A stretch of 40,579 nucleotides of DNA from Haliscomenobacter hydrossis DSM 1100. Lineage in GTDB: Bacteria; Bacteroidota; Bacteroidia; Chitinophagales; Saprospiraceae. The notes beneath the pieces were generated by a model. It made no database searches and had not been told where the DNA came from. It was given only the letters and a program-made list of their open reading frames with translations. Of this stretch, positions 1 to 40,579 are shown piece by piece. Each line of letters starts with the position of its first letter. Position 1 is the first letter of the stretch. The translations under genes and the position numbers were made by a program. The DNA is taken from the NCBI GenBank assembly GCA_945878825.1, contig CAMDWC010000003.1:1-40579 (forward strand), in the 5' to 3' direction.

Positions 1-186
1 TTAAGTGGAATATTTGATTTACGCCTTTATGATATATATGGCAGATTAGTAGAAAGGAGAAGAATCAATTTAAATCCAGGCAATAATCGATTTGAGTTTC
101 CTACAAAAGATATTCCTTCGGGTGTTTATGCCTGTAGTTTGACAGACGGTTTTTCAACGGTATCCATGCGTTTAAGCAAGCAATAA
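1..186 (+). CDS. C-terminal end of a T9SS-sorted secreted protein (5' partial)
   Basis: The frame is open from the first base of the window to a TAA at 184-186, and encodes about 61 residues. It reads as the end of a type A T9SS C-terminal sorting domain: a strand with LYDIYGRLV, then a turn, then IPSGVYACSL and a final short strand. This Ig-like tail is recognised by the type IX secretion machinery at the outer membrane, then cleaved or anchored. The functional part of the protein lies outside the window, so its activity cannot be judged. The YPNP-like segment that normally opens the domain is also upstream of base 1. The downstream gene is on the opposite strand, with the two stops only 3 bases apart. 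Confidence 0.85.
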   Translation, partial: LSGIFDLRLYDIYGRLVERRRINLNPGNNRFEFPTKDIPSGVYACSLTDGFSTVSMRLSKQ

Positions 187-189
187 TCC

Positions 190-849
190 TCACCAGGTTC
201 CTTGAAGTTCCCATTTTAAATGAGGTAATAGCAAGTTATGGTCAATTTGATCTGTTCTAAGCGATAAGGCCTGGGCAACGAATAAAGGTAATTTCTTGTC
301 CCATTTTGATTTTGGAAATTGAATGGTAAGTTCGCAATGTAAATCAAACGATTGTTTTACAATAGTCAGGTCATATTTTTTTGCTGCGTCCATTAAAAGT
401 GGCATTTTACTGTAATCACAATAAAATACATAATAATCTGATAATTCTTTTTCAATGACACCAGCATTGTCAATAGCAGCAGCAGCAGCTAATCGATAGG
501 CATTTATCAGACCAGAAGTGCCAAGAAGGGTACCACCGAAATATCGGGTTACTACAATGAGGACATTGGTTAATCCATGACTATCTATTTGCCCGAGAAT
601 GGGTTTACCCGCTGTACCTGAAGGCTCTCCATCGTCATTTGCTCTGTATTTAAGGCCATCGAGACCTATACGCCAGGCAAAGCAATGGTGGTTTGCCTTT
701 CCGTGTAATTTGCGGATTTCCTCTAAGGCGTTACCAGCTTCGTCCCCGTTTACAATGGGAAAAATATGGGCTAAAAATTTACTTCCCCGATCACGAAATT
801 CGCCATACCCGGGAGAATTTATAGTTTTATATTGAAAATTATTTTTCAT
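190..849 (-). CDS. yigZ: YigZ/IMPACT family protein
   Basis: A 219-residue protein of the YigZ (IMPACT, UPF0029) family. The N-terminal domain has the family signatures SKFLAHIFPI (about residue 24), HHCFAWRIG, DDGEPSGTAGKPIL (about 72-85) and VVTRYFGGTLLGTSGL (about 99-114). The C-terminal part is the smaller ferredoxin-like domain. Eukaryotic IMPACT modulates GCN2 signalling; the bacterial role is not settled, though binding to nucleic acids or translation components has been proposed. I chose the ATG at 849, because extending to 867 would need a TTG start and would overlap the upstream permease gene. With this start the gap to that gene is 4 bases, so the two are probably co-transcribed. 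Length fits the family. Confidence 0.9.
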   Translation of the reverse strand: MKNNFQYKTINSPGYGEFRDRGSKFLAHIFPIVNGDEAGNALEEIRKLHGKANHHCFAWRIGLDGLKYRANDDGEPSGTAGKPILGQIDSHGLTNVLIVVTRYFGGTLLGTSGLINAYRLAAAAAIDNAGVIEKELSDYYVFYCDYSKMPLLMDAAKKYDLTIVKQSFDLHCELTIQFPKSKWDKKLPLFVAQALSLRTDQIDHNLLLPHLKWELQGTW

Positions 850-853
850 TGTT

Positions 854-1720
854 TCAAGAAAGAGCAATAAGGAGGACCGCTGAAATGGCTAAAGCTATGC
901 CCATTAATTTATATTTATTTGCCTTTTCTTTAAAGATAAGTTGTGCGCCTAACATAGAAATGGCAATAATAGCTACATTATTTATTGGAAACATCAAACT
1001 GGCATCCCAGCCTTGCCCTATAGCTTTCATTAAATAATGAATAGACATGAAATTAGGAATGCCCAATATTATACCAAAAGGTATAATATGCCAGGGTATC
1101 TTCAATCCATTTTTTATTTTATGAATGATCATAAATAAAATGCCTAGCGTAGCAGCAGTGCCAAAAAGTACGGCTAAAAATAAAGCGGACTGTTTAGATC
1201 CTGTGGATTTACCCAATAGATAAAAAGCGGAATCTATGATGGAACTTAAAAGCCAGGTTAAAAGGGGGTAAAGCCAAAAAATCCATTTTCTTTTTTGTTC
1301 CGGGTCTTTATTGAATGGCATATTGATGACTACAATGGCACTCATGGCAGAAAAGATTCCAATGATGCGAAAAATAGTAAGATTTTCAGTGTAAAATAGA
1401 ACACCAAGCATTATGGGTGCTATCAGAGACATTTTTTGAGTGACTGAACTAATCATAATGCCAAAATGAGTTACTGTTTTGGACATGATGTTAAATGTTA
1501 TGATAAATAACCCACCTAAAAGAAAAGCATATCTGTTCAGCGGTTCGTCTTTCATGGATTGAAAATTCAAGGTATCAGCATTAACTACCAAAGTTGAGAT
1601 AAGGCAAGTAATATAATTTACAGTAATTATTCCCTGAATATTTAAATTTTTGTCAGAAAAATAGCGAAACATCCAAAGTAAGGTGCACGAACTCAAAATG
1701 GATAAGGTCAGATAAAGCAT
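854..1720 (-). CDS. DMT-superfamily (EamA-like) permease
   Basis: A 288-residue integral membrane protein with ten hydrophobic segments spread evenly from residue 1 to 288, the topology of drug/metabolite transporter (EamA-type) permeases. The second half repeats the pattern of the first, with a basic linker (around PEQKRK) between segments 5 and 6. No substrate can be deduced: the family exports or imports amino acids, nucleotides, sugars and other small molecules. The start at 1720 is an ATG, 17 bases from a near-perfect promoter (see 1737-1765). It is followed within 4 bases by the YigZ gene, suggesting a two-gene transcript. Family assignment is from topology and general sequence character, not from a diagnostic motif. 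Confidence 0.75.
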   Translation of the reverse strand: MLYLTLSILSSCTLLWMFRYFSDKNLNIQGIITVNYITCLISTLVVNADTLNFQSMKDEPLNRYAFLLGGLFIITFNIMSKTVTHFGIMISSVTQKMSLIAPIMLGVLFYTENLTIFRIIGIFSAMSAIVVINMPFNKDPEQKRKWIFWLYPLLTWLLSSIIDSAFYLLGKSTGSKQSALFLAVLFGTAATLGILFMIIHKIKNGLKIPWHIIPFGIILGIPNFMSIHYLMKAIGQGWDASLMFPINNVAIIAISMLGAQLIFKEKANKYKLMGIALAISAVLLIALS

Positions 1721-1736
1721 TTATTATTTTTAGAAA

Positions 1737-1765
1737 CAAAGATAATAGCAATTGTCAGTAAACAA
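1737..1765 (-). promoter_or_regulatory. Promoter of the DMT permease-yigZ operon
   Basis: On the minus strand TATCTTTG (1737-1744) matches the Bacteroidota -7 element TAnnTTTG exactly. A -33 TTG lies at 1763-1765, 18 bases upstream. The predicted start of transcription is near 1731, giving a leader of roughly 11 bases before the ATG at 1720. Confidence 0.7.
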
Positions 1766-1791
1766 TCTCTTACCATTATCAACTAATTACC

Positions 1792-1799
1792 TATATTTG
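1792..1799 (+). promoter_or_regulatory. -7 element upstream of the DUF1599 gene
   Basis: TATATTTG is an exact match to TAnnTTTG. It lies 23 bases before the GTG start at 1823, so the mRNA leader should be under 20 bases. I see no TTG at the usual -33 distance, so only half of the promoter is recognisable. Confidence 0.5.
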
Positions 1800-1822
1800 C
1801 AAAAATTTATAAAATTGCTTGC

Positions 1823-2371
1823 GTGGAAAGAACGCTTAGTCAGTACGACACTGAAATATTGGCCTGTAGGGAACTTTTTATCCAGAAAACGTTAGATTAT
1901 GGAACTTCTTGGCGTGTTTTAAGGCCAACTTCCCTGACTGACCAACTTCTGATAAAAGTAAAACGCATACGCACCATTCAAATCATGGGTGCCCAAAAAA
2001 TTGTTGATCCCATTAAACAGGAATATCAGGCGGTGGTTAATTATAGCATTATGGCCTTAATTCAACTTGAACTGCCTGATGATTATCCATTCGATATTTC
2101 AAAAGAAGAAGCTGTTTCTTTATACAACAAACAGGTCGGCATAGCCAAACATTTAATGAGTAATAAAAACCATGATTATGGTGAGGTTTGGCGAGAAATG
2201 AGGCTAAGTTCCTTGGTGGATATTATGCTAACCAAATTATTGAGAATTAAACAAATTGAGGACAATTTTGGTAAAACAAATGTGTCAGAAGGGGTTGACG
2301 CAAATTATCAGGATATTCTTAATTACGCTGTTTTCTCCCTTGTCAAAATATCAGAACAATCAGAAATTTAA
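1823..2371 (+). CDS. DUF1599 protein with two tandem DUF1599 units
   Basis: A 182-residue cytosolic protein made of two copies of the same unit. Unit one carries KTLDYGTSWRVLRPTSLTDQ followed by LIKVKRIRTIQ (about residues 21-53). Unit two carries KNHDYGEVWREMRLSSLVD followed by MLTKLLRIKQIE (about 114-146). Each unit ends in a YQAVVNYSIMALIQL-like helix. This matches the DUF1599 family, which I recall being associated with nucleotide-modification contexts; no reaction is established. The start is a GTG at 1823: the upstream in-frame codons offer no ATG, and the nearby -7 element supports this position. In Bacteroidota this gene often precedes a BT_3928-type DoxX gene, as it does here (23-base gap), so a functional link is plausible but unproven. 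Confidence 0.82.
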   Translation: MERTLSQYDTEILACRELFIQKTLDYGTSWRVLRPTSLTDQLLIKVKRIRTIQIMGAQKIVDPIKQEYQAVVNYSIMALIQLELPDDYPFDISKEEAVSLYNKQVGIAKHLMSNKNHDYGEVWREMRLSSLVDIMLTKLLRIKQIEDNFGKTNVSEGVDANYQDILNYAVFSLVKISEQSEI

Positions 2372-2394
2372 TTTTTTAAAGTAAAAACTTATAT

Positions 2395-3879
2395 ATGACA
2401 CTTACAGATATTTTAATTTATACGGCTATTGCAGGTGGTATTTGGACAAGTCTGGTGTATTTCTTATGGCAGAAATCGAAAAATATTTTAATAACCTTTC
2501 TGCAAAGTTTTTGTGGTGCGTTATTTATATTTTCTGGTTGGGTGAAAGCCATAGATCCACTGGGAACGGCTTATAAAATGGAACAATATTTTGCAGAGTT
2601 TAAGGTTACTTTTTCACAAACTTCCCTTAGTTCTTTGGCCGAAATTTTTCCAATTATGGCAGAATATGCCGTTGTTTTTGCTGTAACCATGATTGTTTTT
2701 GAAATTGTGCTGGGTATTATGCTGCTTTTTGGCATTTATCAAAAAATTACAGCATGGTCTTTTTTCTTGCTTATTTTGTTTTTTACCTTTTTAACAGGTT
2801 TTACTTATCTCACTGGCTTTGTTCCCGAAGGTGTCAATTTTTTCTCTTTTTCGCAATGGGGTGACTATGTTGAGACCAATATGAAGGTTACTGATTGCGG
2901 TTGTTTTGGTGATTTTATAAAACTAAAACCCAAAGTTTCTTTTCTGAAAGATATATTTTTACTTGTTCCTGCCATTCTTTTTATGGTCTTCAACAAAAAT
3001 TTATTTACCATTTTCACTCCGGTAACACGAAATAGTATTCTTGCCATTAGTCTGGCAGGTTTCACCTTTTATTCTTTTTCCAATTTTGTATGGGATTTGC
3101 CACACATTGATTTCCGACCTTTTAAAATTGGAAATAATATCAGAGAGATGAAAAAAAAGGAGAAGGAAGCAGCTGCGGCTGTTAAGATTCTTGCTTACAA
3201 AATGACCAATTTAAAATCGGGAGAGATTGTTGAAGTGCCATTCGATACCTATATGCTTGAATATAGTAAATATCCTACCTCTGATTGGAAACTTGAACAG
3301 ATGAAGTCCGAACCAACCGTAGAAAAAACCAAAGTAAGTGATTTCGAAGTAGCTGACATAGATGGAAATGATAAAACGGAGGATATTTTAAATTATCCTG
3401 GCTTTTCATTCATGATTGTTGCATATAAATTAAATGAATCAATTATGAATACTACCAGAATTCAGAGAGATTCTGTGTTTGTGTTGGATAGCGTGTTAAT
3501 TGGTAAAACTTATCAGTACAATAACGTTTTTGATAAAATAGAAGAAGAAACGATACCCGTTAAAACCTATTCGTGGAAAGAAAGTTACGTGGAATCCTGG
3601 AAAAATGATCTTCTTCCTGTCTTAAATCCAATATTGAAAGAAAATATAAACGTTTTCGCAATTACTAAATATACCGATAAACAAATGATAACTGATTTTC
3701 AAAAATCAGCAAAAGTTGATTTTCCTATTTATATGGCTGATGATATTTTGTTGAAAACGATTGTGCGTTCCAATCCTGGGGTAGTTTTATTGAAAGATGG
3801 AAAGGTAATATCAAATTGGCACATAAATCAATTACCTGATGCTAAGGAGCTAATCACTTTGTTTGGTTTAAATAAATAA
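2395..3879 (+). CDS. BT_3928-family DoxX/MauE-like membrane protein with thioredoxin-like tail
   Basis: A 494-residue protein. Residues about 1-235 hold a MauE/DoxX-type membrane domain with five or six hydrophobic segments and the motif DCGCFGDF (about residue 167), a cysteine pair typical of MauE-like quinone or disulfide-handling proteins. Residues about 240-494 form a soluble part predicted to lie outside the inner membrane. Its end looks like a thioredoxin fold (VFAITKYTD, then NPGVVLLKDGKVISNWH with the usual cis-proline position) but has no CxxC. Architecture and order match the Bacteroides BT_3928 family. It follows the DUF1599 gene by 23 bases and precedes nusB by 25, consistent with one operon. 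A role in envelope redox chemistry is inferred from the fold and cysteines only. Confidence 0.8.
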   Translation: MTLTDILIYTAIAGGIWTSLVYFLWQKSKNILITFLQSFCGALFIFSGWVKAIDPLGTAYKMEQYFAEFKVTFSQTSLSSLAEIFPIMAEYAVVFAVTMIVFEIVLGIMLLFGIYQKITAWSFFLLILFFTFLTGFTYLTGFVPEGVNFFSFSQWGDYVETNMKVTDCGCFGDFIKLKPKVSFLKDIFLLVPAILFMVFNKNLFTIFTPVTRNSILAISLAGFTFYSFSNFVWDLPHIDFRPFKIGNNIREMKKKEKEAAAAVKILAYKMTNLKSGEIVEVPFDTYMLEYSKYPTSDWKLEQMKSEPTVEKTKVSDFEVADIDGNDKTEDILNYPGFSFMIVAYKLNESIMNTTRIQRDSVFVLDSVLIGKTYQYNNVFDKIEEETIPVKTYSWKESYVESWKNDLLPVLNPILKENINVFAITKYTDKQMITDFQKSAKVDFPIYMADDILLKTIVRSNPGVVLLKDGKVISNWHINQLPDAKELITLFGLNK

Positions 3880-3904
3880 GATTTCTAATTTATTAAGTAC
3901 AGTT

Positions 3905-4843
3905 ATGCTGAGTCGAAGAAATGTAAGGGTAAAGGTCATGCAAATGTTGTACGCTTTGGGTAGAGATGTTACTCAGGATTATACTAAGGGTCTATTAGGG
4001 TATAGAAGACAGATTAGTCAGTCTTTCGATCTTTATCTTTTAGTGTTATTTTATGTGATTAGCATAGCAGGTTATGCCTCCACTGACTTGAAAAACAGAA
4101 AATCAAGACTAAGACCCACGGAAGAAGATAAATTATTTAAACCCATCTTAGCAATTAACCCACATATTAAGTCGCTTTCAGATAATATAGGGTTGTTCAA
4201 TCTTATTGATACCCATGATATAAGAGAAAAATTAGACGAAGATCTGGTTCGATTGATGTATAACGAGTTCCTAAAATCTGAGGAATATAAGGAATTTTTA
4301 ATAGCCGATTCGTTAACACCAGATGATTACGTTAATATTTATTTGAATTTACTAAAGACCTGCCTTCAATCTAATCATTTTCAAGAAGTGCTTGAAGATA
4401 ACTATTCTCAATGGATTGATGATGAATCTTTGGTGGTTGGTGCGGTTAAAAAAACGTTAAAACAACTTCCGGTAGCTTCTGATTTTTACAAAGAATACAT
4501 TCCTTCTGATGAGGCTACGGTGGAATTTGGTGAGTTTTTATTGGAAACGGTCTTTTTTAAGGATAAAGAACTATTGGATATAATTTCTCCTAATTTACAA
4601 AATTGGGATGCGGAAAGAGTAGCTATCATTGATATGATTTTAATAAAAATGGCTATTGCTGAACTGATGAATTTCAATTCTATTCCAGGAAAAGTTACTT
4701 TAAATGAGTATGTTGAAATCTCAAAAACTTATTCTACGGATAAAAGTAAAGATTTCATTAATGGTATTTTAGATAGGTTGTTTAAACAACTTACTGAAGA
4801 TCAAAAAATTTTAAAAGAGGGTAGAGGTCTTCTTGACAGCTAG
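3905..4843 (+). CDS. nusB: Transcription antitermination factor NusB
   Basis: A 312-residue protein of the long NusB form found in Bacteroidota, about twice the length of E. coli NusB. The N-terminus SRRNVRVKVMQMLYAL is the RNA-binding entry helix of the family. The C-terminal half carries the NusB core, with WDAERVAIIDMILIKMAIAE and a helix near IPGKVTLNEYVEISKTYST, ending at FINGILDRL. NusB with NusE (S10) binds boxA RNA and supports rRNA transcription antitermination. The ATG start at 3905 begins the conserved segment, so it is well fixed. It lies 25 bases after the DoxX-like gene and 24 bases before guaA. Confidence 0.95.
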   Translation: MLSRRNVRVKVMQMLYALGRDVTQDYTKGLLGYRRQISQSFDLYLLVLFYVISIAGYASTDLKNRKSRLRPTEEDKLFKPILAINPHIKSLSDNIGLFNLIDTHDIREKLDEDLVRLMYNEFLKSEEYKEFLIADSLTPDDYVNIYLNLLKTCLQSNHFQEVLEDNYSQWIDDESLVVGAVKKTLKQLPVASDFYKEYIPSDEATVEFGEFLLETVFFKDKELLDIISPNLQNWDAERVAIIDMILIKMAIAELMNFNSIPGKVTLNEYVEISKTYSTDKSKDFINGILDRLFKQLTEDQKILKEGRGLLDS

Positions 4844-4867
4844 TAACCCACATAATGTCACAAGATT

Positions 4868-6421
4868 ATGCAGGATTCGATATTAATTTTAGATTTTGGT
4901 TCTCAGTATACTCAACTCATTGCCCGACGTGTCAGAGAAATGGAGGTTTACAGTGAAATAAAGCCGTTTAACCAGATACCTGAAGACCTTTCTAATTTTA
5001 AGGGTGTTATTTTGTCAGGGAGTCCATTTTCTGTTCAAGATGAAAATGCACTTTACGTTGATTTGTCAAAAATCATAGGTCGTTTACCAGTGTTAGGTAT
5101 CTGTTATGGAGCGCAATATATAGCACAAACGCTCGGAGGAAAGGTTGAAAAATCAGATAAAAGAGAATATGGTAAAGCTTCGCTCGAGCTTGTTTCTAAT
5201 CACAGCAAGTTATTTGATGGAGTCGAAATGAATAGTCAGGTTTGGATGTCACACGCTGATACTATTACTAAAATTCCAGAGGGTTTTGAAGTTTTAGCTA
5301 AAACCAATGATATACCCATTGCTGCTTTCGGAAGTAATAAACAGTCGTTCGACGCAGCAGTAGTCTGTTTACAATTTCATCCGGAGGTTACACATAGTGT
5401 GGAAGGCTTTAAAATATTGGAAAATTTTGTTAGGAATATGGCTGGTTGCGAGGGTAATTGGACTCCATCAGCCTTTGTGAAATCTACCGTGGCCGATTTG
5501 AGAAATAAAATAGGCAATGATCATGTCATCTTAGGATTAAGCGGTGGCGTTGATTCATCGGTTGCGGCAGCTTTACTTCATAAAGCCATTGATAGCCAAC
5601 TGGTTTGTGTTTTTATTGATAATGGTTTACTCAGGAAAAATGAATACGAGGAAGTGCTGCACAGCTACAAAGATATGGGTTTAAGGGTCATTGGTGTGGA
5701 CGCTAAAGATTATTTTTATTCAGCATTAAAAGGTGTTTCTGACCCGGAAGCAAAAAGAAAAGCTATTGGAAAAGCTTTTATTGATATTTTTGAACAACAG
5801 GCTAAGTTACTCGGGAGTACTGATAATAAAATAGCCTATTTAGCTCAAGGAACCATCTATCCCGATGTCATTGAATCTATTTCTGTTCACGGACCTTCAG
5901 TGACTATAAAATCACATCATAACGTCGGTGGTTTACCTGAGAAATTGAATTTAAAAATTATTGAACCTCTTCGAATGTTGTTCAAGGATGAAGTGAGGAG
6001 GGTAGGAAAAGAAATGGGCATTGCCCTGGATATCTTAAACAGGCACCCATTTCCGGGTCCAGGTCTTGGTATTCGTATTTTAGGAGATATCACTGTTGAA
6101 AAGGTCAGATTGCTGCAAGAAGCAGATGCCATTTTTATAAACGGATTAAAAGAAGAGGGACTTTATAATGAAGTTTGGCAGGCTGCCACCATTTTACTAC
6201 CTATTTTTGCCGTGGGCGTAATGGGTGACGAACGCACTTATGAACAGGTAGTCGCGCTAAGAGCTGTAACCTCATTAGATGGTATGACTGCCGAGTGGTG
6301 CCATTTACCCTATTCGTTCTTAGGTAGAATAAGCACAGACATAATTAATCAAGTTAAGGGAATAAATAGAGTTGTTTATGATATCAGTACCAAACCCCCG
6401 GCAACCATTGAGTGGGAATAA
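4868..6421 (+). CDS. guaA: GMP synthase, glutamine-hydrolysing
   Basis: A 517-residue two-domain GMP synthase converting XMP, ATP and glutamine to GMP in purine biosynthesis. Residues about 1-190 are the class I glutamine amidotransferase domain, with the nucleophile in LGICYGAQ (Cys79) and the His/Glu pair in QFHPEVTHS (about 170-172). The ATP pyrophosphatase domain starts at about 205, with the P-loop [15 protein letters not shown] (about 222-236). The dimerisation domain includes [15 protein letters not shown] and ends with [11 protein letters not shown], the invariant C-terminus. All catalytic motifs are present and the length is typical. The stop codon lies inside the start region of the next gene, which overlaps it by 44 bases. 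Confidence 0.98.
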
Positions 6422-7787
6422 TATTTCCTTACATCTATTCATTGGTTCTTTTTTGTTGCTGTCCGCTGCTTGTAGTTCAAACAGATCTGTGGCCTCTGTT
6501 CCTTCCTACCTTGCCACTGATTTCACTAATCAATCTCGTATTCTAATAGGAAAAGTAGATACTTTTCCAGTCTTTCTTTACCAAACTGATGGGTTGCTAC
6601 CCATTAAGTCCGATAAGGTCGCTAAGGAATTTCCGAAGGATCAAATAATCATCGAAAAGGGTTTGTTAACTAAAGATAGTACATTTAAAATTGGGTTTGT
6701 ACTTCCTTTCCTTAATGATAATATTTCTTTTGGTGGTCGTGGCGATGTAAATAATTCTGTAAGTAGGTGGGCTATTCATTATTATACCGGGGCAAAATTA
6801 GCTTTGGAAAAATGGAAAAATAAAGGGGTATCGTTCGAATCTACTGTTTGGGACTCTGGTCCTGATACAGTATCTCTTCAAAAGCGAGTTTTGGATGATA
6901 GCCGATTTTTAGAAATACCTTTAGTCATTGGGCCTTATCATAGAGATAATATAAAATATTTGGCAAATTACGCCAAAAAATCAGGCGTCTTATTGTTTTC
7001 TCCTTTTAGTGCAGCTCAAAATTTAACAGAAGATAATCCTTTTTTCTATCAGGTAAATCCTACTATAGAAACACAGATTTCAGCTATTGTCGATCATGTA
7101 AATCAATACGCACGCACTGAAGATATCTTAATATTACAGAAAGATTCAGACACAAAGCTGAACGAATTATTTTTGTCGACTTTTAAATTAAAAGGAAAGC
7201 AAAAAGATGAGGGTCTTCCTAAAACCTTATTGTTATCTATTAACGTAAATACCTGGGTCAAAAATTTATTACCTGAATTGCAGAAAAGAGAAAAATTAGT
7301 GATTATTATCTCCTCTTTTTCAGATGAAGTTTTTTTAAATAACCTGATGCAAGAATTGAATAGGGAATCATTTGATAAAAAGGAAATTATTGTTTACGGA
7401 TTATCTCCATGGCTGAATTTAGAAAAAATTGATTTTCAACTTCTTGACATGCTAAATTTTCATGTTTCTTCTCCTTATTACATAAATACAGGGGACAGTG
7501 AGGTAAGCGAATTTCAACAAAATTTTTACCAGGAACTTGGCGTTTTTCCTCAACCGGAAGCTTTTCAAGCATTTGATTTAATAAATCTGTTGTTTGAAAA
7601 TTGGATAAAAAAGGGAGATTTTTTTCAGGAGGATTTGGATCATTTTGAAGCTGCTCAATTTTTGTCAGCTCCGTTTCAGTTCAAAAAAGTGAAAACCTCG
7701 ACAGATGATATAGAGAAATGGCAATTAAATAGAAATCAGAAAGTTATGATTTTAAAATTCTCGGGTTTTGGTTGGCAAAAAGATTAA
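6378..7787 (+). CDS. Lipoprotein with type 1 periplasmic-binding fold
   Basis: A 469-residue predicted lipoprotein. A hydrophobic stretch ([16 protein letters not shown]) ends in a lipobox-like cysteine near residue 33. From about residue 105 it has the alternating strand/helix character of type 1 periplasmic-binding proteins: [12 protein letters not shown], then [20 protein letters not shown] and [16 protein letters not shown], the family's strand before the ligand cleft. No ABC permease or ATPase is adjacent. Such proteins downstream of guaA are common in Bacteroidota and are usually named only as substrate-binding proteins; an LpoA-like envelope role is an alternative. I used the ATG at 6378 rather than a TTG at 6372. 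Either start overlaps guaA, implying translational coupling. The last 4 bases overlap tamL, which is convergent. Confidence 0.8.
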
Positions 7788-10195
7788 AAAGGTAATCCAA
7801 GTCCAAAATTAAGATTGACATTCTTCCATTGTAGATTTTCTTTCTTTGCCCAGTAACTTCCATCTGCGCCGGAATATGGATTTCTTAGAGGTATTCCCAT
7901 ATCAAAGCGGAACATAAAATACGTAAAATCTATCCTTACTCCTGCACCAGGACTTAAGGCTATTTGTTTGTAAAATGCGTCACTTTGACCTTTTGGATTG
8001 AATGGTTCGGTATTAAGGTTCTTTTTCCATTGAAAGGTAGATCCGGGTCTTGATTCATCTTTTTTCAACGTCCAAACATTACCGCCGTCAAGGAATAGTG
8101 CGCCTTGAACTCGCCAAAAAGCTTTGAATCGCCATTCTAAGTTAAACTCTATTTTCAAGTCACCCGTTTGAAAAAATACCAAACGGTTGCTCTCAGTAAG
8201 TGAAAAAGAATCAATATAACCGCCGGGACCTAAACCTCTGGCCGCCCAGCCTCTTATGCTGTTGGGGCCTCCAACATAAAATTGCTTTATGTAAGGAACC
8301 GTAGCTGTATATCCAAAAGGTAAAGCTAACCCTGTATTTATTCTGGCTGCAAAAGTATTGTTATTTGGCAAATTATAAAAAAATCTGAAATCCACTTCTG
8401 ATTTAACAAATTGAGAAAAAAGCGTGGAGAAAATTTTAAATGGATTTTCGGTACCTGAAATTTCATCGACAGCTTTGTTAAGCAGCCAAAGTTCTCCCCC
8501 CGCGGTTTCTAAATTAAAATTAAATTGATTTGAAATGCCTCTTCTATTTTGAACTTTTTGGTTGGCAAAATTGACATCTCTAAATAATATACTGGCAAAT
8601 AGTTGTTTAGAGAAACTATTAGCCAAAAAGGGATTAGTTTCTATTATTCGTTGACCTTGAGTGTAAAAATAAGGTCTTATATAGTCGAAAGCAGCATGAT
8701 TTACAGATAATCGTTTATTTTGTCCCAGGTTTAACTCTACGCCATAAGCTAGATTGGCTAATTGATAGCGGTAAAAATCTAATAACAATACATAACCGGC
8801 ACTAGCAGATAATTTTGCCGTGGAAAATTCTTCGAAATTTCTCCAGAATTCAGTATTCCCGGAACTAAAAAGTTTCATTAAACGCCAGGTTCCTAAATAA
8901 TTACTAAATCGGGGAATAGATATCGTATTTTGAGCTCTTAGGTCAATGGTATTCCAAAATTTACTTTTTGGCTCCGGATTAAATTCTACACCGGCCGATA
9001 AATTAAATAAACTATTTTCTGCGCCACGAAGTAGATTTCTATGTCTTATGGATGGGCTCATTGACAACCCAATGAGGTTACCTGCACCTGCAGCATTACT
9101 TCTATTGGTATAATTTAACTCTACATCAAAGCCAATTTCAATCTTTGGGGCGCTGAATAGCTCAATTTCAATATCAACCATCGCATCTCCTTGATTGATA
9201 ACTGGCTTAATTCGAATAAATTTAAAGACACCTAAACTAGACAATAAGCGTAAACTTTCAGTGTAATCTTCCTCCTTATATTTTATGCCGGGTCGAAATC
9301 TTATAGACTTTATTAACTGATTAGGTTTAACCTGCCATTCCGCGTCATAACTTTTCAATTGAATACCGAATAGAGTGGTATCAATTAAGATTTTTAATGA
9401 ATCATTTATTTCTGCATTTATATTAACCCTGCAATATCGAATGGTATATGAAACATGATTACTGTCATTTAATGGAAATGATATATTTTGATAAAGTTTT
9501 GTCTTATATGGTACGGCCGATGTATCAACTTCTAATTCGTCAAAAACATTTTGCGAAAAATTTAAATACCCCTCATTCCTCAAATGCTTAATAATTCTCT
9601 CTTTTTCAAGGTTATAAAAACCGTACTCAAAAGGTTTGTTCTTCCCTAATAGGGTGTTTTCCCTTATATTGATTAATTCTTGTTCTATTTTTTTGTCGGG
9701 ACTGGTAAAAATAATCGTATCGATAGTATATCTATTTCCTGGTTGTATGCTATAGGTAATATCTCCTTTAAACCCTTTAATAGTATCCATTTTGAAGGTG
9801 ACTTTCGCATCCAAATATCCTTTTGACTGGAGATAATTTTTAGCATTTACCGTATTGGTTTCCATTTGATTGTTTTTAATAATCGCTGGTTCTTCACCAA
9901 TAACCTCACGTTGCCATTTATCTAATTTTGTAGTATCGTTTGTCTGATTGGCTTTGTAGTAAAACCAAATTCTTGGTAGGAGTAAAATTTTTTTATTAAT
10001 TGCAGGTTTTAAATTGGTTTTTAAAACGTAGGTCAGATTACTTTTATCTTCAATCAATTGATTTTTAGGCCATTCAATATTATTATTTCTAAGTAAATAG
10101 GTATTATTATTTCTATACATATTTGTAGAACACCCCATTAACCATAATAACGGAATAACGTATATAACTTTAAATAATACTTTTAACTTTGTCAT
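7784..10195 (-). CDS. tamL: TamL, BamA/TamA-type outer-membrane lipoprotein
   Basis: An 803-residue Omp85-superfamily protein. The N-terminus has a lipoprotein signal (IPLLWLMGCSTN, Cys about 22), the mark that separates Bacteroidota TamL from TamA. Residues about 90-350 contain POTRA-like repeats, for example NYLQSKGYLDAKVTFKMDT and LRNEGYLNFSQN. The C-terminal half is a 16-strand-type barrel with the lid-loop motif GGPNSIRGWAARGLGPGG (about 636-653, equivalent to VRGF/IRGW). The final strand is [11 protein letters not shown], ending in Phe as usual for the family. TamL with TamB is thought to move lipids or assemble outer-membrane proteins. tamB is not in this window. The start codon is immediately next to that of the divergent methylase gene. 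Confidence 0.92.
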   Translation of the reverse strand: MTKLKVLFKVIYVIPLLWLMGCSTNMYRNNNTYLLRNNNIEWPKNQLIEDKSNLTYVLKTNLKPAINKKILLLPRIWFYYKANQTNDTTKLDKWQREVIGEEPAIIKNNQMETNTVNAKNYLQSKGYLDAKVTFKMDTIKGFKGDITYSIQPGNRYTIDTIIFTSPDKKIEQELINIRENTLLGKNKPFEYGFYNLEKERIIKHLRNEGYLNFSQNVFDELEVDTSAVPYKTKLYQNISFPLNDSNHVSYTIRYCRVNINAEINDSLKILIDTTLFGIQLKSYDAEWQVKPNQLIKSIRFRPGIKYKEEDYTESLRLLSSLGVFKFIRIKPVINQGDAMVDIEIELFSAPKIEIGFDVELNYTNRSNAAGAGNLIGLSMSPSIRHRNLLRGAENSLFNLSAGVEFNPEPKSKFWNTIDLRAQNTISIPRFSNYLGTWRLMKLFSSGNTEFWRNFEEFSTAKLSASAGYVLLLDFYRYQLANLAYGVELNLGQNKRLSVNHAAFDYIRPYFYTQGQRIIETNPFLANSFSKQLFASILFRDVNFANQKVQNRRGISNQFNFNLETAGGELWLLNKAVDEISGTENPFKIFSTLFSQFVKSEVDFRFFYNLPNNNTFAARINTGLALPFGYTATVPYIKQFYVGGPNSIRGWAARGLGPGGYIDSFSLTESNRLVFFQTGDLKIEFNLEWRFKAFWRVQGALFLDGGNVWTLKKDESRPGSTFQWKKNLNTEPFNPKGQSDAFYKQIALSPGAGVRIDFTYFMFRFDMGIPLRNPYSGADGSYWAKKENLQWKNVNLNFGLGLPF
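10184..10191 (+). promoter_or_regulatory. -7 element giving a near-leaderless methylase mRNA
   Basis: TAACTTTG is an exact match to TAnnTTTG and ends 4 bases before the ATG at 10196. Transcription should therefore begin at or next to the A of the start codon. The element lies inside the tamL coding sequence (its codons 2-4), because the two genes have no spacer. No clear -33 TTG is seen. Confidence 0.5.
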
Positions 10196-10954
10196 ATGCT
10201 TTCAAAAAATAAAATTCACCATCTAACGAGTCTGCAAAATAAAAAGTTCCGTGAACAATTTTGCGAATTCCTCATCGAAGGAGATAAGATTGTTAAAGAG
10301 TCTTTGGTTCAAAAAAATTTCAGACTGTTAGAAATTCTTGCTGTTCAGGATTGGGTTGAACAAAATGCGATTCTTTTAAGCAAAAACAAACAAGTTGAGG
10401 TCACTATTATTTCTGAAAAAGAACTAAGTAGAATCTCCTCCCTAAAATCACCTAATCAGGTCATTGCCAGACTCGCTTTTAGTGAGCAAGTCTTTAACTA
10501 TCATATTGCATCTGCCGGCTTAACCATTTACCTTGACGGTGTTCAGGATCCTGGAAATGCAGGTACAATTATAAGAACAGCAGAGTGGTTTGGCGTAAAA
10601 CAAATCGTTTTTTCCCCTGATTCAGTGGATAGATTTAATACAAAATTTCTTCAATCTGGTATGGGGTCTATTTTTCGAATAACTTTGCTTCATATTGATT
10701 ATCATGAATTTAAAAAATTAACACTCGATTTACCCTGGTGGGGCGCAAGTCTATCTGGAAAAAATATTGATCATTACATTCCAAATTTACCTGGCGTTTT
10801 AGTCATGGGTAACGAAGGTTCTGGTATCAGGCCAGAGGTAGAAAAAATATTAATCGAAAAATTGAAAATACCTAAAAACAAGGATGCAGAGACGGAAAGT
10901 CTCAATGTATCTGTTGCTACAGGTATCCTTTTAAATAAATTAACCAGTCGTTAA
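10196..10954 (+). CDS. SpoU/TrmH-family RNA 2'-O-methyltransferase
   Basis: A 252-residue SPOUT methyltransferase. An N-terminal substrate-binding domain (about 1-95; LQNKKFREQFCEFLIEGDKIV) precedes the knotted SpoU domain. Motif 1 is YLDGVQDPGNAGTIIRTAEW (about 112-131), motif 2 is LVMGNEGSGI (about 202-211) and motif 3 is ESLNVSVATGILLNKL (about 234-249). It transfers a methyl group from S-adenosylmethionine to a ribose 2'-OH in rRNA or tRNA. The domain order resembles RlmB/TrmH-like 23S rRNA methylases, but the target nucleotide cannot be read from sequence. Its ATG directly abuts the tamL start codon in the opposite direction. Its stop is 7 bases from that of the convergent thioredoxin gene. 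Confidence 0.92.
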   Translation: MLSKNKIHHLTSLQNKKFREQFCEFLIEGDKIVKESLVQKNFRLLEILAVQDWVEQNAILLSKNKQVEVTIISEKELSRISSLKSPNQVIARLAFSEQVFNYHIASAGLTIYLDGVQDPGNAGTIIRTAEWFGVKQIVFSPDSVDRFNTKFLQSGMGSIFRITLLHIDYHEFKKLTLDLPWWGASLSGKNIDHYIPNLPGVLVMGNEGSGIRPEVEKILIEKLKIPKNKDAETESLNVSVATGILLNKLTSR

Positions 10955-10961
10955 TACAAAA

Positions 10962-11504
10962 TTATTGTTCTTTGGCTAAGAACTCATTATACTTCAACGT
11001 TTCATAGAATCCTCCACCAACATATTTTAATTCCGGCATCATCTGGCTTGGTTGCTTGTAACCTGGAGAAATAGTTATCCTTTCAAGTTTTTCATTTAGA
11101 TAAACAAAAGAGGGATATCCTAAATTACCATCTAGTAAAAGTGCGGCCAGTTCATGATAACCCCTTGATCCTGAATTAACAAAATTAAAGGTTTTTCCTT
11201 GAAATGTGACTGGATTCTTTTGTTCTGCATCAAACTTAACACAATAAAATTTTTCATTTAAGTAGGCAGATACTGAAGGATCTGTGAACGTTGTGGCATC
11301 CATCCGTTTGCACCATCCGCACCAATCTGTGTACATGTCAATAAAAATTTTCTTTGGTTTCTTTTTTTGTAAAATAAGGGCATCCTCTAAACTATACCAT
11401 TTTACGGGTGTTTCAACTTTTGTTTCAATCTTAGAAAGATTAAAGGAAAAACTTACAGCAATAAAGGTAAGTAGCGTCACTATAGTAATCCAACTTTTAT
11501 TCAT
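10962..11504 (-). CDS. Exported thioredoxin-family protein
   Basis: A 180-residue protein with an N-terminal signal peptide (hydrophobic residues about 5-20) and a thioredoxin-like domain. The active-site motif is DWCGWCKRM (Cys62 and Cys65), preceded by KKIFIDMYT. Downstream GYPSFVYLNEKLERI gives the cis-proline loop. This arrangement is that of periplasmic thioredoxin_7/DUF255-like disulfide reductases. It lies alone on the minus strand, with its own -7 element at 11546-11553. Partner proteins cannot be inferred. The ATG start at 11504 gives a complete signal peptide. Confidence 0.88.
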   Translation of the reverse strand: MNKSWITIVTLLTFIAVSFSFNLSKIETKVETPVKWYSLEDALILQKKKPKKIFIDMYTDWCGWCKRMDATTFTDPSVSAYLNEKFYCVKFDAEQKNPVTFQGKTFNFVNSGSRGYHELAALLLDGNLGYPSFVYLNEKLERITISPGYKQPSQMMPELKYVGGGFYETLKYNEFLAKEQ

Positions 11505-11545
11505 ATCTCTTTTTATTCAAAAATAAACTATTTATATAATATGTA

Positions 11546-11553
11546 CAAATGTA
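11546..11553 (-). promoter_or_regulatory. -7 element of the exported thioredoxin gene
   Basis: On the minus strand this reads TACATTTG, an exact TAnnTTTG match 42 bases before the ATG at 11504. It sits within the near-palindrome GTACAAATGTAC (11543-11554), which could also be a protein-binding site. No -33 TTG is visible. Confidence 0.5.
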
Positions 11554-11611
11554 CTTTCATATTTTAACTAAATTTAGATTATGTTGTTGAAATTAAAAAT
11601 ATGATTTGTGT

Positions 11612-12166
11612 ATGAAAATAATTGTAGCTATTGGAGGATCCAGCGGTTCAATTTATGCTAAAATTTTACTGGATCGCTTAAAAAAAATGGTTAATCAGAC
11701 GGAGGCGGTAGGTGTCGTTATGAGTGACAATGCCGTGTATAATTGGGAATTAGAGATTGGTCCCTGGTCTAAAGCTGATTATCCATTTACCTTTTATAAT
11801 AAAATGGATTTTATGGCCCCATTTGCGTCGGGTTCAGCAAAATACGAGGTAATGCTTGTTTGTCCCTGTTCTATGGGTCTCCTTGGTCGCATTGCTGCTG
11901 GAATATCCACTGATTTAATCACCAGAGCAGCTGACGTAATTCTGAAAGAAAGAAGAAAATTAATAGTAGTTACCAGAGAAATGCCATTGAGTTTAATTCA
12001 TATAAGAAATATGGAAACGGTGACCTTAGCAGGTGGAATTATCTGTCCTGCCACACCCTCTTTCTATGGTAAACCAACGACTATTGAGGAGGCTGCAGGA
12101 ACGGTCATTGACAGGGTGTTGGATTTATCAGGGCTTGACTGGCAAAGTTTTAGGTGGGGGGAATAA
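11612..12166 (+). CDS. ubiX: UbiX-family flavin prenyltransferase
   Basis: A 184-residue flavoprotein of the UbiX/Pad1 family. It joins a dimethylallyl group to FMN to give the prenylated flavin used by UbiD-type decarboxylases. Signatures are IVAIGGSSGSIYAK at the N-terminus (flavin-binding loop), LVCPCSMGLLGRIAAGI with the Ser-Met-Gly segment, LIVVTREMPLSLIHIRNM and the end motif ICPATPSFYGKPTTIEEA. The length is typical. The ATG at 11612 starts right at the first strand, whereas a TTG at 11606 would add only two residues. No ubiD-like gene is in the window. The likely pathway (menaquinone or other quinone synthesis) is inference. Confidence 0.93.
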   Translation: MKIIVAIGGSSGSIYAKILLDRLKKMVNQTEAVGVVMSDNAVYNWELEIGPWSKADYPFTFYNKMDFMAPFASGSAKYEVMLVCPCSMGLLGRIAAGISTDLITRAADVILKERRKLIVVTREMPLSLIHIRNMETVTLAGGIICPATPSFYGKPTTIEEAAGTVIDRVLDLSGLDWQSFRWGE

Positions 12167-12205
12167 TATTTTTATTTAAAAGGTGGATTTTCTCGTTAAT
12201 CCATT

Positions 12206-12213
12206 TAATTTTG
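12206..12213 (+). promoter_or_regulatory. -7 element of the FKBP lipoprotein gene
   Basis: TAATTTTG is an exact TAnnTTTG match in the 80-base gap after ubiX, 33 bases before the ATG at 12247. It supports that ATG over the far-upstream GTG at 12154. No -33 element is clear. Confidence 0.45.
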
Positions 12214-12246
12214 TCATCAATTTATTCATCGCTAAATTTTTTCTAC

Positions 12247-12918
12247 ATGTGTAAAAATATTTTGAGGACTGTGATAATGTCCACTATCATTTTAATAACT
12301 GCCTCATGTAAGGCGCAAAATTCTGATGCAAAAATGGATTCAGTAAGTTACAGTGTTGGTGTGCTCATGGCACAAAGTCTAAAACAACAAAATTTTGAAG
12401 ATTTAAATCCAGAAATTATCGCTCAAGCAATTAGTGATGTCCTTAAAGGTAAAGAGCCGAAATATTCAGTGGAAGAATGTAATAAAATGGTTCAGGATTA
12501 TATGCAAAAAAGTCAATCTAGCAAATATCAGGCTAACGTATCTGAAGGCGACAAATTCCTTGCTGAAAACGGAAAAAAACCAGGTGTTATAACCACAATT
12601 AGTGGTCTGCAATATGAAATTTTGAAACCAGGAGATGGCGCAAAACCTACTTCTTCTAATCAGGTTACCGTTCATTACGTCGGTACTTTATTAAACGGTA
12701 AGGAATTTGATAGTTCAGTAAGAAGAGGAGAACCGGCAACTTTCGGTGTTACTCAAGTGATTCAAGGTTGGGTAGAAGGTCTACAACTTATGCCTTTAGG
12801 ATCAAAATATAAATTCTATATTCCAGCTAATCTCGCTTATGGTGAAAGAGGTGCAGGAGGTGATATTCCTCCTTTTGCTACTTTGATTTTTGAGGTAGAG
12901 CTAATTAAAATATTGTAA
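12247..12918 (+). CDS. FKBP-type peptidyl-prolyl isomerase lipoprotein
   Basis: A 223-residue Mip/FkpA-like isomerase. The lipoprotein signal (IMSTIILITASCKAQ, Cys about 21) is followed by an FKBP_N dimerisation domain (about 28-115; SYSVGVLMAQSLKQQ). A C-terminal FKBP domain (about 125-223) has VTVHYVGTLLNGKEFDSS, VIQGWVEGLQLMPLG and IPANLAYGERGAGG with the usual hydrophobic pocket residues. It accelerates proline isomerisation during folding of exported proteins. I chose the ATG at 12247, because a GTG at 12154 would overlap ubiX and add an unlikely second hydrophobic segment. trmD follows after 15 bases. Confidence 0.92.
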   Translation: MCKNILRTVIMSTIILITASCKAQNSDAKMDSVSYSVGVLMAQSLKQQNFEDLNPEIIAQAISDVLKGKEPKYSVEECNKMVQDYMQKSQSSKYQANVSEGDKFLAENGKKPGVITTISGLQYEILKPGDGAKPTSSNQVTVHYVGTLLNGKEFDSSVRRGEPATFGVTQVIQGWVEGLQLMPLGSKYKFYIPANLAYGERGAGGDIPPFATLIFEVELIKIL

Positions 12919-12933
12919 ATTTTTTCCTATGCC

Positions 12934-13623
12934 ATGAATATTGATATCATCACCCTTTTACCTGGTTTGTTAGAAAGTCCTTTTAATCATTCTATCTTAC
13001 AAAGAGCCAAAGACAAAGGGTTGCTTCATATCGAAATTCATGATCTACGAAAATATGGTATTGGTAATAGTCTTCAATTAGATGATTATCAATTTGGTGG
13101 GGGTGCTGGCATGGTTTTAATGCCAGAACCCCTTTTCAATTGTATCTCTAAGTTGAAAGAAAAAAAATATTTTGATGAAATCATCTTTTTAACACCGGAC
13201 GGAAATAGATTAACACAAAAAATAGTAAATTCTTTTTCTCTTAAAAATAATCTACTACTCATTTGTGGACATTATAAAGGGATTGATGAAAGGATTCGCG
13301 AAATGTTTGTTACCCGTGAAATTTCTATCGGTGATTATGTTCTTTCAGGTGGAGAATTGGCAGCTGCTGTTTTGGTCGATGCTATCGGACGTTTAATTCC
13401 CGGTGTTTTAAACGATGAAACGTCTGCTTTGACCGATTCTTTTCAAGATGATTTACTTGCTCCCCCTGTTTATACAAGACCTGCTGATTTTATGGGTATG
13501 AAAGTTCCTGACGTTCTTTTATCTGGTCATTTCAAAAATATTGAAGACTGGAGACAAGAACAGGCATACCAAAGAACAAAATCCAGACGACCTGACCTTC
13601 TTTTCGATAACGATGAACTTTAA
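12934..13623 (+). CDS. trmD: tRNA (guanine-37-N1)-methyltransferase TrmD
   Basis: A 229-residue SPOUT enzyme that methylates G37 of tRNAs with S-adenosylmethionine, preventing +1 frameshifting. Diagnostic segments are [33 protein letters not shown] (about 50-65), [12 protein letters not shown] and the knot motif [18 protein letters not shown] (about 130-147). The C-terminus has [20 protein letters not shown] and [10 protein letters not shown]. The length matches the family. It is not in the rpsP-rimM-trmD-rplS order found in many bacteria, but follows an FKBP gene. An intrinsic terminator overlaps its stop codon. Confidence 0.97.
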
Positions 13624-13645
13624 ACCTATTTTTTAGGTTATTTTT
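13623..13645 (+). terminator. Intrinsic terminator after trmD
   Basis: A perfect 6-bp stem AACCTA/TAGGTT (13623-13628 and 13634-13639) encloses a five-T loop and is followed by ATTTTT. It begins at the last base of the trmD stop codon. Confidence 0.7.
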
Positions 13646-13671
13646 ATTTAAAATCTAAACAAAGCCATTAA

Positions 13672-14511
13672 ATGATATTTCTCGCTTCCTTCATAATGCC
13701 AGATTTTTCTAATCCAGCCGTATGGATTAGCTTGTTGACGCTTACCTTCCTGGAAATTGTTCTTGGTATTGACAATATTATTTTCATTACTATTGCCTCC
13801 AATAGGTTATCCATTGAAGAACAGCCTAAAGCCAGATTAATAGGCATGTTACTTGCTATGATTTTTAGAATCATCCTTTTATTTGGTATATCGACTATAA
13901 TTGCCATGCAGGAACCATTATTTTCTGTTAATCTTTGGTGGTTTAACGGCGGTTTTAGTGGGCAAGCACTTATCCTGGCATTGGGTGGTGTCTTTTTATT
14001 GTACAAAGCAACAAATGAAATTCACCACAAATTAGATGGTGAAAATAGTCGCGATAATCCTGAAAAAAAGCCTAAAGTAAGTACGATGCAGCAGGTTATT
14101 ACGCAGATTGCTTTGATTAACGTGGTTTTTTCATTTGACTCTATTTTAACTGCCGTTGGACTTACTGACAATTTGATTATCATGATATTTTCTGTGATAA
14201 CCTCCGTGGGTATTATGCTTGTCTTTGCTGGTCCAGTCAGTAAATTTGTAAATGAACATCCTTCTATTCAAATTCTTGGATTATCTTTCCTTATATTAAT
14301 TGGATTCATGTTAATGACGGAGGCTGCTCATTTAGCCCATCTTAAAGTTTTTGATGCTGAAATAGGTACTATTCCTAAAGGCTATTTATATTTTGCCATT
14401 TTCTTCTCTTTAATAGTAGAATTTCTTAATATGAGAGTTAAAAAGAAGCAAAAACCCATTCAGTTACATGGATTAGGGGAGGAAGCCAAAAAGGAAGGCT
14501 TGATTGATTAA
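13672..14511 (+). CDS. TerC-family membrane protein
   Basis: A 279-residue TerC/YkoY-type integral membrane protein with seven or more hydrophobic segments. The two family repeats are recognised by LTFLEIVLGIDNIIFIT (about 24-40) and NVVFSFDSILTAVGLTDN (about 151-168). Each has acidic residues within a membrane segment, as expected for cation handling. A basic/acidic cytoplasmic loop (about 120-140) separates them. Family members have been linked to tellurite resistance, manganese export and metalation of exported enzymes. The ion here is unknown. A second Met at about residue 9 could also serve as start. The DoxX gene follows after 18 bases. Confidence 0.9.
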   Translation: MIFLASFIMPDFSNPAVWISLLTLTFLEIVLGIDNIIFITIASNRLSIEEQPKARLIGMLLAMIFRIILLFGISTIIAMQEPLFSVNLWWFNGGFSGQALILALGGVFLLYKATNEIHHKLDGENSRDNPEKKPKVSTMQQVITQIALINVVFSFDSILTAVGLTDNLIIMIFSVITSVGIMLVFAGPVSKFVNEHPSIQILGLSFLILIGFMLMTEAAHLAHLKVFDAEIGTIPKGYLYFAIFFSLIVEFLNMRVKKKQKPIQLHGLGEEAKKEGLID

Positions 14512-14529
14512 TTTTAAATTTTATTTAGT

Positions 14530-14928
14530 ATGACACAGGAAAAAAAGAATGATTTAGCTTTGCTTTTATTAAGACTTTATGTTGGTTTTGCTATGTTTTA
14601 TGGTCACGGATTAAGAAAATTTAATAAATTATTCGGGGATGAAGAGATTACCTTTGCTGATCCATTCGGCTTAGGTCCGTTGCCTTCTTTAGCTTTAGTA
14701 GTTTTTGCGGAGGTATTTTGTTCTATTTTGATAATGTTAGGTTTATTTACCCGGTTATCTGCCATCCCGCTAATAATAACCATGTTAGTTGCCTGGTTAA
14801 TGGTTCATATTTCTGATCCATTTGGTGACATGGAATTGCCTGTTTTTTACCTGGTTAGTTATGTAGTTTTATTCCTACAAGGTGCAGGCTGGTACTCATT
14901 AGATTCATTAATGAACAGAAAGCAGTAA
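14530..14928 (+). CDS. DoxX-family membrane protein
   Basis: A 132-residue protein with four hydrophobic segments, the size and topology of DoxX-type membrane proteins. It shows the family's opening LLLLRLYVGFAMFYGHGLRK and the second-helix motif VFAEVFCSILIMLGLFTRL. A short loop DPFGLGPLPS precedes helix 2. The biochemical role of small DoxX proteins is unclear; some act with thiol or sulfur redox partners, but no such partner is adjacent. It lies between terC (18 bases) and apbE (2 bases) and is very probably co-translated with apbE. Confidence 0.85.
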   Translation: MTQEKKNDLALLLLRLYVGFAMFYGHGLRKFNKLFGDEEITFADPFGLGPLPSLALVVFAEVFCSILIMLGLFTRLSAIPLIITMLVAWLMVHISDPFGDMELPVFYLVSYVVLFLQGAGWYSLDSLMNRKQ

Positions 14929-14930
14929 AA

Positions 14931-16001
14931 ATGTATTCATTTATAGGCAAGTATAGCTTTATTTTATATTTATCGGTTTTATTTGCGTTGACTTTCTCCT
15001 GTTCAAAGGAAAAAGAAACTATCGATAAATATCAGGTAGTGGAGGGTAAAACGATGGGTACTTATTATAGAGTTACCTATAAGGATTCATTGAAAAGGGA
15101 TTTTTTCAAGGAGATGGATTCTATTTTAATTGCCATTAATGATGATGTTTCAACCTACATTCCGTCCTCGACTATATCTCGTTTTAATCAATCAGAAAAT
15201 ACTGTCTCCGTTCCCGTTTCCGCTACCCACTTTATTGAGAATTTTAAATATGCGCAATTGGTAGCTAATCTATCTACGCAAATGTTTGATCCAACCGTTG
15301 GCCCATTAGTTAATTATTGGGGTTTTGGCTATACTGGTAGAAAACCAGTGACGAAAGTAGATAGCGCTAAAGTTGACTCCCTATTGAAATTTGTTGGTTT
15401 AAAAAATATTGAATGGGTCGAAAAAAATGACTCTATTCTTTTTACGAAGAAATTTTCCGGGGTAGAGCTTGATTTCGGGGGTATTGCTCAGGGATATGCT
15501 ATAGATGTGCTAGCTGCGTTCCTTGATAAAAAAGGGATTGAAAATTATTTAGTAGATTTAGGTGGAGAGTTCTCAGCAAAAAATAAAAATGCAAAGGGAG
15601 CCTTTTGGCAGGTTGGAATTAATATTCCTAAAGAAGATGCAGAGGTAAATGCTATTCAAACTATCTTTTCTTTAGTAAATGAAACCATTTCAACATCAGG
15701 TAATTATCGAAATTTCCACGAGGTGAAAGGGGTAAAATATAGCCACACTTTAAATCCATACACTGGGTTTCCTGAAAAGAATACACTGTTAAGTGTTTCT
15801 GTTTTTGGACCAAAATGTACTATGGCGGATGGACTAGCTACCGCTTGTATGGCCATGGGATTTGATAAAGCACAACTTTTATTGGAATATTTACCAGATT
15901 ATGAAGGATACTTTATATACAGTAAACCAGATGGACAAATAGGTACACATTATACCAGTACCTTAAAGGCTAGAATAGACAAACTAAAAACAGTTAAATG
16001 A
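14931..16001 (+). CDS. apbE: FAD:protein FMN transferase ApbE
   Basis: A 356-residue lipoprotein (ALTFSCSKEK, Cys about 25) of the ApbE family. It attaches FMN from FAD to a Ser/Thr of target proteins, classically NqrB/NqrC and RnfG/RnfD, outside the inner membrane. Visible motifs are VEGKTMGTYYRVTY (about 39-52), FDPTVGPLVNYWGFG, VELDFGGIAQGYAIDVL (about 177-193), LVDLGGEFSAKN, TISTSGNYRNF and SHTLNPYTGFP, with the Mg-binding TMADGLATACMAMG near 300. All are intact. The last 4 bases overlap the exonuclease start (ATGA). Substrate proteins are not in the window. Confidence 0.95.
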   Translation: MYSFIGKYSFILYLSVLFALTFSCSKEKETIDKYQVVEGKTMGTYYRVTYKDSLKRDFFKEMDSILIAINDDVSTYIPSSTISRFNQSENTVSVPVSATHFIENFKYAQLVANLSTQMFDPTVGPLVNYWGFGYTGRKPVTKVDSAKVDSLLKFVGLKNIEWVEKNDSILFTKKFSGVELDFGGIAQGYAIDVLAAFLDKKGIENYLVDLGGEFSAKNKNAKGAFWQVGINIPKEDAEVNAIQTIFSLVNETISTSGNYRNFHEVKGVKYSHTLNPYTGFPEKNTLLSVSVFGPKCTMADGLATACMAMGFDKAQLLLEYLPDYEGYFIYSKPDGQIGTHYTSTLKARIDKLKTVK

Positions 16002-16828
16002 CGGTTACACTAGATAAGGATTTATGTTTTTTTGATATCGAAAGTACAGGACTAAATGTATTAAGAGACAGAATTTTACAGCTCGCCATTATAAAATATC
16101 CAAAAAACAATAAGCCCGTCGAGGAATTATCTTTATTAATAAATCCTGGTGTACCTATTTCAGAAGAGGCATTTCAAGTGCATGGAATCTCGGCTAAAGA
16201 ACTGTCAAACAAACCTGTTTTTTCTCAGGTTGCTGATAAAATCAATAAGTTTATTGGGGAGGCTGACTTAGCTGGTTATAATTCCAATAGATTTGATATT
16301 CCAATGTTAATCGAGGAGTTTGCCAGAGTAGGTATCGATTTTGATATGTCAAAAAGAAGAACTATTGATGTTCAGCGGATTTTTTACAAAATGGAACCAA
16401 GAACCTTAAAGGCAGCGTTACGTTTTTATTGTCAAAAGGATCTCGTTGATGCTCACGATGCTTTATCTGATGTCCGCGCCACTGTCTCTGTATTTGAGGG
16501 TCAATTGGCTAAGTATGTCGGTAAGGAGGTGGAAAATGAAGACGGTGTGGTCGGCCAATCTCCCATAACGGCGGATATTCAACAGTTACATGATTTTACG
16601 AACGACTTACGCTTTGTTGACGCTACACAAAAGCTTAGGGTAGAAAAAGATGGTACTGTTGTTTTTAACTTTGGAAAATTTGAAGGTAAACCAGCAGGTG
16701 AAGTATTATATAACGATAGAAATTATTATAATTGGATTATCACTAAAGAGTTTTCATCTCAGGTAAAACAGGCTGTAAAAAGTTTATTAAAAGATTATGC
16801 TAATAAAATGGACAAGGATAATCGCTAA
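15998..16828 (+). CDS. DEDDh 3'-5' exonuclease (DnaQ-like)
   Basis: A 276-residue protein. Its first 170 residues form an RNase-T/DnaQ exonuclease domain. Exo I is FFDIESTGL (Asp13, Glu15), Exo II is YNSNRFDIPMLIEEF (Asp about 103) and Exo III is DAHDALSDVRAT (His about 152, Asp about 157), giving a complete DEDDh set for two metals. The C-terminal 50 residues (VFNFGKFEGKPAGEVL, YYNWIITKEF) resemble the small tail domain of ExoX-like exonucleases. It should degrade DNA or RNA from the 3' end in repair or proofreading. It is not fused to a polymerase. Start overlaps apbE by 4 bases, and its end overlaps the first MbnP-like gene by 32 bases. Confidence 0.9.
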   Translation: MTVTLDKDLCFFDIESTGLNVLRDRILQLAIIKYPKNNKPVEELSLLINPGVPISEEAFQVHGISAKELSNKPVFSQVADKINKFIGEADLAGYNSNRFDIPMLIEEFARVGIDFDMSKRRTIDVQRIFYKMEPRTLKAALRFYCQKDLVDAHDALSDVRATVSVFEGQLAKYVGKEVENEDGVVGQSPITADIQQLHDFTNDLRFVDATQKLRVEKDGTVVFNFGKFEGKPAGEVLYNDRNYYNWIITKEFSSQVKQAVKSLLKDYANKMDKDNR

Positions 16829-17696
16829 AGGTCAGTGGAATATCTATCTTTTCTTCTTTGTTTGCTTACTTTATCTTTCCGCTTGTAACGAAGATCAAAA
16901 AGAGGGTTGTTTAGATTATAGGTATGCTAATTTTTCTGTAAATGCGGATATAAATTGCCTTGATTGTTGTAAGTTTCCGGAGCTAAGGGTAATATTGAGA
17001 CATCGTATTTCTCAAGGAGATTCCCTTTATCCGGTAATCTATAGAAATCAATCTTATGCTTTTGCCTCGGGTGATTCCTTTATAATTGAAAATTTTTCTT
17101 TTATACTTTCTGATTTCCATTTAATTGATTTAAAAGATAATGTAATTCCCGTTTTTGATTCTTTGTTCATAAGAACATTGAATACCCAAAGAGATTCCGT
17201 TTTTTATTCCTTTTCAAACAGTTTTCTAATAGGAAATCCAAATATTTTTCAAAAGAAAAAAGTCGCTGCGGTTTTTCATAATGGATTAGGTGCTAAAGCC
17301 CTGCGATTTACCCTGGGGGTCGAACCACCAGTTGATGTGCTCACTCCTCTTGAATTTCCTCCAAATCATCCTCTCGTCGTTAATCAAAGCTATTTGTACC
17401 AGAAAGAAAAAGGATATATATTTGCTAATATGCAGTTGAAACGAAAGGAATTTCCTTTAGAATCAATGCCAAACATCAGTTTAAGTGGTAGTGATTTCTT
17501 GAAAACAATTGATATTCCCTTTTTTACCAAAGTAAAAGCCGGGTATCACCAGGAAATTACGCTTGAAGTTGATTATGCCGTATGGCTCAAAGGAATAGAT
17601 TTTTCAAAAGATCCCCCTGCAATTATTCAAAAAAAATGGATGGTCAATCTGGTAAAATCTTTTAAAATAGTTACTGTTTTAGAGGTCATTGATTAA
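16797..17696 (+). CDS. MbnP-like lipoprotein, divergent copy
   Basis: A 299-residue predicted lipoprotein (LLYLSACNEDQ, Cys30). A Cys-rich segment follows (GCLDYRYANFSVNAD, then CLDCC; Cys38, 54, 57, 58) and resembles short adhesin-like repeats in Bacteroidota exported proteins. From about residue 60 it has the MbnP plan: FIIENFSFILSDFHLIDLKD, then a region ending LEFPPNHPLV. Where MbnP proteins carry Tyr-Trp-Ser-Trp before a GY-[IV]-F strand, this one has SYLYQKEKGYIFANMQLK: the strand is present but both tryptophans are missing. The tryptophan oxidised by MbnH in characterised MbnP is therefore probably absent. The ATG is inside the exonuclease gene (32-base overlap), suggesting coupled translation. 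Membership is well supported; copper binding is doubtful. Confidence 0.72.
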   Translation: MLIKWTRIIAKGQWNIYLFFFVCLLYLSACNEDQKEGCLDYRYANFSVNADINCLDCCKFPELRVILRHRISQGDSLYPVIYRNQSYAFASGDSFIIENFSFILSDFHLIDLKDNVIPVFDSLFIRTLNTQRDSVFYSFSNSFLIGNPNIFQKKKVAAVFHNGLGAKALRFTLGVEPPVDVLTPLEFPPNHPLVVNQSYLYQKEKGYIFANMQLKRKEFPLESMPNISLSGSDFLKTIDIPFFTKVKAGYHQEITLEVDYAVWLKGIDFSKDPPAIIQKKWMVNLVKSFKIVTVLEVID

Positions 17697-17713
17697 GCAA
17701 TAAATTTTTTACT

Positions 17714-18469
17714 ATGAATAAATTGCTTTTTATTTTGTTAACGTTTATTCTATTTACCTGTAATAAGGAAACATCTACAATTCCCAAGGTAAACGTTAAC
17801 CTAAGGGTAATCGGAACTTTCAATGGTTTGCCATTACAGATGTACAACCAAAATTACGAATACGCAGATGGAGTTAAAATTAAATTCCAGTCGTTCAATT
17901 TTTATCTTTCAGACCTTTACTTGATAAAAGGTTCGGGTTCAGGAACGGAAAAGGTCTTGCTATCTGAAGTTGTGTTAATAAATTTTAAGGACATTCAATC
18001 ATTGTCTGCAGCCGAAAAAGGGGTAGAGTTGGTTTTTAAAAATATTCCTATTGGAAATTATACTGGTTTTCAAGCAGGTATTGGTGTTGCTCCACGGTTA
18101 AATGCAACTGGCCCAGCTTCTTATCCACCGCCGCATCCTTTAGATGAGAACTACTGGTCATGGGCTGCGGGCTATGTATTTACAAAAATTGAAGGAAATG
18201 CAGATGTGGATAATTCTGAGAAATTCGCTACCAAGTTAACCTTTCATTCAGGTGGAGATGCCTATTACAAACCTGTTACATGGACTAAGCCTATTTCTAT
18301 AAGTAAGGAGTCTTCAGATATTGTTCTAACCTTGGATGTTAAAGATATCATTTGGAAAGACCAAATTAATTATATTGATTTTAGAAAAATTACGACGGAT
18401 CATAGCGTAAATAAAGATATTGTATCTTTCATAATGACCAATTTACAGCAAGGATTAAAATATCCATAG
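17714..18469 (+). CDS. mbnP: MbnP-family copper-binding lipoprotein, canonical copy
   Basis: A 251-residue lipoprotein (FILFTCNKET, Cys16) of the MbnP family. Motifs are VKIKFQSFNFYLSDLYLIKG (about 55-74), IPIGNYTGFQAGIGV (about 116-130), PPPHPLDENYWSWAAGYVF (about 138-156) and LTFHSGGDAYYKPV. Trp148 and Trp150 sit in the conserved Tyr-Trp-Ser-Trp segment. In Methylosinus MbnP a tryptophan is oxidised to kynurenine by the di-heme enzyme MbnH, creating a tight copper site. The presence of two mbnH-like genes directly downstream (2-base gap to the first) fits the same chemistry here. Which residue is modified cannot be settled from sequence. Likely anchored in the outer or inner membrane by its lipid. 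Confidence 0.85.
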   Translation: MNKLLFILLTFILFTCNKETSTIPKVNVNLRVIGTFNGLPLQMYNQNYEYADGVKIKFQSFNFYLSDLYLIKGSGSGTEKVLLSEVVLINFKDIQSLSAAEKGVELVFKNIPIGNYTGFQAGIGVAPRLNATGPASYPPPHPLDENYWSWAAGYVFTKIEGNADVDNSEKFATKLTFHSGGDAYYKPVTWTKPISISKESSDIVLTLDVKDIIWKDQINYIDFRKITTDHSVNKDIVSFIMTNLQQGLKYP

Positions 18470-18471
18470 CG

Positions 18472-19461
18472 ATGTTAAAATGGCTTCTTCTCATTGCACT
18501 GGTAATTTTTAGTTCCTGTAAAAGGAATTTTTTCGCGGTTAACGATTTTCCTCCAATGGTATGGCCAAAGGATAATCTATTTAATGAGGAAAAAGTGGCC
18601 ATTGGAGGAAAGTTGTTTGTCGACCCTATCCTGTCCATAAATAGTAAGATAAGTTGCGGCACCTGCCATGTACCTTCTCTAGCTTTTACCGATGGAAAGA
18701 AGGTTTCCGAAGGGCTATTTCCTTTAACGAGAAGTGCTCCATCTTTATTTAATATAGGTTTTCACTTTAAAGGTTTATTCTGGGTTGGAAGTGCTTCAAC
18801 GTTGGAAAAGCAGGCGCTTATAACGGTAAGTAGCCCGCTGGAAATGGGGCTTCCCTGGATTATAGCTGAAAAAAGAATCAACGAATCAGATGTTTATGCT
18901 AAAGCATTTAAAAAAATATACGGTGATATTTTTATTGATTCCTTAAAAATTGCTTCGGTTTTGGCGCAGTATCAAAGAACCTTACTATCAAATAATTCAA
19001 AATTTGATGCCGTAATGAGGGGAGAAATGAACTTCACACCCAAAGAAAAACGTGGTTGGACTATATTTTTTGACGCTGATCCTATGTTGCCGAGTGCGGA
19101 ATGTAGTCACTGTCATGTTGATCCGTTATTTACCGATTTATCCTTTCAAAATAATGGGATTCATACCGAAAGTGAGTTAAACGGAAGTTCATCAGAAAAG
19201 GGCAGAGAGTCAGTAACCCTGAATCCTAATGACCGTTTTAAATTCAAAGTTCCCACCCTAAGAAATATTGCCATTACAGCTCCTTACATGCATGACGGTA
19301 GATTAAAATCATTAGAGGAGGTTATGAATCACTATAATATGGGTGGAAACCCAGGATTTAATGTAAATCCTAACGTAAGAAGTCTTAATCTGTCGAAGCA
19401 AGATATTTCCGATCTGATAGCTTTTTTACACACTTTAACCGATGTAAAAACAGAGGAATAG
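18472..19461 (+). CDS. MbnH/cytochrome-c-peroxidase-like di-heme lipoprotein, divergent copy
   Basis: A 329-residue lipoprotein (ALVIFSSCKRN, Cys16) of the di-heme CcpA/MauG/MbnH superfamily. It has two heme c sites, SCGTCH (Cys62, Cys65, His66) and CSHCH (Cys211, Cys214, His215), plus the family segment FKVPTLRNIAITAPYMHDGR near residue 260. The segment FWDGR that follows the first heme in most relatives is FWVGS here (103-107), losing the Asp and Arg. Peroxidases of this family reduce peroxide, while MauG/MbnH members use it to oxidise a partner protein. The position right behind mbnP (2 bases) argues for a protein-modifying or MbnP-linked role, but the changed motif makes its activity uncertain. 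Confidence 0.83.
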   Translation: MLKWLLLIALVIFSSCKRNFFAVNDFPPMVWPKDNLFNEEKVAIGGKLFVDPILSINSKISCGTCHVPSLAFTDGKKVSEGLFPLTRSAPSLFNIGFHFKGLFWVGSASTLEKQALITVSSPLEMGLPWIIAEKRINESDVYAKAFKKIYGDIFIDSLKIASVLAQYQRTLLSNNSKFDAVMRGEMNFTPKEKRGWTIFFDADPMLPSAECSHCHVDPLFTDLSFQNNGIHTESELNGSSSEKGRESVTLNPNDRFKFKVPTLRNIAITAPYMHDGRLKSLEEVMNHYNMGGNPGFNVNPNVRSLNLSKQDISDLIAFLHTLTDVKTEE

Positions 19462-19482
19462 ACTTCGAATGGAGAAACTTTT

Positions 19483-19521
19483 AATCCACTTATTCGTTTA
19501 AACATTTAAATATAAGTGATT
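19483..19521 (+). repeat. Hairpin abutting the second mbnH start codon
   Basis: The arm AATCCACTTAT (19483-19493) pairs with ATAAGTGATT (19512-19521), forming ten base pairs with one bulged C. The right arm ends one base before the ATG at 19522. In the mRNA this could sequester the start region or separate expression of the last gene from the three before it. Confidence 0.5.
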
Positions 19522-20637
19522 ATGCATAGAATATTGATTTTTTGCTTCTTCCTTACGTTGGCGTTTTGTTTAGTTTCTTGTAAAAAAGACCCTGAAATAT
19601 GTGTTGATTGTTTAGATGACATTGCTTTTAAACAAGCAGTTCAAGATACTACACCTTATATTTTAAATGTTCCTTCCTGGTTGCCTAAACCCATTATTCC
19701 TTCTGATAATAAGTTGACAATTAAGGGTGTTGCACTAGGAAGAAGATTGTTTTATGATCCTATGCTATCAAAAGATAGTACTCAATCTTGTGCCAGTTGT
19801 CATTCTTTAGATAAATCATTTACCGACGGCCTGCCCTTAAGTAAGGGTGAAAAAGGGTTGGTCGGTGTTCGAAACAGTATGGCATTGGTCAATCTTGCAT
19901 ACAACACCAGAGGTTTCTTTTGGGACGGAAGAGTCAATTCATTGGAAACTCAGGTTTTGCACCCCATTGAAGATCCTTTGGAGATGAATAACACGATTCA
20001 AGAGGTTGAATTGAGGTTGAGGAGAAATAAAATGTATCCCGCTTTATTTAAAGAGGTCTTTGGTATCAATTCAAAAAATGAGATTACCATTGATTTGTTA
20101 GTTAAAGCCATCGCGCAATTTGAAAGAACGTTGATAAGTGGTAATTCGAGATACGATCAAATAATATGGGGACAAAAAGGTTTTCCGGAGGAAAATGAAG
20201 CCAGAGGGATTGAATTGTTTTTTATAGAATTTGCAGGTAAGACTAATCATCCAGGTTGCAGTCATTGCCATTTTAATCCGCTTTTTACAGATAATCAATT
20301 TCGAAACAATGGCTTAGATTATGTGATCTCTCTTCTCGACTTCAAAGATCCGGGAAGAAGAAATGTTACACAAAATATTAACGATAGTGGTAGATTTAGA
20401 GTTCCAACCCTGAGAAATATTACTTACACAGCGCCTTATATGCATGACGGAAGATTCAAAACATTGGAAGAAGTCTTACAACATTATGAAAAAGGGGGGC
20501 ATGGTGTCATTAATGAAGATCCTAATATTCTTCCTTTTAAGCTTTCTGATAGAGATAAAAAGGATTTAATTGCCTTTTTAAACATGTTATCAGATACTTC
20601 TTTCATAAATAATAAATATTTTTCAAAACCTTTTTAA
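19522..20637 (+). CDS. mbnH: MbnH-family di-heme lipoprotein, canonical copy
   Basis: A 371-residue lipoprotein (LAFCLVSCKKD, Cys about 20) with two heme c motifs: SCASCH (Cys90, Cys93, His94) and GCSHCH (Cys246, Cys249, His250). It keeps the superfamily segments NSMALVNLAYNTRGFFWDGR (FWDGR at 133-137), PIEDPLEMN, FRVPTLRNITYTAPYMHDGR and HYEKGGHG. In MbnH/MauG-type enzymes the two hemes reach a high-valent bis-Fe(IV) state with peroxide and oxidise a tryptophan on a partner protein. A classical peroxidase function remains possible. I use the ATG at 19522; a GTG at 19516 would lie inside the preceding hairpin. It is the last gene before a 665-base non-coding stretch. Confidence 0.87.
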   Translation: MHRILIFCFFLTLAFCLVSCKKDPEICVDCLDDIAFKQAVQDTTPYILNVPSWLPKPIIPSDNKLTIKGVALGRRLFYDPMLSKDSTQSCASCHSLDKSFTDGLPLSKGEKGLVGVRNSMALVNLAYNTRGFFWDGRVNSLETQVLHPIEDPLEMNNTIQEVELRLRRNKMYPALFKEVFGINSKNEITIDLLVKAIAQFERTLISGNSRYDQIIWGQKGFPEENEARGIELFFIEFAGKTNHPGCSHCHFNPLFTDNQFRNNGLDYVISLLDFKDPGRRNVTQNINDSGRFRVPTLRNITYTAPYMHDGRFKTLEEVLQHYEKGGHGVINEDPNILPFKLSDRDKKDLIAFLNMLSDTSFINNKYFSKPF

Positions 20638-20771
20638 TTATTTTTTTATTGCAATTCACAAAAAATTATTTAATATATTATAAACCAGTATTTTAGATTA
20701 AATTAAAAAAAAATATCTTTCACATCGTAAATAAATTGTACTTTTTTACCATTAAATATAGCTCCATATTT

Positions 20772-20941
20772 GTATTGTCGAAAGGAAGATAGTTTTTTTC
20801 AATTGATGTATGATAAAAAAAGCTGCATAGGTAGTAAAGATATACGAGGCATTCTTTTTAAGAACCTCAAGATTTATGTTCATGGGATTATACTTTGGTC
20901 AATAAGTCGTGCTGTAGTTTATAGCGCGACTTATTTTTTTT
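20772..20941 (+). ncRNA. Candidate small RNA with terminator
   Basis: A transcript of about 170 bases is suggested by a CATATTTG box (20765-20772; 7 of 8 to TAnnTTTG). It is followed by an internal hairpin at 20846-20868 (GAGG and TTCTT pairing with AAGAA and CCTC, two bases bulged, TTT loop) and a strong intrinsic terminator at 20901-20941. The 5' end is a guess. No known RNA family is recognised. An alternative is that the terminator simply ends the mbnP/mbnH transcript about 300 bases downstream of the last stop codon. Confidence 0.4.
20901..20941 (+). terminator. Strong intrinsic terminator
   Basis: AATAAGTCGTGCT (20901-20913) pairs with AGCGCGACTTATT (20923-20935) over 13 bp with one G-U pair and a nine-base loop. 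It is followed directly by a run of T to 20941. There is no T-run on the other side, so it acts only in the plus direction. Confidence 0.8.
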
Positions 20942-20988
20942 GTAGAAATTTAACTAAATCAATACTATAAATCTATTTCTTAGATATG

Positions 20989-21001
20989 ATCACCTCCTGA
21001 T
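20989..21001. other. Mini-hairpin with anti-Shine-Dalgarno-like loop
   Basis: ATCA (20989-20992) pairs with TGAT (20998-21001) around the loop CCTCC. The surrounding GATCACCTCCT (20988-20998) equals the 3' tail of bacterial 16S rRNA. On the opposite strand the loop is GGAGG. The stem is short, so this may be chance. Confidence 0.25.
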
Positions 21002-21032
21002 GGTACTACCCAGCTTTTCTTTGATATGCAGT

Positions 21033-21119
21033 GTAAAACGGTTAGGATAAATATTTTATTAAAATACTAAAAGTAACCGGGTTATTTTTTTGTAATCAAT
21101 CCCTTAATTAACGTTTTAC
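21033..21119 (+). other. Nested inverted repeats with T-run upstream of the adhesin gene
   Basis: CGGTTA (21039-21044) pairs with TAACCG (21074-21079) around an inner hairpin TATTTT/AAAATA (21052-21057, 21061-21066), then a run of seven T (21085-21091). A further arm pair, GTAAAACG (21033-21040) and CGTTTTAC (21112-21119), encloses or competes with it by sharing CG at 21039-21040. It could be a second terminator or a leader structure. Confidence 0.4.
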
Positions 21120-21237
21120 GTATAATAAAAAAATATAAATTATTCATATTCAAATATATATAGTTATTTTAGGATTAAATAAATGTGTTCTATAAGCATT
21201 AAAAACTTGACTAATAGCTCAAAATATTCTTTTTTTA

Positions 21238-21245
21238 CAAAGTTA
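21238..21245 (-). promoter_or_regulatory. Orphan minus-strand -7 element
   Basis: On the minus strand this reads TAACTTTG, an exact TAnnTTTG match pointing away from the adhesin gene into the non-coding interval. No minus-strand gene follows. It would drive an RNA running towards 20940. The -33 element is not clear and chance is possible in such AT-rich DNA. Confidence 0.3.
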
Positions 21246-21302
21246 ATAATACCCCCAATGTTCAAATTAGTATTTTTTATTGATTTGTAATTCTTTACAT
21301 AT

Positions 21303-24300
21303 ATGATTCGTTCAGGAAAAATCAACGTTGTACTTATCCTTCTCTTACTTCCATTTTGGTTAATTAGCCAGTCGGTAAGTGTTCAATTTTCAGGTTCGCA
21401 ACCAACCTGCTTTAATTTACCTACGGGTAAAATTACAGCCATACCTGTTGGCGGCACATTACCTTATTCCTACAGGTGGAGCACAGGGGCTGTGGGCGCA
21501 GAATTAAATAATGTTCTTGCCGGTTCTTACGCTGTTACTGTTACCGATGCATTAAATAGAACAGGAACGGGCACTTATATTTTAACTCAACCTCCTAAAT
21601 TAAGTGTAAAAATGGAAAGGATTGTTTGTGGCAATCCTACGACAGTAAAAGCTATCGTCACAGGAGGGGTAGGTCCATATACTTATGCATGGGATACAGG
21701 TTCAACTTTTGATACGACCATTATCAACACAGAAAATAAATATTGTGTTTCAGTAACAGACAGTAGATTATGTGGGAATATAACTTGTGAACCCATTATT
21801 ATAACGCCAATGGTGATTGCTGTAGATACGAGGAATATTTCATGTAACAGTTTTCAAGATGGCCAACTTACGGCAACGGCAGGGGGAGGAACTCAACCAT
21901 ATACCTATAAGTGGAGTAACGGTCTAACCACCAGAGATATCAGAAATTTAGCTGGTGGCGCTTATACCGTGACTATTACAGAAAAAGGAGGTTGTTCGAT
22001 ATCTGCCAGAGCGACGGTTGCAGAACCTGCCAGATTAATTATTCCATTAACTATAACTCAACCAGACTGTTCTGGGGAAGCCAGCGGTAGAATTGTTGCT
22101 CAACCCGTTGGCGGCAATGCACCTTACCGTTATTCATGGAGTACAGGTAGTTCCTCGTCTTCATTAAACTTTTTATCGTCTGGTACTTATTCACTTACTG
22201 TTGTTGATGCTAAAGGGTGTAATGCGTCTTCAGTAACCAATTTGCAAAGTCAATCTGCCATTAATCTTTTTACTACAAGTAAAGCAGAGACTTGTCTTGG
22301 CATGGGTGATGGCGAATTGAGAGTAAGTGCCATTGGTGGTGTTGGTCCTTACCGCTATAGTTGGAACTCGGGTGAATCTGATAGTTTAATTAAACTTAAA
22401 GTTACAGGTAATTATATAGTGACAGTAACGGATGCAATAGGATGTGTAAAATCGGTTAATGTTTTAATGACTGCCTCGGCACCCTCACTTATAATTGATG
22501 TGTCAAACAGCGGATTAGCATGTAATGCTTCTACCAACGGTCGTTTACAACTAAATATTCGAGGCGGACAGGCTCCATTTAGCATTCAATGGAACACAGG
22601 TGCCACAACCTCTGAAATTATAAATTTGAAAGCAGGTAATTATTTAGCTACGGTAACTGATGCTATCGGTTGCAAACAGGTTATTCGGGAGTCTATAATG
22701 GAATCTCCACCTATTCTTTTAGATATAAGTGGTGATGATCGGGTTTGTGGCAATGAAACCAAAGCGCGCCTGAGAACAACCGTTACGGGAGGGGTAATTC
22801 CTTATACCTATAAATGGTCTAATGGTAGAACGGGACCAAATCCTGATAATATGGGTGCGGGCATGCATTATTTGACACTTACAGATGCTAATAAATGTTC
22901 CGTTGTGGATAGCTTTTTTATTGCAAAACTCTCTGTTCCACTTATCTCTCTGGTAGGAAACAAAATTGTTTGTAATAACGGTAGGGGAGCTTTAACTGCC
23001 CAGGTGACTGGTTCGCCCGGACCTTACCTTTATGCGTGGAGCAATGGACAAACGGGTTCCGCTGTGGGAAATTTAGGAACAGGTTTTTATGCTCTTACAG
23101 TGGAAGATGCAAATGCTTGCACCACTATTGAGTATTTTCAAATAGAGGTCGTAGATTCTTTAAGACCAAATCTAAGCGTTCAATCTCCCCGATGTAAGGG
23201 TGAATTGAATGGAAGTATTTTAGTAAATAACATGTCCGGTGGTGTCGCACCTTACTCTTACCTTTGGAATAACGGAAGTACCTTAAATTCAAGAATTAAT
23301 CTAGCTTCAGGTAATTATTCTTTAACTATTTCAGATAAAAATGGCTGCCAGTTTATAAGGAATTTTCCCTTGCTCGAATCTGATTTGCCTCTTGAAGTCA
23401 ATCCACAGATAACGGATGTTCTTTGTGGTGTTCAGGGTACAGGGGCTGTAAACCTTCAAGTTAAAGGTGGAATCCTTCCTTATCAACAACGATGGTCTGA
23501 TGGCTCTTTAACAAGCAATAGATCGAATCTGAGAAGTGGTCTATATATTGTTACCGTTACCGATGCTTATGGATGTCCTGTAACAAAAAATATTAGTATA
23601 AATGATCCCGGGAATCCTGTTTGTAATCTGGCCGTTACCAAAACTGTGAGTTATCCCAGTTTAAATAATGGAGAGGCTCAGGTGGCACCTAGTGGAGGTG
23701 TTTTTCCTTATACTGTTCAATGGAGTAACGGGCAAGTGGGGTATAAAGCCGTTAATCTTGAAAATAAAAATTATCAAATTACTTTAACTGATGCCAAAGG
23801 GTGTGTGACTAATTGTACAGTAAATCCTGAAATATCTAATTCCCTGGTTGGCGATTATGTTTGGTTTGATAGTAATCTTGATGGACTTCAAACTCCCGGC
23901 GAGCAAGGAGTTCCAAATGTTGAAGTTGTTATTACCAGACTCGATACCTTGGTTGAAAGATTTGCAGTAACAAGAACCGACGCATCGGGTAGATATTTTT
24001 TCCCTGTACCACCAGGTCAGTTTAAGATTACCTTTCAAGTGCCTTCTGGAATGGTTCTAACGAAACCAAATGAGTTTTCTTTGAATGATTCTCTGGATAG
24101 TGACGTAGATAGGAAATCAAGAATGACAGAACCTTTTACCGTATTAAAAGGTACAGCAAATTTTACCTTTGATGCCGGATTAATTCCGTCCCCTCAAGCG
24201 CAGACTACTAATACTATCTGTTTAAATAACGCAACCCAAAATGGGAATGGTCAATTTCAATCAACCCTGGAAATTAGAAATGAGGTAGGAGGTCAGGTTT

Positions 24301-26258
24301 GGAGAATATTAAATCCCGTGGGTGTCTTTGATCAATTTAGCCTACCTACGCCCAATCTACCTCGTTTAATCGCCCTTAATACAGTGGTTCCCGAAGTGCA
24401 GCCTGGCGTGTATCAATATAAATTCAGACACATCGATGGAAAAAATTATTCAGCTTTAGTGACAAACGGAGTTGATACTCTGCTTTTTCAAGGGGGTACT
24501 TCTTATCCTGAAATACCCATTACAAATCTTCCTCTTTCCCAATTAAGTCTGTGTGAAAATGGGGGTTCTTTTAAATTTAATCTGGATACCTCCGCTATCG
24601 GTAATCTGAATATTACCTTAAACGGTAAATTAATCACTGAGATTAATCCAGCAGAACTCGGAAATGGTTCATATAGTCTTGAAATAAATTATAATACTGG
24701 TTTACTTCAAGAGTGTATCACCATTTTAGATTTAAACGTAGTAATACAAAAAGATAGCTGTTTGGCAAAATTAGGCGATCGTGTTTGGCACGATTTAAAT
24801 CAAAATGGTATTCAAAATCTTGGGGAACCAGGCTTAGTGGGTGTTCAAGTCATCCTCTCGCTTATAGAGGGTAATAAAATTCGCGAAATGGATACTACTT
24901 ATACTGATAGTACAGGTATGTATATGTTTAATGTTCCCGCAGGTAAGTACAAGTTAACTTTCGCAAAACCTAATCCAGATTATGCCCCAACATCCTGGTT
25001 AAGAGGATTGGATAAAAATGTAGATAGTGATATGAGTCCGCTTACTATGATGACGGAGTTTATTACAGTGGATACTGGAGTAAATAGAATGGATATTGAC
25101 GCGGGATTCTATCTTGAATGTAAAAATATTACCTCGGGCGGTGAAATTGGGTATAATCAACTCATCTGCGGACCAGGAAATGATCCGGTGAAAATAGTAA
25201 ATCTGATTAGTCCCTCCGGAGTTATTGGAGCTCTTGAATATCTGTGGATGTACACCACAGATAGAGCACTTACCTTTGATATGAATTTATTTAGCCCCAT
25301 CCCAAATTCTGATACTCCTGAATTTGATCCGGGGCCATTATATCAAACAACCTACTATGCTCGTTGCGTTAGAAAGAGAGGTTGTTATGGGTTTTTGGAA
25401 TCTAATGTGGTTAAAGTGGAAGTTGGAAACAGAGCTACCGTAAAGGTGGTCAGTTCTCCAACTATGTGTATTAATGCTAATAACTTTTTAGAAGTTCAAA
25501 CCAGTACGTCAGCGGCACAAATTACCTGGGAATTAGGTCCGGGTTTTCAATCTTCTCTGGCTTATGGCTCAAAACCCAATGTTCGTTTTTCAAGCGTTGG
25601 TACTTTTTCCTATAAAGTTATTGTGGTAGAACGCGAGTGCACTGTTTCTTTTAATGGTTCTGTTACCGTAACGAATAATTCTACTTATTGTCCCTCTGTA
25701 AATGATCAGGAAACGATGTCTATTGAGGCACAAGTTATGCCGGGTTTTGATGTGAAATTGTCCTGGCGCAGCAAAACGTCGGCTTTTATTCCTATCTACA
25801 CTATCGAAAGATCAATGGATGGTATAAATTACCAGCGCCTTTCTGACAAGAAATTACCTGTCATGGAGGTTCAAAGTATGAAATATTTTGAATTTTTCGA
25901 CAAACCTGATAAAATGGGTTTACATTATTATAGGGTTAAAATGAAAAAGGAAGACGGAACGATGTTACCTTCTAATGTAGAGAAAGTAATGTTAATGGAT
26001 AAGCCAGACATGAAAATGATGGTTTTTCCAAATCCTTTTACAGATATTTTACATGTAGAATATTATTTTGTTTCACAGGATAATATTGAAATATCTATTT
26101 TTGATGCCAATGGGCTAAAGGTGAGGGACTGGTTTTTTCCTCCCGGACCTGCTGCCTCCAGAGCATTAAATATTAAAGACTTATCACCGGGCGTTTATGC
26201 TATTCGTATTATTTCTGGTTATGGAAATCCTATTACCGAGCGGATAATTAAACATTAA
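21303..26258 (+). CDS. Giant SprB-repeat adhesin with SdrD-B-like domains and T9SS tail
   Basis: A 1651-residue secreted surface protein. A signal peptide (VVLILLLLPFWLISQS) precedes eleven SprB repeats of about 75 residues (about 25-845), each with a GG-x-x-PY-x-Y-x-WS/N-x-G core and a Y-x-[VL]-T-[VI]-T-D-x-x-GC end. Next come an SdrD-B-like domain (about 848-965; VGDYVWFDSNLDGLQTPGE), an unclassified stretch, a second SdrD-B-like domain (about 1155-1265; LGDRVWHDLNQNGIQ), an FN3-like segment with YTIERSMDGINYQRL, and a type A T9SS sorting domain from about 1572 (VFPNPFTDILHVEYYF to ERIIKH). SprB repeats occur in the gliding adhesin of Flavobacterium johnsoniae. Function here (adhesion, gliding or matrix) is inferred. 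No SprF/PorP-type partner is adjacent. The ATG at 21303 opens the signal peptide. Confidence 0.92.
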   Translation: MIRSGKINVVLILLLLPFWLISQSVSVQFSGSQPTCFNLPTGKITAIPVGGTLPYSYRWSTGAVGAELNNVLAGSYAVTVTDALNRTGTGTYILTQPPKLSVKMERIVCGNPTTVKAIVTGGVGPYTYAWDTGSTFDTTIINTENKYCVSVTDSRLCGNITCEPIIITPMVIAVDTRNISCNSFQDGQLTATAGGGTQPYTYKWSNGLTTRDIRNLAGGAYTVTITEKGGCSISARATVAEPARLIIPLTITQPDCSGEASGRIVAQPVGGNAPYRYSWSTGSSSSSLNFLSSGTYSLTVVDAKGCNASSVTNLQSQSAINLFTTSKAETCLGMGDGELRVSAIGGVGPYRYSWNSGESDSLIKLKVTGNYIVTVTDAIGCVKSVNVLMTASAPSLIIDVSNSGLACNASTNGRLQLNIRGGQAPFSIQWNTGATTSEIINLKAGNYLATVTDAIGCKQVIRESIMESPPILLDISGDDRVCGNETKARLRTTVTGGVIPYTYKWSNGRTGPNPDNMGAGMHYLTLTDANKCSVVDSFFIAKLSVPLISLVGNKIVCNNGRGALTAQVTGSPGPYLYAWSNGQTGSAVGNLGTGFYALTVEDANACTTIEYFQIEVVDSLRPNLSVQSPRCKGELNGSILVNNMSGGVAPYSYLWNNGSTLNSRINLASGNYSLTISDKNGCQFIRNFPLLESDLPLEVNPQITDVLCGVQGTGAVNLQVKGGILPYQQRWSDGSLTSNRSNLRSGLYIVTVTDAYGCPVTKNISINDPGNPVCNLAVTKTVSYPSLNNGEAQVAPSGGVFPYTVQWSNGQVGYKAVNLENKNYQITLTDAKGCVTNCTVNPEISNSLVGDYVWFDSNLDGLQTPGEQGVPNVEVVITRLDTLVERFAVTRTDASGRYFFPVPPGQFKITFQVPSGMVLTKPNEFSLNDSLDSDVDRKSRMTEPFTVLKGTANFTFDAGLIPSPQAQTTNTICLNNATQNGNGQFQSTLEIRNEVGGQVWRILNPVGVFDQFSLPTPNLPRLIALNTVVPEVQPGVYQYKFRHIDGKNYSALVTNGVDTLLFQGGTSYPEIPITNLPLSQLSLCENGGSFKFNLDTSAIGNLNITLNGKLITEINPAELGNGSYSLEINYNTGLLQECITILDLNVVIQKDSCLAKLGDRVWHDLNQNGIQNLGEPGLVGVQVILSLIEGNKIREMDTTYTDSTGMYMFNVPAGKYKLTFAKPNPDYAPTSWLRGLDKNVDSDMSPLTMMTEFITVDTGVNRMDIDAGFYLECKNITSGGEIGYNQLICGPGNDPVKIVNLISPSGVIGALEYLWMYTTDRALTFDMNLFSPIPNSDTPEFDPGPLYQTTYYARCVRKRGCYGFLESNVVKVEVGNRATVKVVSSPTMCINANNFLEVQTSTSAAQITWELGPGFQSSLAYGSKPNVRFSSVGTFSYKVIVVERECTVSFNGSVTVTNNSTYCPSVNDQETMSIEAQVMPGFDVKLSWRSKTSAFIPIYTIERSMDGINYQRLSDKKLPVMEVQSMKYFEFFDKPDKMGLHYYRVKMKKEDGTMLPSNVEKVMLMDKPDMKMMVFPNPFTDILHVEYYFVSQDNIEISIFDANGLKVRDWFFPPGPAASRALNIKDLSPGVYAIRIISGYGNPITERIIKH

Positions 26259-26284
26259 TTCTTTTTTTTCCTTTAATAAGATTG

Positions 26285-26318
26285 ATAGCAAGGGATTGTG
26301 AGAGCCATCTCTTGCTAT
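26285..26318 (+). terminator. Terminator hairpin after the adhesin gene
   Basis: ATAGCAAGGGAT (26285-26296) pairs with ATCTCTTGCTAT (26307-26318) over 12 bp with one G-T pair. The sequence after it is T/A-rich (TTATTATTAAAA) rather than a pure T-run. It starts 26 bases after the stop codon. Confidence 0.65.
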
Positions 26319-26396
26319 TTATTATTAAAATCCAGGGTAATTCGTTTCTTTCTAAGCTAATTGCCCTTATTATTGCGCTCAATTAAAAAAAAACAG

Positions 26397-27401
26397 ATGA
26401 TTCAGACTGATTTGCTCATTATTGGAGCTGGTCCCGTAGGCCTTTTTACCGTTTTTGAAGCAGGATTATTAAAAATGAGATGTCATCTGATAGACGCGCT
26501 ACCTATGGCTGGAGGGCAATTAACAGAAATTTATCCAAAAAAACCTATCTATGATATCCCTGGTTATCCATCCGTTTTAGCAGGAGATTTGATTGACAAA
26601 TTATTGGAGCAAATTACTCCTTTTAATCCTGGATTTACCTTAGGGGAAAGAGCGGAAAGTTTAGAAAAACAAGACGACGACTCCTTCATATTGACTACTA
26701 ATAAAGGTACTCAAATAAAAGCACCCGTTATTGCCATCGCAGGTGGGTTGGGCTGTTTTGAACCGAGAAAACCACCATTGGAAAATCTAGAATCTTTCGA
26801 AGATAAAGGGGTTGAATATATAATCAGAGATCCGGAGTTTTATAGAGATAAAAGGGTTGTTATCGCGGGTGGAGGAGATTCGGCCCTGGATTGGAGTATT
26901 TTCCTTACCGATGTAGCCAAAGAGGTTTCTTTAATTCATAGAAGAAACGATTTTAGAGGCGCGCTTGATTCTGTAGAAAAAGTATTTCATCTGGCACAAA
27001 CGGGGAAATTAAATTTACTGACCGATGCACAGATTGTTGGATTAAGGGGAAATGGGGCTTTAGATGCCGTTCAAATTGAAAGTAAGTCGAAAGGTACTTT
27101 CTTTCAGGAGACAGACCATTTTATACCTCTATTTGGTTTATCTCCTAAGTTGGGTCCCATGGCCGATTGGAATCTACAGATTGACAAAAATGCTATAGAA
27201 GTAAATACATTTGATTATTCTACAAATATTCCCGGCATCTTTGCTATCGGTGACATAAATGTTTATCCCGGTAAATTAAAGCTTATTTTATGTGGTTTTC
27301 ATGAAGCAACGCTCATGTGTCAATCTGCGTTCAAAATAGTTTTTCCAGACAGAAAAATTAGCTTTAAATATACCACAGTGAATGGTGTTGAATCTTTCTA
27401 A
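26397..27401 (+). CDS. Ferredoxin-NADP reductase type 2 (thioredoxin-reductase-like flavoprotein)
   Basis: A 334-residue FAD/NAD(P)H oxidoreductase. The FAD-binding loop is IIGAGPVGLFTVFEA (about 7-21), followed by GGQLTEIYPKKPIYDIPGYP, which is typical of type 2 ferredoxin/flavodoxin-NADP reductases. The NADPH site is VVIAGGGDSALDWSIFL (about 159-175), with HRRNDFRGA after it. GIFAIGDINVYPGKLKLI closes the FAD domain. The redox-active CxxC of thioredoxin reductase is absent, as expected for this group. It would pass electrons between NADPH and ferredoxin or flavodoxin. The ATG at 26397 is used, since a TTG at 26361 would add a basic, non-conserved tail. The nitroreductase gene follows 17 bases later. 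Confidence 0.88.
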   Translation: MIQTDLLIIGAGPVGLFTVFEAGLLKMRCHLIDALPMAGGQLTEIYPKKPIYDIPGYPSVLAGDLIDKLLEQITPFNPGFTLGERAESLEKQDDDSFILTTNKGTQIKAPVIAIAGGLGCFEPRKPPLENLESFEDKGVEYIIRDPEFYRDKRVVIAGGGDSALDWSIFLTDVAKEVSLIHRRNDFRGALDSVEKVFHLAQTGKLNLLTDAQIVGLRGNGALDAVQIESKSKGTFFQETDHFIPLFGLSPKLGPMADWNLQIDKNAIEVNTFDYSTNIPGIFAIGDINVYPGKLKLILCGFHEATLMCQSAFKIVFPDRKISFKYTTVNGVESF

Positions 27402-27418
27402 AAGTAAAATATTAAAAT

Positions 27419-28141
27419 ATGCTGGGTGCCGAGTTCGAGGAGATTGTACAGTTGCGAAGATCAAATAGAAGTTTTGAATCCGGGGTGGAAGTGCCCGATG
27501 AAGTGATTAAAAGGAGTTTGGAAAGAGCTATTTTATCTCCTAATTCCAGCAATATGCAATTATGGTCTTTCTTTTGGATCCGTTCTGAAGAAGAAAAAAA
27601 TAGGTTCCAGCCCTTATGTCTTGATCAGTACGCTGCAAAATCAGCCAAACATTTAGTGGTATTTGTTACAAGAAGAGATTTATGGAAGGAAAGAGCGAAA
27701 TGGAATGCAGACCAAATTAAAAGGCAGGTAGTAAACGAACCTGATAAGTATCAAAAGCGAATGATTCATTATTATGAAAAGTTGCTACCCATTGTTTACG
27801 GCTATGATTTTCTTGGTATTTATTCCTTTTTAAGAAAAAGTGTTTCTTTTTTTATGAGCATAACTAAACCCTTCGTTAGAATGGGTGGTTCGGCCATGCA
27901 ACGCATCGTCGTTCAAAAATCATGCGCGCTTGCTGCACAAACTTTTATGCTGTCGGTAGCGGCAGAAGGCTACCATACTTGTCCTATGGAAGGTTTTGAT
28001 GAGGTCCGGGTGAAAAAAGCACTGAATTTACCCCGAATAGCGGAAGTTAATATGATTATTGCTGTGGGAAAAGGTACTGAAAAAGGTATATGGGGTGAGC
28101 GTAACAGAGTACCATTTAACGAGGTTGTTTTCGTAAAATAA
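27419..28141 (+). CDS. Nitroreductase-family flavoprotein
   Basis: A 240-residue protein of the FMN-dependent nitroreductase superfamily. The entry motif VQLRRSNRSFES (about 10-21) supplies the Arg-Arg-Ser phosphate-binding residues. AILSPNSSNMQLWSFFWI (about 38-55) is the usual second FMN segment, and LAAQTFMLSVAAEGYHTCPMEGFDE (shown here only as its two parts, LAAQTFMLSVAAEG and CPMEGFDE) is the third. These enzymes reduce nitro groups, quinones or enones with NAD(P)H. The natural substrate is unknown. An inserted segment of about 40 residues (about 85-150), partly hydrophobic, makes it slightly longer than minimal members. It is probably co-transcribed with the upstream reductase (17-base gap). 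Confidence 0.83.
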   Translation: MLGAEFEEIVQLRRSNRSFESGVEVPDEVIKRSLERAILSPNSSNMQLWSFFWIRSEEEKNRFQPLCLDQYAAKSAKHLVVFVTRRDLWKERAKWNADQIKRQVVNEPDKYQKRMIHYYEKLLPIVYGYDFLGIYSFLRKSVSFFMSITKPFVRMGGSAMQRIVVQKSCALAAQTFMLSVAAEGYHTCPMEGFDEVRVKKALNLPRIAEVNMIIAVGKGTEKGIWGERNRVPFNEVVFVK

Positions 28142-28209
28142 TCATTTATTAAAGCTGTTTTCTATTTTTAATTTCTTTACTTTTTGTATATTAACGTTCT
28201 TAATGTAAT

Positions 28210-28221
28210 ATGACAAAATGA
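28210..28221 (+). other. Three-codon upstream reading frame overlapping the next start
   Basis: ATG ACA AAA TGA at 28210-28221 has its stop overlapping the ATG at 28218-28220 of the oxidoreductase gene in the form ATGA. A ribosome finishing it would be placed on the main start. Confidence 0.3.
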
Positions 28222-29624
28222 TAAGAAGAGATTTTTTAAAAAAAAGTGGGGGAGCCTTCACCGTATTTTCTGGGTTGTCCATTATTCCTTCTTTTCTGTT
28301 AGGAAAAAAGTTGGGTCACGTTCCTCCTAGTGAGAAAATAAATATGGCTTGTATTGGTATTGGAAATAGAGGAGCTGATATTATCAAAAAATTACATGGA
28401 ACAGGTCTTGTAAATATCGTTGCGCTTTGTGATACCGATATGGGCGCACCTCACACGCTACCAATCATTAAAATTTTTCCGGATGTTCCACAGTTTCAAG
28501 ATTTCAGGGTCTTATTTGATAAGATGGGAAATCAGTTCGATGCGATAACTGCCGGTGTTCCTGATTTTTCCCATTTTCCAATCTCAATGCTGGCCATGTC
28601 AGAGGGCAAACATGTTTATGTAGAGAAACCTATGGCGCACACCTTTCAGGAAGTAGAGCTTATGATAAGGGCTGAAAAAAAATACAAGGTAGCTTGTCAA
28701 ATGGGTAATCAGGGTCATTCCGATGAAAATTATTTCCAGTTTAAGGCATGGACTGAAGCTGGCATCATTAAGGATGTCACACGTATCACTGCTTTCATGA
28801 ATAATGGAAGAAGATGGCATGGTATGAAAGTATCAGATTTTTTAGCAGAACAACCTGTGCCTGAGTCTCTCGATTGGGATGCATGGCTCGCTGCATCGTC
28901 TTTCAAACCATATAATAAAGGTTACACTAACGGTGATTGGAGGTCGTGGTTTGAATTTGGTAATGGTGCATTGGGCGATTGGGGAGCTCACTTGATTGAT
29001 ACTGCCCACGAGTTTTTAAAATTAGGGTTGCCAAATGAGGTTAATCCTTCATTTATGCAGGGGCATTCTCCTTTTATTTTCCCTCAGGAATCAACCTTGG
29101 TTTTCAAATTTCCAAAAAGAAATAATTTGCCCGCGCTTGAATTAAGTTGGTATGAAGGTTTTAATAACCAGCCTACCCATCCTGATTATTACGGGGAACC
29201 TGTTAGAGCTAAGGATATTCCACCACCAACTGCAGGAAATGTTAATACTAAAAGGTATCCTGGTAAGGTTATATATGGTAAAGATTTAGTCTTCAAGGGT
29301 GGGTCGCACAGTGCTCCATTAATAATTATTCCTGAAGATAAAGCTAAAGACATGGCATCGGTTCTTCCTGAAGTTCCAATGAGTCCATCTAATCATTTTT
29401 TGAATTTTGTCAGGTCGTGTAAGGGCGAAGAAACTTGTAGGTCTTCTTTTAAAATAGCGGGTCCGTTGTGTCAGGTAATGGCTTTAGGTGTAGTTGCCCA
29501 AAGAGTAAATGCCAGGATTGAATTCGATATTAACAAAAAAGTAATCACCAATCATGCCTTGGCTAATCAATTACTTACTGGACCTCCACCCCGGAAAGAT
29601 TGGGAACAATACTATAAATTATAG
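28218..29624 (+). CDS. Tat-exported Gfo/Idh/MocA-family oxidoreductase
   Basis: A 468-residue protein. It begins with a twin-arginine signal (RRDFLKKSGGAFTVFSGLS, residues 3-21). The Rossmann domain has INMACIGIGNRGADIIKKL (about 41-59), ALCDTD and the EKPMAHTFQEVE motif (about 136-147) typical of the family, followed by CQMGNQGHSDE. The C-terminal alpha/beta domain contains WDAWLAAS and GNGALGDWGAHLIDTAHEF, features of the secreted Bacteroidota/Planctomycetes-type members. These enzymes act on sugars or inositols with a tightly held NAD(P), which explains export by Tat in the folded state. The substrate is unknown. Tat components are not in this window. Confidence 0.9.
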   Translation: MIRRDFLKKSGGAFTVFSGLSIIPSFLLGKKLGHVPPSEKINMACIGIGNRGADIIKKLHGTGLVNIVALCDTDMGAPHTLPIIKIFPDVPQFQDFRVLFDKMGNQFDAITAGVPDFSHFPISMLAMSEGKHVYVEKPMAHTFQEVELMIRAEKKYKVACQMGNQGHSDENYFQFKAWTEAGIIKDVTRITAFMNNGRRWHGMKVSDFLAEQPVPESLDWDAWLAASSFKPYNKGYTNGDWRSWFEFGNGALGDWGAHLIDTAHEFLKLGLPNEVNPSFMQGHSPFIFPQESTLVFKFPKRNNLPALELSWYEGFNNQPTHPDYYGEPVRAKDIPPPTAGNVNTKRYPGKVIYGKDLVFKGGSHSAPLIIIPEDKAKDMASVLPEVPMSPSNHFLNFVRSCKGEETCRSSFKIAGPLCQVMALGVVAQRVNARIEFDINKKVITNHALANQLLTGPPPRKDWEQYYKL

Positions 29625-29680
29625 TAAAACTATTAAACATGTAAGTGGTTATAATGTATAGAAATTTAAATACAGTAAAT

Positions 29681-29950
29681 ATGAAATGTCCAGCATGCGA
29701 TGAATTACTAGTGATGTCTGATCGACTAGGTGTAGAAATTGATTATTGTCCCAAATGCCGTGGTGTTTGGTTAGATAGGGGAGAGCTTGATAAAATTATC
29801 GAAAGATCTTCCCCGACAAGTCAAAGTCAAGGAAGTAGAATACCTGACGAAAAAAGTAGATATAGGGAGAACGAGCAAAGAGATTACAAAGACCCATATT
29901 ATGGGAAGAAGAAAAAGGAAAGTTTTCTGGAAGACTTATTTGATTTCTAA
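29681..29950 (+). CDS. TFIIB-type zinc-ribbon protein
   Basis: An 89-residue protein. It starts with a zinc ribbon: MKCPACDELLVMSDR with the first Cys pair (3 and 6), then IDYCPKCRGVWLDRGELDKI with the second pair. This is the zf-TFIIB domain of small bacterial proteins of unknown function. The remaining 50 residues are charged and low in complexity, ending KKKESFLEDLFDF, which looks like a conserved short C-terminal peptide. I prefer the ATG at 29681, where the conserved domain begins. An ATG at 29654 in the same frame would add nine residues. A bidirectional terminator follows. Confidence 0.82.
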   Translation: MKCPACDELLVMSDRLGVEIDYCPKCRGVWLDRGELDKIIERSSPTSQSQGSRIPDEKSRYRENEQRDYKDPYYGKKKKESFLEDLFDF

Positions 29951-29954
29951 TAAT

Positions 29955-29988
29955 AAAAGCGACTGTTTGATAAAAACAGCCGCTTTTT
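29955..29988. terminator. Bidirectional terminator between zinc-ribbon gene and tRNA-Glu
   Basis: AAAAGCG then CTGTTT (29955-29961, 29963-29968) pair with AAACAG then CGCTTTT (29974-29979, 29981-29987), with a single A/C mismatch and a five-base loop. It is flanked by A on the left and T on the right, so it can end transcripts arriving from either side. Confidence 0.75.
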
Positions 29989-29993
29989 GTTTG

Positions 29994-30065
29994 TAGCCCG
30001 TACGGGAATCGAACCCGTGTTACAGGAATGAAAATCCTGCGTCCTAACCCCTAGACGAACGGGCC
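29994..30065 (-). tRNA. tRNA-Glu (anticodon UUC)
   Basis: On the minus strand a full cloverleaf can be folded. The acceptor GGCCCGT pairs with ACGGGCT (first pair G-U), followed by discriminator A. The D-arm lies in GTCTAGGGGTTAGGAC. The anticodon stem CAGGA/TCCTG encloses the loop TTTTCAT with anticodon TTC. The T-arm is CGGGTTCGATTCCCG. The CCA end is not encoded and must be added after transcription. Confidence 0.97.
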
Positions 30066-30107
30066 TTCATGCAAAAACCTTCTAAAAAGTTTTTTATTTA
30101 AGGAATG

Positions 30108-30138
30108 CAAATGTAATAAGCTATTCTTATTCTTCCAA
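30108..30138 (-). promoter_or_regulatory. Promoter of tRNA-Glu
   Basis: On the minus strand a -33 TTG (30136-30138) lies 20 bases before TACATTTG (30108-30115), an exact TAnnTTTG. This is the best promoter match in the window. Transcription should start near 30102, leaving a 5' leader of about 37 bases to be removed by RNase P. Confidence 0.75.
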
Positions 30139-30270
30139 TTTTTTTGCCTGTTTTTTATAAAATAAATATCTATCTGTTTTATGACTATTTATCCTCATCA
30201 CTTTTCGTCGTTATTTATTTATAATGGAGACTTATTTGAACAAAAAAATATCCTTTAAGTAGTTTTTATG

Positions 30271-30278
30271 TATTTTTG
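30271..30278 (+). promoter_or_regulatory. -7 element of gapA
   Basis: TATTTTTG is an exact TAnnTTTG match 78 bases before the gapA ATG, giving a leader of roughly 70 bases. The -33 TTG is not evident at the standard distance. The 291 bases between the tRNA and gapA hold only this and the tRNA promoter. Confidence 0.55.
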
Positions 30279-30302
30279 CAGCGATTTTCAAATTATAGTT
30301 AA

Positions 30303-31343
<1,041 letters not shown>

Positions 31344-31358
31344 TTTTTTGGAGTTCTT

Positions 31359-32564
31359 ATGGAAAATATAGATTTTAATAATAAAAAAGTACTGGTAAGA
31401 GTGGACTTTAATGTTCCTCTTTCCAGTTCTTTCCAAATTACTGATGATAATAGAATCAAAGCTTCGTTGCCGACGCTAAATTATATTTTAGCACACGGTG
31501 GAGCTTTGATTTTATGTTCTCATTTAGGTCGTCCCCAACAAAAAAAATTGGAAAATGGGGAATTGAATGTTGCAAAGTTTACATTAAATCATTTAACGTC
31601 CTACTTATCAGCAACTTTAAACAGGCACGTTACTTTTGTATCTGATTGTGCAGGTTTGGAAGCAGTCAATGCTTGCAATGCGCTAAAATCAGGAGAGGTA
31701 ATATTACTTGAAAATACCCGTTTTTATCCAGGTGAGGAAAAAGGCGATAAGGAAATGGCTAGTATATTAGCTTCATTAGCTGATGTTTATATCAATGATG
31801 CCTTCGGTACTGCACATAGAGCGCATGCCTCAACTACGTTGGTAGCCAATTTTTTTACTGCTGATAATAAGGGTTTTGGTTTTTTAATGAAGGCTGAAAT
31901 TGAAAATGCCCGTCATATTATTGAAAGTCCTGAAAAACCATTTACCGCCATTATTGGTGGAGCAAAAGTTTCTGATAAAATGTTGCTTCTTGATAAAATG
32001 TTGGATCAGGTGGATAACTTAATTATCGGAGGGGGCATGGCTTTTACTTTTATAAAAGCCAAGGGGGGGCAAATTGGGAATTCACTGGTTGAATTAGATA
32101 GACTCGATCTTGCCCTTCAATTAATGGCTAAGGCCAAAGTAAAGGGAGTAAATTTACTTTTACCTGTTGACGTGATCGCTGCCAATACATTTGGTAATGA
32201 TGCTGAAAAAATGGAAGTATCTTCTGATAATATTCCGGAGGGTTGGCTAGGATTAGATATAGGTCCAAAAGCTGTGGAAGCTTTTGTTTCAACCATCAAA
32301 TCAGCTAAAACTATTCTTTGGAATGGTCCTATGGGTGTTTTTGAAATGCCTTCCTTCGCTAAAGGTACTTTAGCCATAGCAGAGTCTGTCGCTGAAGCAA
32401 CGCAAAATGGAGCCTACTCTTTAGTGGGTGGAGGAGATTCTGTCGCTGCAGTTACCCAGGTAGGTCTGTCAGATGCTGTCAGTTACGTCTCAACCGGTGG
32501 CGGCGCTTTGCTTGAAATGTTGGAAGGAAAAGTTTTACCAGGTGTTAAAGCTATTAGTGAATAA
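31359..32564 (+). CDS. pgk: Phosphoglycerate kinase
   Basis: A 401-residue two-domain kinase converting 1,3-bisphosphoglycerate and ADP to 3-phosphoglycerate and ATP. The N-domain has KKVLVRVDFNVPLSS (about 8-22), ILCSHLGRPQQKK and LLENTRFYPGEEKGDKEMA, with DAFGTAHRAHAST binding phosphoglycerate. The C-domain has AIIGGAKVSDKMLLLDKM, WNGPMGVFEMPSFAKGT and the nucleotide loop VGGGDSVAAVTQ, ending in STGGGALLEMLEGKVLPG. All key residues are present. The stop codons of pgk and the convergent ppc are separated by only 4 bases, leaving no room for a separate terminator. Confidence 0.98.
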   Translation: MENIDFNNKKVLVRVDFNVPLSSSFQITDDNRIKASLPTLNYILAHGGALILCSHLGRPQQKKLENGELNVAKFTLNHLTSYLSATLNRHVTFVSDCAGLEAVNACNALKSGEVILLENTRFYPGEEKGDKEMASILASLADVYINDAFGTAHRAHASTTLVANFFTADNKGFGFLMKAEIENARHIIESPEKPFTAIIGGAKVSDKMLLLDKMLDQVDNLIIGGGMAFTFIKAKGGQIGNSLVELDRLDLALQLMAKAKVKGVNLLLPVDVIAANTFGNDAEKMEVSSDNIPEGWLGLDIGPKAVEAFVSTIKSAKTILWNGPMGVFEMPSFAKGTLAIAESVAEATQNGAYSLVGGGDSVAAVTQVGLSDAVSYVSTGGGALLEMLEGKVLPGVKAISE

Positions 32565-32568
32565 AGTG

Positions 32569-35346
32569 CTATCCAGTCTGTCCCGTAGCACTGGCAATAG
32601 CATTGACAGTTAGCAAAAGTGAAACAAGCGTTTTATCTGATTGCTGACTGTCATCGCTTTTAACCAAAATTCTCCATTCTTTTAAAAGTCTGATTTGACT
32701 CCGGTGCAAGTCCTCAATAAGAGAGTTCCTTAATAAATTAGAATAGTAGTGTCTGGGCCTTCTTTCTTCCAATGTTTTATCAAGGAGAAAAGACAAATGC
32801 GCCTCCGTTAAAGACAATTCTTTTTCAAAGAATTGCGTAAATTTATTTCTAATATTTTTATTTTCCACCAATGCTGCATAATCTTTCATAATATGGATGG
32901 AAGAACGTGCCAGACTGGTATCTACATTGGTAATAAAATATCGAATGAATGGGTCGTCTTTTAATGCGATTTGGAATTTTTCATAATCTTTCGGACGTTG
33001 CGCTCTCAGCTTTTCTAAGGTTGATCCTATTCCATACCATGAAGTCATGTTATATCTGGCTTGTGACCAGGCAAAAACCCAGGGAATGGCTCTTAAATCA
33101 GCTAAAGAGTAAGCACCTGTTCTTCGGGACGGACGAGAACCAATTCTACTTTGTTCTAAAGCGTCAATGGGCGTTGCCTGCCTGAAAAATGCTATGAATC
33201 CTTGTTCATTCAAAAGTTGGGAATATACGCTCTGACTTTCCTGGGCCATCCATTCCAGTATGTCAGCTAAAGGATGTCCGGAGGGTTCTTTTAATGAACC
33301 AAGTAGGCTATGCGACAGGGAACTAGCTGTTAAAACCTCTAAATTATATACTGCATTTACTCGATTGGCATATTTTTGTTCGATGGTTTCTCCTTGTTCC
33401 GTTAATCGTATGTCGCTATTAAATAAATAGCTGGGAAGGGCCTGTACAAAATAATGAGTGGGACCTGCACCCCGACTGATGGTACCTCCCTTTCCATGAA
33501 AAAACCTAATTTTTATGCCAAATTTGTTTGCAGTATTCGAAAGATTAATTTGCGCTTTGTGCAGATTCCATTGACTGCACAATAAGCCACCATCTTTATT
33601 ACTGTCACTGTAGCCTATCATCACTTGTTGAGAAATGGTTCCTGTTTCTTGTTGTTGTGCCTGATATTTAAGACTTCTCAGTGTTATAGGATGGGATAAA
33701 AAAGCATCTAAAATGGCTGGTCCGTTAGCTAGATCGTCTATGGTCTCGAGAAGTGGAACTACCGGTAACATACAGACCATTCCATCAGGTGTGTATCGGG
33801 TGAGACCTGCTTCTCTTGCCAAAATATATACAACCAGCAAATCTGAAACATTTCTGGTCATGCTAACTATTAATGAACCCATTCCTTCCGTACCATATTG
33901 CTGAATATGCTCTGAAATAACAGCATAGACTTCCATTACATTTCTGGCTTCATCTGCTAAATCATTTAAATTTCTAACAAAAGGCCTGCCCGAGGACAGT
34001 TCATATTCAATAAAAGCCAGCCTTTCTTCCTCCGACGCGTGGACAAACCAATCTCCTGTTTTCCCCGTCGCGTTAATTAATTGAGATATGGCCTTATCAT
34101 GAAAAGCACTGTTTTGTCTTACATCTAATTTTGCGAGGTGAAATCCAAAAGTTTCTACCATGCGAATACTTTCATGAATTTCTGTTTCTGAAATCGTAAT
34201 AGCTCCGTAATCTTTAAGAGCAGATTGCAATAATTCTATGTCTTTTTTTAACTCAAAAGAATATCTGTAGCTAATACTCCTTTCATGTAATGCGGTGGCA
34301 TGGTCCCTTGCCGTAGCAAGAGGTAGTTTTTCAATGATTAAACTTATAAATTGCCTGAAGGCTTCCCCTTTGTTCCTGTTATAAACTTCGTAGGCATTCT
34401 CGCCAAGTTCCAATAATAATTCGCCAACTCTCCATTGCAGATGATCAGGTGCGTCCTCAATGTTTAATGCAAAACTCAGTTGTTTCACTAGTTGCGTCAA
34501 CCTTCTTCTAAGCACAACAAAGGCATTGAGCCGCAGTTGTTTTAACGTTTCGACGGTTACTTTTGACGTAACCAATGGATGACCATCTCGGTCACCACCT
34601 ACCCAGTTGCCAAAGGTGACCTGAGGAAAAGCCTTTTGTTGAAATAAATCCTTCTTGTTGAAACCAAGAAATTCCCAGGCTTGAATAAGTCGTCTATCCA
34701 GAATAGGTAAAACTTCAGGGAAAACGTTTGTAAAATAGTGGAGTACATTTCTTATTTCAGACGGAACGTCAGGTTTCTCTAAATAAATCTCTCCTGTTTT
34801 CCATAATCTATATAACGATGACTTGATTTTCTCCCTATTTGTCATCAATTCCTGACTGGAAAACATGGTATTTTCTCTCTCTACGAGTAATAAGTATAAT
34901 TCTCTGTGGTGTTCTAATACCGTGGCTCGCTTTGCTTCTGTTGGGTGTGCCGTCAAAACGGGTTCAATCCTGGTATTTTTTAAGGCCGTTGCAATAGCTG
35001 CAGCGTTAATACCCGCTTGTTTAACTTTTTTAATTTGGTAGGCCCACAGTCCCCTGACTTGGCTTAAATCCTGATTTTCTTCTTTTCGACGTTGTTGAAC
35101 AGCACCATTCACTTCAACAATGTGAACCAGTTGAAATAATATTGAGTAAAGTTGAACTCCCTTGTCATCAAGAAATATTTCAGCCTCTATTTTGTTTTGT
35201 AGCAAAGGTATCGTACTTGCTACACCGATTTCACCATTTTCAATGAGGACATCTTTGAATGCCTGTAGTAGAAAAGATAAATCTTTGTATGGTTTACCTA
35301 GTTTTTCAATTACTAGGTCAAGAATGTTTTCTGGTTGATCCCGCAT
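32569..35346 (-). CDS. ppc: Phosphoenolpyruvate carboxylase
   Basis: A 925-residue PEP carboxylase that adds bicarbonate to phosphoenolpyruvate to form oxaloacetate, replenishing the TCA cycle. The first active-site motif is PVLTAHPTEAKRATVLEHH (His about 136) and the second is VMIGYSDSNKDGGLL (about 576-590). The glycine-rich loop reads FHGKGGTISRGAGPTHYF (about 616-633), where most enzymes have GRGGTVGRGGGP. The change Arg to Lys at its start is conservative. The C-terminus ends NAIASATGQTG in place of the usual GMRNTG-like end. Length is typical. Its promoter is at 35376-35383. It is convergent with pgk. Confidence 0.95.
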   Translation of the reverse strand: MRDQPENILDLVIEKLGKPYKDLSFLLQAFKDVLIENGEIGVASTIPLLQNKIEAEIFLDDKGVQLYSILFQLVHIVEVNGAVQQRRKEENQDLSQVRGLWAYQIKKVKQAGINAAAIATALKNTRIEPVLTAHPTEAKRATVLEHHRELYLLLVERENTMFSSQELMTNREKIKSSLYRLWKTGEIYLEKPDVPSEIRNVLHYFTNVFPEVLPILDRRLIQAWEFLGFNKKDLFQQKAFPQVTFGNWVGGDRDGHPLVTSKVTVETLKQLRLNAFVVLRRRLTQLVKQLSFALNIEDAPDHLQWRVGELLLELGENAYEVYNRNKGEAFRQFISLIIEKLPLATARDHATALHERSISYRYSFELKKDIELLQSALKDYGAITISETEIHESIRMVETFGFHLAKLDVRQNSAFHDKAISQLINATGKTGDWFVHASEEERLAFIEYELSSGRPFVRNLNDLADEARNVMEVYAVISEHIQQYGTEGMGSLIVSMTRNVSDLLVVYILAREAGLTRYTPDGMVCMLPVVPLLETIDDLANGPAILDAFLSHPITLRSLKYQAQQQETGTISQQVMIGYSDSNKDGGLLCSQWNLHKAQINLSNTANKFGIKIRFFHGKGGTISRGAGPTHYFVQALPSYLFNSDIRLTEQGETIEQKYANRVNAVYNLEVLTASSLSHSLLGSLKEPSGHPLADILEWMAQESQSVYSQLLNEQGFIAFFRQATPIDALEQSRIGSRPSRRTGAYSLADLRAIPWVFAWSQARYNMTSWYGIGSTLEKLRAQRPKDYEKFQIALKDDPFIRYFITNVDTSLARSSIHIMKDYAALVENKNIRNKFTQFFEKELSLTEAHLSFLLDKTLEERRPRHYYSNLLRNSLIEDLHRSQIRLLKEWRILVKSDDSQQSDKTLVSLLLTVNAIASATGQTG

Positions 35347-35375
35347 AAAATTAAATGTTGCGGTTAAGGCACTAA

Positions 35376-35383
35376 CAAATGTA
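35376..35383 (-). promoter_or_regulatory. -7 element of ppc
   Basis: On the minus strand this reads TACATTTG, an exact TAnnTTTG, 30 bases before the ppc start at 35346, giving a leader near 24 bases. No -33 TTG is visible. Confidence 0.55.
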
Positions 35384-35465
35384 TATCTTTTAAGTTTCTT
35401 TTCTTTTATTATTGAGAAATTACATTTTTTTCAAACTGTTAATTTTTTGTTAAAATAATAAAGTT

Positions 35466-35473
35466 TATCTTTG
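35466..35473 (+). promoter_or_regulatory. -7 element of the pullulanase gene
   Basis: TATCTTTG is an exact TAnnTTTG, 23 bases before the ATG at 35496. TTTTTTG at 35443-35449 could be the -33 box, though the 16-base spacing is a little short. The ppc and pullulanase promoters point apart within about 100 bases. Confidence 0.6.
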
Positions 35474-35495
35474 TGCAAATCCTAAGAACAAATTC

Positions 35496-37508
35496 ATGAA
35501 AGGAATATATCTGTTCATTTTTTTAATTACTTCAATAACATTGAACAGTCAAGCTATTTTTGAAAATTCTGTTGATTATCCTGCTTATGACGGGGATGAT
35601 TTAGGCGTTATCTGGAAAGGTCATGAGCTTAACATCAATGTTTGGTCACCATCTGCTTCTGCTGTTTCTTTTCAACTTTACAAGGCTGGAAAGGATGGTA
35701 ATGCATTGAAAGTTATTTCTTTAAAAAGACAGATAAAAGGTAATTGGACGCACAAGCTTGTTGGTAATTGGGAAGGCTACTATTACACCTTTAAAATTAA
35801 ATACAAGAATACCTGGTTAAATGAAGTACCTGATCCTTATGCTAAGGCAGTAGGGGTAAATGGTGACAGAGGAATGATTGTGAATCTGGAAAAAACAAAT
35901 CCGGATCTTTGGGCATTTGATAAAGGTCCTGTTTTAAAATATCAGACCGATGCCGTGATTTATGAATTGCATGTCAGAGATGCCTCAATTCATCCTCAAA
36001 GTGGGATTGTAAATAAGGGAAAATTTTTAGGATTAACAGAAGTAGGAACAAAATCACCTCTGGGATTACCTACCGGTCTCGATTACATAAAAAATTTAGG
36101 CGTAACGCATGTTCACCTTTTGCCTTCTTTTGATTTTAAGTCAATAGATGAATCTAAGTCCACCGATCAATACAATTGGGGGTACGATCCTAAAAACTAT
36201 AATGTACCCGAGGGTTCTTATGCTACTGATCCTTACGATGGAAAGGTTAGGATAAATGAGTTTAAAAAATTGATTCAAACTTTTCATAGTAATAATATAG
36301 GGGTCATACTCGATGTTGTTTACAATCATACAGGAGATACTGAAAACGCTATTTTTAATCAGCTCGTTCCCAATTATTATTATCGACAAAATAGCGAGGG
36401 TGGTTTTTCAAATGCCTCTGCTTGCGGTAATGAAACGGCTTCTGAAAGGCCTATGTTTAGGAAATTTATGATTGAATCTTTGCTCTATTGGGTAAATGAA
36501 TATCATATTGATGGGTTTCGGTTCGACTTAATGGGTATTCACGACTTAGAAACCATGAAACTTATCAGGGATACGCTCATAAAGGTGAAACCTGATATTC
36601 TTTTATACGGAGAGGGATGGACGGCAGGTGGAAGCCCTTTACCAGATAATAAAAGAGCCATAAAAGCGAATATTCAAAGTTTAACCGGGATTGCTGCCTT
36701 TTCAGACGAAGTTAGAGATGGGCTCAAAGGTCATGTCTTTACGCCTTCGGAAAAGGGGTTCGTTAGTGGGAAATATGATCTGGCTGAATCAGTTCGTTTT
36801 GGTATCGTAGGGGGTGTCTTTCACCCACAAATCCATTATGACAAGGTGAATTATACCAAAACACCTTGGGCCGCAGAACCTAATCAAACGGTCGTTTATG
36901 CCTCTTGTCACGATAATCATACCTTGTGGGATAGACTGGAAATAGCTAATCCAATGGTTTCAGTCCAGGATAGAACTTCTATGCAAAAACTGGCTATTGG
37001 AATAGTACTAACATCTCAGGGGATTTCTTTTTTGCATGCAGGTTGCGAATTCCTAAGGACGAAGAACGGTGTGGAAAATTCTTATGAATCTCCTGATGCT
37101 ATTAACCAAATGGATTGGGTAAGGAAAGATTCAAATAATTTGATTGTGGATTATGTCCAAAAGTTGATTCAACTTAGAAAAACTCATCCGGCTTTTAGGT
37201 TGGGAAACGCGGCGGACATTCGACATCATATAACATTTAGCAAAGAAGCAAAAGAGGGCTTGGTTGAATACAGTATTGAGAAAGCACCGAATGAACCCTG
37301 GAAATATGTTCATGTAATGATCAATGGTACAGATAAAGACCAAAATGTAAGCTTTCCTTACGCTGATTGGAAAACAGTATTGGATGATCAACATGTTTTT
37401 TTAAAGCCGGGGGGTGGTTTTATAGGCAGAAGTGCAAAAGTTAAACCTTTTAGTATGCTTGTCTTACAATGTGACGAATACCTCATTGAACCAAACCTTA
37501 AAGAGTAA
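35496..37508 (+). CDS. pulA: Secreted type I pullulanase (GH13)
   Basis: A 670-residue alpha-1,6-glucan debranching enzyme. The signal peptide (IYLFIFLITSITLNSQA) is followed by an N-terminal CBM48-like beta domain (about 35-135; LNINVWSPSASAVSFQLYK). The GH13 barrel has the type I pullulanase signature YNWGYDP (226-232). Catalytic residues are the nucleophile Asp344 in DGFRFDLMG, the acid/base Glu373 in LLYGEGWTAGG and Asp473 in SCHDNHTLWDRL; VVYNHTG is the first conserved GH13 region. It should cut branch points of pullulan, amylopectin or glycogen outside the inner membrane. There is no T9SS tail and no lipobox, so periplasmic location is likely. No SusC/SusD genes are adjacent. Residues and length are normal. 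Confidence 0.94.
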   Translation: MKGIYLFIFLITSITLNSQAIFENSVDYPAYDGDDLGVIWKGHELNINVWSPSASAVSFQLYKAGKDGNALKVISLKRQIKGNWTHKLVGNWEGYYYTFKIKYKNTWLNEVPDPYAKAVGVNGDRGMIVNLEKTNPDLWAFDKGPVLKYQTDAVIYELHVRDASIHPQSGIVNKGKFLGLTEVGTKSPLGLPTGLDYIKNLGVTHVHLLPSFDFKSIDESKSTDQYNWGYDPKNYNVPEGSYATDPYDGKVRINEFKKLIQTFHSNNIGVILDVVYNHTGDTENAIFNQLVPNYYYRQNSEGGFSNASACGNETASERPMFRKFMIESLLYWVNEYHIDGFRFDLMGIHDLETMKLIRDTLIKVKPDILLYGEGWTAGGSPLPDNKRAIKANIQSLTGIAAFSDEVRDGLKGHVFTPSEKGFVSGKYDLAESVRFGIVGGVFHPQIHYDKVNYTKTPWAAEPNQTVVYASCHDNHTLWDRLEIANPMVSVQDRTSMQKLAIGIVLTSQGISFLHAGCEFLRTKNGVENSYESPDAINQMDWVRKDSNNLIVDYVQKLIQLRKTHPAFRLGNAADIRHHITFSKEAKEGLVEYSIEKAPNEPWKYVHVMINGTDKDQNVSFPYADWKTVLDDQHVFLKPGGGFIGRSAKVKPFSMLVLQCDEYLIEPNLKE

Positions 37509-37551
37509 TTGGTTCAAAATTCAGCGATTTTAATTTTAATTTTTATATCCC

Positions 37552-38115
37552 ATGAAATTTTACACAAACTTAAATCAATTACTTTTATTTTTAATTTGCA
37601 GCGCTTTTTATAGTTGTAAATCAGATGAAACTGTTGAAAATGAAGTAGAAAAAAGTCCTCCTGTCTTTCAAATGACAGATGTTGGGCCTGAAACTGTGCC
37701 TTTGATTGATAAAGAGGTAGAGAGAATTGTTAAGGAAATGAATGATTATGAAGCCAAAGGTCCTATCACTGTAAAACATGTTGATGGCCTCGCTGAAATG
37801 ACCATGTACAATTTAGAAGGCGTTCCTGTCGTTATTAAAACTCAGAAAGCACAAACCGAACAATGGTTTTTTCTTTACAACAGGAGAGTTATTTATTTAA
37901 GGGAATTGCTTTATCAAGATGATTCATTGACCGAAAATAAATTTTATTATTCCAACACTGGTATGATTAATGCCACGCAAAAAGAGGCAGAAAATCAATC
38001 TGAATTGTCGAAAGTTAATTCTTATAAATTCAGAAAGGGCTTCAAAAAGGATTATCGTTTGGATGTGCGTGATGTAAATTTTTTAGTCATTGGTTTCCTA
38101 TACGGAGATTTTTAA
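37552..38115 (+). CDS. Lipoprotein of unknown function
   Basis: A 187-residue predicted lipoprotein: the signal LLFLICSAFYSCKSDE gives Cys about 22. An acidic linker (ETVENEVEKSPP) follows, then a compact domain. I recognise no family. Visible features are a helix-like LIDKEVERIVKEMNDYE, beta-rich segments AEMTMYNLEGVPVVIKT and WFFLYNRRVIYLREL, and a basic segment KFRKGFKKDYRLD near the end. There are no cysteines after the lipid anchor, so no disulfides. It lies 43 bases after the pullulanase gene and 35 before the protease gene on the same strand, but without a shared function that can be argued. Coding is supported by a clean signal peptide and frame. Confidence 0.7.
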   Translation: MKFYTNLNQLLLFLICSAFYSCKSDETVENEVEKSPPVFQMTDVGPETVPLIDKEVERIVKEMNDYEAKGPITVKHVDGLAEMTMYNLEGVPVVIKTQKAQTEQWFFLYNRRVIYLRELLYQDDSLTENKFYYSNTGMINATQKEAENQSELSKVNSYKFRKGFKKDYRLDVRDVNFLVIGFLYGDF

Positions 38116-38150
38116 CCTAAGTAGTATTTGCTGCTAACTTCTATTTCTTA

Positions 38151-40052
38151 ATGAATTCAGGTCAAAAAATTATATTTTTTTTCCTTTTGATTATTCCCTT
38201 CATGGGGTTTTCTCAAAATCCTGTGGAGGTTAAACAAAGGTTTGATTATTTTCCTTTACCCGAGCCAGATTGGGTGGAAGTTATAAAATCAGATAGTTTA
38301 CAGCCAGGAAATAGGGTATCAGTTCCTGTCCTTGTTGATTTGAATCTACAAAATAGTGGTGAATGGTCTATTGACCATAGTGGCTATCGACGTTGGAATC
38401 TTACTATCGAGGCTTCAAATTCTGCCCTGGCTTTAGCCGCACTATTGGATACTTTTAGTTTGTCAGATGGAGCAGTTTTGTCTGTTTTTATAGAAAATAA
38501 TGATTTTCCTTCGGTCAGATATATAGGGTCGGAAGGAAAAATAGAGAAAAAATTGTTTGGTTTTTTTTCCTCTAATAAAATAAGATTAGAACTAATTGAG
38601 CCGCCAAAGACTGAAATTAAAAGTGTTATCCATATTTTTAGGATGGATATCGGATACAAACCTGTGTTTGATAATGCAGAAAGTGATGTTTTCAAAGGAA
38701 ATAGTGAAACCTTAGGTTTTGGTGCGTCTGAATCTTGTCATACTAATATTATTTGTTCGGAAGGAGATATCATTCAAAAGGAGAAAAATGGTATCTGTAG
38801 AATCTATGTGGTTGTAAAAGAGGGCATTGGCTTTTGTTCAGGAAATTTAGTAAATAATACTAAATTAGATGGGAAACCTCTTGTCTTATCTGCGTTTCAT
38901 TGCCAGGATGGTTATACGCCCATGTATGATTTTTGGAGATTCGATTTTAATTATCAATCCCTGACATGTAATCATCCAGCTACCGAACCTGTATTTTCCT
39001 ACATCCAAGGTGCTAAATTACTTTCAAGCAGACTTGAAAATGATTTTTTGTTGTTTGAGCTTTCCGGTTCAATTCCTTCCTCTTTCAATCCCTATTTTTT
39101 AGGTTGGAATAGGTCTGCGACAGGTCCTCAAAAGAGTAAAATGGCGCATCATCCTAAAGGGGATATCAAAAAGATAGCCATTTCAAATCGTCCCGCACCT
39201 GTTTTTACCAGTACCATTAAATGGGACAACAATAGAATATCGCCTGCAAATCATCATTTTATAGTTCAATATACTTTCGGTTCATTTGAAATAGGTTCTT
39301 CCGGATGCGCCTTACTCAATGAAGCAAATCAATTAACCGGTCTTTTACACGGTGGAACAGCAAATTGTACTGTATCAAGTGGTTATTTTTCGCGTTTCTC
39401 CTTGTCATGGGAAGGGGGAGGAACACCGTCCACTCGTTTAAAAGATTGGCTGGACCCCATTCTATCTGATTCTATGCAAATTATGGGATTGGATAACCCT
39501 ATGGTAGAAAATGGAAAGGTTGCTGGTGTTATATATACGGAAACTAATACGCCGATTCCAAACACAAACGTGCTGTTGATTGGGGATAATGGTTTTTCTG
39601 TTTCTACTGTTTCTGATGCTCAAGGCAATTACTCCTTTTCAGGGCTATCAACGGGTAAAAATTATATCCTGGATTTTGCCAAATCCAGCTCAATATTAAA
39701 TGGCTTGTCCACTTTTGACTTATTGCAGGTCCAGAAACATATTCTTAATAGGGAAATCTTGAAAAGTCCATTTAAAATGCTTGCTGCCGATGTAAATAAT
39801 TCAGGTAGTATTTCCACATCGGATCTTATTTTGTTAAAACGTGCCCTTTTAGGATTGACAACTAGTTTTGAGAAAGTCCCAATCTGGCAATTTGTTCCGC
39901 TGGAAAATGGTTTTATAAATATTGCCGCCCCTCTTTTAGGGCTCAACTTGAACGCCTTTATGGTCAAAAATCTTCAATCTCCTATTTTTGATAAAGATTT
40001 TATTGGTGTAAAAGCAGGGGATATTAATAATTCGGCCTCTGTAAATGAATAG
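38151..40052 (+). CDS. Secreted lysyl-endopeptidase-like serine protease with dockerin-like tail
   Basis: A 633-residue exported protein. The signal peptide (IIFFFLLIIPFMGFSQ) precedes a beta-rich propeptide (about 25-200). The trypsin-fold domain (about 215-450) resembles Achromobacter lysyl endopeptidase, with GFCSGNLVNNT, LSAFHCQDGY (His250), LENDFLLFEL (Asp298) and EIGSSGCALLN (Ser384), a complete triad. The usual Ser or Thr after GSSG is Cys here. A carboxypeptidase-regulatory-like Ig domain (about 455-510) carries DAQGNYSFSGLSTGKNY. The last 115 residues hold two dockerin-like segments, LNGLSTFDLLQVQKHIL and ADVNNSGSISTSDLILLKRA, then KAGDINNSASVNE. No T9SS sorting domain follows, unlike most relatives with this plan. 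It could be periplasmic or secreted otherwise. Confidence 0.85.
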   Translation: MNSGQKIIFFFLLIIPFMGFSQNPVEVKQRFDYFPLPEPDWVEVIKSDSLQPGNRVSVPVLVDLNLQNSGEWSIDHSGYRRWNLTIEASNSALALAALLDTFSLSDGAVLSVFIENNDFPSVRYIGSEGKIEKKLFGFFSSNKIRLELIEPPKTEIKSVIHIFRMDIGYKPVFDNAESDVFKGNSETLGFGASESCHTNIICSEGDIIQKEKNGICRIYVVVKEGIGFCSGNLVNNTKLDGKPLVLSAFHCQDGYTPMYDFWRFDFNYQSLTCNHPATEPVFSYIQGAKLLSSRLENDFLLFELSGSIPSSFNPYFLGWNRSATGPQKSKMAHHPKGDIKKIAISNRPAPVFTSTIKWDNNRISPANHHFIVQYTFGSFEIGSSGCALLNEANQLTGLLHGGTANCTVSSGYFSRFSLSWEGGGTPSTRLKDWLDPILSDSMQIMGLDNPMVENGKVAGVIYTETNTPIPNTNVLLIGDNGFSVSTVSDAQGNYSFSGLSTGKNYILDFAKSSSILNGLSTFDLLQVQKHILNREILKSPFKMLAADVNNSGSISTSDLILLKRALLGLTTSFEKVPIWQFVPLENGFINIAAPLLGLNLNAFMVKNLQSPIFDKDFIGVKAGDINNSASVNE

Positions 40053-40112
40053 ATAAATCTTATTTTTCTCCTCCGCGTACTAAATTCGTATTTGATTAGC
40101 ATTGGAAGCCTG

Positions 40113-40150
40113 AATCATTTAGAATAAGACGAACTCCATAAAAAATGATT
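40113..40150. repeat. Weak inverted repeat between convergent genes
   Basis: AATCATTT (40113-40120) and AAATGATT (40143-40150) form an 8-bp A/T-rich stem with a 22-base loop. It lies in the 212-base gap between the protease gene and the convergent T9SS cargo gene. It has no T-run, so a terminator role is weakly supported. Nothing else is seen in this gap. Confidence 0.25.
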
Positions 40151-40264
40151 TCCAAAAAAGAAATAACTTTATCCATATTACCATAGTACAGCCGCAGTAT
40201 TTTGTTTTCAATATTTCAAGCATTTGAACGGTTTTAGTTAAATCTCTTGAACATTGGATGATAC

Positions 40265-40579
40265 TTACTCCTCTTTTATCCATTTTTCTATTTGAGCATA
40301 TCCTTTTTCATTCTGCCATAATATGATATATAAACCGGGCACTACGTATCTACCAAGACGGATATTTTCCTGACCCACAACCTTTATTTGTTCTTGTAAT
40401 TGACCATTTTGATTGTAAAGAGCTATGGTTCCAGTCCTATTTTGTTCTTTTTCGTCAAATTGTATTATCGCTTCCAATTTTCCCGGGTTAGGATAAATAC
40501 GAAAAGCTTTATGTTTTAAAATAGTTTGGACACTGGTCTGTAAGGATTGTTCGATACTAAAGTTATCAACACCGGCTTC
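40265..40579 (-). CDS. C-terminal end of a T9SS-sorted secreted protein (5' partial)
   Basis: The minus-strand frame is open from the right edge of the window to a TAA at 40265-40267, encoding 105 residues. It begins EAGVDNFSIEQSLQT, like the end of a lectin- or MAM-type beta domain. It then carries a complete type A T9SS sorting domain: FRIYPNPGKLEAIIQF, GTIALYNQNGQLQEQIKV, VVPGLYIILWQNEKG and a basic end KWIKEE. The cargo domain lies outside the window. Convergent with the protease gene across a 212-base gap. Confidence 0.88.
   Translation of the reverse strand, partial: EAGVDNFSIEQSLQTSVQTILKHKAFRIYPNPGKLEAIIQFDEKEQNRTGTIALYNQNGQLQEQIKVVGQENIRLGRYVVPGLYIILWQNEKGYAQIEKWIKEE

Follow-up and report, generated by a model that had tools for sequence, protein, structure and literature searches.

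A candidate variant of the MbnP/MbnH maturation system with two MbnP-fold lipoproteins and two di-heme enzymes in Haliscomenobacter hydrossis

The pairing of MbnP with the di-heme enzyme MbnH (TIGR04052/TIGR04039) is found in methanotrophs and other bacteria, and at the locus described here both of its parts are present twice. In the window, the whole stretch of 40,579 nucleotides that was analysed, two MbnP-fold lipoproteins (P1 and P2) and then two MbnH-type di-heme proteins (H1 and H2) are encoded in tandem on the forward strand at 16797-20637. The four open reading frames are P1 (16797-17696, 299 aa), P2 (17714-18469, 251 aa), H1 (18472-19461, 329 aa) and H2 (19522-20637, 371 aa from ATG), the last having an in-frame GTG at 19516 that the ORF tool took as the start, which gives 373 aa. 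They are separated by 17, 2 and 60 bases (the last gap being 54 from the GTG), and the start of P1 is overlapped by 32 bases by the end of an ExoX-like 3'-5' exonuclease gene (15998-16828, forward strand) with RNase_T and ExoX-like_C domains, which confirms the layout given by an earlier, sequence-only reading of this DNA. The exonuclease gene lies directly 5' of P1 in 93 of the 121 loci compared and overlaps it in 75. An ApbE-family flavin transferase gene (14931-16001, forward strand; Pfam ApbE 251.6 bits), with ApbE matches in 26 of the 71 upstream ORFs scanned in relatives, is a conserved upstream neighbour outside the system itself. Rfam searches at the gathering cut-off yielded a tRNA as the sole hit in the window and no hit in four relatives.

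The 121 loci consist of the window and one locus from each of 120 of the 176 other genomes with a match, 199 genomes having been searched; a first 60 were made up of the strongest matches and a spread over genera, and the next 60 in the list followed. Sixteen loci are truncated where a contig or stretch ends, and one is without P1 under the P1 filter, which demands two spaced Cys; the cysteine counts given below come only from 73 unfiltered P1. A further 36 loci in named genomes, found with P2, share some contigs with the main set and are not an independent sample. The order P1-P2-H-H occurs in 39 of the 121 loci, the window included, a recurrence which shows that the arrangement is not due to chance; the four-gene order is inherited, and its conservation in relatives, expected by the sequence-only reading, is thus borne out. 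The order P1-P2-H, with one enzyme, occurs in 44 loci (35 of them uncut), P1-P2 without an adjacent H in 10 uncut loci, and P1 alone in 12, indicating that the parts persist without the enzymes and that P1 may have a separate role. Moreover, in three uncut loci from two other families, a single MbnP with a cysteine module and an MxWxW motif is followed by two di-heme genes, so that the division of MbnP and the doubling of the enzyme are separate events; according to the H tree, the doubling in these other families appears to have arisen separately. MbnP-domain genes were present in 98 of 100 genomes sampled from the same Bacteroidota family.

P2 scores 94.1 bits against Pfam MbnP (PF20243), above the cut-off of 27, and 47.5 bits against NCBIfam MbnP TIGR04052, below the equivalog cut-off of 140. 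Its predicted model (pLDDT 90.6) matches MbnP structure 7l6g with Z 15.8 and an rmsd of 3.2 over 205 aligned residues, the next row of the fold search falling to Z 4.7. With P1 or P2 as query, 7l6g alone among PDB entries reaches a Foldseek E of at most 0.001. Sequence searches of the PDB, with the single P2 sequence as well as with profiles of P1 and P2, gave no match, and the MbnP assignment in the PDB came from fold comparison. Trp148 (codon 18155-18157), the first Trp of a WSW motif, is Trp in 70 of 71 distinct P2 and falls in the column where annotated MbnP have the leading W of WxW, the residue that reportedly becomes kynurenine. His178 (codon 18245-18247), a possible metal ligand, is equally retained (70/71) and aligns with the HLG/HVG-motif His of six annotated MbnP. 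The full WxW is found in 22 of 71 P2 (15 of 98 in a second alignment). In MbnP, Cu(I) is said to be coordinated by a His, a Met and a ligand from solvent, and a Met two positions ahead of the Trp, shared by five of the six annotated MbnP, is presumably the Met ligand; at this position the window P2 has Asn146, and Met is seen in 0 of 71 P2 in one alignment and 2 of 98 in the other, with mostly Asn or His instead. The metal site of P2 therefore differs from that of annotated MbnP.

P2 also has conserved residues of its own, His230 in 67 of 71 and Met43 in 50 of 71. Met43 occurs in 41 of 44 four-gene clusters versus 3 of 18 three-gene clusters, and a Trp at 151 in 4 of 44 versus 18 of 18; in a wider set, with some cut loci kept, the corresponding counts are 35/40 versus 11/45 and 8/40 versus 42/45. 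A tie between H-gene number and these residues was dropped, as only three independent pairs lie on supported branches.

P1 likewise exceeds the gathering cut-off of 27 for Pfam MbnP (44.5 bits), a model matched at E 0.1 by 51 of 52 P1 proteins, and it matched no NCBIfam model, TIGR04052 included. Its predicted model (pLDDT 86.1) matches 7l6g with Z 15.3 and an rmsd of 3.6 over 209 aligned residues, followed by a fall to Z 5.6. The kinship of both lipoproteins with MbnP, as first read from the sequence, thus holds. The canonical Trp column contains Trp in only 12 of 73 distinct P1 and is without it in 61, as in the window, and the His column contains His in one and lacks it in 72. Instead, P1 has an N-terminal cysteine module (residues 37-61; 16905-16979, forward strand), with C38 and C58 kept in 72 and C54 and C57 in 66 of the 73, at columns where almost every P2 has a gap or a different residue. 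Tyr260 is kept in 68 of 73 and Trp263 in 55 of 73, the latter in 40 of 43 four-gene versus 8 of 19 three-gene clusters (raw counts that ignore relatedness). Judged by its residues, P1 is a paralogue of MbnP from which the Trp and His have been lost and which has a cysteine module of its own; MbnP seems to be divided between two proteins, the Trp for conversion being retained in P2 only, and P2 is the likely substrate.

Both H1 and H2 match the CCP_MauG domain, and the best NCBIfam model for both is MbnH TIGR04039 (198.5 and 262.8 bits, under the cut-off of 362.85), with lower scores of 183.1 and 185.8 for MauG TIGR03791 (cut-off 443.85). In a comparison of 109 H proteins (45 labelled H1, 44 H2 and 20 from one-H clusters, some H1 labels having been assigned by profile where a contig end truncates the cluster), both CxxCH motifs, Trp136, Glu156 and Tyr324 are present in all 109 and Gln146 in 106. 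The second heme motif of H2 is HPGCSHCH. In the H tree, these proteins branch with annotated MbnH, away from the MauG and peroxidases included, with SH-aLRT support of 95 in a second tree, from which one long-branched Hymenobacter peroxidase was left out, and 83-84 in the other, both being quick searches with SH-aLRT support only; on that branch they make up one lineage among several, and not necessarily the sister of MbnH. The MbnH kinship proposed earlier is hence upheld, and neither a peroxidase-type tree accompanied by P1 and P2 outside the MbnP family nor a scattered gene order was found. In the window H1, the Asp of WDG is replaced by Val, the only such case among 45 H1, and structure 6e1c is likewise without WDG. 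H1 as a dead copy was ruled out, since the tested catalytic residues are kept and the replacement is seen in one H1 only; as these residues are kept in both enzymes, the suggestion of one active and one regulatory pair is not supported as far as the enzymes go.

The foremost alternative, in itself rather unlikely, is that H1 and H2 work at the surface or in the periplasm as peroxidases or sensors of peroxide, with the MbnP-fold proteins as redox or docking partners and no kynurenine formed. It is in keeping with the CCP_MauG domain, with the presence of peroxidases in the wider family and with loci that have P2 and no adjacent H; in addition, two c-hemes and the inter-heme Trp, Gln and Glu are common to H1/H2 and classical bacterial cytochrome c peroxidases. 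The latter, as described in PMC10094543, feature an E-heme Met ligand and a P-heme distal His on a loop. However, the Tyr324 column, Tyr in all 109 proteins and in 6e1c, is the heme-ligand Met in peroxidase 3o5c; His is not among the commonest residues at loop columns 110-119 in the H proteins compared and occurs at column 120 in only 1 of 45 H1 and 3 of 20 single H. The near invariance of P2 Trp148 also argues against it. In MauG, the heme ligand is Tyr, and MauG, too, acts on a Trp of its partner protein, methylamine dehydrogenase, although the tree separates H1 and H2 from the single MauG included.

The reading that we prefer, with a probability of roughly 0.55, is a variant MbnP/MbnH maturation system in which H1/H2 oxidise Trp148 of P2 and so complete a metal site, with P1 as a non-substrate partner. 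Being of the MauG/MbnH kind, H2 and/or H1 would react with peroxide, and the reductive activation needed by peroxidases is predicted to be unnecessary; Trp148 would then be oxidised by either or both enzymes, probably to kynurenine, and would form, together with His178 and other P2 ligands, a metal site for what is most likely copper. In favour of this reading, MbnP genes with a di-heme neighbour elsewhere adjoin CopC/CopD, or PCu(A)C and SCO. P1 would most likely assist P2 and the enzymes as a partner or as a scaffold, without being a substrate itself. With the MbnP-MbnH pair, this system shares the MbnP fold, the first Trp of WxW, the HLG-motif His and an adjoining di-heme enzyme that resembles MauG and carries Tyr where the E-heme ligand sits; it differs in dividing MbnP over two lipoproteins, with a cysteine module on P1, in the replaced Met of P2, in having two enzymes, and in its lipid-anchor signals. 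Furthermore, the MbnB-family marker of methanobactin operons (PF05114) had no match in the source genome, which is 88.62% complete, in line with the earlier remark that methanobactin genes are lacking. The CorA-CorB and MopE-SACCP systems of methanotrophs are described as surface copper proteins with a Trp-derived kynurenine and a co-transcribed di-heme cytochrome gene (PMC3912023, PMC3621798); each has one protein and one enzyme, versus two and two here, and CorA and MopE are absent among the fold matches listed for P1 and P2, an absence that excludes nothing.

It is also conceivable, if improbable, that the P2 Trp is oxidised to a product that works with a different metal or without any, as a cross-link or radical relay might, with copper uninvolved. 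Such a role would fit the replacement of the Met before Trp148 and the presence of His230 and, in many P2, Met43. Moreover, no gene for copper handling was recognised next to the cluster among the ORF matches listed, the upstream scan gave a CusB/HlyD-type domain in 1 of 71 ORFs, and none was recognised in downstream ORFs of relatives among the first 25 of 52 families listed; this tells against copper in the preferred reading as well. Against it stand the retention of His178 and Trp148 and the kynurenine copper site of MopE and CorA, which, as set out in PMC3912023, can be built with two His and without Met.

In agreement with the sequence-only reading, all four proteins are predicted to be lipid-anchored, each having a Cys that follows a hydrophobic stretch at its N-terminus, though in 10 of 39 H1 no lipobox was found. 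The surface-export (LES) signal described in PMC5080379 for Capnocytophaga, Bacteroides and Flavobacterium consists of two acidic residues after a Lys or polar residue near the lipid Cys, and it is resembled in the window by H2 (CKKDPE), P2 (CNKETS) and P1 (CNEDQK) and not by H1 (CKRNFF). At least two acidic residues follow the lipid Cys in 73 of 87 P2, 77 of 108 P1, 29 of 36 H2, 41 of 52 single H and 5 of 29 H1 (raw counts, relatedness ignored); within the same locus (n=26), H2 has more than H1 in 19, with 6 ties and 1 reverse case. Going by these signals, P2 and H2, and probably P1 as well, would reach the cell surface, and H1 would face the periplasm. An extension of this picture, which we regard as speculative and improbable, is a two-sided system across the outer membrane, in which periplasmic H1 and surface H2 act on a divided MbnP with a Trp-derived site in P2 and a CxxCC metal or redox site in P1, copper being handed between the Cys and kynurenine sites, or the Trp being oxidised in two steps on the two sides of the membrane.

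Least probable is the earlier proposal of two parallel substrate/enzyme pairs, one H modifying P1 and the other P2: P and H are equal in number in the 39 four-gene loci, Tyr260 and Trp263 of P1 could be a different target and a minority of P1 still has the canonical Trp, but the loss of Trp and His from most P1, the one-enzyme loci, about as common as the four-gene ones (35 uncut versus 39), and the single MbnP followed by two H genes in other families, where the doubling appears separate, led to the rejection of matched P1/H1 and P2/H2 pairs.

If the maturation reading is true, metal-site maturation of the kynurenine type would reach a whole family of Bacteroidota. The split of MbnP has left natural variants, namely a P1 that lacks the Trp, a P2 that lacks the Met and an H1 that lacks an export-type signal, which make single steps of the MbnH reaction directly testable, as is the question of why two di-heme enzymes adjoin MbnP in lineages that seemingly acquired them separately.

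The cluster is a real and conserved variant of the MbnP/MbnH system, in which MbnP is divided and the enzyme doubled, and for which kynurenine and copper are predicted. Its four forward-strand open reading frames (ORFs) encode two lipoproteins of the MbnP fold, P1 (16797-17696) and P2 (17714-18469), followed by two di-heme proteins of the MbnH/MauG type, H1 (18472-19461) and H2 (19522-20637). In the sequence-only reading, the four genes were separated by 17, 2 and 60 bases, and the first overlapped an exonuclease gene; ORF reading bears out both, with an overlap of 32 bases. P1 and P2 both exceed the Pfam cut-off for MbnP, and H1 and H2 both carry CCP_MauG. In NCBIfam, MbnH is the best-fitting model for both H1 and H2, yet under its curated cut-off; P2 likewise fits the MbnP model, yet under the curated cut-off, and P1 matched no model. 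The top PDB sequence match of both H1 and H2 is 6e1c, titled a di-heme enzyme, which we take to be MbnH of Methylosinus trichosporium. In the window's genome, which is 88.62% complete, PF20243 is matched by P1 and P2 only, no match to the MbnB family was found, and contigs other than that of the cluster hold two matches to the SCO family and a third CCP_MauG protein. P2 is 84-86% identical in six named metagenome-assembled relatives (Saprospiraceae, Haliscomenobacteraceae or simply Bacteroidota/Bacteroidetes), which places the window in this group. Elsewhere in the window, about 15 kb from the MauG-like genes, positions 2395-3879 encode 494 residues that include a MauE domain (PF07291, 49.1 bits).

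The four-gene order, for which a survey had been proposed, recurs in relatives: among 121 loci, comprising the window and two sets of 60, P1-P2-H-H was found in 39, P1-P2-H in 44, P1 alone in 15, P1-P2 in 12, P1-H in seven and P1-P2-P2-H in three, and one locus lacks P1 by the filter. With 16 cut loci omitted, these arrangements number 39, 35, 12, 10, 5 and 3, respectively. Because P1 stands without adjacent P2 or H in 12 uncut loci, it may have a separate role. P1-P2-H1-H2 is present in 25 of 36 named loci, which lie partly on the same contigs as the others. Three named loci (L138, L144 and L150) have P1-P2 and no adjacent di-heme gene; in one such genus, two genomes (G031 and G134) carry several CCP_MauG genes elsewhere.

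An exonuclease gene lies directly upstream of P1 in 93/121 loci and overlaps it in 75/121, and the 71 upstream ORFs scanned include 30 with RNase_T and 26 with ApbE. In the window, within 15998-16979, the start of P1 falls in the 3'-terminal stretch of an ExoX-like exonuclease gene (15998-16828), as it also does in several loci missing P2 and H. Downstream of H2, about 665 bases (20638-21302) hold no long ORF; the gene that follows (21303-26258) is large and encodes SprB repeats and a type IX secretion tail. In several relatives, 0.6-1.1 kb free of ORFs of at least 90 aa precede the next gene, and Rfam gave nothing in 20638-21302 or in four relatives. SprB was matched by 14 of the 43 downstream ORFs scanned.

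AlphaFold models of P2 (pLDDT 90.6) and P1 (86.1) both clearly match one PDB entry, MbnP 7l6g. For P2, the match has Z 15.8, rmsd 3.2 and 205 aligned residues (next row Z 4.7; Foldseek E 4.4e-8); for P1, it has Z 15.3, rmsd 3.6 and 209 aligned residues within residues 59-299 (next row Z 5.6; Foldseek E 8.8e-7). N-terminal to this part of P1, after the lipid Cys, is a module, GCxDxxAxN...C..CC..P, found in P1 only and not in P2, whose cysteines C38, C54, C57 and C58 are present in 72, 66, 66 and 72 of 73 distinct P1 sequences; its region showed no shared Pfam domain at E up to 0.1.

In MbnP, a Trp is converted by MbnH, with a copper site. Across 71 distinct P2 sequences, Trp148 and His178 are each present in 70, His230 in 67, His141 in 57 and Met43 in 50. 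P1 has Trp at the Trp148 column in 12/73 and His at the His178 column in 1/73, a gap and no His at the His230 column in 73/73, and no Met at the Met43 column; the HPL His is present in 66/73. Six annotated MbnPs encoded on plasmids (Trichormus, Pseudoalteromonas, Deinococcus, two Methylocystis and Paracoccus) have xxWxW, with Met two residues before the first Trp in 5/6 and the His of an HLG/HVG motif in 6/6. At the position of that Met, P2 mostly has Asn (41/71) or His (18/71), and P1 has Met (34/73) or Leu (31/73). By these counts, P2 retained the loop Trp together with the His, and the loop Met was kept by roughly half of the P1 proteins. The kynurenine copper sites of CorA and MopE use two His, which shows that a site of this type does not need Met (PMC3912023).

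Among 109 enzymes (45 H1, 44 H2 and 20 from one-H clusters; numbered by the 373-residue H2 form), every one has both CxxCH motifs, Trp136, Glu156 and Tyr324, and 106 have Gln146. The Tyr324 column holds Tyr in 6e1c and Met in the peroxidase 3o5c; Tyr is the second axial ligand of MauG. No conserved His was seen, in the columns examined, in the loop that bears the peroxidase distal His. From the kept residues, Tyr324 and this loop, H1 and H2 are both predicted to be MauG/MbnH-type enzymes. The Trp, Gln and Glu are spaced like Trp98, Gln108 and Glu118 in one bacterial peroxidase (PMC10094543). The His of the H2 motif HPGCSHCH is invariant (44/44); at this position the commonest H1 residues do not include His, and 3/20 single H have it. 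In four plasmid records (L171, L174, L176 and L182), di-heme proteins that group with MbnH bear the name 'methanobactin export MATE transporter MbnM', which looks like a mistake in the public annotation.

Of 198 genomes of the order searched with the P1 profile, 178 gave some match at E 0.001; among the matches listed, those stronger than E 1e-30 all fall in the window's family except one (2e-30), and weaker ones that cover the N-terminal part come from families f5, f9, f12, f13, f14 and f15. Eleven loci with such weaker matches were fetched. In L185, L190 and L192, a lone MbnP carries the module, MxWxW and the His, and two di-heme genes come after it; L191 is alike, except that its second di-heme gene is incomplete, and L189 ends part-way through one di-heme gene. 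L188 encodes one P1-like protein, with the module, MHW and His, one P2-like protein, with HWDW, and two di-heme proteins. L183, L184, L186, L187 and L193 have no such arrangement, their module-bearing or related MbnP having no WxW; a further MbnP, encoded in L183, contains WTW. In the MbnP tree, P1 forms one clade (SH-aLRT 99), P2 joins the P2-like protein of L188 (91), and the module-bearing MbnPs fall on the P1 side (88) with other Bacteroidota MbnPs. In the di-heme tree, the family's H1, H2 and single H form one clade of 45 rows (SH-aLRT 99), and the first genes of outside-family clusters stand apart from the second. By this placement, two adjacent enzymes seem to have arisen at least twice, with tree supports modest and long rows unsure. 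Two Saprospiraceae loci, L159 (6971-9486) and L160 (5888-8557), have two different MbnPs and then one di-heme gene; one MbnP of L159 has the canonical MHWNW.

PMC3621798 describes conservation of MbnP and MbnH well beyond the producers of methanobactin. On the Deinococcus and Paracoccus plasmids, an MbnP gene with a di-heme neighbour adjoins copper genes. In the window's family, the scanned neighbours (downstream, the first 25 of 52 families listed) included no recognisable copper gene, with the exception of one CusB/HlyD-type domain among 71 upstream ORFs. Among the papers listed, drawn from outside subscription journals, none names a Bacteroidota cluster with tandem MbnP or MbnH in its title or the start of its abstract, a result that does not prove novelty.

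For Capnocytophaga, Bacteroides and Flavobacterium, PMC5080379 describes surface lipoproteins as bearing acidic residues after a Lys or another polar residue close to the lipid Cys; it reports no such motif in periplasm-facing ones. Within positions +1 to +6 from the lipid Cys, at least two Asp or Glu residues were found in 73/87 P2, 41/52 single H, 29/36 H2, 77/108 P1 and 5/29 H1; no lipobox was found in 12/120 P1, 14/101 P2, 10/39 H1, 3/39 H2 and 2/54 single H. Where both could be compared (26 loci), H2 was more acidic than H1 in 19, with six ties and one reverse (sign test 4e-5, which ignores relatedness). This contrast in sequence suggests that H1 and H2 lie on opposite sides of the outer membrane.
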